Of a DNA stretch of 64,000 nucleotides, positions 1-64,000 are shown one piece after another. The first letter of the stretch is position 1. Each line of letters opens with the position of its first letter. The position numbers and the translations under genes were made by a program. Below the pieces are notes generated by a model. It did not search any database. It was not told the DNA's origin and saw only the letters and a program-made list of their open reading frames with translations. The stretch spans positions 36,043-100,042 of the forward strand of contig JAUXXH010000025.1 in NCBI GenBank assembly GCA_030684935.1, written 5' to 3'. This DNA is from Pseudolabrys sp. GTDB taxonomy: Bacteria > Pseudomonadota > Alphaproteobacteria > Rhizobiales > Xanthobacteraceae.

Positions 1-707
1 GGAGACGGTGTCTGGATCAGCCCCCAGATTGAATCGCGCGCCAGGCTTGAGCTATCGGCGTCGGCGACAAAAAGAACATCGTCCTTCTGCGCGTTGGCGC
101 GCTCGATCTCTTCAATGAAACCATAGCGCTCGGAGGCCGACAAACTTTCAAAGGCGACATCGAAGACGCGATAGAGATTGTCGCGCCAAACTTGCGTCTG
201 CCCGCCACGCGTGTCTTTCGCGGCTGAGCGATCAACAGTGGTGACGGACCATCCATAACTGTAGTTGATAACGAACTGGCTGCGAGGCCCGACGAACAAT
301 CTTCCCGCTTCAAGATACTCGGCACCCGGATCAGCCAGATCGATGCGGATATATCGGCCGGTCACCGGCGTAGCCAGTAGCGCGATAGCCTGGTTGTAAT
401 CAGCGCTCACCAGAGTGGCGCCGCTGTCATATAGTTCGCCGGCAACGCCGGTCGAGTCCGTCGCGGAGATGCGAATGCGGCATGTGCCGGCGGCGCTCAT
501 CGTCGTCCCGATCAAGGCAACAGTGTCAAGCGAAGAAGCGGCAAAGAGATCCGCGACAAACGATGCGGTGTTCGCCTCTGTGCTGCGCCAGCGGCGCGCG
601 ACGTCCGGACGCTGCAGATTCGCGACCGGCGCCAGCAGCTCCTGACTTGAAGCCAGCAGCAGTGCCGAGTCCGCGAGGTTCCGATAGGCGATGCAGGCGA
701 CACCCAT
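1..707 (-). CDS. Phage tail-associated protein, partial (runs off the left edge)
   Basis: Open frame from ATG at 707 read as MGVACIAYRNLADSALLLASSQELLAPVANLQRPDVARRW..., no stop found in the part translated by eye; start overlaps the stop of the next upstream gene (TGATG). Confidence 0.7.
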   Translation of the reverse strand, partial: MGVACIAYRNLADSALLLASSQELLAPVANLQRPDVARRWRSTEANTASFVADLFAASSLDTVALIGTTMSAAGTCRIRISATDSTGVAGELYDSGATLVSADYNQAIALLATPVTGRYIRIDLADPGAEYLEAGRLFVGPRSQFVINYSYGWSVTTVDRSAAKDTRGGQTQVWRDNLYRVFDVAFESLSASERYGFIEEIERANAQKDDVLFVADADSSSLARDSIWGLIQTPS

Positions 708-2260
708 CAGGCAAACACCACGATTTCGACGGAATTGTCCGCGCCGTCTTCGTTGATCTCGACCAGACGCCCGTCGCGTCCGACCGAAAGGTCGAAGCGC
801 GGATAGGTCACGTTGACGTTTTCCCCGAGGTTGAGATTGAACGCGGCCCAGTTGAGTTTCATGCGGTAGAGCCCCCGTGAGGCGCGGTAGAGATTGAGCC
901 GACGTGTCGCCTCTGCCTGCGCATCGCTATGATTGGCGAAGTAGGACTGCACCGGCTCGGCATCCAATGCGAAGGGATGATCCGCGCGAATGGCCGCGCT
1001 CGATGCTTCTGCGTATCGATAGTCCTGCGCCGCGAAGGCCCTGCGGGAAGCGGTGACACCGTCAGCGAGATCGTCCTGCACGGTCTCGTTGCGCTGATAG
1101 CCGACGCGAAACCGGTAAGGCGGCGGACTGATCCCCGACGGCAACGGCTCGCGCTTGATCTCGATGATGTCGTCGATGGTGAACCGCGAGGATGGCGGTG
1201 ACGACGGCGCCAGAACAATGCCAACCTCGAACTTTCCGTTGCGACGAAAGCCGCCCCACCCGCCGACGCCTGCCATGATGTTGGCGATGGCGTCGTCCAC
1301 GCCCTGACCGTCGTCCGTTCCCGACCAGTAGCCGATCGGCGCCGGCTGCGCCGTATTCACCGCGGCGAAGGCCGGCAAATAAATCTCGGTCGGATCGAGC
1401 ACATCGGTGCTGCGGTTGATGATGCGCCGGACGATATCGGCGGAGGTCTCGACGTACCCGCCCGCCGCATCGCCATGGAGATCGGCGGTCACCGTGCCGG
1501 CCGGCGACGATCCCAGCTTGAACAAGCCTTCCGACAGACACGTTGCATACTGCCCGGCAGGGACCGCGGCTGCGACCAGATCGGCATAAGTCGCAACGTC
1601 GGCAGAAAACGTCAGTTCGATACCGCGATCATAGATATGGTCGATGCTTTCGATCGCGCCGTCGTGGACCTGGTAGATCAAAAGATTCGGCACGACCAGC
1701 GGTGGCGAGACATTGAACACCCGGCCGAAGGCGAGCGGCTTGCGCTTCCCCGCCAGATCATCGCCGCCGTCGGCGCCGCCTGCCCCGCCGTACAGATTTC
1801 GCTGCAGCGGGACATCGAGCCCGTAGCCGAAATCCCGGATCGTGATCGTGAGCGCGTCTTCGTCGACCAGCCAGTCGGCGGCGGTGCCGACAAAGATCGG
1901 AAAATCCGTCGCGTAGTTGTCCTCGATCCGGCCGATCTTGAGGGTGATTCTGCGCCCGTCGATCGAGTAGGTGCCGATCAGAAAATCATACCGGCCGTCA
2001 CGGTTGTCGAGCGACATTGTGCCGTCGCCGGTCGAGAATACGCCGATGGTTGAGCCGCCTAACAACGACCGCCGGAACTTGATCGGCTGCGACAACGTGC
2101 CGTGAAACGGCACCCGCAGCCCCGCATCGAATAATTGACTGCTGGCGGCATAGAGGGTGAAGCGAAAGTCAGCGCGCAGGTCCGCGACGCCCGTCAGCCG
2201 CACGGCTGGATCGGGCAGCCCGCCGAAGGGAGCATCGCCGAATGCGTAGTGACCGAACAT
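707..2260 (-). CDS. Phage tail hub/baseplate-like protein
   Basis: Downstream of tape measure; sequence MFGHYAFGDAPFGG...DGTMSLDNRDGRYDFLIGTYSIDGRRITLKIG; start ATG at 2260. Confidence 0.6.
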   Translation of the reverse strand: MFGHYAFGDAPFGGLPDPAVRLTGVADLRADFRFTLYAASSQLFDAGLRVPFHGTLSQPIKFRRSLLGGSTIGVFSTGDGTMSLDNRDGRYDFLIGTYSIDGRRITLKIGRIEDNYATDFPIFVGTAADWLVDEDALTITIRDFGYGLDVPLQRNLYGGAGGADGGDDLAGKRKPLAFGRVFNVSPPLVVPNLLIYQVHDGAIESIDHIYDRGIELTFSADVATYADLVAAAVPAGQYATCLSEGLFKLGSSPAGTVTADLHGDAAGGYVETSADIVRRIINRSTDVLDPTEIYLPAFAAVNTAQPAPIGYWSGTDDGQGVDDAIANIMAGVGGWGGFRRNGKFEVGIVLAPSSPPSSRFTIDDIIEIKREPLPSGISPPPYRFRVGYQRNETVQDDLADGVTASRRAFAAQDYRYAEASSAAIRADHPFALDAEPVQSYFANHSDAQAEATRRLNLYRASRGLYRMKLNWAAFNLNLGENVNVTYPRFDLSVGRDGRLVEINEDGADNSVEIVVFA

Positions 2261-3408
2261 CAGATATCTGGCCTGTCTGAATTGCGGCCCGGGTGAATTT
2301 CGACCTTGTAGACAAGGCGCGCGCGCTGATCGTGCAGCAGCTCGGTCACCAGCGAACTTGCGACCGCATTGATGATCGCGACGCCGGTGAGGGTCGAAAC
2401 GCCTTCCTCGAGCGCGACCGGCCATTCGGACCAGTGCAAGAACGGGTGAAGCTTTGACGGCAGCGCCTTGCGAAACCGCACAGGCTCCGCGAGCGGCGGC
2501 ACCCAGCGATCGGCAGTGATGGCCTCTTGGAACGGCGCCGCCTTGACGAAGGCTGCGAACTGCTGCTGCCCGGCCGGCAATGATTTGCGAAACCGCACCG
2601 GCTCCGCGAGCGGCGGCACCCAGCGATCGGCGGTGACGGCCTCTTCGAACGGCTCAGCCTTGACGAAGGCCGCGAACTGCTGTTGCGCCGTGCGCAGGGA
2701 GGGACGGAAACGAACCGGCTCGCCGAGTGGCTGATGGAACGCCGCCTCGGTGACGTCTTCGGGGAATGGCTCGCCTTTGACAAAGGCGAGAAACTGCTGA
2801 TTCGGAGCTGAGAGCCGCTGCGCGACGTGAACGGCATTGGGATGCGAGAGCGGCTGATGCCAGTACTCTCCCGACACCAGCGGCCATTCGGACCACGACA
2901 GAAACTTCTGTGCCGAAGTGCCAAGCCGGCGCGGAAACCGCACCGGCTCCGCGAGCGGCGGCACCCAGCGGTCGGCGGTGATAGCCTCCTGGAACGGCGC
3001 CGCCTTGACGAAGGCTGCGAACTGCTGCTGCCCCGCCGGCAATGATTTGCGAAACCGCACGGGCTCCGCGAGCGGCGGCACCCAGCGATCGGCGGTGATG
3101 GCCTCTTCGAAGAGCTCGGCCTTGACGAAGGCCGCGAACTGCTGCTGCCCCGCCGGCAGCGCGGCGCGAAAGCGAACAGGCTCCGAAAGCGACCGGAACC
3201 AGCGATCGGCGGTAACGGTCTCAGGCTGCGTGAGATCGCCGATGACGATCCCGGACCACGCGATGACGGCAACCAGCGCCGCCGGCAAAACCCGAAACCG
3301 GGTCGGCTGCGACAACGGCTGGTTCCAGCTATCCTGGAAGACCGGTGTCGCCGATACATCTTCGGCATCGCCAAAGGCATATTCACCGAAGGGGCCAAAC
3401 CCAAGCAT
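2260..3408 (-). CDS. Phage tail-region protein made of about eight ~39-aa tandem repeats
   Basis: Repeated unit TADRWVPPLAEPVRFRKSLPAGQQQFAAFVKAAPFQEAI with variants; 117-bp DNA period. Confidence 0.7.
   Translation of the reverse strand: MLGFGPFGEYAFGDAEDVSATPVFQDSWNQPLSQPTRFRVLPAALVAVIAWSGIVIGDLTQPETVTADRWFRSLSEPVRFRAALPAGQQQFAAFVKAELFEEAITADRWVPPLAEPVRFRKSLPAGQQQFAAFVKAAPFQEAITADRWVPPLAEPVRFPRRLGTSAQKFLSWSEWPLVSGEYWHQPLSHPNAVHVAQRLSAPNQQFLAFVKGEPFPEDVTEAAFHQPLGEPVRFRPSLRTAQQQFAAFVKAEPFEEAVTADRWVPPLAEPVRFRKSLPAGQQQFAAFVKAAPFQEAITADRWVPPLAEPVRFRKALPSKLHPFLHWSEWPVALEEGVSTLTGVAIINAVASSLVTELLHDQRARLVYKVEIHPGRNSDRPDI
2465..3215 (-). repeat. Intragenic tandem 117-bp repeats
   Basis: Near-identical blocks such as gaaaccgcaccggctccgcgagcggcggcacccagcgatcggcggtga around 2470, 2588, 2935 and 3052. 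Confidence 0.8.
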
Positions 3409-3419
3409 CTACCGGCGTC

Positions 3420-3692
3420 CTACCGGCAAGCGTCGGCGTAAGAGCGGCGCGCGTGATAGCGCGCTTCGACGCGCTTGAGTTTCTCCATGAAAGGATCGCA
3501 GCGACCGCTCCCCGTGCAGCGCGGGCATGTCAGCTTCATGCACTGCTTGCACATGCCGCCGATGTCTTCGGGCCGTTGCTTCGGCTGCACCATCACGATG
3601 CCATTGCAATGGCCGCAGGTGAACGTGTCCCGCTCTACCGGCGACGGCAGAGCGGGATCGGTCGTGATGATGACACCGCCGGGCGAGCGCAT
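3420..3692 (-). CDS. Small zinc-ribbon-like phage protein
   Basis: CGHC...CKQC...CPRC cysteine pairs. Confidence 0.6.
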   Translation of the reverse strand: MRSPGGVIITTDPALPSPVERDTFTCGHCNGIVMVQPKQRPEDIGGMCKQCMKLTCPRCTGSGRCDPFMEKLKRVEARYHARRSYADACR

Positions 3693-3707
3693 TGGCTTCG
3701 CTTTGGC

Positions 3708-4184
3708 TTAGTTGTGGCGGTATTCGATCTGACCCACACCGGTGCCGGTGTAGCCCTGCGGGGACCGGAGACGCAGCGCCAGGCCATTGGCATCCGTCGC
3801 CGGAATGATGAGCTCCTGGCCGGGGAATGCCACCCAGCGCATCGTCGCGCGCTGGTTAAAGCCCATACCCCACAGGCTCGATGCGGCCGTCACCGTCGGC
3901 TCGCTGGTGTGGTTGACCGTACCGACGCCGAGACTGGTGCCGTCGGCCGGGTCGAGCTTTGTCGGCGTCGCCGAGGTGCCGGTGCCGATCGCGGTCGTGC
4001 GCGACACGTCGGCGACCATCGCGTTATCCGCCGCGGTGCCGTCGGTGCCGACCACAAATTCATACACGGCGAGGCGCGCGAGCAGCGTCGCATTCGACAC
4101 CGAAAGGTTCACGAGCGTCTTGAAGGACGTCGTCATTGCCTGTTGCGTACCCGCCAACAGGTTCGACACGGCATAACCGGCCAT
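3708..4184 (-). CDS. Hypothetical phage structural protein
   Basis: Intact ORF in tail operon. Confidence 0.6.
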   Translation of the reverse strand: MAGYAVSNLLAGTQQAMTTSFKTLVNLSVSNATLLARLAVYEFVVGTDGTAADNAMVADVSRTTAIGTGTSATPTKLDPADGTSLGVGTVNHTSEPTVTAASSLWGMGFNQRATMRWVAFPGQELIIPATDANGLALRLRSPQGYTGTGVGQIEYRHN

Positions 4185-4267
4185 GGGGAGTCTCCATTCT
4201 GTTTTGGAAAAGCCGCATGACGCGGCGAGATGAAACCTTCAGCCGTGACGGCCGAGGGAGTTACGCT

Positions 4268-4681
4268 TTACGAATACTGAATCTGGAATTGCCCCGGCAC
4301 CAGGCGGAAGGCCTCGCCGATATTGAAGATGAATGCGGTGTCGAGTTCGCCGAAATAGCGCATGTTGGTGGCACCGGTCAGGCTGGCATGATCGCTCAGA
4401 CTGATGTGGGTGACGATACCGAGATCAATGGTCGCAACCGCCGTCTGGATGGTCAGGACGTTGGTGCTGGTGCCCGTACTGGGCGACGCCGCACTCATGG
4501 CCGCAAAGATCGCCTGCCGCGCATAACCGCCGCCGACGAGTTCACTGGCGTAGGATCCCGACTTGGTCGGGCTCGCGGTATGTAGCCCCATGAACAATTC
4601 AACCGGCCCGGCATCGACCGCCTTGCCGAGCCGGTAGTCGAGCAGAAGCTTGGCCTCGTAGGCCGTGAAGGCAAACAGCAT
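4268..4681 (-). CDS. Hypothetical phage structural protein
   Basis: Intact ORF between tape measure and tail genes. Confidence 0.6.
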   Translation of the reverse strand: MLFAFTAYEAKLLLDYRLGKAVDAGPVELFMGLHTASPTKSGSYASELVGGGYARQAIFAAMSAASPSTGTSTNVLTIQTAVATIDLGIVTHISLSDHASLTGATNMRYFGELDTAFIFNIGEAFRLVPGQFQIQYS

Positions 4682-4696
4682 GATGGTGATCCCGTC

Positions 4697-7600
4697 TTAG
4701 GCGGCGCGCGTGCCGGGACGCTTCTGGGGTTCGATGCGCTTGTCGTCGGACAACTTGCGAACCTCGGCGCGCAGCGCGCGCAGCTCGGCAACCAGCACTT
4801 CGGTCTGTCCGTTGAAGCCCTGCGCGGTGACGCGCGCCAGGTTCATGAAATGCGGCGTATAGTCCTGACCGCCCATGCCGTTGTCATTGGACGGAAGGCG
4901 CCCGGTCCGGTTCATCAGCTCGATGACCGACGGCCCGATCATGCTGGTTGCCGCGGCGTTGATGATGCCCTCGCCACCCGCAAGCGCGATCGATCCGCGA
5001 CCGCCGGCGTAGCTCGCCAGCACCGAGTCCTTGTTCCAGATGCCGTTGCCAACGATGCCGCCCGGCGCATAGGCGCCGACAATGCCGCCTTGCGCAAGCT
5101 GCCCAAACGCACGCTTGGCCATTTCCAACCAGGGCGTGCCACCAGGTGATTCAAAGAAACCGGGCGCCCCGGCCGCCGAACCGCTCAGCCGGGTATTGGC
5201 CGCGATTTCGGCTAGGTAATCACGCATCGGACCGAAGTAAAATGAACCGTCCGCAACGGCTATATTCATCTGCTGATTGGCGAGGCCCGCGACCGAGGCC
5301 GAGATATCGACGGCGGACTGAGCCGTCGCGTCTTTCAAGGACAGCATCGCTGCATCAATGGCGGATGTTGTTTTGTTGCCAGATTCGCGCAAGTGCGCCG
5401 GCAGCGCACCTAGATCCCGCTGCACCCTGTCGAAGATGCGCGCGTATTCCGGCGAACTGGCATAGTTATCCCGCGCAACCGTCAGCAGTGTTTCGGCCAC
5501 GCCGGTCAGCGCACCCATCGCATGGGTATCGCCGTCCGCCGCCTTGCCAAGCGTCGTCTCGTAAGACGACTGAGCCGCCGCGAGTCTTTGGCTCGGTGAC
5601 AGCGTCGTCAATGTACCGATTTTGAGTCCGGTCAGAAATTCATCGATATCCTTCGCGAACGCATCCAACGCACCCGCCGATTGAGAGAGAACCCCTGCGA
5701 GATCGGGGAACTGCTCGATCAGGTCGTCGAACGCGGACCCGACAAGGCTCGCACCATCGATGATCTGCTGAGCCTGCAACAGAAACGATTCGGCGACGAG
5801 CGATTGTTCAGCCCCGAGCGCCTGCGCATCGCGCATGTCGGCGATGCTTTGTTTTCGCAGTGCGGCGAGTTGATTGAGATAACCCCTTCCCGACGCATCA
5901 TTGATCGTGGCCTGCTGCCCTTCATTGAAGGTGCTGCGCAGGAAATCGAGTTGCGCTTTGATCCCGCTGGAGACCGCAGCCGCCGCCTGCTCGGCGCTGA
6001 AACCCAGATCCTGCAAGGTGTGCTGCAACTGCTGCGCGGCGCCCCGCAACGTCAGAATATCATCCTGTACCTGAGTCAGCGGCTCGACCGTCTGCAACAG
6101 AGACAGTGCGTAGTCTCGCGCCGATTCCGCCGCCTTCACAATCGCCGGCTGTGCTTGCGCCAGGCCCTGCCCCGCGCGCGCCGTATCTTCCATGAACGCC
6201 TTGAGCGATTCGCCGATCTTTCTGACGTTCTGCTGCGCCTGCACCGCAGGGCTATCGGCGCCCAATCCCTGATCGAGTGCCTCCGCCATAACGTCGAAGC
6301 CGATGATAAAGTCGCGGGTCACGCGCTGTGCAAAGACGATCAGCGCGTCGTTGAGATCTTGCGTGCCCTCTCCGGCCTTGTGAGCCGCGTCGGCATACTT
6401 CTGGGCCTTCTCGGTTGCATCGGAGATTGCCCTGCCAAGGGAGCCCGTATTGTTGCCACGCAACTGATCCTTGAAGGATCCAACCTCTGCCGCCAGCGCC
6501 TGCCATGCTTTTTGGGCTTCCTCGAATTCTTTCTTGGCCTTGCCGCTCTGGCCAATCAGACCGCCGACCATGCCGACGATACCGCCGACCACGGCACCAA
6601 CCGGACCGAACGCCGCGCCGGCGAGCGCGCCGCCGAGCGCCCCCATCATGGGGGAGGCAGACTCATAACCCGCCAGCCCCGCGCTCGCGACGCCGACAGC
6701 CCCCTGCCCACTCATTAAATTCTGATTGCCGAACGGACTCTTCCCGGCCATCACCCTGTTGACGGTTCCGGAGGCCAGCTTGGACGTTAACTGGCTTGCC
6801 GCGCCTGTCAGCGATTCCATCACCGACTTGCCCTGCAGCAGCGATGAAACAAGATTTTGCCCGAACCCGGTGATGGCGGAATTCAGGTTGTCGTATTCCG
6901 CCTTCAACTCGTTGACCGCTATCCGCTCCTTGGCATATTCGGCGGCGCGATCCCGGATGTTCTGTTCGAGCGTCTCGTCGACCGGAATATTGCGCTCGCG
7001 CAGTCGCGCCAGATCGTCTTCGGCCGTCTTGAGCGCCAGCGCCGCCTCGGTCGTCAAACCAATGCCAGCACGTTCGGCCTCAAGCTTCGTCATCCGACTG
7101 CTGAGTTCCTCGTTGAAGCGCCGCAACCCCTCTTCCTGCTTCTTGCTCAAGGCCACCGCTTCCTTGGCGGCCTCGGTCGAGCGCTTGATCGCCTCGGCTT
7201 CATTGTGCTTGAGCGTCGTCAGCCGAATGATCTCCTGCCCCTGCGCGGAGGCGGCATCGACCTGGGCCTTGCGCAGATTGGCGTCGATCGCTTTCTGCAA
7301 TTCGCTCTTTCGGAGCTCCTCGGTTTCCTTCTGGATCGCGCGGGTGACGCCATCATAGGCCTCGCGCCGGCGCTCCATCTCCGCTGTCATTTGCCCGTAG
7401 GCGGCGGAGTCCATATCGGAATCGGCCAGCTGCTGCAGGCGGCGCTGTTCGATCAGCAACCGGTTCAATTCCGCCGTGGCGCGGGCGCGCGCTTGCGCGG
7501 CAATGCTGCCGCCCCGGCCTTCCAGCGACGACAACGTCCCTTGCGTGCGGGCGATCTCGGATTCAATCCTGATCCCGGGATCCTCGGTCGCCCGCTTGTT

Positions 7601-8647
7601 GACGGCATCGATCGCCGACGCGATACCGCGAATGGCGGCGGACAGATTCCATGCCTGCGCTATCTGCTTGCCCCAGCGCTCCATCAGCCGTTGCGTGGCA
7701 TCGCTCAAAGCCTCATAGGCGCCGGACAAGCCGGCGTCCTGCGCCGCGCCAGCCCCGCCGACCTGCCTCGCCACCTGATCGAGAATGAGCCCCTGCGCCT
7801 CTGCCACGCGGCCGGTCTCATACAGATCCTTGATGACTTCCTTTTGCTGCGACGAGAACGAAACGCCCGACCGCGTCAGGGCACTCAATCCCTTTTCGGG
7901 ATCTTCGAGCGCCTTGCCGAGCTGCATCGCGGCCGAGGAGATATCGGTCTTCATGACCGCCGCCAGGTCATCGGCAAGCTTCAGCGTGCGATCGAACGTA
8001 TCGGTCGCGATCGTCTTGAAGGTCAACAGCACGGTCGCGGCATCGCGCGTCTTTGCGATGTCGCCGATGCCGTTAACGAGATCCTGAATTTGCGCCGCGG
8101 TCCGGCCGGCCGACATGCCGGTCGACTTCAGGACCGAGTCGAGCACCGCCGACTGCTCTTCGAACTTCTGAAAGGCCGTGACCGCCCTGTTGGACGCCAG
8201 ACCGGCGGCGCCGATCAAAGCGCCGATGCCGGCAATCTTGCCGCCGACCGCCAGAATGGGGATGCCGAGCCCCATTTGGGACAGCGCCGCCTGCGCCGCC
8301 ATCGCCGACTGGCGCAGGTTATCGTTCGCGACCGACGACTTGCTAAGGGCTTCCTGATACTTCTGCTGCGCCAGCGCCATGGCGACGCCGCGCTGCTGCG
8401 CCGTGCCGATGCCGGCCTGCTCATACCGCGCCAGGCGCTCCAGCGTCGCCTGATACTGCTGGTTGGCGCGGATCGCCGGATCGAGCCGACCGACAAGGTT
8501 CTCAAAGCCCTTGGAGGTCGCCGCGGTCGCGACCGTGACCTTCTCTTCGGCCTTTTCCACCACGCCAAGCGTCTTCGCCAGCGCGTCGAGCTGCTCGCGC
8601 CCGCGCACCTGCGCCTGATAGATGGCCTGGGTAACGGTTGTGGTCAT
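4697..8647 (-). CDS. Tail tape measure protein
   Basis: 1316 aa, long coiled-coil-like N-terminal half, Gly/Ala-rich hydrophobic stretch (GALGGALAGAAFGPVGAVVGGIVGMVGGLIG), position after the chaperone pair. Confidence 0.9.
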   Translation of the reverse strand: MTTTVTQAIYQAQVRGREQLDALAKTLGVVEKAEEKVTVATAATSKGFENLVGRLDPAIRANQQYQATLERLARYEQAGIGTAQQRGVAMALAQQKYQEALSKSSVANDNLRQSAMAAQAALSQMGLGIPILAVGGKIAGIGALIGAAGLASNRAVTAFQKFEEQSAVLDSVLKSTGMSAGRTAAQIQDLVNGIGDIAKTRDAATVLLTFKTIATDTFDRTLKLADDLAAVMKTDISSAAMQLGKALEDPEKGLSALTRSGVSFSSQQKEVIKDLYETGRVAEAQGLILDQVARQVGGAGAAQDAGLSGAYEALSDATQRLMERWGKQIAQAWNLSAAIRGIASAIDAVNKRATEDPGIRIESEIARTQGTLSSLEGRGGSIAAQARARATAELNRLLIEQRRLQQLADSDMDSAAYGQMTAEMERRREAYDGVTRAIQKETEELRKSELQKAIDANLRKAQVDAASAQGQEIIRLTTLKHNEAEAIKRSTEAAKEAVALSKKQEEGLRRFNEELSSRMTKLEAERAGIGLTTEAALALKTAEDDLARLRERNIPVDETLEQNIRDRAAEYAKERIAVNELKAEYDNLNSAITGFGQNLVSSLLQGKSVMESLTGAASQLTSKLASGTVNRVMAGKSPFGNQNLMSGQGAVGVASAGLAGYESASPMMGALGGALAGAAFGPVGAVVGGIVGMVGGLIGQSGKAKKEFEEAQKAWQALAAEVGSFKDQLRGNNTGSLGRAISDATEKAQKYADAAHKAGEGTQDLNDALIVFAQRVTRDFIIGFDVMAEALDQGLGADSPAVQAQQNVRKIGESLKAFMEDTARAGQGLAQAQPAIVKAAESARDYALSLLQTVEPLTQVQDDILTLRGAAQQLQHTLQDLGFSAEQAAAAVSSGIKAQLDFLRSTFNEGQQATINDASGRGYLNQLAALRKQSIADMRDAQALGAEQSLVAESFLLQAQQIIDGASLVGSAFDDLIEQFPDLAGVLSQSAGALDAFAKDIDEFLTGLKIGTLTTLSPSQRLAAAQSSYETTLGKAADGDTHAMGALTGVAETLLTVARDNYASSPEYARIFDRVQRDLGALPAHLRESGNKTTSAIDAAMLSLKDATAQSAVDISASVAGLANQQMNIAVADGSFYFGPMRDYLAEIAANTRLSGSAAGAPGFFESPGGTPWLEMAKRAFGQLAQGGIVGAYAPGGIVGNGIWNKDSVLASYAGGRGSIALAGGEGIINAAATSMIGPSVIELMNRTGRLPSNDNGMGGQDYTPHFMNLARVTAQGFNGQTEVLVAELRALRAEVRKLSDDKRIEPQKRPGTRAA

Positions 8648-9345
8648 CGTTCAACGATCTGTCGGATGATGATGGCGGGCGCCATCACGGTGCTGCCGGC
8701 CCGCTGGCGCCGCTTGACGCGCGTACCGCCGCCGCGCGGCCCGGACTTGCCGCTGGCGAAGTGCCCCGGCAGACCGCCCTTGGTCGCGTAGGCATCCGGC
8801 GTATTGATGTAGGCAAACGTGACCTTGGCCACGTTTCGGTAGCGCGGGATCACCTTCTGCTTGGCGACCCGCTCATAGATGCGGTTCGGAACCTGCACGA
8901 CAAAGTCGCGGCCGGCGGTCGTCTTGCCGATCTCCAGGCGACGGGCATAGGCGATCGGGTTGGCGATCATGATCTCGTCGGTCGGCTTGATGTCGGGCGG
9001 CAGCGAACCGACTTCGACGCCGTTGACATAGAGCGTATGGCTGCGGACATAGGACCCGCTCCCGACCGGAGACGCCTTGCGTAGCTCATCGAGTGCGAAT
9101 TCGACGAGCTGGCGGATGTTGCTGTAGTTGTAGACGACCGGTCCCGGCAGCACGACGCTGTCGAGGTTTCGATTGCCGGGCCGGTTGGCGTAGGCCTCGA
9201 ACGACGGGTTGCCCTGCCGCTGCATGATCGCGGCATGCCCCTCGCGCGCGGTCTTGAGCAGGAACGCCTTGGCCTCGGCATCCATTTTCTTCGGCCACGC
9301 GACGGTGATCGTCTGGCGCATTGACTGGAGAGCCGGTGAGGCCAT
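8644..9345 (-). CDS. Phage tail-region protein
   Basis: ORF starting MASPALQSMRQTITVAWPKK; TAATG overlap with upstream chaperone ORF. Confidence 0.55.
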   Translation of the reverse strand: MASPALQSMRQTITVAWPKKMDAEAKAFLLKTAREGHAAIMQRQGNPSFEAYANRPGNRNLDSVVLPGPVVYNYSNIRQLVEFALDELRKASPVGSGSYVRSHTLYVNGVEVGSLPPDIKPTDEIMIANPIAYARRLEIGKTTAGRDFVVQVPNRIYERVAKQKVIPRYRNVAKVTFAYINTPDAYATKGGLPGHFASGKSGPRGGGTRVKRRQRAGSTVMAPAIIIRQIVER

Positions 9346-10159
9346 TAATTGTTTCTCCCCGGCGGGGTTGGCGTCTGGTTTTGCTTTTGCGACAATACAG
9401 ACGCTCGGATCTGGCCAAGCCGCACCAGGGCCAGACTTTCCCAACGCTCCAGCGCGACGTCGCGCATCAAACTCCACGACACCAGCGCTTCCCAAGTCAC
9501 CACGGGAATACTCATGCCGTTTGCCGCGAGCCCCATCGCGATTTCATTGAACCAGCGCCAGAGATAGGACAATGCGGCCGGCATCTCAGGCGCTTCGGTT
9601 TCTGCCTCAGAGATGGCCTTCGGCTTGATGCCAAGCGCCGCGAACTGGCGCTTGGCTGATTCAAGATGATCGCGTTCGCTGGCGCCGTCGCTCAGCTTGC
9701 GGTCTTGGGCGAAGTCCCACTCGGCGAAGACGCAGAGGTCGTCGACGAGCGCTTGATAAAATTTGCCTCAGCGTGAATGAACACATAGGCCTGCTTGCGC
9801 AGCCAGGCATATTCCGGCGTCGCGAACAGTTCCTTGGCCTTGTCAGGCGAAAAGACATCGGCGTCCTCGCCGAAATACCAGCCAGTCGCGAGCGCGGCCA
9901 GCGTTTCGACTTGCGTCTCGACGGGATCTTCGTTCTCGATCTGGTTGCGGCCGCTCCGCATCTTGCGGAACGCTGCAGCGGAACGCGCGCGGTCCAGCTT
10001 TCGTCCTGCCTCGCTGTCGATCGACAGGAAGTCGATGTAGCACTCCTTGCCTTTCGTGTCGGTCAAGGCGCGCTGGGTGTCGGCATCGATAACGGTCATG
10101 CGCGCCGGCGTCGTCACATCGACTTCCGCGCGCGCCAAAGCACCAAGCTTCAAACTCAT
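9345..10159 (-). CDS. Tail assembly chaperone, -1 frameshift product (GT-like)
   Basis: Slippery heptamer A AAT TTT at 9764..9758 in the zero frame; -1 frame continues YQALVDDLCVFAEWDFAQDRKL...QTPTPPGRNN to the stop at 9345. Confidence 0.8.
9692..10159 (-). CDS. Tail assembly chaperone, short form (G-like)
   Basis: MSLKLGALARAEVDVTTPARM...; between major tail protein and tape measure genes. Confidence 0.75.
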   Translation of the reverse strand: MSLKLGALARAEVDVTTPARMTVIDADTQRALTDTKGKECYIDFLSIDSEAGRKLDRARSAAAFRKMRSGRNQIENEDPVETQVETLAALATGWYFGEDADVFSPDKAKELFATPEYAWLRKQAYVFIHAEANFIKRSSTTSASSPSGTSPKTAS

Positions 10160-10291
10160 ATCGTTTTCCTTTGCTGGGAAGGGTGGACCGGAGACGACCA
10201 GCAATCGTCTCCGGCCCGGGTTGCAGCAACCGCCCGGCGCCGGGAGCGCCGCGCGTCTTTCCCCGTGCTGGCGGGGATGGGGTCCGGGCTA

Positions 10292-11548
10292 CTAGGCCGT
10301 GACTTCGGTATCCCAGATTTGCAGAGTGGTCGGCTCGATGCCGGCGACGGTCGCGGCCTGCTCATACTTCAGGGCCTGGAACGGCAGCGTGATCATCTGA
10401 CCGCCCTCGCCCTGCGTCTGCAGGTCGGCGCCGCCGAGCTTCACGCGCGGCAAAAAGAACGTCATCGCGGGCGAGTTCGGCGCTGACGTGGTGGTGAGAT
10501 AGGCAAGGATCTCGATCTCGGACTCGTTCTTGAAGTCGTTGATCAGATCAACGTTGTTGAACATGGCCGTCATCTGGCCCGACACCACGCTGCGGCCGGT
10601 GAAAATCTCCGGCAGCAAGTTTGAGCCGACCACGGGATCACCGCTCAATTCCATCTGATGCTGGATGTTGAGGCCGGTGATGACCGCGACGGTTTCGCCG
10701 GACACGCGGAGCAGACCATTCACGGCTGCGATGATGCCAGTGGTGCTGGCCGCCGATGGCGTCGTAAAGAACGGCGCATCGCCTGCGGCATAGGTCTCCA
10801 TGTCCCGGCCCATGAACTCGAAGTCCACGGTAGACATGCCCGACGCCGGAAGCTGCACGTTGAAGCCGCCGACCCGCATTTCAGTGAAGAGTCGCGCGAT
10901 GTCGACGTCTTCATTCCAGATTTCGACGGCGACCTTGCGCTTGACGTGAGAGGCAGACGGAATAATCAGCGAACGGCCGACGCTGGTGATCTCGAACTCG
11001 CTGTCGGCCGTCATGTCGGCCGGCGCGGGGAACACGGTCCATTCGCGGTTGGAAGTACCACCCATCGCCAGGATGATGAAGGTCACGCCGTTGTTGTCGG
11101 CTTCGGACAGCCCGGTAAACCGAACACCCATGCCGACGCGGTAGCCTTCCGTCACGGGATTGCCGCCACCAAAAGTCAGCTTTGACGTGGCGTTGTCGGC
11201 GGCAACCGATGTAAGATCGGTCTCGTCGGAGGCAATGGCCGCAGCCCATGTCCCTCGCATGGACGCCTCGAACAGCTGCTCGTAGGTCAGCGGCGAGAGC
11301 TCACCCGAGATATTTCCAGCCACGCGCTTCACGCCGTGGCGGAAGTCGCCGATCTGCCGATCGGAGCGGATCTCCGCCGACTGATAGGTGTCTTTCGACA
11401 GGGCCAGCGACGACGACACCCGGCGCAGAATCTGCGCGCTGCCGGCCGCGGGATCGGTCGCCGACACTGCCGCGATGCCCGGCACGATGGCGGCGGACGA
11501 ATAGAACTTATAACAAACTCTGGCGGCGACGCCCTCTGCCAAGGACAT
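10292..11548 (-). CDS. Major tail protein
   Basis: 418 aa ORF directly upstream of the chaperone pair. Confidence 0.75.
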   Translation of the reverse strand: MSLAEGVAARVCYKFYSSAAIVPGIAAVSATDPAAGSAQILRRVSSSLALSKDTYQSAEIRSDRQIGDFRHGVKRVAGNISGELSPLTYEQLFEASMRGTWAAAIASDETDLTSVAADNATSKLTFGGGNPVTEGYRVGMGVRFTGLSEADNNGVTFIILAMGGTSNREWTVFPAPADMTADSEFEITSVGRSLIIPSASHVKRKVAVEIWNEDVDIARLFTEMRVGGFNVQLPASGMSTVDFEFMGRDMETYAAGDAPFFTTPSAASTTGIIAAVNGLLRVSGETVAVITGLNIQHQMELSGDPVVGSNLLPEIFTGRSVVSGQMTAMFNNVDLINDFKNESEIEILAYLTTTSAPNSPAMTFFLPRVKLGGADLQTQGEGGQMITLPFQALKYEQAATVAGIEPTTLQIWDTEVTA

Positions 11549-11626
11549 GGCAATTCTCCATAGTTAGAGCGAGGGCAGACGCGCGCGGCGCCGCCTTGTT
11601 CGCTAGGTTGACGGTGAGGTTTTGGA

Positions 11627-12400
11627 CTAGCTGCGCTTGCGAGCGGCTAGGGCTTTTGCGCGCCAAACTGGATCAGCCCAGTTTGCCTTCGCAATTCGTG
11701 ACTGTCGCTCACGCTGCGGAAGCATTGCTTGGCGCAGCTTCTCACGCACTTCATCTGATGTTTTACGACCGCGCTTTGTCAGCGCCATCTTCGCAACACT
11801 TTCCGGATTGCGCGGCTTCCCCCGCTGGGCAGCACCAATTTTTTCTCGATGTTCCGGCGAAAGGGGAACACCTCTTCTGTTAGCGATCCGACGCTCGATC
11901 AGATCCGCTGAATGTTTGCGCCCCCGGTTCTTCTCGGCTGCCGCCTTAGCGCCGGCTATCCGGCGCGGATTGTTTATGTGACTATCCCGAAGCGCTTGCC
12001 GCCACTTTTCGCCGCGCGCCGTATCGGGAACGCCCTGCCCGCCGCTTGTCCCGTTAAGTAAAACTGCGCCGGCGTTTCGTGCGAGTGCGATCTGACGTTT
12101 TTCGGCTTCGGCCCAATCGTCTTCAACTGGCACACGCTCAAGCTCTCGAACTTCCGATGAAAGACCGGCGGCGACTATCTCTCTGATCCAGATAGATTTT
12201 AGGCTGTCGTTACGACCAGCCTCCCAGATATGCAAACGCAACCTGACCGACAGCATCTCTGTCTTGCCGATATACCGAACCTGCCCGTCTCTTGGGTCTG
12301 ACAGGCTATATATAATCGCTACCGCGCGACGGCCGGACCGTGCGTCTGTCTTGATGCACTTCATCTCGATTATTGAATCACGACACGGGCCTTCAGGCAA
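11627..12400 (-). CDS. GIY-YIG homing endonuclease (free-standing)
   Basis: AIIYSLSDPRDGQVRYIGKTEMLSVRLRLH... followed by NUMOD3-like repeats (SPEHREKIGAAQRGKPRNPESVAKM). Confidence 0.85.
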   Translation of the reverse strand: MPEGPCRDSIIEMKCIKTDARSGRRAVAIIYSLSDPRDGQVRYIGKTEMLSVRLRLHIWEAGRNDSLKSIWIREIVAAGLSSEVRELERVPVEDDWAEAEKRQIALARNAGAVLLNGTSGGQGVPDTARGEKWRQALRDSHINNPRRIAGAKAAAEKNRGRKHSADLIERRIANRRGVPLSPEHREKIGAAQRGKPRNPESVAKMALTKRGRKTSDEVREKLRQAMLPQRERQSRIAKANWADPVWRAKALAARKRS

Positions 12401-12412
12401 GACTATGGCAGA

Positions 12413-12865
12413 TCAGCCGACGTGGTCGTAGTGAAACGGCACCGCCACGACGACGCAGGCGTAGTTCACAACCTCGGATTCAAGTCCCGGCGGTTTGAGT
12501 GACGAGCCATCGACAGCCGGCTGCGGCTCCGTCGCAAAGCAGGACACATGCGCATCGCGATGACTGCGAAATGCTGACGCTACATGCTCGCCATAAGAGG
12601 CGTGTTCTTCGAGTCCCCAGTCGCGCGGCAAGAATACCAGGCCGACAAGATCGCCTTCGGTTCGCTGCAGATTGTTGCCCCGCCCGCCACCGAAAGCCAC
12701 AAACTCCGGCCGGCCAGTGTCGATATAGAAAAACAGAAACGGCTCCGGATCATCCGGCAACGTCGGCACCGCATCCTTGTCCCAATAGACGCGCGGGCCA
12801 AACATGGTGATCTGCGCCGCGGCGCGCGCCTTCAGGGTGCCGACGACTTGCGCCAAGGTGCTCAT
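12413..12865 (-). CDS. Phage tail terminator/completion-like protein
   Basis: Position between head-tail joining and major tail genes. Confidence 0.5.
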   Translation of the reverse strand: MSTLAQVVGTLKARAAAQITMFGPRVYWDKDAVPTLPDDPEPFLFFYIDTGRPEFVAFGGGRGNNLQRTEGDLVGLVFLPRDWGLEEHASYGEHVASAFRSHRDAHVSCFATEPQPAVDGSSLKPPGLESEVVNYACVVVAVPFHYDHVG

Positions 12866-13212
12866 CCGACGATCTGAAGCTCATAGGCAATCGTCACGCC
12901 TTCGACCCGGCGCGTCGCATTGTCCGGCACCCTGATGGCGTGCTGCTTGCCCTGCACCACGGCGAAGTCCTGATTGGTGATGGGCAGCGCCAGGCCGGCC
13001 GCGACCAGATCGTCATGCAACAGGATGCACTTGCGATCGCCCTGCTGAATGCCGCCGATCATCTCCTGCGGCGCAAAGCCCGTGACGCGGGCGCGAACGT
13101 CCACCTCGAACTTCGGCCGGTTCGGGCCGGACCCGGTAAAGCGCCGGATCGTGACCGTCTCGAATTTGCCGAGCCCCCGCACATAGGAGGCCTTGATCGA
13201 CGCGACACTCAT
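12862..13212 (-). CDS. Head-tail joining/head closure-like protein
   Basis: ORF MSVASIKASYVRGLGKFETVTIRRFTGSG..., position. Confidence 0.5.
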   Translation of the reverse strand: MSVASIKASYVRGLGKFETVTIRRFTGSGPNRPKFEVDVRARVTGFAPQEMIGGIQQGDRKCILLHDDLVAAGLALPITNQDFAVVQGKQHAIRVPDNATRRVEGVTIAYELQIVG

Positions 13213-13664
13213 CGGGCGATAAGCCGAACCGCGAGCGCGGTGTTGCCGCCATAGGCCGCGCCGGCGCCCTTGAGGATGCGCGCACGCCAGCGCGGACCGA
13301 GCAGACCATCCTTGACCGTGTCGTCGCTCAGCGCCGCCGGCGCATAGACCGTCGTCACCGGCGTCAAACCCGACAGGTTGACGGTTTTTTCCGCGCTCAC
13401 CTGCGCGAAGGCCAGCCGCGCCACCTCGATCCATGTCGCGCCCTGGTTCATCGACGTTTCGACGATGACCTTCACCGTGTCGCCGCCGGAGCCGTAAACG
13501 AAGTTCGCACTGATCGCTGCCCCCAGCATGCCGTCGAGGCCGTCGATATGGCCCTGGCTCTGACCCTGCGAGTCCGGCGCCGACGTGATGACAGTCGCCG
13601 CGGTCGCGGCGTTGATGGCGGCGAGAGGTGCGTCGCCGAGGTTCTTGAGGCCGGGGTTGTTCAT
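13209..13664 (-). CDS. Hypothetical phage structural protein
   Basis: Overlapping ORFs in head-tail module. Confidence 0.55.
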   Translation of the reverse strand: MNNPGLKNLGDAPLAAINAATAATVITSAPDSQGQSQGHIDGLDGMLGAAISANFVYGSGGDTVKVIVETSMNQGATWIEVARLAFAQVSAEKTVNLSGLTPVTTVYAPAALSDDTVKDGLLGPRWRARILKGAGAAYGGNTALAVRLIAR

Positions 13665-13668
13665 GCGG

Positions 13669-14298
13669 TCACCCGATCATTGTGTGTGAGTAGACGAAGC
13701 CGCCACGAACGAGACCTTCCATGATCTCGGCCGGCACCAGCGGGTCGTCCGGACGCCCGTAGCGGTACGTTTCCGAGATCACCCCGGGAATATCCATGCT
13801 GCCGAGCGAAGGATCGCGGCCACGTTCGGCGTGCAGCGTGTTCGCGAGTTTGGCGGCCAACTCTTTCAGGCCAGGCGGCACAGTCGTGAACCCGGCCCGA
13901 AACGACACGATCGTTTTCCCGCTCGCCCACCACGCAGGGCAACCATTCTGGACCCGGCAGAGACTTCGGTCGCCGCACTGTTCATAGTCATCCGCGACAA
14001 CAAGGGCGGCACCATCTTCCTCGACCGAGAGAACTTCGATGATCGGCTTGCGGGAGAGATACAGCACATCGACTGGACAACGCAGCCGCACGGTCTCGGA
14101 ATAAGTTTCCTCGCGCAGCGTCAGTATCGCAGCGCCGGCGCGATCCATGCCGCAGGCGCCCGCGAGCAATTCGCTGACGCGCTCATTCAGCCGTTGCAGT
14201 GCCAGATTGTTGAAGCTCGACACTCCAATGGCTTCCGCCACTTCCGCCAACGTCAGAAGCGTCGGATCGGGCGCTGCCGTGGTCACCGTCAGCATCAC
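13669..14298 (-). CDS. Head-tail connector (gp6-like)
   Basis: LTLAEVAEAIGVSSFNNLALQRLNERVSELL..., downstream of portal/capsid module. Confidence 0.6.
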   Translation of the reverse strand: MMLTVTTAAPDPTLLTLAEVAEAIGVSSFNNLALQRLNERVSELLAGACGMDRAGAAILTLREETYSETVRLRCPVDVLYLSRKPIIEVLSVEEDGAALVVADDYEQCGDRSLCRVQNGCPAWWASGKTIVSFRAGFTTVPPGLKELAAKLANTLHAERGRDPSLGSMDIPGVISETYRYGRPDDPLVPAEIMEGLVRGGFVYSHTMIG

Positions 14299-15251
14299 TT
14301 AACCTTCACCAGCACCGGATAGAGATCGCACTCGACCTTCGATCCGTCTGCATTCAAGAGCGTCAGCATACCCTCGCCGTCGATCGACATATGCTCGATC
14401 GCGGGCCCGGCCGGACCGCGGGGCCCGGCGACACCACGATCACCGGGCTTGCCGGTCTTGCCCTGCGACGAAATAAGCTGCCAGCCATCACCCGGGCAGA
14501 CGCCCGGATTGTCGCGGCGGGCGATGAAGGCCGCGCCGCCGAGCGCGACAATGTCGAGATCGCGATAGTCGGCCACGGTCTCGCTAAAGGTGCCGCGCAC
14601 CTTCGGGCTGCGGCCGTCAGCGCCATCTCGCCCGGCTGCGGCGAGGCAAACCCAGTCTTCATGCGGAGGCGCCTTGGCGGTATCGCGCACTGCCTGGTAC
14701 GTCGCGCCCTCATGGCTGCGAACCTGCCCATCGTAGTGAACCCCCTCGGTCCACACCTTGACGGCAGGCAGCAAGCCAGCCGGGCCGCGATCGCCGGCCT
14801 CACCCGTGTCACCCTTCTCGCCGCGCTCTCCAGGCAGCCCGCGCTCGCCCTGCGGGCCTGCCTCGCCGCGTAAACCGCGCTCACCCTGCGGGCCTGCCTC
14901 GCCGGCCGGCCCACGGGCACCAGTGTCGCCCTTTTCGCCTTGCGGACCGGCTTCACCGGCCGGACCGCGCTCGCCCATGGCACCCGGGTCGCCTTTCTCT
15001 CCGCGCTCGCCCTGCGGGCCGCGTTCGCCCTGTGGGCCCGCCTCGCCGGGCAGGCCACGCTCGCCATCCTTGACGGACGCCAGGCGTTCCAGGATGGCCC
15101 GCTCAAGGTTGGCAAGGCGCATCTCTGATTCGACGACCATTCGGCGAAGATCAGCGACGGCGGCGTCGATGCGCAGCGCCGCATCGCGCTCGACCCGGCC
15201 CGCGACAAGCGCAAGCTCGTCGACGAGGGTATCAAGCGGCGATGCGGACAT
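14295..15251 (-). CDS. Collagen-like (Gly-X-Y) repeat protein in the phage head module
   Basis: 32 consecutive G-X-Y triplets (GERGLPGEAGPQGERGPQGERGEKGDPG...) plus a second block GKTGKPGDRGVAGPRGPAGPA. Confidence 0.85.
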   Translation of the reverse strand: MSASPLDTLVDELALVAGRVERDAALRIDAAVADLRRMVVESEMRLANLERAILERLASVKDGERGLPGEAGPQGERGPQGERGEKGDPGAMGERGPAGEAGPQGEKGDTGARGPAGEAGPQGERGLRGEAGPQGERGLPGERGEKGDTGEAGDRGPAGLLPAVKVWTEGVHYDGQVRSHEGATYQAVRDTAKAPPHEDWVCLAAAGRDGADGRSPKVRGTFSETVADYRDLDIVALGGAAFIARRDNPGVCPGDGWQLISSQGKTGKPGDRGVAGPRGPAGPAIEHMSIDGEGMLTLLNADGSKVECDLYPVLVKVK

Positions 15252-16605
15252 GGGCTGCCTGTTTGGAGCGGAACGATTGGCGCATGCGTTCATTGCGTTC
15301 CGCTTCCGCCTCCGTATCGTTGTCGGGATCAGGCTCGTCGTCAGTGTTCGCTGGGTTCGGTGTCGTCGCCGAAGCCTGCGACTTACCCGCCATGCTCAGC
15401 GGTTTGTCCTGATCCTGAATCAGGATCTCATCACCGCCCGCGATCTTGGGAAGGTCGATGAAACGGCGGGCTTCATCCAGCGTCATCAAACGTCGCGTAG
15501 CAGTGGACAGAGCGTCGATCATTTCCTTGAACGACGAGCGCAGCAGCGCGTTAGTGTCGAATTCGACATATTCTTCCGGAAACCCTTTGAGGCGGAACAA
15601 GGCCCCGAATGCTTCCTCGATATGATTGAGAACGAAGCCCAACCCCATCGCCTTCCACGACGACATCAACGCCTCGGTCGAGGCGAATGGCGTACCGCCG
15701 ATGCCAAGGATTTGAAGCGGCACCCGGAACGCCAGCGCGACGTTCTGATCGGACAATTTCATCATCTCGGCGAGCTGTGCATCGCCGGCGCCGACCGTGA
15801 CGGCTTTCGCCTTTAGACCCCACGAAAGGATCGGCGTGCCGCCGGCATTGCCACCTTGCGTCTGCGAATCCCAGCGCTGTCGCAAGTCGTCGGCTTCGGT
15901 TTTGGAAAGCTTCTGCTCGGTCTCGAGCATGAACGACGGGCGCGCCTGGTTGAGATAGAACGCGACCTGCTGGGTCAGCGCGGCGCCGGACATCTGCAAT
16001 TCGAGCGCGCAAGCGGTGATAGGGCTCTCACCCTTCAATGGATGCTGTGGCGTGTGCAGCCGGACATGCAAAACATCGCGCGCCGGGATCGGATCGGACA
16101 GATTAAACCGCCGCTCGACGATCTCATTTCCCCGCAGCCAATAGAAGATGGAACCATCTTCAGCAACAATCGGCCAGCCGTCACGCATCCAGTGAAGCTC
16201 GGCAATCTCATTCCGGCTGTTGCGTACGGCGAGCGCAAAGCCTTCGCCCTTCGTGTAAACACGACGGGTAAGGTTCAGCAGGAAATCCGACATTGACTGA
16301 TAGTCGTTCGGCTTCCGGATGACCCGCGACAGATCGGAGGTCGTGACCCGCTCCACGCCGCCGTCGCCGAGCGCCCGCTTATGATCTCCCGGGCACATCG
16401 CAACCGTCTGTGCATAGGCGGAGACACAGGCCTCGACCATGGCGCCGGATTCGCCGCCGGGCCGCAGCGAGTATCCCATCTGCCACCAGTTCATAAACTT
16501 GCCGGCAGCGGCCGACAGCCAGCCGCCGTCGAGCAGGTACGGCCCGGGCCGCGCCTGCCCTTCGGCTGCCTTTGTCGTTCCCATCAGCCGGGACAAGAGG
16601 CCCAA
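15232..16605 (-). CDS. Phage portal protein (HK97 type)
   Basis: MGLLSRLMG...GGWLSAAAGKFMNWWQMGYSLRPGGESGAMVEACVSAYAQTVAMCPG... typical portal. Confidence 0.9.
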   Translation of the reverse strand: MGLLSRLMGTTKAAEGQARPGPYLLDGGWLSAAAGKFMNWWQMGYSLRPGGESGAMVEACVSAYAQTVAMCPGDHKRALGDGGVERVTTSDLSRVIRKPNDYQSMSDFLLNLTRRVYTKGEGFALAVRNSRNEIAELHWMRDGWPIVAEDGSIFYWLRGNEIVERRFNLSDPIPARDVLHVRLHTPQHPLKGESPITACALELQMSGAALTQQVAFYLNQARPSFMLETEQKLSKTEADDLRQRWDSQTQGGNAGGTPILSWGLKAKAVTVGAGDAQLAEMMKLSDQNVALAFRVPLQILGIGGTPFASTEALMSSWKAMGLGFVLNHIEEAFGALFRLKGFPEEYVEFDTNALLRSSFKEMIDALSTATRRLMTLDEARRFIDLPKIAGGDEILIQDQDKPLSMAGKSQASATTPNPANTDDEPDPDNDTEAEAERNERMRQSFRSKQAAHVRIAA

Positions 16606-16606
16606 G

Positions 16607-16906
16607 TCAGTCGGCCTTCGTTTCGCGCGTGCGGTAGCCGCGCTTCGGCTGTTCGGGCTTCATGTCTTTGGCTTTGTCGGCGGCCGGCGCAGCGCCGCCG
16701 GGACGTCCGTCGCCGTCGTGATCGCCCTTGCCGCCGAACAACGGCTTGCTGGCGACATCGACGCCGCGCGAGCGCGGGGTAATGCCATCGGGCCGGTAGG
16801 CCACTGCGCGGCCATCCTTGTGCTGAAGGATGCCTTTTTCGTCAGCGTTCACATCACGCGGATCGGCAACCGATCCGTCTTCCAATACGTACCAGGTTTC
16901 ACGCAT
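16607..16906 (-). CDS. Hypothetical phage protein
   Basis: ORF between portal and decoration-like genes. Confidence 0.5.
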   Translation of the reverse strand: MRETWYVLEDGSVADPRDVNADEKGILQHKDGRAVAYRPDGITPRSRGVDVASKPLFGGKGDHDGDGRPGGAAPAADKAKDMKPEQPKRGYRTRETKAD

Positions 16907-16968
16907 TCGTGCTTACTCCCGCCGGAGGAATGGGATGAGGGGCCGGACGGACCGGCCCCTCATGTCGT

Positions 16969-17343
16969 CTAGCGCGCGTCGTCGACCGTGATGACGAAAG
17001 CGCCGGTCGTGGCGTTGCCGCCCTGCGCGATCGCGATCTTCACGCGGTCGCGGCCAAGCGCAATGCGGTCATTGACCGCCGTGCCGTCAGCCGCATAAAG
17101 CGCGGCGACACCGGCAGTCGAGTGCGTCGGCGCCCGCGGGCGCACGGTCTCGGCCGCGTTCACATCGGTATCGGTCCAGATGTTTTCGCCGGTCGCTTCC
17201 GCCGTGATAGTGAAGTCGACGCCGTTGGCGAAATTCGTCTTCACGTACTGGACGGACTCGATATAGCCGGACAGCGGCGGAGAGAATGCTTCCGCAACGC
17301 CGGAAGCGTTGCAGGTCACGGGGACGGTGAACTTGCGGATCAT
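16969..17343 (-). CDS. Capsid decoration-like protein, paralogue 2
   Basis: Aligns with the neighbouring ORF over its length (GVDFTITAEATGENIW / GVDFVITAEATGETIW). Confidence 0.6.
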   Translation of the reverse strand: MIRKFTVPVTCNASGVAEAFSPPLSGYIESVQYVKTNFANGVDFTITAEATGENIWTDTDVNAAETVRPRAPTHSTAGVAALYAADGTAVNDRIALGRDRVKIAIAQGGNATTGAFVITVDDAR

Positions 17344-17354
17344 GGTGCGCGCTC

Positions 17355-17735
17355 CTAGCCGTCGACCGTGACGTGGAAGGTGCCGGTGTGCGTGTCACCG
17401 CCGTCGGCGATGACAAACTTCAACCGGTCGCTGCCGAGTGCGATCTTGTCGTTGACCGCCGCGCCACCGCTGGCATACAGCGCCGCGGCGCCGGCCTGCG
17501 AATGGGTCGGGGCGCGCGGATGGCGCGTCGCGGAGGCGTTGACGTTTTCCTCTGACCAGATGGTTTCGCCGGTCGCTTCCGCGGTGATGACAAAGTCAAC
17601 ACCATCAGTGAAGTTGTCGGCACCCGCCTTGACATACCGGATCGAGACGAGCTTGCCCGAGAGAGCCGGGCTGAAGACTTCCGCATCACCCTGATCGTCA
17701 GTGGTGACCGGAATGACAAAACGTCGGATGGACAT
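17355..17735 (-). CDS. Capsid decoration-like protein, paralogue 1
   Basis: Tandem paralogue just downstream of the capsid gene. Confidence 0.6.
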   Translation of the reverse strand: MSIRRFVIPVTTDDQGDAEVFSPALSGKLVSIRYVKAGADNFTDGVDFVITAEATGETIWSEENVNASATRHPRAPTHSQAGAAALYASGGAAVNDKIALGSDRLKFVIADGGDTHTGTFHVTVDG

Positions 17736-17772
17736 TGGTGGTTTCTCCCGCGGACTCTAGCCGCACAAGGTG

Positions 17773-17800
17773 AAAAACGCGGGGCCGGTATTGGCCCCGC
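17773..17800 (-). terminator. Intrinsic terminator downstream of capsid gene
   Basis: GCGGGGCC-AATACC-GGCCCCGC followed by GTTTTTC on the minus strand. Confidence 0.75.
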
Positions 17801-17831
17801 GCGATGTTTCGAAGGCTTCAGATTTCAGCGG

Positions 17832-19751
17832 CTACCAGGTGGTGCCGTTGATCCACTGCACCATGCCGGTGCGGCCCATCTTCCAGGACACGTCCATCAC
17901 CATGCGGACGCCCATGGAGTCGGTCTGGAAGAACGACCGGGTCGGCGCCGCGACAACGTTCGGCGAACCGGCAGTGCCGATGGCGACCGGCGTCGTGTCT
18001 TCCATGTGGATGGTCGCCTGCGTGCTGACTTCGAACTCCGGAACGTCGCCGGTCGCGGTGGCGAAGTCGGAGTTGCGGACGGCGACGAGCCGACCCGCGG
18101 TCGCATGCGTCGACTCGAGGATGTTGACGCGCTTGGCGATCTCACTGAACCACGCCGCGTTGTTCGCCGGGCCATCCATCATCGCGAGCGACAGACCCTG
18201 CTTCGGGTTCATGATCACGGTGATGCCGTCGGCGGCGTTCGCGTCGATGAACGGCGCCAGCAAGGCCTTGAAGTCTTCCTTCACCGCCAGGTGATCGCCG
18301 CCGCCGTAACCGGTGGCGATGGCCGACACGCCGTTGAGCAGGCCAGCCGGCCGCACGGTATCGCCAGCGGTCGCATCGAGCAGATGCGAGTCCAGGATCG
18401 CCGCCGTGTCGTCGATAATCGCCCGGCGAACGATACCCTCAAGGGAGGGAGTTGAGCGCTTGGCGGCTTCGCGCGAGAACGGGATAATCACACCCATCTT
18501 GCGCGAAGTGAACGTCGGCGACGCCGTAGTGATGCGGCCGACGCGGATGGGCGAGCCCTCGGCGAAGAACGAACCGTTGGCGCCGCCCGCGGTCAGCTGC
18601 GGGATATACGCGGTGCCGGCGGCGTCGAACGAAACGCCGAAGCCGCGCTCACGCAGCGCCGGATAGATCGACTTGCCGCGCAGCGCATCCAGGAACCCGG
18701 TGTAGGTCACCTGCACGAGCTCGGCCGCGAAACCGGCGTCGGAAGTAGTGCCGAGCGGAGCCGCCGCCTTCACGTACAGCGCAGTGGCTTCATGGCCCGG
18801 GTATTTCTGCTCGAGCACCTGCTCGATCGACTTCTCGCTGTAGAGCGCGCAGGCATGAACGACGGCGCGCCGCACCAGCAGATCGAGGCCGCCGAGTTCA
18901 CGCTGCGGGAAACCGAGCGGGCGACGGTTGATCGTCGGCGCAGTAACGCCGACAGATTTCGTCGCGTTGACGCCGATCTTCTTCTCGGACTCGGTCAGAG
19001 CCTCGAGCAGTTCGGCCTCACCATCGATCTGCGTGTTGAGTTCCTTGATGGCCTCGACGTCGGGAGCATCGGAACCGGTGAGTTCGGCCAGCTTGTCTTT
19101 CTTGGCGTTCAAGCTGGTCTGCGCATCTACAATGCGCTGGGAGAGGGTCTTCATCGTTTTCACCTTGGGTCGCGCCAGAAGGGCCGCACGGGCTTCCTTC
19201 TCGGCCGCATTCATCATATCGGCGTGCTCGCCGCTTGCAGTGACGTCCTTGCGCCTCACATCGGCATGCTCGCCAAAGGCCAGGGACAACGTTTCGTCGG
19301 AGATGTTCAGCGACTTCGCCAACTGGAGCGCAGCCGGGTTCGCCGGCACCGACACCAGCGACGTTTCGAGAAGTTCTTGTTTGAGGAACCGAGTCCCGTC
19401 ATAGGGCCGCTTTTCGTCGATCGGCTCGGCCTTGATCGGGATGAAACCAACCGACACCGCGCGAAGCACGCCCTGCTCGACGAGGCTGATCAATTCGTCG
19501 ATCCGCGCACTGGTGCCGCGGGACGCGAGCTTCAGCTTGGCGATCAGTTTGCCGCCTTCGATCCGGATGTTCGTCCACTTGCCGATCGGGAACGAACTGT
19601 TGTGACCGAACAGCGCGATCGGGTTCTGCCGGAAATTCGTCAGCACCCATCCGTCCGCAGTGACGATGTCGCCCATGCGGTCGACCGTCTCATCCGAGAG
19701 AACGAATTCGAGCCCGTCGCCGCCGGCGACTGTCTTGCGGATTGGAGTCAT
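17832..19751 (-). CDS. Fused HK97 prohead protease-major capsid protein
   Basis: N-terminal protease (MTPIRKTVAGGDGLEFVLSDETVDRMGDIVTADGW...) continuous with capsid domain (AELVQVTYTGFLDALRGKSIYPALRERGFGVSFDAAGTAYIPQ). Confidence 0.9.
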   Translation of the reverse strand: MTPIRKTVAGGDGLEFVLSDETVDRMGDIVTADGWVLTNFRQNPIALFGHNSSFPIGKWTNIRIEGGKLIAKLKLASRGTSARIDELISLVEQGVLRAVSVGFIPIKAEPIDEKRPYDGTRFLKQELLETSLVSVPANPAALQLAKSLNISDETLSLAFGEHADVRRKDVTASGEHADMMNAAEKEARAALLARPKVKTMKTLSQRIVDAQTSLNAKKDKLAELTGSDAPDVEAIKELNTQIDGEAELLEALTESEKKIGVNATKSVGVTAPTINRRPLGFPQRELGGLDLLVRRAVVHACALYSEKSIEQVLEQKYPGHEATALYVKAAAPLGTTSDAGFAAELVQVTYTGFLDALRGKSIYPALRERGFGVSFDAAGTAYIPQLTAGGANGSFFAEGSPIRVGRITTASPTFTSRKMGVIIPFSREAAKRSTPSLEGIVRRAIIDDTAAILDSHLLDATAGDTVRPAGLLNGVSAIATGYGGGDHLAVKEDFKALLAPFIDANAADGITVIMNPKQGLSLAMMDGPANNAAWFSEIAKRVNILESTHATAGRLVAVRNSDFATATGDVPEFEVSTQATIHMEDTTPVAIGTAGSPNVVAAPTRSFFQTDSMGVRMVMDVSWKMGRTGMVQWINGTTW

Positions 19752-19773
19752 TGGGTTGTCCCTCAACGGAAGG

Positions 19774-21531
19774 TCAGGCGACCATCGCGGCGATTTCAGG
19801 CCGAGGCGCGACAACCGGATTTGTGCTCATCCGGTCGCCGGCGTCGAACATCGCCATCGCCAAATCTATCTTTCGGTCGCCGGCGAATTGCTTGGTGGCC
19901 CGGAAGGCCGTTGCGGTTGCTTCGATCTTCAGGTTTTCAACGCACCAGTTGAGCAGCGCACAATCCGAATGAATGAAGGTGCCATCTATTAACTTGCGCT
20001 CGATCGAGCGCAGCGCGTTCATCAACTTGTGCCCGCGCTGATCGATGCCGAATAATTTCTTGTCTTCCTGCGTGACCCCTATGTCCGCCAGCGCATCGAC
20101 CATCGCGCCGAGCCCTTCGGGGTCCATCGCGACACAGGCAAGCAAGCCGGCATCGTCAATTTTCTTGATCACCTCGACGATCGCCGGGATGTCCGGGATA
20201 ACTCCCTCGTCCTCGAGGTTGTCGTCGATGATGGTCAGTTCACCGCGCTTTTCGAAGCCTTCAAGGGCGCTCGCAATTGATTTACGGCGCTCCAGAACTT
20301 TACGAAAACACCACCCACGCGACCAAACAAGCCAGCGCTTCGTGCCGGTCTCACGGCCCATGACGACTAGACCGAAGAGATCGTCCGCGCCGCCGCCGTC
20401 TATCCCGACAACAATCGCTTCACAGCGCGCCAAGATGGAATCGAGCGTGATCGACTTGTCTGCTCTCTTTTCCCAGTAGTCGGCGCCGGACCATCGATCG
20501 GTACCGAGGCCCATGCCTATTTCGATATTGAAGTGCTGGCTCGCGGCGCGCCGCATCTCGGCATCGCCCTTCGTCTCAGCATCGCTCCAAATCTCTTGGA
20601 GACCCGCGATCGATATCGACCGATTGATGTTTGGGTTGACCCACGCCCAATGCTCTGGCTTGCGCCACTCGCCGGCCTTCATCATGGCCTGCGAGAATTC
20701 ATACAGGACGGGAAGCATCATCCCGCCCTTGGACAGACCGTCGCGCACCTCGCGCGCCTGGTGCAGCTTTTCCTTGAAGACGCCGACCGGCACGTCGTCG
20801 GATTCCGTCGTGATGATCAGGCGAAACGCTTCAGGTATAGGAAGCTGACCGCCGCTGAGCTGCCCCATGATATTGGCGGCTTTGGGATGCTTCGCGAGCT
20901 CCCAAAACTCATCGAGCAGAATGCCTACCGGCTTCGCGCCGACCACGATCTTCTGATCGAACGTCTTGATCTGAAGGGTCGCGCCGAGTCCTTCCTTCTG
21001 GTCGACGTTTCGTTTCGTGATCTTTTTGAGGTGAGCCTGGACCTTGAAGATATGCTTGAGGTATCCGGCCTTGCCATCGATTTCGCGCTGCGCCCGATCG
21101 TCTTCCTCGATCATGCCAACGCAAGCAGCGAAGGCGATTTCCGCGACCTCGTGCGAGGGGGCAACCAGCAAAAACTTTCCGCGCGGCCGCTTGTTAAGGA
21201 TCAGCGCGGTCATCATGACCGCGGCGCCGCCGCCGGTTTTGTCGTTCTTCTTCGGGACCAGCAGGAAGATTTCGCGGATCTCGCGGCGGCACGTCCCGTC
21301 GCTTAGCGACCCGAACTGCGACCCGAACAACGGGCGGACAACCGCCTGACGAAACCACTCACCGCCAGCCTCGCCGCGCGTCGGCGTTCCGACCACATCA
21401 TGCAGGCGTAACCGGTTATAGATCGAGACGGCCTTATCAGCCGCCGCAGTATCGAGCGGAAGGTCCGGTATTGGCGGATGGCCCGCGCGAAGCTTGGCCT
21501 CCCACCCGACGCACGAGAAATCCCACGCCAT
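19774..21531 (-). CDS. terL: Terminase large subunit
   Basis: 585 aa; RREIREIFLLVPKKNDKTGGGAAVMMTALIL and VGIDGGGADDLFGLVVMGRE nuclease-domain motif. Confidence 0.92.
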   Translation of the reverse strand: MAWDFSCVGWEAKLRAGHPPIPDLPLDTAAADKAVSIYNRLRLHDVVGTPTRGEAGGEWFRQAVVRPLFGSQFGSLSDGTCRREIREIFLLVPKKNDKTGGGAAVMMTALILNKRPRGKFLLVAPSHEVAEIAFAACVGMIEEDDRAQREIDGKAGYLKHIFKVQAHLKKITKRNVDQKEGLGATLQIKTFDQKIVVGAKPVGILLDEFWELAKHPKAANIMGQLSGGQLPIPEAFRLIITTESDDVPVGVFKEKLHQAREVRDGLSKGGMMLPVLYEFSQAMMKAGEWRKPEHWAWVNPNINRSISIAGLQEIWSDAETKGDAEMRRAASQHFNIEIGMGLGTDRWSGADYWEKRADKSITLDSILARCEAIVVGIDGGGADDLFGLVVMGRETGTKRWLVWSRGWCFRKVLERRKSIASALEGFEKRGELTIIDDNLEDEGVIPDIPAIVEVIKKIDDAGLLACVAMDPEGLGAMVDALADIGVTQEDKKLFGIDQRGHKLMNALRSIERKLIDGTFIHSDCALLNWCVENLKIEATATAFRATKQFAGDRKIDLAMAMFDAGDRMSTNPVVAPRPEIAAMVA

Positions 21532-21619
21532 CGATTAGGCCGAGGGTCCGAAAAATTCCATGGCCAAAACCCCTGAAAATCTCTGAGTGACCCCCACGCG
21601 GTAGCGGCTCCCCATCGGC

Positions 21620-22003
21620 CTAGAGATTTGATCTCCCCCCCCCTGTCTCAATCGGGTCGATCCAGCCGGCGCGCTTGGCTTTTTCATCGCGGGTCTTTCG
21701 GCCATGGCACGCACCACATCGGAGCAGCACGTTGCGGCGATCAAGCTTCGCGCCGCCATCCGTGATCTCGATGATGTGATCGCCGTATATCTGCTTCCAT
21801 GGACCGCGCGGCGTCTCGCACTTTGGATCCTCGCAACGCCAGCCGCGCTCCTTAATCAGTTGATTGCGGAACGTCTTCCATTCCGGCGAGAGGTAGAAGG
21901 AGTCGGTGCGCTTGCCTGATCTGCTCGTGTCCGCTGGTGCTAGTAGCCGGCCGCTCTTGGCCACGGCCAAGCGACCGGGCGCCATACGCAGTGGCCCGGC
22001 CAT
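21620..22003 (-). CDS. HNH endonuclease (terminase-associated)
   Basis: CEDPKCETPRGPWKQIYGDHIIEITDGGAKLDRRNVLLRCGACHGRKT. Confidence 0.85.
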   Translation of the reverse strand: MAGPLRMAPGRLAVAKSGRLLAPADTSRSGKRTDSFYLSPEWKTFRNQLIKERGWRCEDPKCETPRGPWKQIYGDHIIEITDGGAKLDRRNVLLRCGACHGRKTRDEKAKRAGWIDPIETGGGRSNL

Positions 22004-22006
22004 CGG

Positions 22007-22564
22007 TTAGTTCGCGCGCGCGCCAGGCGAAGGTGGATCATCCCAGCGCGCCACCTCATCGGCAGGCATGCCACGGTCATCATCATCGCCGGAGATGCGC
22101 GGGGCGGGTGGTTCATGGCGCCGGCGCAGCTCGACCAGCATCATGGCCTTGTTGACCTTGATCCGGCCTTTGGCTGCATCGTATTCGGTGATCGCCGCCC
22201 ATTGCTGGGGCGTCAACTTTTCCCAGTCGACGGTCGGATTGCCCTCGGCGTTGAGCACCAGCAAGCCCTTGTCGTCCCGCTTCATGCAGGAGGCCAGGCT
22301 GAAGGTGGCGATGTTCTCCATCTCCTGAAGGATGCGCGCCAGGCGCATGCCACCCACGGCCAGGACCGGGGCCTGAAGCTCGGCCACCCGGTCAAGAATG
22401 GCCTTTGAGTATTCCGACCGGCGGATCAAGCGCACGGCGTTGCCGCGGCGCGGCTTAGCATAGCCCGCAGCCGTATAGGCCTGAAGGTCGTCGGCCATAT
22501 CGAAGGCAATGGCCTGTGCTACGGCCTCATGTTTGGGATTGCGTAATCGGCTCATTTGAATCAA
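22007..22564 (-). CDS. Terminase small subunit-like protein
   Basis: HTH-like N-terminus (AQAIAFDMADDLQAYTAAGYAKPRRGNAVRLIRRSEY), upstream of HNH and terL. Confidence 0.75.
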   Translation of the reverse strand: MIQMSRLRNPKHEAVAQAIAFDMADDLQAYTAAGYAKPRRGNAVRLIRRSEYSKAILDRVAELQAPVLAVGGMRLARILQEMENIATFSLASCMKRDDKGLLVLNAEGNPTVDWEKLTPQQWAAITEYDAAKGRIKVNKAMMLVELRRRHEPPAPRISGDDDDRGMPADEVARWDDPPSPGARAN

Positions 22565-22608
22565 AGGGAATCATTTCTGCCACGGTTTGGACTCAACTTG
22601 TCCCTCAT

Positions 22609-22700
22609 AAAAAGGGCCACTCACCGATCCCCGGCAAGCGGCCCAAGTCTAGGGAGGAAACGCCCAAGGAGGGCAACGGCTGGAAGGTTCAATCACAGCC
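22609..22700 (-). ncRNA. Putative phage-encoded anti-SD (CCUCC) sRNA, related to the host element at 41168-41250
   Basis: 45-nt identity (22634-22678) with 41190-41234; on the minus strand followed by a hairpin (22614-22644) and T5 tract; CCUCCUU and UCCUCCC motifs. Confidence 0.7.
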
Positions 22701-22715
22701 GCATACCCTAGAACG

Positions 22716-22744
22716 ACAAAGCCGGCACAATGGCCGGGCTTTGT
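22716..22744 (-). terminator. Terminator-like hairpin between NusG-like gene and sRNA
   Basis: ACAAAGCCCGGC-CATTGT-GCCGGCTTTGT with a weak T tract. Confidence 0.45.
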
Positions 22745-22859
22745 GATCGGTGATCCGTCAGGGAAGGTGCCGTAAGCGGCAGCACGGGCGCTCGGCCCGA
22801 TGCTGTGTTTCCGTGGAGCGCTTTGGCGGCGGTCGGCGGCCAGGGCCGCGGGCGGCTCG

Positions 22860-23444
22860 TTACTTCGCTTCCAACTCGCCGGCAGAGACAACCATGTCCT
22901 GTTTGCCGCCGAACAGCTTACCTTCCACCTTGATACTGATTCGGCCACCGGGCGCAACCTTGGTCACCACGGCATCCCCCAGCTTGTCGGCGTAGACGTC
23001 ATTGCGAAACCTCACCGCCTGCCCGACTTCCAGCGCCGGCATGCCATCCGTGTAGCCCTGAAAGCGGATATTCAGGCGAGCCTCGATATCCCTGATCATC
23101 TCGATCTCAGCCTTGTCGACGAAGCGCGCCAGGCGCAAAGGCCGGATGCGCACCCAGTCGAGAATGCGGTTGCGCCCGTTGATCTGCAGGAACTCGATAG
23201 GCGCGAACAGCATGCCCGGCAGCACAGATCGAGCAGACGGCATCTGCGTGCGGCCGCGCCGCGTGCGCTGGATCGTGTAATGCGGCCAGTACAGCACGAT
23301 GCCAAGCTTGTCCTTCAGGAAATCGCAGATGCGCCGTTCCTTGTTCGGCTCGGCCAGGAAGACCTCCCAATCCGGATATCCCGAATATTCGGTTTCCGGC
23401 AGCGGGTCGCAGGGCGCGGTGTTCCAGTCGATCTTTGCCAGCAT
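22860..23444 (-). CDS. NusG-family transcription elongation/antitermination factor
   Basis: NGN-like N-terminus (DWEVFLAEPNKERRICDFLKDKLGIVLYWPHYTIQRTRRGR...VLPGMLFAP) and KOW-like C-terminus (VGQAVRFRNDVYADKLGDAVVTKVAPGGRISIKVEGKLFGGKQDMVV). Confidence 0.85.
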   Translation of the reverse strand: MLAKIDWNTAPCDPLPETEYSGYPDWEVFLAEPNKERRICDFLKDKLGIVLYWPHYTIQRTRRGRTQMPSARSVLPGMLFAPIEFLQINGRNRILDWVRIRPLRLARFVDKAEIEMIRDIEARLNIRFQGYTDGMPALEVGQAVRFRNDVYADKLGDAVVTKVAPGGRISIKVEGKLFGGKQDMVVSAGELEAK

Positions 23445-23450
23445 GTTCGC

Positions 23451-24293
23451 TCACCCTGTTTTCGAGAATTGCGGGTCTAAATCATCGATTTCCTCTTTCG
23501 GAGGATCGGTCGCTTTCGGCGGGAAGAGGGTTGGGAAATACCAGCCCCATCGCCCTTCCCGGCTTGTCCGACAGGCCCAAGGCCGCCCGATTTCCTTGGT
23601 CTTGAACGCTTGCCACGCGCTGTAGGCTGGCGTTCCGTCGAACACGAAAATGAAATCGCCGGTGCCGCCAGCCGTAGTGGCACCTTGCGGTTTCGGAGGT
23701 GGCGGCGGGGGTGGCGCGTATCGGCGCGGGGTAGACCTGCCAAGACCGGCCTTTTCAGGATTAGTCTTGGATGGTTCAGCAGAATCTATATGGCTGCACG
23801 CAGGTGCATGCGGTCCGACTGCACCAGCGTGCATGCGGCTGGCGTTTTCAGCCTCGTTTTCCACAGGCTCACCGGATGCACACGGTGCATGCGGTTCAAC
23901 AGCATCTTGTGGCGTTTCGGGCGCCTCGACACTATCAAGATCGGCGGTTTCGTCGCCCGTTTCGTCCGCCTCTTGATCGTCGTTTTCGAGGCCGTCTGCC
24001 TTGATCCAGGGGCCGTCAGGGCGGTTAAACAGGATCCAGTAGTCATTCGCCCGCTGCTTGCCGTCAGCGCCTCTGGCAGGCGCTTTGCGGATATAGCCGT
24101 TGCGGATGAGAGCCCCGACGAAATTGAACACGGCGCGCGGCGAGCACGCCGCTTCCTTGGCGATGGTCTCCGCCTTCAGCCAGCAATAGCCGTCCGTGTG
24201 GTTGGCATGGTTGGCGATCGCCACGAGGACGAGCTTCGGCCGGGCCGGCAGTTCTTCGCGATCGAGAACCCATGCGACGGCTTGAATGCTCAT
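23451..24293 (-). CDS. Helix-turn-helix replication-type protein
   Basis: MSIQAVAWVLDREELPARPKLVLVAIANHANHTDGYCWLKAETIAKEAACSPRAVFNFVGALIRNGYIRK. Confidence 0.7.
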   Translation of the reverse strand: MSIQAVAWVLDREELPARPKLVLVAIANHANHTDGYCWLKAETIAKEAACSPRAVFNFVGALIRNGYIRKAPARGADGKQRANDYWILFNRPDGPWIKADGLENDDQEADETGDETADLDSVEAPETPQDAVEPHAPCASGEPVENEAENASRMHAGAVGPHAPACSHIDSAEPSKTNPEKAGLGRSTPRRYAPPPPPPPKPQGATTAGGTGDFIFVFDGTPAYSAWQAFKTKEIGRPWACRTSREGRWGWYFPTLFPPKATDPPKEEIDDLDPQFSKTG

Positions 24294-24523
24294 GCGAACG
24301 GAACCTCCGCCGACTCGCACACCGGCGTGCGCTCGCAATTCACCCGCTCACCGTCACGATAGAATTCCAGCCAGGGGCGGACGCTTGGTTCATGCCGCGT
24401 CACCTTGACGATCTGGCACCGCTCGCAAGACACTTCCGTCTTGTACGGGAAGCGTTTGGCCTCGCCCCATTTGTGCCGGCCATGCTTTCCGATAGCGGGG
24501 TTGATGATGGCGACTTCGCTCAT
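24290..24523 (-). CDS. Small cysteine-containing phage protein
   Basis: Translationally coupled ORF, CERC motif. Confidence 0.55.
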   Translation of the reverse strand: MSEVAIINPAIGKHGRHKWGEAKRFPYKTEVSCERCQIVKVTRHEPSVRPWLEFYRDGERVNCERTPVCESAEVPFA

Positions 24524-24864
24524 GGTGAGACCTCTTCACACCGCGGCGCATTGGCGATCTCGATCAGAATGTCGGCGTGGCACGGCTGATCGAGCGCGCA
24601 CCAGCAGGCGAGATTTTTGCCGCGAAGTTCGCCGATATCATCGACGCGCCAGCCGGGCTGAGACATCACCAATCGAAAACAGTCGATTGCGTCAGCTACC
24701 GTGGGCACCGCAAAATACTGCGACCCGGCCGCGTGTTTGCCGGGTTCAATCTTCGTCGTCACGACGAACGGGTTGCCCCACTTGTGCGGACGGGTGACCG
24801 TCACCGTGTCCGGCGGCATGCGCCATCCCCGCTTGCGGGACAGTTGGATGCGCTGCGGCTTCAT
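24520..24864 (-). CDS. DUF4326-like protein
   Basis: RPHKWGNPFVV...LRGKNLACWCALDQPCHADILIEIAN. Confidence 0.8.
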   Translation of the reverse strand: MKPQRIQLSRKRGWRMPPDTVTVTRPHKWGNPFVVTTKIEPGKHAAGSQYFAVPTVADAIDCFRLVMSQPGWRVDDIGELRGKNLACWCALDQPCHADILIEIANAPRCEEVSP

Positions 24865-25091
24865 GGCGCGACCCCACGATCACGTAACGCCTCACGCGCC
24901 ATGTAGAGCTGCGCAGCGCGGCGACAGATGATCTCGCGTGGTGCACCATTGAGAAGCGCGAACAGATAGGCCGCAGCGCAGGCCGCATAGTCGGCTTGCA
25001 GCAAGGCGACGGAAGGCGGCGCTGCCGGCGTGACCACGACGGGCCGCGGCGGCAGATGGTGCACGTTCGATGGTTTGGGTAAGGCGGTCAT
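24861..25091 (-). CDS. Hypothetical phage protein
   Basis: Coupled ORF MTALPKPSNVHHLPPRPVVV... Confidence 0.5.
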   Translation of the reverse strand: MTALPKPSNVHHLPPRPVVVTPAAPPSVALLQADYAACAAAYLFALLNGAPREIICRRAAQLYMAREALRDRGVAP

Positions 25092-25104
25092 GCTGCGCTT
25101 TGCC

Positions 25105-26205
25105 TCAAACCCGACACGGCATGCAGACCGCGACAAAGTCTTCGGCTTTCGGATTTTCGATGCGGATGGGGTCGCCCGGGCCGGCGATATGAAGGTGGAC
25201 AACCTCACCGTCAGCCGCTTCGATCAGGTTGCGCAGATAGGCTACCTGCATGCCCGTTTCGCCAGCATCAGCGCCGCTGTGCTCGCACTCGATGGTCTCG
25301 CTGCCCTCGGCATAATCCGATCGCAGAGAGGCCGTGATAGGCCCATCGGCATCCCATGAAAGCTTGACAACTGCGGAGGCTTTTGGGTCGCACGCGGCGA
25401 CGAGGCGCGCCAGAGCACCATCAAGGTCCCTTGAATCCACGATGAAGGCGTTCGCCTGGGCTTCCGGAATGACCCGTCCGTAGTCTGGAAAGGTGCCATC
25501 AACCAGTTTGGTGACGAAGCGGCGCGAGCCGGCCTCTACGGCCATAAGGGTCTTCGATATCTCGATAGTCGCTTCGCCCTTGCCGGCTACATTCACGATC
25601 TCGCCGACAGCATTGCGGGGAACAATGATCGAGTCGAACTTCTGACCATCAATCGGCAGGACGACCCGGACCATCGTGTGTCCGTTCGTGGCAACGGCTA
25701 CGACGCCTTTCTTTTGCGGGTGAAGGCAAATGCCGCAGAGATAGTGGCGCGTTTGTTCCTCACCCATCGACCCCGCAGGCGTCTTGAATGCGTGCCGAAC
25801 CTGATCGCCGGTCAGTTTAAACGACACCGCATCGCGCGGTGCCAGCGCCTCCGGAAACTGATCAACCGGAAGGGTGGCGAACTTGTACGAAGCGCGGCCG
25901 CAGCGCACCCGAGCCATCGACCCGTCTGCGGCCACCTCGACCTGAGCACCTTTCGACAATCCGGCGACAAGCTGACCCAGCCGCGCGCACGGGATCGTCA
26001 CCGCGCCAGGCTCGTCGACGATAGCGGCGATCTTGACGATGCTGCAGGAGTCGCCATCGTGGCTTGTCAGCGTCACGTGGCCAACAGCCGCATCGATCAG
26101 CACGTTCGCAAAAATCGGAATATCCGGCCCGGTTTTTGTCCGAGACGATACGGCCTTCAAGGCCTCATTGAGTGCGTCGCGCTCGGCTGTGAACTTCATG
26201 GTCAC
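25105..26205 (-). CDS. dnaN: DNA polymerase III beta subunit (sliding clamp) homologue
   Basis: MTMKFTAERDALNEALKAVSSRTKTGPDIPIFANVLIDA... through RFVTKLVDGTFPDYGRVIP to C-terminal CMPCRV; full three-domain length. Confidence 0.92.
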   Translation of the reverse strand: MTMKFTAERDALNEALKAVSSRTKTGPDIPIFANVLIDAAVGHVTLTSHDGDSCSIVKIAAIVDEPGAVTIPCARLGQLVAGLSKGAQVEVAADGSMARVRCGRASYKFATLPVDQFPEALAPRDAVSFKLTGDQVRHAFKTPAGSMGEEQTRHYLCGICLHPQKKGVVAVATNGHTMVRVVLPIDGQKFDSIIVPRNAVGEIVNVAGKGEATIEISKTLMAVEAGSRRFVTKLVDGTFPDYGRVIPEAQANAFIVDSRDLDGALARLVAACDPKASAVVKLSWDADGPITASLRSDYAEGSETIECEHSGADAGETGMQVAYLRNLIEAADGEVVHLHIAGPGDPIRIENPKAEDFVAVCMPCRV

Positions 26206-26507
26206 AGACCCCGACTGACAGCGTCATGCAGGCGCAGCAGCGCCCGGTTGACGGCAGGCGACTCCGGCACCTTAAACTTTTGCGTGCCGACGGGCCGCTC
26301 TACCTCATCTAGGAATTTGTTGACGGCCTCGATGACGTCGACATTTTCGTCATCGTCGTCATCCTCGCCGGCCTGAGCTTCGAGATCGTCGATCTCGGCT
26401 TCGACCATGCTCTTTGCCTCAATCGCTGCACGGCGCCGCTCTTCATCGCCCGCCGCCTCAAGGATGGCGTCGATGGCTTCGTTAATCTTGTCTGCAATGT
26501 TGCTCAT
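26202..26507 (-). CDS. Small acidic phage protein
   Basis: Coupled ORF; acidic EDDDDDENVD stretch. Confidence 0.55.
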   Translation of the reverse strand: MSNIADKINEAIDAILEAAGDEERRRAAIEAKSMVEAEIDDLEAQAGEDDDDDENVDVIEAVNKFLDEVERPVGTQKFKVPESPAVNRALLRLHDAVSRGL

Positions 26508-26612
26508 GACACAAACCCTCATCGTGCACGGAAATCATCCGCGCTGGTTTCAACCGTCTCACTCACTCAAAACGCTACGGGGGACAGGTCGCGTTGATCG
26601 CGGCTTGGTTGG

Positions 26613-27131
26613 TTATGGGGCGAAGAGAGATTCTTGCTTCACCGGCTTAGGCTTTTCGATGAACATGTCGGGTTGCTTCAGCGCTTCACTGATGCGGCGG
26701 CAGGCGATGTCGAAATACTTGGGCTCGATCTCAATGCCGATGAACTTGCGGACCGAGAGCCGAAACATTTTGGCCGGCCCGGTAAGGTTAGTCCAAGCCT
26801 GCTCACACATCGCGAGCGAGAAATTCTCCGGCTGCAGTTTGTCCCATATCAAGAAGCGCTGCGTTGCTGGGAGTCCGAAATAATTACCCCCCCAGAGGAT
26901 TGAATTTTCTGCGCGTCCGACGATTGACTCGATCAGAGAGGCACTCGGCGGAGCCGAGTCCCAGTCGAGTTTTTCATGGCGCTGCCTTACTGGATTCTGT
27001 GAAATGCCGATCCCATACGGCGGGTCGGTCACCACAGCATCGACCTTACCCAGCGTCGGCAATATCTCCCGGCAATCCCCTAGGTAGAGCGTGACGCCTT
27101 CGGCGAGGGTTTCGATGCGGGGCGAGTTCAT
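26613..27131 (-). pseudogene. DNA methyltransferase missing the SAM-binding motif I segment
   Basis: DPPY motif present ([10 protein letters not shown]) but reads [28 protein letters not shown] with no HPTQKP...DPFMGSGTT segment. Confidence 0.75.
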
Positions 27132-28303
27132 GCCGCCACCTCGCCCGTTGCCGGGTCGTGATTAATCGGTTCGCCTGCGCCATCGGTCGGCGGAATCTCA
27201 AAGCCCCATTCGGCTGCATCGTTCGGTCGCGTCAGCGCCTGCCGGCAGCCGGGGGGAATCCAGAAGAGCGGCCGCGGCTTCGCCTTGTGCTTCCAGACGA
27301 TCCAGACGTAGGCCGTGGCGGTGCCGCCCTCTGGCTCCCAGCGTCCCTTGCAGAGATTGATGCGCTCGACGAAAGGGGCGACGACCGTCGGCGGCGTTGG
27401 CTTGAACAGCCGCTCATAGCGGTCGATCGTTTCGAGCCAGCGCAGCGGAACGAAGATCGCGACGCCGACCTGTGCCAGTTCAAGCGCGCGCAAGGCGAAT
27501 TCCAGAGCGGCGGAATCGAATGGCGGGTTGGTGATGATCCAGTCGACCGCCGGCAACGTCGATTTGCCCGCCTTCAGGAAATCCGCCTCCATCCACCAGC
27601 CCGGCGGCGCAAGCTTCGGATCGCCGCCGCTGTAGTCGAAGATGTCGGAGGCGACGACCTTGCCCTTCACGTACTCGACCAGAACGGTCGACATGTGCCC
27701 CTGCCCGCAGGCCGGCTCCCATGCGCTCTCGACTTCCTTGACGCCGATCGACGGCAGGACGTGTTCGAACAGCGCCCGCGTGCCCCACAGCGGCGTCGGG
27801 TAGAAATCCAGATCGCCCTTGATCTCAAGTCGGCTCGCCATCTGCGCCCGCGCGTTGCTGACGTGCTCGCCAGGCGCCCGCAGCGGGTCAATGGTGTGCG
27901 CCTTCGGATTTTCCGCCATGTGCGCCCGGCAGCGGGCGATAAGCCGCTCAAAGGCGTCCCCAGCGATCCCGGCGACCCTTTGCGCGTCAGAGGATTCGTT
28001 GCGGGTGATGTCGAGGTCTTCCAGCGTGACCGGCGGTAACTGTCCGGGCTCGATGACAGTTTCCCGCGGGGGCTTCCCCTCGCGCAGCAGCCCCGCCGTC
28101 TTGAGTTCGCGCAGGATTTCCCCGCGCCGGCGCCGGCAGCGAGCCTTGATCTCGGCCATGTCGATCTCGACAGACCGATCGCGGATGCGGCGCGCGTATT
28201 CGAGCATCGCTGCGGCCTTGTTATCCCAGTCCCGCACCTCGTCGACGGTTCGGGCCGTGGCAACGGCGGCAACAGCCACATCGTACTTAAGGGGAACGGT
28301 CAT
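27128..28303 (-). CDS. Phage methyltransferase-type protein with N-terminal helical domain and NPPF motif
   Basis: [43 protein letters not shown]...[10 protein letters not shown]. Confidence 0.8.
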
Positions 28304-28788
28304 GGGTGTTCCACCTGTACCGCCGCCTGTTTCCCGTGAAACATTGGCGACCGGGCGCGGAATTTGCTGGGCTTCGCCTTGATGTCGGGCGCGGCGCAGA
28401 ACGCGAGAAAGTTTTCGACGCTGACCGGCTCGCCTTCGCGGAGCCGAACCAGCGCCGCCGGTGACAGCTTCCAGCGGCTTGCCGCCTTGCGGATCGACAG
28501 CGACGTGTTGATCAGCACCATCAGCGCCATTGCCGAGACCAGCCGCCAGTCGATCTCCGGCACCTGTTCACGCGGTGCAGGTTTCCCGGTCACGGGATCG
28601 ATGCCGACCGCCGCGCAGAGCTGCACATAGGCGGAGGCATTGACCTCGATGTTCTTGGCGGCGCGGCGTGCGAGCCGGCCGTCGATGCCGTATTCGCGGG
28701 CGAGCGCGACGACCTGGCCGGCGTCGCCGTTGTCGGTGATGGCGCGCAGGGCTTCGCCGAGGCGCTGGGCGGGGGTTGGGCTGGTCAT
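28300..28788 (-). CDS. HTH-like phage regulator/hypothetical
   Basis: Coupled ORF, ASRWKLSPAALVRLREGEPVSVENFLAF. Confidence 0.5.
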   Translation of the reverse strand: MTSPTPAQRLGEALRAITDNGDAGQVVALAREYGIDGRLARRAAKNIEVNASAYVQLCAAVGIDPVTGKPAPREQVPEIDWRLVSAMALMVLINTSLSIRKAASRWKLSPAALVRLREGEPVSVENFLAFCAAPDIKAKPSKFRARSPMFHGKQAAVQVEHP

Positions 28789-29030
28789 GCGCACCGCCTC
28801 CCCGCCTCGACCAATCCGCGCAAGAGCGCAGCCTGTCGCGGATCAAACCCTTCCGGCGGACGCTCCAGCGGAGGCAGATCGCCGCGCTCTTTCGCCTTCG
28901 CCCACACGGCTTCGATGTGTTCGGCGGTTGTCGGTGTACCGGCACGGCGGAAGTGGCCGAGCAGCCATTCGATGGACCGCGACCAGCGATAGGTCGCGAT
29001 GATGGCAGAGTCGGAGATCGTCTGGCTCAT
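28785..29030 (-). CDS. Hypothetical phage protein
   Basis: Coupled ORF. Confidence 0.5.
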   Translation of the reverse strand: MSQTISDSAIIATYRWSRSIEWLLGHFRRAGTPTTAEHIEAVWAKAKERGDLPPLERPPEGFDPRQAALLRGLVEAGRRCA

Positions 29031-29869
29031 GCTGCCTTCCCCTTGCCGAGCGTTTCGGTAAGCTCTTCGAGCAGCGCAGCGGCGAACATGTTCGTCGGCG
29101 ACACGCCGCGGCGCTTGGCTGACTGCTCGAAGGCATCCATCAGCATCACCGGGATATCGAGATCGGAGAAAGCGGCGGTCAGCCGATCTTCATTCGTCCG
29201 CCACTCCGGGTGATCGGACAGAACCTCTGCCGTGCCCACAATGGCCTGCTGCCGCAGCGCGCCGGCAAGCCCACCAGCGGCGTTTGCAATTAGCTTGAGC
29301 GTCAGGATTGTCAGCGCCGGGCCGAAACGCTCCAGCGTCTTTCGAATGGACTGGATCGCCATAGTCTCGCCCGGCTTCAAAGCCGTGGCCGCGATCGGAT
29401 ACCGGGCAATCATAACGCCGGCGGCACGGCAAATTCTTTCGAGCGCGAGCGCATTCTCTTCGCCGGCCGCCACGGCGGCGCGATAGAGCGATGTCGTGTG
29501 CATCCTGGTGATATTGGCGTTGATCGCCTTGAATGCCGCCGCCTGCTCGCCTCGCTTGGCTTCGATAATGCAGCATGGCACGCGCTCGATACCGCAGAGG
29601 GCAGCGGCGGTTGTGCGGTGCTGGCCATCAACGATGGCGAATTTATTGGAGCCGATTGACGAGACGATGACCGGCGCGAACATCGACCAGTTGAACCGCT
29701 CGGCAATCCGGATGACGTTCTTGCGGCCCTGGCTGGTGATCTCGCGCTGGTATTCCGGATCGACGACAAGCGACTTGATCGGCAGCCATTCCAGGCGCGC
29801 GGGCTTGCCGAACGTCGTGGCCGCTTCGACCTTCGCGTAGTCCGCCGTATGGATGCTGCGCAGTTCCAC
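29027..29869 (-). CDS. ParB/sulfiredoxin-fold (ParB-like nuclease domain) protein
   Basis: VDPEYQREITSQGRKNVIRIAERFNWSMFAPVIVSS...FAIVDGQHRTTAAALCGIERVPCCI; likely GTG start at 29869. Confidence 0.8.
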   Translation of the reverse strand: MELRSIHTADYAKVEAATTFGKPARLEWLPIKSLVVDPEYQREITSQGRKNVIRIAERFNWSMFAPVIVSSIGSNKFAIVDGQHRTTAAALCGIERVPCCIIEAKRGEQAAAFKAINANITRMHTTSLYRAAVAAGEENALALERICRAAGVMIARYPIAATALKPGETMAIQSIRKTLERFGPALTILTLKLIANAAGGLAGALRQQAIVGTAEVLSDHPEWRTNEDRLTAAFSDLDIPVMLMDAFEQSAKRRGVSPTNMFAAALLEELTETLGKGKAA

Positions 29870-29870
29870 G

Positions 29871-30077
29871 CTACAGCCTCCCCATATCCCGCACCCGCGC
29901 CGACTTCGGCGGCACATGCCATGCGCCGTCGCCGACCAGCGTGTCGCGGCGTTCGTATTCTTCGACGGTGATGTGTCGCCTCACCGGATACCGGCAGGCG
30001 ACATAGAGACAGGCGAGCGCCAGCAGGCCGGCGATGATGTAGAGGGTGTTGCTGATGATGATGGCGATGTCGGTCAT
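29871..30077 (-). CDS. Small membrane protein
   Basis: MTDIAIIISNTLYIIAGLLALACLYVACRYPV. Confidence 0.6.
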   Translation of the reverse strand: MTDIAIIISNTLYIIAGLLALACLYVACRYPVRRHITVEEYERRDTLVGDGAWHVPPKSARVRDMGRL

Positions 30078-30709
30078 GGCGTCAGCCCTCCCGCCGCGAA
30101 CACAGGCAGCAGCGACGTGCACCGCGCGCGGAACGCCGCCGACGCCTGACGCCACCCCATCGGGATGATCGTGTCCGGTAACGGCGTGATGCCGCGATAG
30201 GGATCCCAGTTCGGATGATCGAGCCCGCGCATCAGGTCGCGCCACTCGGTGACGAACATCACCAGGTCATAGGTCTTGATCGCGGCCTTCATCGCGTCCG
30301 ATGGTGGCCATGCAAGGCCTGCGGCTTCATGGATGGCGGCGTCGAAGCGATCCGTCAGCAGATCGAACGCCGCCATGATCTCTTCGGAGAGGATGCCGAA
30401 CTTTTCATCCGCGACGGCAGCCAGCGCCCGCTTCTTCGGCGTGGTGTCGTCTTTAAGGAAGGCTTCATGGCCATCGTGCAGCAGGAAATAGCCGGCGAGT
30501 TCGATGTTGCCGGTGTCGCGCAGGATGGCGTCGGCGCCGATGACGCAGTGTTGCGCGACCGGGTATTGCACGCCAGGCGTTGCGCCGTTGTAGCGTTTTT
30601 CCTTGGCGAGGTGTTCGGCGATCACGGCGAAGTCGATGTCCGCCGCGGTCGGATTGGTGAGGTCGATGCCCTTGCCGTTGGAAAGGGTAAGGATGGTGGA
30701 GGCGGTCAT
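30074..30709 (-). CDS. HD-domain phosphohydrolase (YfbR/DatZ-like fold)
   Basis: RYNGATPGVQYPVAQHCVIGADAIL...GYFLLHDGHEAFLKDD. Confidence 0.75.
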   Translation of the reverse strand: MTASTILTLSNGKGIDLTNPTAADIDFAVIAEHLAKEKRYNGATPGVQYPVAQHCVIGADAILRDTGNIELAGYFLLHDGHEAFLKDDTTPKKRALAAVADEKFGILSEEIMAAFDLLTDRFDAAIHEAAGLAWPPSDAMKAAIKTYDLVMFVTEWRDLMRGLDHPNWDPYRGITPLPDTIIPMGWRQASAAFRARCTSLLPVFAAGGLTP

Positions 30710-30840
30710 AGCGTCACCGCCGCGGTGAGCACGGTCGCCGCAGTCCAATAGACCGCGCGCCGCCAGTCACACTCGAAGGCGTAGACCACAGCGGCGCCGA
30801 AGGATGCGACCATCATGATGCCGGGGAAGACGTATCGCAT
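30706..30840 (-). CDS. Small membrane protein (44 aa), below ORF-track cutoff
   Basis: MRYVFPGIMMVASFGAAVVYAFECDWRRAVYWTAATVLTAAVTL*; coupled at both ends. Confidence 0.55.
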   Translation of the reverse strand: MRYVFPGIMMVASFGAAVVYAFECDWRRAVYWTAATVLTAAVTL

Positions 30841-30992
30841 CAGTGCACCGGCCGATCGGTGCGGTCGAACTCCGTCCAGTCATCCTCGGAGTCAAAGTCG
30901 CCGAAGACCCGGACCAGAACCGCCACCCAGGCGATCACGATGAGGATGAAGCCGATGACGGCGCCAAGCGCCAAGCCAGCCAGGAATCCCAT
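30840..30992 (-). CDS. Small membrane protein (50 aa), below ORF-track cutoff
   Basis: MGFLAGLALGAVIGFILIVIAWVAVLVRVFGDFDSEDDWTEFDRTDRPVH*. Confidence 0.6.
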   Translation of the reverse strand: MGFLAGLALGAVIGFILIVIAWVAVLVRVFGDFDSEDDWTEFDRTDRPVH

Positions 30993-31116
30993 AGCGCTCC
31001 CCTCTGACAAATTCCGTGACGCATCGCGTTAGTGCGATGGTCTTGTCGGATTTACGCAGACGCGAACGCTTACAAAGATTTATGGACAACGACCGCAGCG
31101 ACGGGCTGCGGGATAG

Positions 31117-31318
31117 CTACTGGTGATCAGAGGCGCTCACTTGTTTCATGTGGCGATTGCGCGCTCTTTCGCGCTCGGCGATGACGCGACGTTCGAACGC
31201 GACGTGGCTGCAGGCGCGGCAAAGAATGGCCCGCACCGAGCGCGCCGGATTGTTGCAGTCGCGGCATGTGCGCGGCTTGGCGTCGATGTCGTCGTCGTAT
31301 GTGCAGGCGAAAGGTCAT
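31117..31318 (-). pseudogene. Zinc-ribbon-like small ORF needing a frameshift after its third codon
   Basis: ATG ACC TTT C|GCC TGC... gives ACTYDDDIDAKPRTCRDCNNPARSVRAILCRACSHVAFERRVIAERERARNRH. Confidence 0.45.
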
Positions 31319-31623
31319 GCAGCCACTCCGTCCTGCCAGGGCAGCGCTTTACGCTTTGCGATTTTCGGCGGATCGAAGTCGGCGCCAGCCTTGGTGCAGC
31401 TGTATCCGCTGCCGTAAGGCTCACCGTCTTCGGTCCATAGACCGGCCTTAAAGGACGCTAAGCCCTTGCGCTTGAGCGACCGGCATGCGCGCCGCACGTC
31501 CGGGCGCGTCAGCTTGGTGCCACACATGATCGGTGCGAAACTGCAATAGGTGAATTCGCCGTATTCCGACCACTTGCGAACAAGGAAGCGCAACACCTTC
31601 AGTTCTTGCGGATTGAGCTTCAT
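31315..31623 (-). CDS. Hypothetical winged-helix-like phage protein
   Basis: MKLNPQELKVLRFLVRKWSEYGEFTYCSFAPIMCGTKLTRPDVRRACRSLKRKGL. Confidence 0.6.
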   Translation of the reverse strand: MKLNPQELKVLRFLVRKWSEYGEFTYCSFAPIMCGTKLTRPDVRRACRSLKRKGLASFKAGLWTEDGEPYGSGYSCTKAGADFDPPKIAKRKALPWQDGVAA

Positions 31624-32339
31624 GCCGCCACCTCGCATGTATCCTCGCACCGGCACGGTGTATGCCAGCAGCGGGAGCAACGGGATTTGAGAAAGGGTCC
31701 GGCGTTAAGAACCTCAGCCGCGCGCTGAAGTGCAAATTCTGCACGCTTTAAATAATCGACAAGTTCGATCTCTAAGGCCCGCTCGTAGGCAAGGGTTTCC
31801 TCCTCATCCCTTCCCACGGTTGGAAAGAAGCAATCCGCAACGAGCGCTTTGAACGGCACGCTCAACAAGGTGAGTATTGACCGCGCCTCGGCTACTTTGT
31901 CCGACTCGCAATCTGCATACGCAGACATCAGCTTCCCGCTACGGTCTCGCACATCCAAAACAAGACCGAAGAGTCGGAGTTGCTCTGACGTCAAAACACT
32001 GAGCCAAGATGGAGTTGGCCGGGCCTTGGTGGTAGTTTCGAGCTCTTTGAGGAAGTCTTCTACCGGCCGGCGGGCAGGCTCGATTGCCCCAACCATCACG
32101 CAAGCGATGACATTCCGCACTTCTTGGCAATCTTGGAACCACTCCCCCTTGATTGCATAAATACCCAGGCGCGCGTGCAATTCACGCTCAAAGCGCATCG
32201 ACCCAGGTACAGAGCCGATAAGCGTGATCTGGTCGGGGTGGGCCGTCCGGAATGTCGCAAGCCGGGCATGGAGATTTTTTGTGAAGCCGATCTTTATCTT
32301 GCCGGTACATTCGATGAAGTAGACCCGCGGCTCGCCCAT
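31620..32339 (-). CDS. GIY-YIG superfamily (T5orf172-like) protein
   Basis: MGEPRVYFIECTGKIKIGFTKNLHARLATFRTAHPDQITLIGSVPGSMRFERELHARL. Confidence 0.75.
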   Translation of the reverse strand: MGEPRVYFIECTGKIKIGFTKNLHARLATFRTAHPDQITLIGSVPGSMRFERELHARLGIYAIKGEWFQDCQEVRNVIACVMVGAIEPARRPVEDFLKELETTTKARPTPSWLSVLTSEQLRLFGLVLDVRDRSGKLMSAYADCESDKVAEARSILTLLSVPFKALVADCFFPTVGRDEEETLAYERALEIELVDYLKRAEFALQRAAEVLNAGPFLKSRCSRCWHTPCRCEDTCEVAA

Positions 32340-32340
32340 C

Positions 32341-32583
32341 TCAGTCGAGCTCACGGATGATGGCAAGCTTGCCGGCGTCGGAGACGTCGTGCCCGGACAG
32401 CCAGTATTTTGCCATCCGCTCTTTGACGCCGGCCGCTGCGGCCCAATGCTGGGCCGTCTTGCGAGGCCAGATGGCCCGCGCCGCAGTCGCGTGAATATTG
32501 GTGCAATGGATTGCACCGGGGTGCAACGCAGTGCCCCGCTTTCGACTGGAAGGCGCGGGCGCAAACGATTCTTGTAACGACAT
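32341..32583 (-). CDS. Small HTH-like phage protein
   Basis: WPRKTAQHWAAAAGVKERMAKYWLSG. Confidence 0.5.
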   Translation of the reverse strand: MSLQESFAPAPSSRKRGTALHPGAIHCTNIHATAARAIWPRKTAQHWAAAAGVKERMAKYWLSGHDVSDAGKLAIIRELD

Positions 32584-32837
32584 GACGAACGCACTCCATA
32601 CGCATTACAGAAGAAACTCAGGACTTCGCCGCGCGCACCCCGGACAGGGGTGCTATGTAGGCGGGCGAACGGAACAAGAATTTGCCCAGCACAACCGTAA
32701 CTGGTGGCTGCAAAATCCACGTGAAGATGCCGTAAAACGGCGCCGAAATTTACTTGTGGAACTGCCCGCAACCACTTGGTGTAATTCAGACCAAGGGCAC
32801 CAATCAGGCTGCCTGAGTGCTGAACTGGGGAGTAATC

Positions 32838-33107
32838 ATGGGGCAACAACTTGGGAACGAGCCCGTCTATATCGCGGGGCAATCGTTGAACGACATCTGG
32901 GTCGACGGGATTCAGCTTATCGAACGCGTGGACGCCGGCGTTTACCGCATCCCGCTTTTTCGGGAGAGGATGACAACCGACAAAATCCGCTATCGCGAAC
33001 CCGTTGTGCAGTTGCTCTGCTCGCGCTCGCGAATCCCCGATGGGCTGCGTCAGGTGTGGGACGCCCTCGCGGGCCGGAACGACTTCAACCGGAAGATGCT
33101 GTCCTAA
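32838..33107 (+). CDS. Hypothetical phage protein, opposite to the early operon
   Basis: ORF MGQQLGNEPVYIAGQSLNDIWVDGIQLIERVDAGVYRIPLFRERM. Confidence 0.5.
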   Translation: MGQQLGNEPVYIAGQSLNDIWVDGIQLIERVDAGVYRIPLFRERMTTDKIRYREPVVQLLCSRSRIPDGLRQVWDALAGRNDFNRKMLS

Positions 33108-33115
33108 GTTCGGCA

Positions 33116-33367
33116 TCAGGCCCGGGCCTCTTCCTTCGTGAAGAGGTCCGGCCGCAAGTCAGCCTTGCTGATCTCACCATCAAACGCCCGGTCGATCGCC
33201 ACGGCCATTTCGCCGCTAACGCGGTTGCGATGCTTGGCCTTGTTGATGGCGACCTGAGAGCAGCCGATGAGCTTTGCGAGCTTTGCTTCCGACCCGGCAC
33301 GGCGGATCGCCCGCTCAATGGGGGGCGTATCGGGCGTCGGGACATCTGCCGGTGCGGTCGATTCCAT
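33116..33367 (-). CDS. Cro/YdaS-like regulator
   Basis: AIRRAGSEAKLAKLIGCSQVAINKAKHRNRVSGEMAVAIDRAFDGEISKADLRPDLF; divergent from repressor. Confidence 0.75.
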   Translation of the reverse strand: MESTAPADVPTPDTPPIERAIRRAGSEAKLAKLIGCSQVAINKAKHRNRVSGEMAVAIDRAFDGEISKADLRPDLFTKEEARA

Positions 33368-33376
33368 AACCAACGA

Positions 33377-33439
33377 ATAACATAGGTTATGGGAATGGCA
33401 AGTACCATTGTTATGGGGACGGGCGATAACCTAGGTTTT
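33377..33439. promoter_or_regulatory. Three repressor operator-like sites in the cro/cI divergent region
   Basis: ATAACATAGGTTAT (33377-33390), AGTACCATTGTTAT (33401-33414), ATAACCTAGGTTTT (33426-33439); centre spacing 24 and 25 bp. Confidence 0.75.
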
Positions 33440-33451
33440 ATCCTCAGCAGG

Positions 33452-34093
33452 ATGGAACCCAAAGAAGTCATCAAGTTAGCGCGGGAGCGGAAGGGCTGGT
33501 CGCAGGAGCGACTTGCCAAGGAAGTCCGCATTTCCCAGCCGGCCATCAAGAAAATCGAGGACGGCGCCACGATCCAGTCTAAATACCTGCCTCAAATCGC
33601 GACGGCTCTGGATCTGGACCTCAACGACATCATGCCGCAGGGCCGCCCTGAGGCGGCCGCGCTTATCCCCAGAAAAGAACTCACGACCGGGGTATCCGAC
33701 TTCCCTGTGCATGCGGCTGCGGAAGGCGGAGACGGCAGCTTGATCGTTTCCAGCGACCCGGTCGACTTCATCGCCCGGCCTGCGCCGCTGGTGCATGTGC
33801 GGTCATCCTACGGCATCTTGATTGTGGGGACGTCGATGGAGCCCGAGTTTCGCCAGGGCGACACCGCGCTCGTGCATCCAGGGCTGCCGGTGATGACGGA
33901 CGAACCCCATATTTTCTACGCCGAATCAGACGGCGAAGGCCGGGCCACGATCAAGACGCTGCGGCGCCAGACCGCGGATAATTGGCTGGTCAGCCAGCAT
34001 AACCCGCCCGAGGGCGGGAAAAAGGACTTCGCGTTGTCCCGAAGGGAGTGGCAATGGGCTCACAGGGTCGTCGGCTCTTACAAGCGGCGCTAG
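33452..34093 (+). CDS. CI-like repressor (HTH + S24/LexA-type peptidase domain)
   Basis: MEPKEVIKLARERKGWSQERLAKEVRISQPAIKKIEDG... and SSYGILIVGTSMEPEFRQGDTALVHPG. Confidence 0.9.
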   Translation: MEPKEVIKLARERKGWSQERLAKEVRISQPAIKKIEDGATIQSKYLPQIATALDLDLNDIMPQGRPEAAALIPRKELTTGVSDFPVHAAAEGGDGSLIVSSDPVDFIARPAPLVHVRSSYGILIVGTSMEPEFRQGDTALVHPGLPVMTDEPHIFYAESDGEGRATIKTLRRQTADNWLVSQHNPPEGGKKDFALSRREWQWAHRVVGSYKRR

Positions 34094-34533
34094 TTTTGAC
34101 GGCGCTGGGCGGGTGTGCGACCGCGCCGCAGGCACCGCCCGCGGTTTCGAGTGATGCGGGAAGCCCGAGGGTGACCGGCGGCGCCGTCACATACGACGAA
34201 CAAAACGGGCTCTTTCGGGGGCAGAAAACCGCAGTCCTGCAGCTCGCCATCCGCGCAATTCAGGCTAAGGGCTGGAAACTCGAACAGGTCAACGAGGGCG
34301 TCGGCATCGTTTCTTTTGAAACCGGCATCAGTCTGGGGTCTTGGAGCGGCATCGCCGCCAATCTGATCGTGATGGAGACGGCGCCTAACACCTTCCAAGT
34401 GACGGGAACAGCCAAACAGAACCTGCGGGGCGGTCAGGTCGCTGCCTTTGACATCGGCGGCGAAGCGCAGCGGGCCGTCACGGAAGCGATCACCCAGATG
34501 CGGGCCATGGCCGGTAGCGCCGATCGTCCATAA
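34048..34533 (+). CDS. Putative lipoprotein (lysogenic cargo)
   Basis: Signal-like N-terminus RRLLQAALVLTALGGCATAPQAPP with lipobox LGGC; overlaps the repressor 3' end. Confidence 0.75.
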   Translation: MAMGSQGRRLLQAALVLTALGGCATAPQAPPAVSSDAGSPRVTGGAVTYDEQNGLFRGQKTAVLQLAIRAIQAKGWKLEQVNEGVGIVSFETGISLGSWSGIAANLIVMETAPNTFQVTGTAKQNLRGGQVAAFDIGGEAQRAVTEAITQMRAMAGSADRP

Positions 34534-34542
34534 CTTTTCTTA

Positions 34543-34570
34543 TTGACATACTCATAACCTAGGTTATTCT
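34543..34570 (+). promoter_or_regulatory. Promoter with perfect repressor operator in the spacer
   Basis: TTGACA (34543-34548), 16-nt spacer, TATTCT (34565-34570); palindrome ATAACCTAGGTTAT at 34554-34567. Confidence 0.75.
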
Positions 34571-34598
34571 CTCCCTCACCGCATAACGGGAGGGATGG

Positions 34599-34868
34599 AT
34601 GGCGAGCAGCAACATCAAGCTTGGCGACAAGGTGAAGGACACGATCTCCGGCTTTACCGGCATCGTGACCGGCGAGTTCAAGTATCTCAACGGCTGCGTC
34701 CGGCTGCAGCTCGATCCCGACAAGCTCGACAAAGACGGCAAGGTCCAAGACGGCCGCATCTTCGACATCGAGCAGTTGGCGCTGGTGAAGGCCGGCGTTC
34801 ACGCCGTCAAGTCGCCGAGCGGCGGGCCGCGCGATAACCCGGCGCAGCGCTCCAATCCCTCGCGGTGA
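34599..34868 (+). CDS. Small protein under putative repressor control
   Basis: MASSNIKLGDKVKDTISGFTGIVTGEFKYLNGCVRLQLDPDKLDKDGKVQDGRIFDIEQLALVKA; SH3-like appearance. Confidence 0.65.
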   Translation: MASSNIKLGDKVKDTISGFTGIVTGEFKYLNGCVRLQLDPDKLDKDGKVQDGRIFDIEQLALVKAGVHAVKSPSGGPRDNPAQRSNPSR

Positions 34869-34928
34869 TCTTCGAAGCGCGCATTCCCATCGGGACGCGC
34901 GTCACGAAGATCATGCAGGGAGGGGAAG

Positions 34929-35117
34929 ATGGCAAAGATCACATGGACATTCGATCAAGCGCAGTCCGCATTTAGAGGCGCGCCATGTGTGTCGTCGGCC
35001 AACCGTTACGCGAAGATTGCCCGAGAATATCACCAAGATGAAATGATCGGTGACGCGACGTTGAATGCGGCATTGCGCGAGATCGACCAGTACCACATCA
35101 AATCGGCGTGCGCGTGA
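34929..35117 (+). CDS. Hypothetical cargo protein
   Basis: 62-aa ORF preceded by agggaggggaag. Confidence 0.55.
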   Translation: MAKITWTFDQAQSAFRGAPCVSSANRYAKIAREYHQDEMIGDATLNAALREIDQYHIKSACA

Positions 35118-35434
35118 TGTCACGGCCTTGCGAGTGCCCGAAGTGCGGCGCTGATATCAGCGATTCTTGGCAAGAGGCAGAGTTGGACGTTGGCCTTAAC
35201 GCCGGCTGGTTCTGCGATGCGTGTGATTTTGGCGTCGGCGATGATGGCGGTTATGATCCGATGGATGGCGACGTGCCGATCATGTCAGCTGCGGAGTTTC
35301 GCGGCGGCAGGCCGCTCGGGACTCCTATCTCGCAGCTTTCGGGCCAGCCAGGCAATCCCAATGATTTGAACGACCCGCGCCACGCTGGCTATGCCGAGTT
35401 CTGCCGCATCGCCCGATCATGGGGCCACGACTGA
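35117..35434 (+). CDS. Zinc-ribbon-like cargo protein
   Basis: MSRPCECPKCGADISDSW...WFCDACDFGVGDDGGYDPMDGD. Confidence 0.6.
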   Translation: MSRPCECPKCGADISDSWQEAELDVGLNAGWFCDACDFGVGDDGGYDPMDGDVPIMSAAEFRGGRPLGTPISQLSGQPGNPNDLNDPRHAGYAEFCRIARSWGHD

Positions 35435-35435
35435 A

Positions 35436-36344
35436 ATGCCCCTCCCCTTTCCCATCCCCGCCGGCACTTCCGCATCCCCCATTGCCCCCGCCGGCGGTGA
35501 CGCGCCGTGGCCTGCCGAGAACAACCCGACTCGGTCAAAGGTCACGGCGCACCTTCCTTTGTTCGGTTGTTGCGTCGCGTCAGTTCTGTTCACAGCCACG
35601 CTGATTAACACGCTGGCTGTCGTGGCGTCCGTATCTCCGGCTGCACTCGATCATGTGGCGTATCGATCGGTGCAGCCGGAGGCTGTTTGTAGCGTAACCA
35701 GTGGAGTTTGTGACATGCGTACACGTTTGCTCAGCCGGAATTCACCCGCGCTGCGGATGACCGTCGATCAATTGCGCGAGTCGCTGACCGTGAAGGATCG
35801 GCCATGGGGCCGGGTTCTGTCGAAGGAAGAGGTTGCCGAGAATGCGCGGGCGCGCGCCGCCCGGCATGACCTCTCGACATTCACCGATGCCGACAAACTG
35901 GCCATCATGGCGGCGAGCGCGGACATCCGGCATCAGATGATCTGGCATGTGCTGCGGCGGGAGTATTCCGCCTCCCCGTTCACCTGGGGCACCTTCGCAG
36001 GCTTGCGCGAGCGCGGGCTTGCGGCGCGGATCAACGACGGCAACCTGCACACGCTGACGCCGGCGGCGTCCGAACTCGCCGACCTGATCGCCGATGAGCT
36101 TGTCGAGACCCGCGACGTCCATTCGCCCTACACGTCCGGCAAATACAAGACATCGGTAACGTTGCGCTGCACCTGCGGATGGTCCTGCGCCATCGTAGCC
36201 GGCGACCGCATGCACCTGAAAACAGCGCGGGCGCATTCCGAACACATGACCGAACTCAAGGCGAAGCGAGCGTTGCTCGCGACGGCGGACGCCAATGCCA
36301 CAGCGTTGGCGCCGTATGAGCAAGGCGCAGAGAGACAAGGATAA
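35436..36344 (+). CDS. Cargo protein with N-terminal Pro-rich segment, one hydrophobic segment and a C-terminal cysteine/histidine module
   Basis: HLPLFGCCVASVLFTATLINTLAVVASV and YKTSVTLRCTCGWSCAIVAGDRMHLKTARAHSEHM. Confidence 0.55.
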   Translation: MPLPFPIPAGTSASPIAPAGGDAPWPAENNPTRSKVTAHLPLFGCCVASVLFTATLINTLAVVASVSPAALDHVAYRSVQPEAVCSVTSGVCDMRTRLLSRNSPALRMTVDQLRESLTVKDRPWGRVLSKEEVAENARARAARHDLSTFTDADKLAIMAASADIRHQMIWHVLRREYSASPFTWGTFAGLRERGLAARINDGNLHTLTPAASELADLIADELVETRDVHSPYTSGKYKTSVTLRCTCGWSCAIVAGDRMHLKTARAHSEHMTELKAKRALLATADANATALAPYEQGAERQG

Positions 36345-36347
36345 CCA

Positions 36348-36707
36348 ATGCCCGCCGGGTTGAACGTCAACCTTACCAACCCTCCCGGCGGACAGGAGCC
36401 GGCGCCAGCCTTACGGATGGCGTCGGCTCATTCGGACAGACGGCCTCCCGCCATCACGCCCCTGGTGCTGGCCGCGTTGCCAGAGGCAGGCGCACCGCCT
36501 TTGTGTGCATCGGCGATTCACAAGTCCATCGGGTTCGGATCGCGGATGACGGTGAAGCATGCGCTTGAGGAATTGCGCCGCAACGGCCGCGTGGTGTCCG
36601 AGCTGACGATCATCCGCGGGCAGATACAGAAGCGGCTCTATGCGAAGGCGCCGGTTGCGGATGACTTCGAGGCATCAACGCTGGTTTATGGGGATGGTGA
36701 ACTGTGA
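36348..36707 (+). CDS. Winged-helix-like hypothetical protein
   Basis: AIHKSIGFGSRMTVKHALEELRRNGRVVSELTIIRGQIQKRLY. Confidence 0.5.
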   Translation: MPAGLNVNLTNPPGGQEPAPALRMASAHSDRRPPAITPLVLAALPEAGAPPLCASAIHKSIGFGSRMTVKHALEELRRNGRVVSELTIIRGQIQKRLYAKAPVADDFEASTLVYGDGEL

Positions 36708-36940
36708 AGAATCGTCTCTCCGATTTGAACGACCACCTGTTCGCACAGATCGAGCGGCTTTCCGATGAGGACTTGAGCCCGGAGAAACTTGAACAGGAAG
36801 GCAAGCGGGCTGCGGCAATTGTTTCGCTTGCCGATCAGGTCATCCGCAATGCCAGCCTTAAAATTCAGGCGGCGAAAATTCTGTCGGATCACGGCATCGA
36901 CCCCTCGAAGCATCTGATAATCGAGGACAAGAAGCCGTGA
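36704..36940 (+). CDS. Hypothetical phage protein
   Basis: Coupled 78-aa ORF. Confidence 0.5.
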   Translation: MKNRLSDLNDHLFAQIERLSDEDLSPEKLEQEGKRAAAIVSLADQVIRNASLKIQAAKILSDHGIDPSKHLIIEDKKP

Positions 36941-37563
36941 AAGGAACACCGATCAGATATTCCAAACCGGAAATGCGATGGCTCTGGCTCAATCGGAAGA
37001 TGGTCATCGGAGATTATCACGCTGGTTTCTGCGCCAAGTTCGGACGCAAGGACGTGACGGCGACCAACCTTAATGCGCTTCGAAAGCGCAAGGGATGGAA
37101 GACTGGGCGTTCCGGCTGCTTCGTCAAGGGCATCGTCCCCGCGAACAAGGGCAAGACAATGCCCTATCATCCAAACTCGGCGCGCACCCGGTTTAAGAAA
37201 GGCAACCTGCCTCACAACACCAACTATGCCGGCCATGAACGCGTCTCAAAAGACGGGTACGTGGAGATCAGCGTGCAGCAGACAAATCCGCACACAGGAT
37301 TTGAGCGCCGCTATGTGCTTAAGCACCGATGGATTTGGGAACAGGCCAACGGGCCGATACCTGAGGGCATGTGCCTGAAATGCAAAGGCGACCAACTCAA
37401 TACTGATCCGGCGAACTGGGAGTTGGTGCCGCGCGCATTGCTTCCGCGGCTCAATGGTCGGTTCGGTCGAGGTTATGACGCGGCACCGGCCGAGCTAAAG
37501 CCGACCATCATGGCCGTTGCTAAACTTGAACATCATCTTCGTGAAAAGCAGGCGGACAAATGA
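36937..37563 (+). CDS. HNH endonuclease
   Basis: YVLKHRWIWEQANGPIPEGMCLKCKGDQLNTDPANWELVPRALLPRLNGR. Confidence 0.8.
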   Translation: MKGTPIRYSKPEMRWLWLNRKMVIGDYHAGFCAKFGRKDVTATNLNALRKRKGWKTGRSGCFVKGIVPANKGKTMPYHPNSARTRFKKGNLPHNTNYAGHERVSKDGYVEISVQQTNPHTGFERRYVLKHRWIWEQANGPIPEGMCLKCKGDQLNTDPANWELVPRALLPRLNGRFGRGYDAAPAELKPTIMAVAKLEHHLREKQADK

Positions 37564-37949
37564 CCCGCCTCAACTTCACAACCGACACCCAGCGCCAGGC
37601 ACTCGCACGGTCGAAAGGCATCTGCGAATGCCACCTGATCCCGCATGTGTTCAAGGTCTTCTGCGGCCTGCCGCTGGGCAATGCCAACACGTTCTTCGAG
37701 CACATCGATCCGGACGGCCTGCGCAAGGACAATTCGCTGTCGAACTGCGCGGTACTCACGCGGACGTGCTGGAAGTTCAAGACGCACCGATTCGATCAAC
37801 CCGTCGTCGCGCGGGCGAAGCGCATATCCGACAAGCACAACGGGGTCAAAGACCCGTGGCGCCAGCAACTCCCGGGCGGCCGCGATTCCTTCCTCAAAAA
37901 GAAGATCAACGGTCGGGTCGTTATCAGGGCAACGGGGGAGAGAGCGTGA
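37560..37949 (+). CDS. HNH-like protein
   Basis: LARSKGICECHLIPH...NANTFFEHIDPDGLRKDNSLSNCAVLTRTCWKFKT. Confidence 0.65.
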   Translation: MTRLNFTTDTQRQALARSKGICECHLIPHVFKVFCGLPLGNANTFFEHIDPDGLRKDNSLSNCAVLTRTCWKFKTHRFDQPVVARAKRISDKHNGVKDPWRQQLPGGRDSFLKKKINGRVVIRATGERA

Positions 37950-38404
37950 ACCAGCGCCCGGCAGGTCTGGTGTTCCTGAGCGAGTCCGACATCCTCGCCG
38001 GCTGGCCCATGCTGACCGCCGGAGAGCTGAAGCGAGCCCGGAAGGCCAATCCGCCGTTGATATCGTTCTATGATTTCCCCAAACGCCAGGGCGGGCCTTG
38101 CTGCACGGCCGAACAAGTGCAGGAATACGTCGACCGAACATATTTGAGGGGTTCCGAATGCCGAGCCGCCGCCAGCAGCCCGCGCCAGCCCGATTCCAGA
38201 TCGGGGAATACTACCTCGATCAGCCCCATCGCGATCATGGAGGCAACTGGTACGCCTGCCGCTATGACGCCGACACTCGAACGACACGCCGCCGAAGCCT
38301 TGGCACAGCAGATTTCGAGGCCGCAAAGATCAAGCTCGCTACGCTTATTGCAGCGGCCCCGAAGGCATCGAGGGAAGGATCGCGTGGCCCTGGTGAAGTC
38401 ATGA
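37946..38404 (+). CDS. Excisionase-like small HTH protein (3' half overlaps the integrase in another frame)
   Basis: GTG start; NQRPAGLVFLSESDILAGWPMLTAGELKRARKANPPLISFYDFPKRQGGPCCTAEQVQEYVDRTYL. Confidence 0.5.
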   Translation: MNQRPAGLVFLSESDILAGWPMLTAGELKRARKANPPLISFYDFPKRQGGPCCTAEQVQEYVDRTYLRGSECRAAASSPRQPDSRSGNTTSISPIAIMEATGTPAAMTPTLERHAAEALAQQISRPQRSSSLRLLQRPRRHRGKDRVALVKS

Positions 38405-39558
38405 CGGTCGCCGTCCTCAAAGCCTACCTTGACGACCACGCCACATCGATCGCATCCGAAGACGTCGCGGTGCGCGCCGTCGAACTGTTCACCGAGCATC
38501 TGCGCAACATCGGCCAGATCGCCGCGCCGGTTTCGTTCTGGACGCCGTCGCAGCAACTTGAATGCGCCCGCTGGCTGCACACCGAATTCAAGCACGGCGC
38601 CGGCGGCATCGCCCGGCTGTTCAACGTGATGCGCTCCGCCTTCATTGACGCGTGCCAGGTCAAGATGCGCATCGACCCGATCGGCACGCAGGTCGAGACC
38701 GCGCTGATGGCGTCGGCGCCGGTCGTCGTCATGCGGCAGGACCGCGTCGCGAAAGAACTTGGCATCGCCGCGCGCCCGGCGCGGCGCAAGACATTGTCGC
38801 TCGATCAGATGGCGCAGGTGCTCGACGCCATCGAGACCGAACATCTGTTCCGGTTTGCCATCGCCGAACTGTGCACCTGGGCACGGCCGCAGGCGATCAT
38901 CGACTTCGATCCGGCTACGCAGATCGACTGGACCGAGACGACGATCGACCTTGCGCCGGTCGGCTGGCGTCCGACAAAGAAGCGCCGGCCGCGCCAGCCC
39001 TTGACGCAATGCCTTGCCGACTGGGTTGTGAAGTGGACGGCCGATGACGAGGCGAAGCGCGTTGCCGAGCTGCGTGCCGGCCGGACGCCGCCAGCGAAGG
39101 GCTTGCTGGTCTACAAGCGCCAGCGCGTCAAGACGACGAAGCAGGCATGGCGGCGCATCGGCCGGGATCTCGAGATACCGGGATTTTCGCAGTACAGCTT
39201 CCGGCACTTCATGGCCGATCAGACCAAGATGCTTTTCCGCGGCATCGCGCGTGAGCAGCGGTCGCAATGGCTCGGCCACGTCGTGCGCGACGGATCGAGG
39301 ACCACGGACAACTACGAGGGCGACGATCCGATGGCGCTGGCCGACGTCGCGCTGGCGACGGATTGCATCATCGCGCTGCTCGCCGAGCGGTGCGCGCGAC
39401 CGCTTTTCGCGATTGAACTGCGATTGAACCGGGCGGACCTTGAAGCGATCGGTGCGCGGGTGATGCCGAAAGTGGCCGTAAAACCGGGGAAAAGTGGTGG
39501 GCGCGACAGGGATCGAACCTGTGACCCCCTCCATGTCAAGGAGGTGCTCTCCCGCTGA
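38158..39558 (+). CDS. int: Phage tyrosine recombinase/integrase
   Basis: Integrase-like C-terminal catalytic region (SQYSFRHFMADQTKMLFRG...QWLGHVVRDGSRTTDNYE); stop lies inside the antisense tRNA-Val gene. Confidence 0.85.
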   Translation: MPSRRQQPAPARFQIGEYYLDQPHRDHGGNWYACRYDADTRTTRRRSLGTADFEAAKIKLATLIAAAPKASREGSRGPGEVMTVAVLKAYLDDHATSIASEDVAVRAVELFTEHLRNIGQIAAPVSFWTPSQQLECARWLHTEFKHGAGGIARLFNVMRSAFIDACQVKMRIDPIGTQVETALMASAPVVVMRQDRVAKELGIAARPARRKTLSLDQMAQVLDAIETEHLFRFAIAELCTWARPQAIIDFDPATQIDWTETTIDLAPVGWRPTKKRRPRQPLTQCLADWVVKWTADDEAKRVAELRAGRTPPAKGLLVYKRQRVKTTKQAWRRIGRDLEIPGFSQYSFRHFMADQTKMLFRGIAREQRSQWLGHVVRDGSRTTDNYEGDDPMALADVALATDCIIALLAERCARPLFAIELRLNRADLEAIGARVMPKVAVKPGKSGGRDRDRTCDPLHVKEVLSR

Positions 39559-39569
39559 GCTACGCGCCC
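39495..39569 (-). tRNA. tRNA-Val(GAC), prophage integration site
   Basis: GGGCGCGTAGCTCAGCGGGAGAGCACCTCCTTGACATGGAGGGGGTCACAGGTTCGATCCCTGTCGCGCCCACCA; anticodon loop TTGACAT. Confidence 0.95.
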
Positions 39570-39674
39570 GTTACCGGAGATGGTCTATCGGCTCCAAACT
39601 GGCGAGGCAAGTCGTTTGCACGGCCCCCATGGCCGTGGCCCGCCCCCGGGGGGCAGGCCCGCGAGCCCGGCCGG

Positions 39675-40034
39675 TCAGGCCGCCAGCATCTTGTTCACTT
39701 CGTTGACCAGGTCGCGCAGGTGGATCGGCTTGGACAGCACCTTGGCCTGCTTCGGGGCGGTGGAATCGGCGTTGAGCGCCACCGCCGCAAACCCGGTGAT
39801 GAACATGATCTTGATGTCCGGATCGAGTTCGGCGGCCCGGCGGGCCAGCTCGATCCCGTCCATTTCCGGCATCACGATATCGGTCAGCAGCAGTTCGAAC
39901 GGTTCTTCGCGCAGACGCTGGTAGGCCGACAGCCCATTGTCATAGGACGTGACATCGAAACCGGCATTTTGCAGGGCCTTGACCAGGAAGCGACGCATAT
40001 CGTTGTCGTCTTCCGCCAGCAGGATCTTCGACAT
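39675..40034 (-). CDS. cpdR: CpdR-like single-domain response regulator
   Basis: MSKILLAEDDNDMRRFLVKALQNAGFDV...LLTDIVMPEMDGIELARRAAELDPDIKIMFITGFAAVAL...VLSKPIHLRDLV. Confidence 0.9.
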   Translation of the reverse strand: MSKILLAEDDNDMRRFLVKALQNAGFDVTSYDNGLSAYQRLREEPFELLLTDIVMPEMDGIELARRAAELDPDIKIMFITGFAAVALNADSTAPKQAKVLSKPIHLRDLVNEVNKMLAA

Positions 40035-40190
40035 TTACGCTACGCCCCGTCCGTTCCGGCCTGAAAACCCGGCCCCAGCCAACCCATAAGACCCAAGTCA
40101 GGTAAATTTCGAGTGAACCGAAACCATGGCTTGGCATTGTCACCCGGCGCATAGACAATAGACCGTATCAGGCCCCTGCACCCGAAATTC

Positions 40191-41114
40191 TTGCGATGGT
40201 ATTGCTCTCAGCCAATGACCGCTTCCATGAGTGACATCACCGACGCCCTCGAGCCGCCGTTCGAGATCATCGAACCGCCGGCGATCCGGGGTCCGGTGCT
40301 GTTCAACTCGCCACACAGCGGTTCGCGCTATTCGCCCGAGTTCCTCGACCTGTCCCGGCTCGATGTCCCGACCCTGCGGCGCTCCGAGGACAGCTTTGTC
40401 GATACCCTGATCGCCGGCGTCATCCAGCAGGGCTATCCGCTGATGCGGGCGCATTTTCCCCGTTGTTTCGTCGACGTGAACCGGGAGCCCTACGAGCTCG
40501 ACCCGCGCATGTTCGAGGGCCGCCTGCCCTCCTTCGCCAACACCCGGTCGATGCGGGTCGCCGGCGGTCTGGGGACGGTGGCGCGGGTGGTCGGCGACGC
40601 GCAGGAAATCTACGACCGCCGCATTCCGGTGGCCGAAGCCCTGGCCCGCATCGAGGACCTCTACAAGCCCTATCACCGGGCATTGCGCGGGCTCTTCACG
40701 CGGCTGCACCGCGACTTTGGCGCCGCCATGCTGATCGACTGCCATTCGATGCCGTCCTCGGCCGGCCACAAGGATGAGCGGCCCAGGCCGGAATTCGTGC
40801 TGGGCGATCGCTACGGCACCAGTTGCGTGGCCGTGGTGGCCGAGACCGCCGAGCGGACCCTGCGCTCGCTCGGCTACACCGTCAGCCGCAACAAACCTTA
40901 TGCCGGCGGCTTCATCACCGAGCATTACGGCAACCCGGCCGCCGGGCTGCATTCGCTGCAGCTGGAAATCAACCGCGCGCTTTATATGGACGAGCGCCGC
41001 TACGAGCGGATTCCCGCCTTTGACCGGTTAGCCGCCGATCTGGAAACGGTGGCGATGCGGCTCGGCGAAATTCCGTTGGAAGAGCTCCGTCCCTACCGAG
41101 CCGCCGCCGAATAA
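40191..41114 (+). CDS. N-formylglutamate amidohydrolase family protein
   Basis: VLFNSPHSGSRYSPEFL...HFPRCFVDVNREPYELDPRMFEG...LIDCHSMPS. Confidence 0.9.
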   Translation: MRWYCSQPMTASMSDITDALEPPFEIIEPPAIRGPVLFNSPHSGSRYSPEFLDLSRLDVPTLRRSEDSFVDTLIAGVIQQGYPLMRAHFPRCFVDVNREPYELDPRMFEGRLPSFANTRSMRVAGGLGTVARVVGDAQEIYDRRIPVAEALARIEDLYKPYHRALRGLFTRLHRDFGAAMLIDCHSMPSSAGHKDERPRPEFVLGDRYGTSCVAVVAETAERTLRSLGYTVSRNKPYAGGFITEHYGNPAAGLHSLQLEINRALYMDERRYERIPAFDRLAADLETVAMRLGEIPLEELRPYRAAAE

Positions 41115-41167
41115 TCCGGGGCCCATCACGGGTCGCAGGGGCGCCATAACCGTTTGAAATAATAAAT

Positions 41168-41250
41168 AAAAAAAGGGCCGCTCGCGGTTGCAAGCGGCCC
41201 AAGTCTAGGGAGGAAACGCCCAAGGAGGGCAACGATAGCTCTCGCTACCG
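41168..41250 (-). ncRNA. Putative anti-SD (CCUCC) sRNA, suhB/mmgR-like, upstream of and antisense to an inositol-monophosphatase family gene
   Basis: Minus strand: GATAGC-type 5' hairpin, GCCC-TCCTT-GGGC hairpin, TTTCCTCCC, then GGGCCGCTTGC-AACC-GCGAGCGGCCC followed by a T tract. Confidence 0.75.
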
Positions 41251-41502
41251 CATTGCAATAACTTACACTGCGACGCACAAAATGCAAGTCCATCCAAACG
41301 GATTCTCATGCAAATACGCATGGCTGGTTACCGAAATCTCTTGTTCGACCAAAGTCATGCGAAAATGTGAGCTGGACTTTGCCGCATTGCAACAAGATTT
41401 GAAATGTCCGGTCGGCCAATGGCCGTCCAGATACGGCTCGAGACGACCGGATTGCCGTCTAACCCCGGTCTTGATAGGTCGCCACTTTATGCGAGGATTG
41501 AT

Positions 41503-42282
41503 ATGACGGCAGTGGATTTTGGAACTTTCGTCGACGAACTCGCCAAGGCGTCCGGCGACACCATCCTGCCGTTCTTCCGCACCGCCCTGGCCATCGACAA
41601 CAAGAAAAGCGGCGGCTTCGACCCGGTGACCGTTGCCGACCGCGCCGCCGAAGACGCCATGCGGGCGCTCATCCGCCAGAATTTCCCCGAACACGGCATA
41701 CTCGGCGAGGAATACGGCACCGAGCGCGGCGACGCCGAATATGTCTGGGTGCTGGACCCGATCGACGGCACCAAGTCGTTCATCTCGGGCATGGTGGCCT
41801 GGGGCACGCTGATCGGGCTGATGCGCTTCGGCGAGCCGGTGTTCGGCATGATGCACCAGCCCTTCACCCGCGAGCGGTTTTCCGGCGATGGCGGCGCGGC
41901 GCGCTACCAGGGACCGGGCGGCGACCGCGACCTGCGCGTGCGCTCCTGCGGCGCCCTAGGCGACGCCGTGCTGTTCACCACCAGCCCGCTGCTGATGAAC
42001 GCCGCCGACCGCGCGACGTTTGCCGGCGTCGAGAACAAGGTCAAACTGTCGCGCTATGGCGGTGATTGCTACGCCTATTGCATGCTGGCGAGCGGCCACA
42101 TCGATCTGATCATCGAGACCGAGATCAAACCGCACGACATCGTGCCGCTGATCCCGATCATCGCCGGCGCCGGCGGCATCGTCACCACCTGGGAGAACGG
42201 CCCGGCGCATGCCGGCGGCCGCATTGTCGCCGCTGGCGACAAGCGCGTGCACCAGGCCGCGCTGGACATGCTGAACGGCTGA
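41503..42282 (+). CDS. hisN: Histidinol-phosphatase / inositol monophosphatase family protein
   Basis: GILGEEYGTERGDAEYVWVLDPIDGTKSFISGMVAWGTLIGL. Confidence 0.88.
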   Translation: MTAVDFGTFVDELAKASGDTILPFFRTALAIDNKKSGGFDPVTVADRAAEDAMRALIRQNFPEHGILGEEYGTERGDAEYVWVLDPIDGTKSFISGMVAWGTLIGLMRFGEPVFGMMHQPFTRERFSGDGGAARYQGPGGDRDLRVRSCGALGDAVLFTTSPLLMNAADRATFAGVENKVKLSRYGGDCYAYCMLASGHIDLIIETEIKPHDIVPLIPIIAGAGGIVTTWENGPAHAGGRIVAAGDKRVHQAALDMLNG

Positions 42283-42408
42283 GCCGAGAACACCTCCAAT
42301 TCAATCCGAGTTTCGATGGAACTCCCCGTGCTTTGCCGAATTATCGGCGGAGCATCATCACCTCATAGGGGCACCTCCGGGAAAGGGGCTTCGGAGCGGG
42401 AGTTACCT

Positions 42409-43929
42409 TTGAATCGGCGTCAGTTCCTGACGACATCGGTTGCCATACCGGTTGTCGCTTCATTTCCGTATGGCGCGGCGTTCATCGCCCCGGCGCATGC
42501 GCAAGACGCTCCCTTCGACGCCGCCAATGTACGGCGGGTGGCGCGCGAACTGGCGCTCAAGCCCTATCAGGCGCCCGACAGATCCCTGCCGGGCAACCTG
42601 AAAGACCTCGATTACGACCAGTATCGCAAGATCCGCTTCAGCCCGGAACGCGCGCTGTGGCGCAACGAACAGGTGCCGTTCAACATTCAGCTATTCCACC
42701 GCGGTTTTCTGTTTTCGGGCCGGGTCGATATTTTCGAAGTGACGGAAGGGCGCGCCCGCCCGGTCCCGTATTCGCGCAGCATGTTCACTTTCGACGATGT
42801 ACCGCCGCCGCCACCCGATGCCGACCTGGGCTTTGCCGGCTTCCGCATTCACGCGCCGATCAACCGGCCGGATTATTTCGACGAGGTCAGCGTCTTTCTC
42901 GGCGCAAGCTATTTCCGTGCCGTGGCCAAGGGTCAGGGCTACGGCCTTTCGGCGCGCGGCCTGGCCATCAACACCGCCAATCCGAAGGGCGAGGAATTTC
43001 CGCAGTTCAAGACGTTCTGGATCGAAAAGCCGCAGCCAAAGACCAACTCGATCGTCATTCACGCCTTGCTCGACAGCAGGAGCGCGGCGGCCGCCTACCG
43101 GATCACGATCCGGCCCGGCGAAACGACAGTCTATGACATCGAGATGAACCTCTATCCGCGCGCCGACATCCCGGAAGCCGGCATCGCGCCGATGACCAGC
43201 ATGTTCTATTACGCGCCGAACGACCGCGACAATGTCGACGACTTCCGCCCGGCGGTACACGATTCGGACGGGCTGTTCATGCGCAACGGACGCGGCGAGT
43301 CGTTGTGGCGGCCGCTCACCAATCCCCGCGATTTGCAGATCAGCAGCTTCTACGACACCAACCCGCGCAGTTTCGGCTTGATGCAGCGGCAACGCAATTT
43401 CCACGCTTTCGAGGATCTCGAATCGCGATTTGAAAGGCGGCCCAGCCTGCGCATCGAGCCGATCGGCGACTGGGGAAACGGCGAAGTCCGGCTGATCGAA
43501 ATTCCGACCAACAATGAAGTGCACGACAACATCGTGTCGTTCTGGCATCCCAAGGAACCGCTGAGGGCCAAAGGCGAATACGCCTTCACCTACCGGCTGC
43601 ACTGGGGCCAGGGCGAAACCGGCCAGAGAACGGCGGAGTTTCTCAAGACGCGGGTCGGCGCAGCGGCGGGCGGATCGCGGCTGTTCGTCCTCGATATCGT
43701 CGGCGACAACCTCAAAGGCGTCAAACCGGAAACCGTGCGCGGCGTGGTCACGTCGAATTTCGGCAAGCTCAGCAATGTTGTCACACAGCCGAATCCGGAA
43801 ACCGGCGGCTGGCGCCTGTCGTTCAATCTCACGCCGGAAAACGCCAAGGTGGTCGAGTTGCGGGCGCAACTCGTGCAGAACGACGAAGATCCGCTCTCCG
43901 AGGTCTGGGTCTACCGATGGACGCCGTGA
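42409..43929 (+). CDS. opgG: Periplasmic glucan biosynthesis protein, MdoG/OpgG family
   Basis: Twin-arginine type leader NRRQFLTTSV; LKDLDYDQYRKIRFSPERALWRNEQVPFNIQLFHRGFLF. Confidence 0.92.
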   Translation: MNRRQFLTTSVAIPVVASFPYGAAFIAPAHAQDAPFDAANVRRVARELALKPYQAPDRSLPGNLKDLDYDQYRKIRFSPERALWRNEQVPFNIQLFHRGFLFSGRVDIFEVTEGRARPVPYSRSMFTFDDVPPPPPDADLGFAGFRIHAPINRPDYFDEVSVFLGASYFRAVAKGQGYGLSARGLAINTANPKGEEFPQFKTFWIEKPQPKTNSIVIHALLDSRSAAAAYRITIRPGETTVYDIEMNLYPRADIPEAGIAPMTSMFYYAPNDRDNVDDFRPAVHDSDGLFMRNGRGESLWRPLTNPRDLQISSFYDTNPRSFGLMQRQRNFHAFEDLESRFERRPSLRIEPIGDWGNGEVRLIEIPTNNEVHDNIVSFWHPKEPLRAKGEYAFTYRLHWGQGETGQRTAEFLKTRVGAAAGGSRLFVLDIVGDNLKGVKPETVRGVVTSNFGKLSNVVTQPNPETGGWRLSFNLTPENAKVVELRAQLVQNDEDPLSEVWVYRWTP

Positions 43930-46058
43930 CGCCAGCGCACGCCTTCGCTGACGAAGCGCAGCCCGCACGTTTCCTCCCTCCGGAATCGCCCGTCACGATG
44001 CCGGAGCAGGCATTGCGTCGCTTTGGGCCGAAGGTACATCCCAAGGCCCCAGCGCCGGCCGGAATCTGGTTGCGGCGCGCCTTCATCTTTCTGATGACCC
44101 TCGGCATGACCGCGTTTGCGGCCGACCAGATGTATCTGGTTATGTCGGTCGCAACCTTGACCATTCTGGAAGGGATCGTCGTGGTCCTGTTCGTGTTCCT
44201 GTTTGCCTGGATCGCCTTTTCGTTCGCCAGCGCGCTGGCAGGCTTTTTCCTGTCGTTCGGCCGGCCGTCGCGCACACTCGGCATCGATTCCACCGCCGCG
44301 TTGCCGGCGCTGACCGCGCGCCATGCGCTGCTGGTCCCGACCTACAACGAAAGCCCCAGCCGGATCATGGCGCGGTTGCAGGCGATCTATGAATCCGTCG
44401 CAGAAACGGGGCGGCTCGACCAGTTCGACTTCTACGTTCTGAGTGACACCACCGATCCGGTGACCTGGCTGCACGAGGAGGCACAGTACCTGGCGCTGCT
44501 GGAGCGCACGCAGAGCGCGCAGATCTTCTACCGGCACCGGCCGAAAAACTACGCCCGCAAGTCCGGCAATATCGGCGAGTGGGTCACGCGCTTCGGCGGT
44601 CACTACGAAAGCATGGTGGTGCTCGACGCCGACAGTCTGATGACCGGCGACACCATTGTCCGCATCACCGCCGCGCTCGAACAGAATCCCCATGTCGGTC
44701 TGATCCAGACGCTGCCGATGATCGTCAACGGCCAGAGCCTGTTTGCCCGCCTGCAGCAATTCGCCGGCCGGCTTTACGGCCCGATGCTGGCGCGCGGTAT
44801 TGCCTGGTGGCATGGCCCGGAAAGCAATTACTGGGGCCATAACGCGGCCATCCGGGTGCGGGCCTTCGCCGAACACGCCAGCCTGCCGCTGCTGTCCGGC
44901 CGCAAACCGTTCGGCGGCCACATCCTCAGCCACGACTTCGTCGAGGCAGCGCTGATGCGCCGGGCCGGCTGGGCCATCGTCATGGCGCCGGAGCTGCGCG
45001 GCAGCTACGAGGAAACGCCACCCTCCATCGCCGAATATGCCGCGCGCGACCGCCGCTGGTGCCAGGGCAATCTCCAGCACATCAAGGTCATCACGGCGCA
45101 CCGCCTGCACTGGCTGTCACGGCTGCATTTTCTCACCGGCATCGGCGCCTATCTGACCGCGCCGCTGTGGTTCATCTTCCTGCTGGCTGGCATCCTGATC
45201 TCGCTGCAGGCGCATTTTATCCGGCCGGAGTATTTTCCGTCGGGCTTCTCACTGTTTCCGCAATGGCCGGCGGAGGACCCGGTCCGCGCCGCCTGGGTAT
45301 TCGCCGGCACCATGGGCATCCTGATTGCGCCCAAACTGCTCGGCTACATCATCGCGCTTTTTCATGCGAACGAGCGCAGGGGGTTCGGCGGCGGCTTCAT
45401 GGCCTTCGTCAGCGTGCTGGTCGAAATCATCCTGTCCGGCCTGATCGCGCCGATGATGATGCTCCTTCAGTCGCAGTCGGTTGCCGACGTGTTGCGCGGC
45501 CGCGACTCCGGCTGGCAGGTCCAGCGCCGCGACGACGGCAGCCTGACCTGGGCGGAATTGACCAGCCGGTTCGGCAAGTTGACGTTGATCGGTGTGCTGC
45601 TCGGCGCCTCCGCTTATGCGGTATCGTTGTCGCTGTTCCTCTGGATGACGCCGGTGATCGTCGGCTTGCTGCTGGCCATGCCCCTGGCAGCGTGGACCGC
45701 GCGCGCCGATGTCGGCCGCACCATGCGCAAAATGCGGCTGCTGCTGATCCCGGAAGAACGCGACCCGCCGTCGATTCTGCTCCGCGCCAATGAACTGGCG
45801 GTCAGCCTGCCGGACGACACGTTGCAGATCGGCGAATTGCTGCGCGGCAATGACCATCTGCGACAAGCCCACCGTGACATGCTGGCGCCGCAAGGGCGCC
45901 GGCGGCGCGGCGACATCGACCACGATCTGGTCATTGCCCGCGCCAAGGCCGACGAGGCCGATACGCTGGACGAGGCGCTGGGCTTTCTGACGCCGGCGGA
46001 AGTTCGTGCGCTGCTGTCGGACCGGCCGTCCTACGAGCGGCTGCTCGCCAAACCGTAA
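43917..46058 (+). CDS. opgH: Glucans biosynthesis glucosyltransferase, MdoH/OpgH family
   Basis: LLVPTYNESPSRIMARLQAIYESVAETGRLDQFDFYVLSDTTDP; membrane segments; overlaps opgG. Confidence 0.93.
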   Translation: MDAVTPAHAFADEAQPARFLPPESPVTMPEQALRRFGPKVHPKAPAPAGIWLRRAFIFLMTLGMTAFAADQMYLVMSVATLTILEGIVVVLFVFLFAWIAFSFASALAGFFLSFGRPSRTLGIDSTAALPALTARHALLVPTYNESPSRIMARLQAIYESVAETGRLDQFDFYVLSDTTDPVTWLHEEAQYLALLERTQSAQIFYRHRPKNYARKSGNIGEWVTRFGGHYESMVVLDADSLMTGDTIVRITAALEQNPHVGLIQTLPMIVNGQSLFARLQQFAGRLYGPMLARGIAWWHGPESNYWGHNAAIRVRAFAEHASLPLLSGRKPFGGHILSHDFVEAALMRRAGWAIVMAPELRGSYEETPPSIAEYAARDRRWCQGNLQHIKVITAHRLHWLSRLHFLTGIGAYLTAPLWFIFLLAGILISLQAHFIRPEYFPSGFSLFPQWPAEDPVRAAWVFAGTMGILIAPKLLGYIIALFHANERRGFGGGFMAFVSVLVEIILSGLIAPMMMLLQSQSVADVLRGRDSGWQVQRRDDGSLTWAELTSRFGKLTLIGVLLGASAYAVSLSLFLWMTPVIVGLLLAMPLAAWTARADVGRTMRKMRLLLIPEERDPPSILLRANELAVSLPDDTLQIGELLRGNDHLRQAHRDMLAPQGRRRRGDIDHDLVIARAKADEADTLDEALGFLTPAEVRALLSDRPSYERLLAKP

Positions 46059-46060
46059 TT

Positions 46061-47563
46061 CTAGCCGGCGGCGCGTGCGGCTTTGGTCCGCTTGAATTCC
46101 AGGTAACCCGCGCTGACGATCGACAACAGCGACAAGGCGGCCAGTGTGATTGAAATGGGGCTGCCGAGCAGGTGCAGCACCACCGGACCGTCGGCGAGGA
46201 TGACCGACTGGCGGAAGCCCTGTTCCGCCATCGGCCCCAGGATCATGCCGAGCACCATCGGCGCCGGCGAGAAATTGCCCTTGCGCATCAGATAACCGAG
46301 CAGCCCGAACGCCATCATGGTGTAGACGTCGTACATGTTGTTGCCGAGCGAAAAGGCACCGACCACCGACAGCACCACGACGACGGCGATGAGAATGCTG
46401 TTCGGCAGCCGCGCCACGACCCCCATGTAGCGGCCAAGCCCCATACCGATGAACCCCATCACCAGGTTGGCCAGCAGGAAGCCGACGATCACCGTGTAGG
46501 TGAAATGGGCATGCACCGTGAACAGCGTGCGGCCCGGCTGCAGGCCGTGAATGATCAGCGCGCCGAGCAGGATCGCGGCCGTCGGACTGCCGGGAATGCC
46601 CAGCGTCAGCAGCGGCACCATGGCGCTGCCGGTCGTCGCATTGTTGGCGGATTCGGAGGCCGCCACGCCGCGGATCGAACCCTTGCCGAAGTCCGGATCA
46701 TTGCGGGAAAAGCGCTTGGCCTCGTTGTAGGCCGCCCATGACCCGATATCGCCACCCGCCCCCGGCAGAATGCCGATAAAGCCGCCGATCAGCGACGAGC
46801 GCATCACCGTGGCGCGGATCTGGCGGATCTCGTCGCGGGTCGGAAACAGCCGCCATTGACCGCCGGCCGTCACCTTGACCTGCTGGATGGTGCGGTGCGG
46901 TTCCTCGCACATCAAGAGCGCCTGCGACAGCGAGAACAGGCCGATCACCGCCGGCACAAAGCCAATGCCACCCTGCAGATCGGTCGAGCCGAAGGCGAAA
47001 CGCGGAAACCCGGAATCGAGGTCGAGCCCGACCGTGCTGATCGCCAGGCCTGCCGCGCCCGACATCAATCCCTTGATCATGTTGCCGCTGGCCAGCGTGC
47101 CGATGATGGTGAGGCCGAACACCGCTAGCATGAAATATTCCGGCGGCCCGAACTTGAGCGACAGCAGCGACAGCGGCGGCGCGATCACCAGCAGCATCAG
47201 CGCGCTGAACACGCCGCCGCAGACCGACGAGAACGTGGCGATGCGGATCGCCTTGTTGAACTCGCCTTTGCGGGTCAGCGCGAAGCCATCGATCGCGGTG
47301 GCGGCCGAGGCCGAGGTGCCCGGCGTATGCAACAGGATGGCGGGGAACGAGCCGGCGTAGATTGCCGCGGCATAGAGGCTGGTCAGCATGATAAGCGCCG
47401 AGATCGGATCCATGCCGAACGTCACCGGCAACAACAGCGCCACGCCCAGATTGGAGGTCAGCCCCGGCAGCGCGCCGATACACAGGCCGCCGACCACGCC
47501 GGCCAGCATCGCGAGCAGATGCGCGGGCGTGAGAACGTCGGCAATAACCGAGAGAACTTCCAT
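46061..47563 (-). CDS. tctA: Tripartite tricarboxylate transporter TctA family permease
   Basis: GGLCIGALPGLTSNLGVALLLPVTFGMDPISALIMLTSLYAAAIYAGSFPAILLHTPGTSASAATAIDG. Confidence 0.95.
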   Translation of the reverse strand: MEVLSVIADVLTPAHLLAMLAGVVGGLCIGALPGLTSNLGVALLLPVTFGMDPISALIMLTSLYAAAIYAGSFPAILLHTPGTSASAATAIDGFALTRKGEFNKAIRIATFSSVCGGVFSALMLLVIAPPLSLLSLKFGPPEYFMLAVFGLTIIGTLASGNMIKGLMSGAAGLAISTVGLDLDSGFPRFAFGSTDLQGGIGFVPAVIGLFSLSQALLMCEEPHRTIQQVKVTAGGQWRLFPTRDEIRQIRATVMRSSLIGGFIGILPGAGGDIGSWAAYNEAKRFSRNDPDFGKGSIRGVAASESANNATTGSAMVPLLTLGIPGSPTAAILLGALIIHGLQPGRTLFTVHAHFTYTVIVGFLLANLVMGFIGMGLGRYMGVVARLPNSILIAVVVVLSVVGAFSLGNNMYDVYTMMAFGLLGYLMRKGNFSPAPMVLGMILGPMAEQGFRQSVILADGPVVLHLLGSPISITLAALSLLSIVSAGYLEFKRTKAARAAG

Positions 47564-47569
47564 GATCGA

Positions 47570-48079
47570 TCAGGATCCCGGTCGCAGCGTGGTCAGCGGC
47601 ACATTGAGGAAAATGACGAACAGAACATAGACGAACACCATCAGGATCAGGCAGCCGAGCGCGTAAGGCCGCCATTTCGTGACGCCGAGGATCGGGACCA
47701 TGGCCGCGCTCAGCACGATCATCGCCGCAAAGAAACCAATCAGGTTGCTGGCGGCGATCAGGACGAGCAGCACAGCAAACACGGCGAGCGGCCGCGCGAA
47801 GGCGGCCCGGGTGAACAGGCCTTCGCCTTCATTGGCCGGCGCCAGCGCCGGAATGAAGCTGCGGACGATCATGGCCGCGGCCAGCGCGCAGATGACGATC
47901 AGCATGGTGCGCGGGAACAGACCCGCCATGTCGGGATAGTCGCCGGCCATGCGCCAGAACGGGATGGCAAGCAAAATCAGCCCGGCGCCGGTGATGCGGT
48001 TGACCCAGAGCACAGGGAATTCCGTTTGAATGCGTCGGGAAGAGTGAGGACAAGCGCCGGCCGGAACGGAAGGGCACAC
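47570..48079 (-). CDS. tctB: Tripartite tricarboxylate transporter TctB family protein (start uncertain)
   Basis: Small membrane protein between TctA and TctC. Confidence 0.85.
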   Translation of the reverse strand: MCPSVPAGACPHSSRRIQTEFPVLWVNRITGAGLILLAIPFWRMAGDYPDMAGLFPRTMLIVICALAAAMIVRSFIPALAPANEGEGLFTRAAFARPLAVFAVLLVLIAASNLIGFFAAMIVLSAAMVPILGVTKWRPYALGCLILMVFVYVLFVIFLNVPLTTLRPGS

Positions 48080-48102
48080 CCCCTCCGTCCCGGCCGCAAT
48101 CG

Positions 48103-49068
48103 CTACCAGTTCATCAGTTTCTTGATGTCCTGCTCGTTATCCTTGAGGAACTTGGCGTAGTCGGCGCCGCGGATCACCCGCGGCTCAAGGAACAGCGTCT
48201 CGGCTTTTTGCTGGTGGTCCTTGGACAGGATCACCTTTTCCAGCGCAGCGACCAGTTTCTGCTCAACATCTTTCGGCAGGCCCGCCGGCGTGGCAATGCC
48301 GCGCGAGTTCGAGGCCAGGATGTTGAAGCCCTGCGACTTGAAGGTCGGCGCACCGGGCAGGAACCCCGACGGCTCTTCCGACATCACGCCGAGCACCCGC
48401 AGATCGCCGGCCTTCACTTCGGTGGCGATTTCGCTGACGTTGCTCGCCAGTACCTGCACATGGCCGCCGAGCGCCTGCGACTTGGATTCCGGCGTGCTCT
48501 TGTTCTGCACGACCCGGAATTTCGCGCCGGTGGCGGCCTCGATGGCCAAAATTGCCAGATGCTCGTCGCCGCCGACGCCATGCGCGGTGATGCTGACGGT
48601 ATTCGGCTTTGCCTTGGCTTCGTCGACCATGTCTTTCAGCGTCTTGAACTTGCTGTCGGCCTTGACCGTCAGCACGACGTGATCGATCACGTGATTGATG
48701 ATCGGCGTGAAGCTCTCGAGCGTTTCCTTGCGGCCCAGTTTCGGGTCGAGGTAGCCGGCATAGATCGCCGGCACGTTGAGATAACCGATGGTGTAGCCAT
48801 CCGGCTTGGCCGAAGCCAGCGTACCCCAGCCGGTCCAGCCGCCGCCGCCGGCAATGTTCTGCACCGTGACCGGCTTGCCCAGCACACCTTCGAGATCCTT
48901 GGCGAGCAGGCGGGCCGTGATGTCGGTGCCACCGCCGGCGCCGTAGGGGACGATCAGTGTCAGCCCCTTGTCGGGATACTGGGCCAGCGCCGGACTGCCG
49001 CCGGCAAGAGCAAAAGCCCCGGCGAAACACGCCGCAGCGGTCAGAATAACGCGCCTGTTCAAGGTCAT
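48103..49068 (-). CDS. tctC: Tripartite tricarboxylate transporter substrate-binding protein TctC
   Basis: Signal peptide MTLNRRVILTAAACFAGAFALAGGSPALA; YPDKGLTLIVPYGAGGGTDITARLL. Confidence 0.93.
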   Translation of the reverse strand: MTLNRRVILTAAACFAGAFALAGGSPALAQYPDKGLTLIVPYGAGGGTDITARLLAKDLEGVLGKPVTVQNIAGGGGWTGWGTLASAKPDGYTIGYLNVPAIYAGYLDPKLGRKETLESFTPIINHVIDHVVLTVKADSKFKTLKDMVDEAKAKPNTVSITAHGVGGDEHLAILAIEAATGAKFRVVQNKSTPESKSQALGGHVQVLASNVSEIATEVKAGDLRVLGVMSEEPSGFLPGAPTFKSQGFNILASNSRGIATPAGLPKDVEQKLVAALEKVILSKDHQQKAETLFLEPRVIRGADYAKFLKDNEQDIKKLMNW

Positions 49069-49264
49069 GGTTTCCTCCTTGTTGGTCGGCATCAGGTCTG
49101 GCGCCCGTGTCCGATCGTCGATGGCTGAATTCCAGGATACTCCGAAAGTAGCGGACCTTCGCCGATTTGGACCGCGGCCGCAACCATCCCCGATGCCGCA
49201 GTGATCCAGCGACGGTCCGCCATCGTACTGCCTTTGCAAACAAAATCGGAGGCAGGGCTGCCCT

Positions 49265-49639
49265 ATGCGCGCGACGTTCTTATTGGCTGTTCTGGTTGTT
49301 GCCGTCCCCGCCGGCGGGGCGACAGCCAATACCAATGATATTTTCGGCAACTGGGAGCGTGACGATCGCGCGGCCCGGGTTCGCGTGGCGGCCTGCGGCG
49401 ACAACATCTGCGCCACCAACACCTGGATCAAGGATCCCGCCGGACAGAAAGAGAAAGTCGGCGACCGCCTCATCTTCACGATCAAGCCAAACGACAACGC
49501 CTGGGCCGGATCGGGCCGCGATCCGCAACGGGGCATCAGCTTCAGCGCGACGTTAAAGGCGTCAGGCGGCAGCATGGTGACCACCGGTTGCGTGGTCGGC
49601 GGCCTGATCTGCCGGTCGACGCAGTGGACGCGGATGTAA
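49265..49639 (+). CDS. DUF2147-like secreted protein
   Basis: MRATFLLAVLVVAVPAGGATANTNDIFGNWERDDRAARVRVAACGDNICATNTWI. Confidence 0.7.
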   Translation: MRATFLLAVLVVAVPAGGATANTNDIFGNWERDDRAARVRVAACGDNICATNTWIKDPAGQKEKVGDRLIFTIKPNDNAWAGSGRDPQRGISFSATLKASGGSMVTTGCVVGGLICRSTQWTRM

Positions 49640-50584
49640 TCAGTAGCGCGGCGTTCCCGGCACGAAAGCGTCGAACGCCGCCCAGAACTGGCTGCGATAA
49701 TGATCCTGCTCCTGCAGGATCTCGTGTCGGGCGCCGGCCAGAATGAGGTGACGGCCGGCCAGGAGGTTCAGGCCGAACTGCTCGATCGCCGGCGTCGACA
49801 CCACCTCATCCTGCCCCGCTGCGACCAGCAAAATCGGCTGCCGCAACTGCCCGGCATAGCTCGGCACGGCAAAGCGCTTCATCAGCCGCAACGCCGCGTC
49901 GGCCCAGGCGATCGATGGCGAGCCAAGCCCGAGATCGGGTTCCTCCTCCAGCACAGCAAGGTTGCGGGCAAAGCGCACCGGATCGGAGGTCAGCACGTTG
50001 CCGAGGAAGTCCTCGCTGCCGGTGGCTTGGGCGTGGCCGGTCGGGATGTAGGCCGAGCCGGTGCCGAACATCCGCAGGGTGCGCGCCAACGGCCCCGCCA
50101 CCCGTGTCATCGGCCCCGGCCGCAGGCCGATCATCGGCGACGTGAAGACCATGCGTTCAAACCAGCGCCGGCCTTCATGGCAGGCGCGAATGCCGATGGC
50201 CCCGCCCATCGAATGGCCAAGGGCGAAGAACGGCGGCGGGCAATCCGGCAGCACCACTTGCGCCATGAAGGCGTCGAGGTCGGTGGCGTATTCGGAGAAA
50301 TTCCGCACATGGCCTTTGCGGCGATCGGACAGCGCCCGGTCGGAAAGGCCCTGCCCGCGCCAATCGAAGGTCGCGACCGCAAAGCCGCGGGCGCGCAGAT
50401 CGCGCACCGTCTCGAAATATTTCTCGATGTATTCGGCGCGGCCCTGCAGCACCACCACCGTGCCCTTGCGGCCGGGCGGCGGATCCCAGCGCGCAAAACG
50501 CAGGTTGGTCCCGTCCGGAGTCTTGATGCCGCCGGTGACCACATTGTCGGGCACCGGATTGGCGGGAATCGAAACCAGTTTCAT
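49640..50584 (-). CDS. Alpha/beta hydrolase (lysophospholipase type)
   Basis: GTVVVLQGRAEYIEKYFETVRDLRARGFAVATFDWRGQGLSDR...FALGHSMGGAIGIR. Confidence 0.9.
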   Translation of the reverse strand: MKLVSIPANPVPDNVVTGGIKTPDGTNLRFARWDPPPGRKGTVVVLQGRAEYIEKYFETVRDLRARGFAVATFDWRGQGLSDRALSDRRKGHVRNFSEYATDLDAFMAQVVLPDCPPPFFALGHSMGGAIGIRACHEGRRWFERMVFTSPMIGLRPGPMTRVAGPLARTLRMFGTGSAYIPTGHAQATGSEDFLGNVLTSDPVRFARNLAVLEEEPDLGLGSPSIAWADAALRLMKRFAVPSYAGQLRQPILLVAAGQDEVVSTPAIEQFGLNLLAGRHLILAGARHEILQEQDHYRSQFWAAFDAFVPGTPRY

Positions 50585-50760
50585 GCGCTGCCGTGGATTG
50601 GATTATTCTGTTTTTTCAATGATTTATCGAAGAGCGACGGCCCTCTTGCGGGCCCGGCGCCACATTCCCATATCTCGGCTGCACAGGCCATACCGGCTGT
50701 GCACGGGCTCTGGTTCGGCCATTCGGCGGACCGCCCGCATGTCGCTCAACGAAGGAGGAT

Positions 50761-51228
50761 ATGCCAATGCGTACGTTCGATCTTGCTCCCCTTTACCGTT
50801 CCACCGTCGGTTTCGACCGGCTGTTTTCCATGCTCGACGGCGGCAGCGAAGCCACCCCGGGCTACCCGCCCTACAACATCGAGCGCACCGGCGATAACCA
50901 GTATCGCGTCACCGTGGCGGTCGCCGGCTTCGGCGAGAATGACCTGTCGATCGAGGCGAAAGAGAACACGCTGACGATCAAGGGTTCGAAGCAGACCCAC
51001 AGCGAACAGAACGGCGAGGTGCTCTATCAGGGCATCGCGGCGCGCGCCTTCGAGCGCGTGTTCCAGCTGGCCGACTATGTCCAGGTGAAGAACGCCGCGC
51101 TCGAGAACGGGCTGCTGCACGTCGAACTGGTCCGGGAGATTCCCGAGGCCAAGAAGGCGCGCCAGATCCCGATCGGCAACGGCGGCAACGCCAAGCCGCA
51201 GGTGGTCGACACCAAGGCTGCGGCCTAA
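50761..51228 (+). CDS. Small heat shock protein (Hsp20 family)
   Basis: PPYNIERTGDNQYRVTVAVAGFGENDLSIEAKENTLTIKGSK. Confidence 0.95.
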   Translation: MPMRTFDLAPLYRSTVGFDRLFSMLDGGSEATPGYPPYNIERTGDNQYRVTVAVAGFGENDLSIEAKENTLTIKGSKQTHSEQNGEVLYQGIAARAFERVFQLADYVQVKNAALENGLLHVELVREIPEAKKARQIPIGNGGNAKPQVVDTKAAA

Positions 51229-51253
51229 CCCACGCGGTTTGGAGTGAAATGGG

Positions 51254-51281
51254 GCGCCCCGGTTTTCCGGGGCGCTTTTTA
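51254..51281 (+). terminator. Intrinsic terminator of hsp20
   Basis: GCGCCCCGG-TTTT-CCGGGGCGC-TTTTT. Confidence 0.9.
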
Positions 51282-51968
51282 TTGCGCGGCTGGAACGGGT
51301 TCGCTGGCCGGGACGGCTTCGCTCTGCGGCAGCACGGCCGGCGGCGGCGCGCCCGGCGTGATGCTGCCCGGCGGGCCGAATTTCTCGCCTTGTTCGGCCT
51401 TGGCGTCATAGCGCGGCAGCGGGCGGATCGGGCTCGGGCCGTCATGGATCGGCTTGACCGCGCTGAGCACCCGGCGCGGCGGTTCCGCCGGCGCTGGTTT
51501 CTCGCTGCGCGGCGAAAAACGCGGCACAGCACGGCGCGGCGGCAGTTCCTCCCCATCGTCAATTTCGGCGACGGCGGCGCGCCTTCGCGGTTCGAGGGCG
51601 GCGTAATCTTCGGGCTGCGGCACCTGGATGATGCGTGGCCCGCCGCGCTGAACAGGTGGCGGTGCATAGGCCGCCGCGGTGAGACCGCGTAGCGGCGTGA
51701 TAGCGATGATGTCCCCGAACTCGGCGTCGATCACCACCCGCTGTTCGGCGCCGCGCGGATCGACGGCATGCAGCACATAGAATGTGCCGCGGCGGACCGG
51801 TTCGCCCAGCGGGCTGAGCCCGATGGCACGCACCGCATTGGCCGATTGATGGGCCGGCATGGTCTCGGCGGCCACCGCCGGCGCGCGCTTGGTCGACGCG
51901 GCGCCGACCAGCGTCAGGGTGGCAGCCAATCCCGCGCCCGCCAGCCCGATTGTCAGCGCTCGTTTCAT
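51279..51968 (-). CDS. Hypothetical secreted protein
   Basis: N-terminal hydrophobic segment MKRALTIGLAGAGLAATLTLVGAA; intact ORF. Confidence 0.6.
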   Translation of the reverse strand: MKRALTIGLAGAGLAATLTLVGAASTKRAPAVAAETMPAHQSANAVRAIGLSPLGEPVRRGTFYVLHAVDPRGAEQRVVIDAEFGDIIAITPLRGLTAAAYAPPPVQRGGPRIIQVPQPEDYAALEPRRRAAVAEIDDGEELPPRRAVPRFSPRSEKPAPAEPPRRVLSAVKPIHDGPSPIRPLPRYDAKAEQGEKFGPPGSITPGAPPPAVLPQSEAVPASEPVPAAQ

Positions 51969-51971
51969 GGG

Positions 51972-52691
51972 CTAGCGCCGCGCGACGATGCGGATGAGGT
52001 TGTCGACCGAAAGAGCCCCGGCGCCCTTCGACACCAGCACCAACAGGATCGCCGCCCAATATATATGCACGCTCCACAGCGCCTGTGGCATCACATAGAA
52101 CGAAATGACCGCCGTCATGATCAGCAGGCCGATCGCGGCGAAGCGGGTGCCGAAGCCGAGCACCAGCATGATCGGCAGGATGAATTCGGCATAGCTCACC
52201 GCATAGGCGGCGATGGCCGGCGGCACCGGCAGCGGCGGGTACTGCGACAGGAAGGCGCCGAAGGTCTCGGGCCGGACCTGCGCCGGCAGGGTCAGCGTGA
52301 AACTGTAATCCAGCACATTCAGCGGCACCTGCGGGCCGTCGATCCGGGTCTGGCCGTCGAGGAAGAACACCCGCGCCATGATGAGCCGCAGGCCGAGGGC
52401 GACCAGCGCATAGGGAATGTAGGAGCAGGCGGCGACGAAGCTGTCGACCGTCATGCCGATCACCGAGCGCGAGCGCCGCGCCCGTTCGGCGGCGCGGGCC
52501 GAGATCTGGGCGCTGGTATTCAGGGCGGCGGCGACCGCCGGCGAAAACTGCGGCGGGCTGTCCGGTGGCGCATGGGCGGGCACCGGGCGCGGCGGCGTCA
52601 CCGCCATCAGCCGGTCGGCCAGCCGCGCCATGGCGGCGGCGCCGGCGATATTGTCCATCGGCCGCTGCGCGGGCGCGAAGGTGTCGGTCAT
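51972..52691 (-). CDS. DoxX family membrane protein
   Basis: ALGLRLIMARVFFLDGQTRI...ILPIMLVLGFGTRFAAIGLLIMTAVI. Confidence 0.8.
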   Translation of the reverse strand: MTDTFAPAQRPMDNIAGAAAMARLADRLMAVTPPRPVPAHAPPDSPPQFSPAVAAALNTSAQISARAAERARRSRSVIGMTVDSFVAACSYIPYALVALGLRLIMARVFFLDGQTRIDGPQVPLNVLDYSFTLTLPAQVRPETFGAFLSQYPPLPVPPAIAAYAVSYAEFILPIMLVLGFGTRFAAIGLLIMTAVISFYVMPQALWSVHIYWAAILLVLVSKGAGALSVDNLIRIVARR

Positions 52692-52944
52692 GATTGACTC
52701 TCCCAGTCCGAATTTTCGGCAGCTTAGCCAAAGCCGGAACCGGCGCAGCGATTTCCCCAAACCACGGTTAAACGGTTAACCCGGCTGGCACTTTCGCAGG
52801 CACCCCACGCGCAATGGCATTGCGTTGAACCTGCCCGCGTGGTCCCCTTCTTGCTTCGCAGGGCAGGACGCTCGCAACAAAATGAGGGCTGGAGCGATTC
52901 CAGCGTGGACCCGCCTTGTATGGCGGTGCAAAATTTGGCATGGT

Positions 52945-52973
52945 CCATTAGGACAGTGATACTGTCCTAATGG
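52945..52973. promoter_or_regulatory. Perfect 13-3-13 palindrome, probable operator upstream of gltB
   Basis: CCATTAGGACAGT-GAT-ACTGTCCTAATGG. Confidence 0.7.
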
Positions 52974-53098
52974 CGGTTGCCGCGATGACGGCCTTGGGGG
53001 GCAGACATCGCCGCAGACACCGCGGCGACCTTTCACGGCGCAGTAAACGAGGCGGGTACGCCGGAGGCCGCATGGCCACATGGCGAGGCAGGGTAACG

Positions 53099-57820
<4,722 letters not shown>

Positions 57821-57821
57821 A

Positions 57822-59264
57822 ATGGGCAAGATCACCGGGTTTCTCGAAATCGAACGGCACGACCGCACATACGCTCCGGTAGAGGAGCGCGTGAAGCACT
57901 ATCGCGAATTCGTGCTGCCGCTGCCGGAAAAGGAAGTGCGCGCGCAGGCCGCCCGCTGCATGGACTGCGGCATTCCCTATTGTCACGGCACCAGTCGCAT
58001 CTCCAATGCGCCGACCGGCTGCCCGGTCAACAACCAGATTCCGGACTGGAACGACCTGGTCTACCGCGGCAACTGGACCGAGGCGGCGCGCAATCTGCAC
58101 TCGACCAACAACTTCCCGGAAGTCACCGGCCGCGTCTGCCCGGCGCCGTGCGAGGCCTCCTGCACGCTCAACATCGACGACAACCCGGTCACCATCAAGA
58201 CCATCGAGTGCGAGATCGCTGACCGCGCCATCGCGCAGGGTCTCAAGCCCGATGTCGCCGCGCACAAGACCGGCAAGAAGGTCGCCGTCGTCGGCTCCGG
58301 CCCGGCCGGCATGGCCTGCGCGCAGCAGCTGGCCCGCGCCGGCCACGAGGTGCATCTCTACGAGCGCTGGGCCAAGGCCGGCGGCCTGATGCGCTACGGC
58401 ATTCCCGATTTCAAGATGGAAAAGATCCACGTCGATCGCCGCGTGACGCAGATGGAGGCGGAGGGCGTTGTGTTTCACTACGGCGCCGACGTCGGCGTCA
58501 ACGTGCCGGTCGAGAAGCTGGTCGCCGAGCACGATGCGGTCGTTCTGTCGGGCGGCGCCGAAAAGGCGCGTGACCTGCCGATCCCGGGCCGCGACCTCAA
58601 GGGCATCCATTTCGCCATGGATTTCCTGCCGCAGCAGAACCGCCGCGTCGGTAACGAGTCCTTGGGCTCGGTCGAGCCGATCCTGGCCACCGGCAAGAAG
58701 GTCGTCGTCATCGGCGGCGGCGACACCGGCTCCGACTGCATCGGCACATCGATCCGCCAGGGCGCGGTATCGGTGGTCAACTTTGAAATCATGGCGGCCC
58801 CGCCGGAGCGCGAGAACAAGGACCTCACCTGGCCGAACTGGCCGCTGAAGATGCGCACCTCGTCGAGCCATCTGGAAGGCGCCGAGCGCGACTTCGCGGT
58901 GGCGACGCAAAAATTCACCGGCGAGAACGGCCATGTGAAGACGCTGCATTGCGCCCGCATCGACGGCTCGTTCAAGCCGATCCCCGGCACCGAGTTCGAG
59001 ATCGAAGCCGATCTGGTGCTGCTGGCGATGGGCTTCGTGCATCCGCTGCACGACGGCATGGTCAAGTCGCTCGGCGTCGCGCTCGATCCCCGCGGCAATG
59101 TCAGCGCCGACACCAATGCCTACCTGACTTCGGTGCCGAAGGTGTTCGCCGCCGGTGACATGCGCCGCGGCCAGTCGCTGGTGGTGTGGGCGATCCGCGA
59201 AGGCCGCCAGTGCGCACACGCGGTCGACAAGTTCCTGATGGGCACCACGCTGCTGCCGCGCTGA
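57822..59264 (+). CDS. gltD: Glutamate synthase small subunit
   Basis: [56 protein letters not shown]. Confidence 0.97.
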
Positions 59265-59275
59265 GGCAAACTCCG

Positions 59276-59357
59276 CTCATTCCCGCGCAAGCGGGAATGA
59301 GTGCTTCATATTCGAAGGCAGTGATCCTGGCACTGGATCCCCGCTTACGCGGGGACG
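59276..59357. repeat. Pair of short intergenic palindromes (REP-like) after gltD
   Basis: CTCATTCCCGC-GCAA-GCGGGAATGAG (59276-59301) and ATCCCCGC-TTAC-GCGGGGAC. Confidence 0.65.
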
Positions 59358-59370
59358 AGCGGTGGCAATT

Positions 59371-60153
59371 TCACCCCCGCCAGTCGCCCAGCACCGCCTG
59401 CACCAGCGCCAGAGCCGCCACGCCGGCGGTGTCGGCGCGCAGGATGCGCGGTCCCAGCGCCAGCCGCAGGATGTTCGGCCGCGCCAGCAACGCCTTCCGC
59501 TCCTCCTCCGAGAAACCGCCTTCGGGGCCGATCAGCACCGCCAGCGGCGGCGCCGCCTGCGCATCGGACGGCAGCAGCGCGGTCGCCTGCGGCCGCGCGG
59601 CCGCCAGCGCTGCGACCGGGTCTTTGACCTCGGCCGTCTCGTCGCAGAACACCAGCAGGCGGTCGACATCCGACTTGGCTGTAAGCCGGCTGAACGGCAT
59701 CGGCTCGGCCACCTCCGGCAGCGCCAGCACGCCGCATTGCTGGGCCGCCTCGATGGTGTTGGCGCGCATGCGCTCCAGGTTGATGCGGGTCGCCTGGGTG
59801 TGCTGGGTCATGACCGGCTGGATTTTGGAGGCGCCCATCTCCACCGCCTTCTGCACCAGATAGTCGAGCCGGGCGTGTTTGAGCGGGGCAAACAGAAAGT
59901 GCAGGTCGAGCGGTTCGGGCTGCTCACGGACCTGCTCGCCGATCTCGGCGGCCAGGGTCTTTTTGCCGGCCTGGGCCAGGCTCGCCCGCCACTCGCCATC
60001 GCGGCCGTTGAACAGCAGCACGCTGTCGCCACTCTCGAGCCGCAGCACGTTGAGCAGGTAATTGGCCTGGTCGCGGCCGAGCGGCACGGCGTTTCCGGCC
60101 GCCAGTGGCGCATCGAGGTAGATTCGCGGGGAGCGGAAATCATGGTTCGGCAT
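59371..60153 (-). CDS. rsmE: 16S rRNA m3U1498 methyltransferase
   Basis: HYLLNVLR-like N-terminus (ANYLLNVLRLESGDSVLLFNGRDGEWRA) and LIGPEGGFSEEERKAL...LGPRILRADTAGVAAL. Confidence 0.93.
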   Translation of the reverse strand: MPNHDFRSPRIYLDAPLAAGNAVPLGRDQANYLLNVLRLESGDSVLLFNGRDGEWRASLAQAGKKTLAAEIGEQVREQPEPLDLHFLFAPLKHARLDYLVQKAVEMGASKIQPVMTQHTQATRINLERMRANTIEAAQQCGVLALPEVAEPMPFSRLTAKSDVDRLLVFCDETAEVKDPVAALAAARPQATALLPSDAQAAPPLAVLIGPEGGFSEEERKALLARPNILRLALGPRILRADTAGVAALALVQAVLGDWRG

Positions 60154-60358
60154 CGTCGGGTCGGTCCTCGAGGTCGGTTTATTGAGGCGAACTGTCGCAG
60201 AATCCATCCCATATCGGTTAATACAGGCCCGGTAGGCTGCGTCCGACGAGAAAGCACGCTATTCGCCGCCTTCCCGACGCATTCGGCGGGTTGTTATAAG
60301 CCACCCTGCCAGTAGCCGCCCTGTATAGTGTGACCGGGGACAGGAGAGGAATCGAACC

Positions 60359-60856
60359 ATGAGCTTACGCCGCGCAGTGCTGATTGCCGCGTGCGCCTTT
60401 CCTGTCGCCCTCGGCCCGGCCGCTGGGCAGTTCCAGCCGGCGCCGGCACAGCAGGAAATGCCGCCTTGCATCAAGGAATTCGTCGCGCTGCGCACTGATG
60501 CGCAGAAGAAGGCGCAGGCGATCCAGGCTGCCAGCGAGAAGAAAGTGCCTCCGACCGAGGCCTGCAAGCTGTTCAATTCGTTTTCGGCCGCCGAAGACAA
60601 GCTGATCAAATTCGCTCAGGAAAACACGGTGTGGTGCGGTATTCCGCCGAATGTCGTGGAAGACATGAAGAAGTCACATGTCCGGACCGTCGGTATCCGC
60701 ACGCAGGTCTGTCAGGCAGCAGCGGCCGCCCCGCGCCGGCCTCCGGGCCCGAGCCTCAGCGACGCGCTGTCCGCCCCAATTCCCAATTCGGGTAATATCA
60801 AGACCGGCCGCGGCACCTTCGACACTTTGACCGGCACGCCGCTCGGCGGCCGATAG
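60359..60856 (+). CDS. Hypothetical secreted protein
   Basis: Signal-like N-terminus MSLRRAVLIAACAFPVALGPAAGQ. Confidence 0.7.
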   Translation: MSLRRAVLIAACAFPVALGPAAGQFQPAPAQQEMPPCIKEFVALRTDAQKKAQAIQAASEKKVPPTEACKLFNSFSAAEDKLIKFAQENTVWCGIPPNVVEDMKKSHVRTVGIRTQVCQAAAAAPRRPPGPSLSDALSAPIPNSGNIKTGRGTFDTLTGTPLGGR

Positions 60857-60869
60857 ACGAGGACGTCCC

Positions 60870-61787
60870 GTGACCGAAGGCGGGCGCGTCGCCGATGCGA
60901 CCGGCAACTGGGTCGACAGCCTCGCCCCGGCGCAGGTCCGCCCCTATCTGCGGCTGAGCCGCCTCGACCGGCCGATCGGCTCCTGGCTGTTGCTGCTGCC
61001 GTGCTGGTGGTCGGCGGGCCTGGCCGGCATGCACGCCGGCGCACTGCCGAACCTCTGGCACATTGTCCTGTTCTTCATCGGCGCCTTCGCCATGCGCGGC
61101 GCCGGTTGCACCTGGAACGACCTGGTCGATCGCGACCTCGACAGCCGCGTCGAACGCACCCGCTCGCGACCGATCCCGTCGCGGCAGGTCACCGTCGGGC
61201 AGGCCACGCTGTTCATGGTGGCGCAGGCACTGGTCGGTTTTCTGGTGCTGATCCAGTTCAACCTGTTCACGATCGTCACCGGCCTCGCCTCGCTCGGGGT
61301 GATCGCGATCTACCCGTTCATGAAGCGCATCACCTACTGGCCGCAGATCGTGCTCGGCCTGGCGTTCTCCTGGGGCGCCCTGATGGGCTGGCCGGCGGCG
61401 TTCGGGCGGCTCGATTGGCCGGCGTTCATCCTGTATGCCGGCGCGATCTCCTGGGTGATCGGCTATGACACCATCTATGCCCACCAGGATCGCGAGGACG
61501 ACGCGCTGATCGGCGTCAAGTCGACCGCGCGGCTGTTCGGCGAGCGCACCGCGCCGATGCTGGCGGGTTTCTATGCCGGCGCGGTGGTGCTGATCGGCCT
61601 GGCCGGGCTGCTGGCCGGCGGCGGCTGGATCTTCCTCATCGGGCTCGCCGCCTTTGCCGCGCATCTGGCCTGGCAGGTGCGGCGGCTGAACATCCACGAC
61701 CCGGCACATTGTCTGATGCTGTTCAAGTCGAACCGCGACGCCGGCTTGATCCTGTTCGGCGCGATGCTGCTGGATGCGGCGCTGTAG
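60870..61787 (+). CDS. ubiA: 4-hydroxybenzoate polyprenyltransferase
   Basis: RLDRPIGSWLLLLPCWWSAG...GAGCTWNDLVDRDLDSRVERTRSRPIPS...DTIYAHQDREDDALIGVKSTA. Confidence 0.96.
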   Translation: MTEGGRVADATGNWVDSLAPAQVRPYLRLSRLDRPIGSWLLLLPCWWSAGLAGMHAGALPNLWHIVLFFIGAFAMRGAGCTWNDLVDRDLDSRVERTRSRPIPSRQVTVGQATLFMVAQALVGFLVLIQFNLFTIVTGLASLGVIAIYPFMKRITYWPQIVLGLAFSWGALMGWPAAFGRLDWPAFILYAGAISWVIGYDTIYAHQDREDDALIGVKSTARLFGERTAPMLAGFYAGAVVLIGLAGLLAGGGWIFLIGLAAFAAHLAWQVRRLNIHDPAHCLMLFKSNRDAGLILFGAMLLDAAL

Positions 61788-61802
61788 GCCGTTTGGCTTC
61801 CC

Positions 61803-63296
61803 CTACCGGATGCTCAGGCGATCTTCGAGGTGCGGCGCGGCCTGCCGCGCCGGCGGCGTGCGCGGCGCCAGCCGCGGCCAGCCGAGCGAGTTCGCCGCAT
61901 CGTCGTCGTCATCGCCGGTGCTGCCGATCGAACCGGTCACGGCGTCGTCCTCGTCGTCGACATAACCGTCCTCGCCCGGAATCGCGTCCTGCAGCGTGCC
62001 GCGCGACGCCTTCGATATCGACCCGGTAAAAGACGGCCCGCGCTGCTTGCTGGCATAGACCGCGCGTGCCCGCGCGGCGACGACTTCGCCGGGGATCGCC
62101 GCCGGCCGGCACGGCCGCCGGCCGTTCTTGCGCCGCATCAAGTCGAAGTGAAAGTGGTCGTAATGCGCGGCGTTGTAGCCCGGCGCCAGCACGGTGTTGA
62201 AGGTCTGGCAGGCAAACAGCTGAACGTCGTGCAGGAAGCCCTGCTCTTCCGGCGATCCGCGCCAGGCCTTCTTGATGATGATCTGGCGGCCGTCGGCCAG
62301 CACGAAGCCGGCAACGTCGAGCGCGTTGCCGAAGGCATGCTCGGAAATCCGTGAGGTGCCGGCGCCGACCATGCCGCGGCAGGAATAGGCCGAGATCTGC
62401 TTGATCTCGACGACCTGCGAGCCGAACCAGTGCAGCGCCGCCGGCTGCACGCCGCCGGTCACCCAGCGCTCCAGCGCCGACACGATCGGGCAGGACAGCG
62501 TCGCCGCCGGCGTCACCACCGCCGGCATGATGGCGCCGGTGGTGCGCGGCCCGCGCTCCGGTCCGAGCGACGGCAGCGCGCGTTGCTGCGGCGGCGCATC
62601 GTAGGCCGGCCGCTGCGGCCGCGCATTATAGACGGGCTGCCGCGCCGCCTGCCCGCGCGGCAGGATCGCGTCATCGGGAATGTCGTCGTCTTCATTTGCC
62701 TGCGGCATCGGCTGATAGCGCGGCGCATCGTATTGCGGCGCGCTGTATTGCGGCGCCGCCGTGCCAGGTGGGCTGAGCGACATCGGCTGCCCGGCCGGCG
62801 CCGTGACTTGCGGCGCATCGACCTGCGGCGGCGCGATGCCGGACGGACCCGGCACCCAGCGCATCTGGCCCTGGGCCGGCTGGATAGGGGCAGGCTGGCT
62901 CTGCACCGGCGCAATGCGCACCGGTTCGAGCGGCATGGGCTGTGACGCCGGCGCCCGCAGGTAACCCGGCTGCTGGGCGGGCCAGCGCGGCATCTGCGCC
63001 GAACCGCCGGGAATGCTGCCTGGCGGACGCAGTTCGGGCGCATAGCCGATCGCCGAACTGGTGCCGAGCGCCGCGACCTTCAGCGGGTACCGGGCGCCAC
63101 ACATGCCGGGACCTTCGATCGGCTTCATCTGGACGACACCGGCGCCGACCGTCACGGCACCCGATTGCATGCACTTGGCTTCCGCCTGGTGCCGCCAGGA
63201 TTCACGTTCGCCGGTTTGCAGCATGCCGCGCCCGCACCCCGCGAGCGCCAGCAGCACAACAGTACCTCCGAACAGAAAACGCAGTCCCACTTTCAT
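61803..63296 (-). CDS. Extensin family protein with Pro/Gln-rich N-terminal half
   Basis: LSCPIVSALERWVTGGVQPAALHWFGSQVVEIKQISAYSCRGMVGAGTSRISEHAFGNALDVAGFVLADG. Confidence 0.9.
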   Translation of the reverse strand: MKVGLRFLFGGTVVLLALAGCGRGMLQTGERESWRHQAEAKCMQSGAVTVGAGVVQMKPIEGPGMCGARYPLKVAALGTSSAIGYAPELRPPGSIPGGSAQMPRWPAQQPGYLRAPASQPMPLEPVRIAPVQSQPAPIQPAQGQMRWVPGPSGIAPPQVDAPQVTAPAGQPMSLSPPGTAAPQYSAPQYDAPRYQPMPQANEDDDIPDDAILPRGQAARQPVYNARPQRPAYDAPPQQRALPSLGPERGPRTTGAIMPAVVTPAATLSCPIVSALERWVTGGVQPAALHWFGSQVVEIKQISAYSCRGMVGAGTSRISEHAFGNALDVAGFVLADGRQIIIKKAWRGSPEEQGFLHDVQLFACQTFNTVLAPGYNAAHYDHFHFDLMRRKNGRRPCRPAAIPGEVVAARARAVYASKQRGPSFTGSISKASRGTLQDAIPGEDGYVDDEDDAVTGSIGSTGDDDDDAANSLGWPRLAPRTPPARQAAPHLEDRLSIR

Positions 63297-63525
63297 GCTT
63301 GCGAAAATGCGAGCAGTTTATTTAACGGGACTTCAACGCAAAGCCGAAAGAATTCGTTAAGGATAAGAAAGCGTTACGACAGGAAGCAAGCCCTGCGGAA
63401 GGCTGCTTGCGAGCCGCCCGAGCGGACGCTGCCGCGGCGCGGCCACTCTTGATAGGCGATGGGCTTTCGGCTCACATCCCGCCCCGATGATTCATCGCGG
63501 CGGTTGACTGAGCTGGGGGATGGGA

Positions 63526-63753
63526 ATGGACGCCAAGACGCGCTTCATCATGGCGACGGTCATGTCGTCGGTGATGGTGTTCATGGTGACGCTGCTGGTC
63601 ACCTATCTCAATCTCGGCTTCCGCTCCGATTTTCTGATGCAGTGGGCCAAGGCCTACATCATTGCATGGCCGGTGGCAGCGACGACCGGTTTCCTGGTGA
63701 TGCCGGTGGCGCGCCGCGCCACCGACGCCATCATGCGGCGGATCGGCGGTTAG
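63526..63753 (+). CDS. DUF2798-like membrane protein
   Basis: MDAKTRFIMATVMSSVMVFMVTLLVTYLNLGF. Confidence 0.75.
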   Translation: MDAKTRFIMATVMSSVMVFMVTLLVTYLNLGFRSDFLMQWAKAYIIAWPVAATTGFLVMPVARRATDAIMRRIGG

Positions 63754-63793
63754 GCGCGCCACACCAACCACAAAGCTCCGAGGAGGCAATTAA

Positions 63794-64000
63794 ATGAGAG
63801 CGGCCGTCTACGAGAAGTACGGTTCTCCCGACGTCGTTGAAATCAAAGAGGTCGAAAAGCCCGCCATCAAGGACCACGAAGTTCTGATCAGAATCCGTGC
63901 CACGACCGTATCGTCAGGAGACTGGAGACTACGAAGCCTCGATATGCCATTCGGGTTCGGGCTCATCGCGCGACCGATTTTTGGTTTCTTTGGCCCCCGG
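63794..64000 (+). CDS. Zinc-type alcohol dehydrogenase/quinone oxidoreductase family protein, partial (right edge)
   Basis: aggaggcaattaaATG; MRAAVYEKYGSPDVVEIKEVEKPAIKDHEVLIRIRATTVSSGDWRLRS. Confidence 0.85.
   Translation, partial: MRAAVYEKYGSPDVVEIKEVEKPAIKDHEVLIRIRATTVSSGDWRLRSLDMPFGFGLIARPIFGFFGPR

Follow-up and report, generated by a model that had tools for sequence, protein, structure and literature searches.

A prophage of Pseudolabrys sp. carries, in its late-gene control region, a true small RNA (sRNA) gene of the alphaR8/MmgR family that belongs to the phage itself. The gene was found in a stretch of 64,000 nucleotides of contig JAUXXH010000025.1 (here called the window; Table 1), which also contains the host copy. 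The family, conserved across Alphaproteobacteria, is carried by a large set of phages, and about one-third of the copies found occupy a fixed slot at the late switch, beside a gene for a NusG paralog. This suggests that such phages imitate a host regulator when virus assembly is switched on.

Results

Two alphaR8 RNAs in prophage and host chromosome

Both elements were matched over their full length by the covariance model RF00519 on the minus strand (cmscan; 59.4 bits for the phage copy and 71.5 bits for the host copy, with a gathering cut-off of 41 bits). RF00519 is the model of suhB or MmgR ("Makes More Granules Regulator RNA"), also called alphaR8. The original prediction had named the suhB/mmgR family and proposed the Rfam search, and both copies exceeded the cut-off. 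They were the only RF00519 copies found in the 3.67-Mb assembly (a draft of 89.6% completeness), and both folded far better than shuffled sequences (z = -4.5 for the phage and -5.5 for the host copy).

Comparison within the window confirmed the predicted identity of 45 nt between positions 22634-22678 in the prophage and 41190-41234 in the host chromosome. A 41-nt part of it recurs elsewhere, at 6 viral loci and in 25 loci of genomes; the identity therefore reflects constraint and is no proof of recent copying from the Pseudolabrys host. A recent duplication is also unneeded as an explanation. The description of the phage element as a second copy of the host sRNA thus stands insofar as there are two RF00519 copies, one of them in a prophage, but not as a recent duplication: the phage copy has a phage-lineage leader (NusG paralog, terminator, and CATAGGGT) and lacks the host-type promoter region. 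The suggested "cuckoo" type was not borne out. Cuckoo/CcsR RNAs are by definition hairpin RNAs arranged in tandem that share a transcript with a DUF1127 gene (PMC10253847), whereas the phage RNA is single, with the NusG paralog and late genes as neighbors.

Table 1. Positions of the phage and host features within the window
Feature	Position	Strand	Evidence
Terminase large subunit (TerL)	19774..21531	-	PHROG 9, 4.7e-80
HNH endonuclease	21620..22003	-	Profile match
First ORF after sRNA, 185 aa, no family	22007..22564	-	ORF and profile searches
Phage alphaR8/MmgR-like sRNA	22599..22681	-	cmscan 59.4 bits; fold z = -4.5
Intrinsic terminator of the sRNA (14 scored pairs), followed by T5	22609..22644	-	Fold and terminator scan
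Conserved anti-Shine-Dalgarno 10-mer UUUCCUCCCU, predicted seed	22651..22660	-	Sequence; kept when the adjoining hairpin is replaced
Middle hairpin GCCC-UCCUU-GGGC	22662..22674	-	Fold; other paired hairpins there in other phages
TAGGGTATG, phage-class leader element (consensus CATAGGGTGTGCGG)	22702..22710	-	Only such site in the window
Upstream terminator T1, between NusG paralog and sRNA	22722..22737	-	Terminator scan; same place in other phages
NusG paralog, putative transcription antiterminator, 194 aa, directly upstream of sRNA	22860..23444	-	Member of alignment A1; profile and structure
Replication initiator (O-like)	23451..24338	-	PHROG 8540 and others; same family upstream in 18 other loci
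attR, 3' end of tRNA-Val	39494..39541	.	48-nt direct repeat (attL) 50.0 kb away at contig C39:25529
Host N-formylglutamate amidohydrolase (FGase), classic alphaR8 neighbor	40191..41114	+	Pfam FGase 1.9e-73
Host alphaR8/MmgR sRNA (suhB RNA), outside prophage	41161..41237	-	cmscan 71.5 bits
Host suhB-like inositol monophosphatase gene	41404..42282	+	Pfam Inositol_P 2.3e-47

The phage copy lies inside a prophage of ~50 kb integrated at tRNA-Val, and the host copy lies 1.7 kb outside it. Since the tRNA-Val repeats are 50.0 kb apart, the prophage extends to both sides of the phage copy. The prophage is a temperate siphophage in which the repressor, ParB, methyltransferase, and replication initiator genes are found to one side of the sRNA. 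On its other side stand the HNH and terminase genes, and the late operon continues past TerL with capsid, portal, and tail genes. The sRNA was thus rightly placed near the start of the late genes, but it is not directly upstream of the terminase gene as had been stated, because the 185-aa ORF and the HNH gene intervene. A profile search for the tyrosine integrase PF00589 found no match on the prophage contig. Two long ORFs (38098-39558 and 38068-39534) without a Pfam match overlap the tRNA-Val att site. Elsewhere in the prophage, an ORF with a weak spanin match (2260-3408, minus strand) contains, at 2355-3300, five copies of a 250-nt stretch in register at a spacing of 117 nt (39 codons); a protein encoded at 14295-15293 (minus strand), between the head-tail adaptor and portal genes, has tail-fiber and collagen-like matches; and the left arm carries a gene for an ATP-dependent DNA ligase catalytic domain (L128:12582-13232).

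The host copy occupies the locus between the FGase and suhB-like genes, a known alphaR8 site (PMC12559287). Similarity of the FGase and SuhB proteins places the host among relatives of Pseudolabrys and other Hyphomicrobiales. Linkage to FGase, found for the host copy and not for the phage copy, defines the subfamily alphaR8s1 only and is not needed for membership in the family.

Structure of the phage RNA

Both RF00519 copies run into an intrinsic terminator on the minus strand, as is characteristic of the family and as had been predicted. The host stem GGGCCGCUUGC/GCGAGCGGCCC is followed by T7, and the phage stem GGGCCGCUUGCCG/CGGUGAGUGGCCC by T5. The 3' arms differ as described, and three G-U pairs maintain the pairing of the phage stem. 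Preservation of the structure by wobble and compensatory pairs agrees with the earlier view that an RNA, and not merely DNA, is conserved. The phage transcript probably runs from ~22700 to the T5 at 22609. Should it terminate there, the 10-mer UUUCCUCCCU is expected to be unpaired; in a longer folded stretch, GAGGGA located 3' of T5 pairs with it.

The NusG paralog and the proposed late leader

We next examined the protein encoded directly upstream. In its family (alignment A1), 28 of 31 members matched Pfam NusG and 28 matched PHROG 6386 ("transcription antiterminator"); the family profile matched NusG (1e-31) and RfaH (6e-17) in the PDB. The window protein alone gave a weak Pfam match (E = 0.006, below the curated cut-off), and its AF2 model matched NusG/RfaH structures in Foldseek. 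By profile and predicted structure, the product of 22860-23444 has the NGN and KOW domains and the fold of NusG, and its family and position point to a putative function in antitermination. The same protein family was found upstream in 32 of the initially examined loci, window included.

Profile searches around 122 viral copies detected the NusG paralog directly upstream on the same strand in 38, in addition to the window, and TerL downstream in 24. Of 16 records in which PHROG 9 identified TerL, 11 have the sRNA ~1 kb ahead of the TerL gene and in the same orientation. The layout common to about one-third of the viral copies and the window is NusG paralog, terminator, CATAGGGT, sRNA with its own terminator, HNH, and terminase. 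This order is kept across many unrelated phage contigs, and annotated Bradyrhizobium prophages have the same gene order as the window prophage.

The arrangement was also approached from the proteins, with NusG relatives searched for by single proteins; a PHROG 6386 search across the class returned mostly ordinary NusG. Among 13 loci found only through the NusG-paralog protein, 9 contained the core with at most one mismatch. Upstream DNA was sufficient for 39 TerL relatives; 16 of these had the NusG paralog upstream, and the core or its 10-mer part was present in 4 of the 16. Late genes preceded by a NusG paralog are thus the wider arrangement, into which part of the phages have recruited the alphaR8 RNA. 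The NusG paralog precedes TerL without an alphaR8 core in the other 12 and also in L347, indicating that antitermination would not need the sRNA. In four loci with the NusG paralog and TerL and no alphaR8 RNA (L285, L287, L294, and L304), a terminator follows shortly after the NusG gene, with an apparent next ORF close behind.

In the NusG/TerL class, T1 is followed by CATAGGGTGTGCGG and then by the sRNA. Of 47 copies of this class, 40 have TAGG at a distance of 20-75 nt before the core; the corresponding figures are 4 of 90 for copies at host FGase loci and 7 of 79 for the remaining viral copies. In L347, the closest relation of the NusG paralog of the window, T1 and CATAGGGT are present and an ORF takes the place of the sRNA; the element is thus separable from the RNA. 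TAGGGT[AG]TG occurs once in the prophage, and no conserved -35 partner accompanies it in related phages. A simple consensus scan gave no sigma-70 site for either the phage or the host copy in the window, and a sigma-70 promoter for the phage copy was rejected on this ground, CATAGGGT being without a -35 partner. By direct inspection, host copies have an ordinary-looking upstream region of the TTG.../TATTGT type, which is absent from the phage class.

AlphaR8 RNAs in other phages

The original prediction had proposed a search of related prophages, and alphaR8 RNAs proved to be widespread in phages, including the annotated Bradyrhizobium prophages. The exact 21-nt core was present in at least 120 IMG/VR viral contigs (a source in which contigs can be misassigned), with flanking stems that differ yet remain paired; this way of sampling favors copies whose core is perfect. 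For the downstream half, a 19-nt pattern gave 87 IMG/VR matches, ~52 of them new relative to the 21-mer set, and the two sets amount to at least 170 other phage sequences with an alphaR8-type RNA. When 50 full viral records were tested with RF00519, all 50 matched and 42 were above the cut-off. FGase was near none of the 122 viral copies, as opposed to 89 of 127 copies in named genomes (profile search). Judged by neighbor families only, 79 viral copies are in other contexts, belonging to neither the NusG-paralog nor the TerL class.

Five annotated phages have a clear or likely alphaR8 copy, among them the 121-kb Bradyrhizobium phage BDU-MI-1, in which an alphaR8-like RNA with an intact 10-mer and a replaced middle hairpin lies in an unannotated gap (L127:5004). 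Two phages deposited as Microcystis phages, Mwe-JY08 and vB_MweS-yong2 (L123 and L126), carry the alphaproteobacterial alphaR8 sRNA; their true hosts may be alphaproteobacteria living with Microcystis. At least two RF00519 matches, weak ones included, were found in 36 of 81 genomes of the sampled order, and part of these may be prophage copies. The open-access literature that we searched contained no earlier report of phage alphaR8 copies; a 2016 alphaR8 phylogeny outside this coverage could mention isolated cases.

Conservation of the stems and of the 10-mer

RNAalifold on a plain MAFFT alignment detected no covariation, stems of different length probably being misaligned, and arm-swap tests took its place. 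A T-run was recognizable in 99 copies; the 8 nt before it paired 8/8 with the upstream region of the same copy in 88%, and with that of another copy in 13%. The effect was weaker for the 5' hairpin (a stem of at least 6 in 58% with its own arm and 28% with a swapped arm).

Among 77 copies chosen by GTTTCCTCCCTAGACTTGG alone, 40 have the canonical neighbor hairpin GCCC-TCCTT-GGGC. The other 37 have another sequence there, mostly a different paired hairpin (for example, GCCTC-ATTAC-GAGGC or GCTGGTTC-CGAT-GGACTGGC), and a few show little pairing. The view of the CCUCCUU loop as an essential seed is thus unsupported. The constancy of the 10-mer UUUCCUCCCU in this sample is built in, as it forms part of the GTTTCCTCCCTAGACTTGG search pattern. 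Among loci picked by the NusG protein or TerL, L262 and L281 keep GTTTCCTCCC with another hairpin, and BDU-MI-1 does likewise. Since the middle hairpin is often swapped while the 10-mer is kept, the conserved working part looks like the 10-mer and not the CCUCC loop.

Discussion

The best-studied alphaR8 RNA, SisA of Caulobacter, represses TonB receptors and other mRNAs with Hfq through the 10-mer, its tested seed, and is removed by the sponge CrfA (PMC12559287). StxS is a terminated late leader that serves as a trans-acting sRNA (PMC7873438). The position of the phage RNA behind a NusG paralog, a putative antiterminator, points to a late-operon leader that doubles as a trans-acting sRNA, and these two precedents together with the anatomy favor a late leader that is also an alphaR8 mimic. 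We therefore consider it fairly probable that the phage RNA is a host-mimicking, trans-acting sRNA formed as the terminated leader of the late operon, and that the NusG paralog converts this leader into late mRNA; transcription, processing, targets, and antitermination are what we infer here. Transcription starting at or passing CATAGGGT would normally stop at the sRNA terminator and release an Hfq-type RNA of 80-100 nt. Its exposed 10-mer would pair with Shine-Dalgarno regions of host mRNAs under host alphaR8 control (TonB receptors, transporters, and metabolic genes), and the phage would thereby raise the alphaR8 dose. As the NusG paralog accumulates, polymerase would read through the terminators into HNH, terminase, and structural genes, so that the sRNA would serve both as a terminated late leader, like StxS, and as a mimic of the host regulator. 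The phage could plausibly benefit from a reduced display of receptors (superinfection exclusion) or from a changed nutrient state ahead of lysis. No complement of the core of at least 7 nt was present in any start region in the window; as this held for phage and host genes alike, it carries no information on self-targeting of phage genes. The late-leader idea does not apply to the 79 viral copies in other contexts. We propose only tentatively that, in Hyphomicrobiales phages, the late leader mimics a conserved global host sRNA and is coupled to a NusG paralog, with the lysis-lysogeny state dosing a host regulon that includes outer-membrane receptors.

Other readings of the element were weighed against this one. 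The phage RNA could act as a decoy whose 10-mer absorbs a host sponge of the CrfA type and keeps the host alphaR8 active, or that competes for Hfq. CrfA of Caulobacter binds exactly the 10-mer (PMC12559287), which is retained while the rest of the RNA changes; however, the net effect would resemble plain mimicry, so the sequence cannot separate the two, and we regard the decoy as unlikely though worth keeping in mind. Somewhat less likely still, the RNA may be mainly a loading signal for the phage NusG paralog, acting only in cis on the late operon as the dfn hairpin does for LoaP and ops for RfaH. Many leaders contain GCGGTAG, a sequence similar to ops. The NusG paralog also directly adjoins the sRNA, and LoaP requires a leader hairpin (PMC12691694). 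Nevertheless, the same core occurs in phages without a nearby NusG paralog, at host FGase loci, and in BDU-MI-1; the middle hairpin is exchangeable; and phages with the NusG paralog and no core exist. GCGGTAG itself is likewise common at host FGase loci, with 25 of 83 copies against 20 of 46 for the phage class, a distribution to be expected from shared ancestry.

The host sRNA gene might instead have been acquired by chance and retained only for its terminator. Terminators are useful at that boundary and 79 viral copies lie in scattered contexts, but the unpaired 10-mer has been kept despite extensive change in stems and loops and the same slot has been used repeatedly, which makes a neutral passenger very improbable. 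There is a negligible chance that the 45-nt identity stems from duplication of the host sRNA gene as an attachment site or by recombination. The direct repeat does flank 18.5 kb; however, it is the 48-nt end of tRNA-Val, with its two copies 50 kb apart, that forms the true att repeat, and this pair contradicts an attachment-site origin. In addition, the phage copy separates the late genes from the early genes, and the integrases of other proviruses lie at a great distance from the sRNA.

If the combination of late leader and alphaR8 mimic is correct, phages dose a host regulon by imitation, and part of the multi-copy, laterally spread distribution of alphaR8 is explained. It would also offer a direct route to testing alphaR8 targets and antitermination by NusG paralogs in phages.

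Phage sRNAs are known singly, mostly from enterobacteria. The phage RNA resembles the alphaR8/MmgR/suhB family (RF00519, including SisA-D of Caulobacter crescentus) in its full-length match, the 10-mer UUUCCUCCCU, the three-hairpin layout, and its own terminator. It differs from the family in lying in a late-control region and not at the FGase locus, in lacking the host-type promoter region, and in having the CATAGGGT leader element and an upstream terminator. As with StxS, which in Stx phages is the terminated PR' late leader and acts in trans on host mRNA (PMC7873438), the sRNA would arise by termination between an antiterminator gene and the late operon. The two share no sequence homology, however; the Stx late promoter is under Q, with a NusG paralog in its place here, and StxS, unlike the phage alphaR8 RNA, belongs to no host sRNA family. 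The system is also similar to LoaP and RfaH in that a phage gene with the NusG fold adjoins a leader with a terminator, any recognition element here being putative; LoaP recognizes a hairpin in RNA, and RfaH one in DNA (PMC12691694). Finally, phage sRNAs with effects on host sRNA networks, replication, or superinfection include the sponges AgvB and AsxR as well as PreS and STnc6030 (PMC12197685, PMC7873438). Their sequences are unrelated to that of the phage alphaR8 RNA, and whereas those sponges antagonize host sRNAs, the phage alphaR8 RNA carries the host sRNA's own seed.
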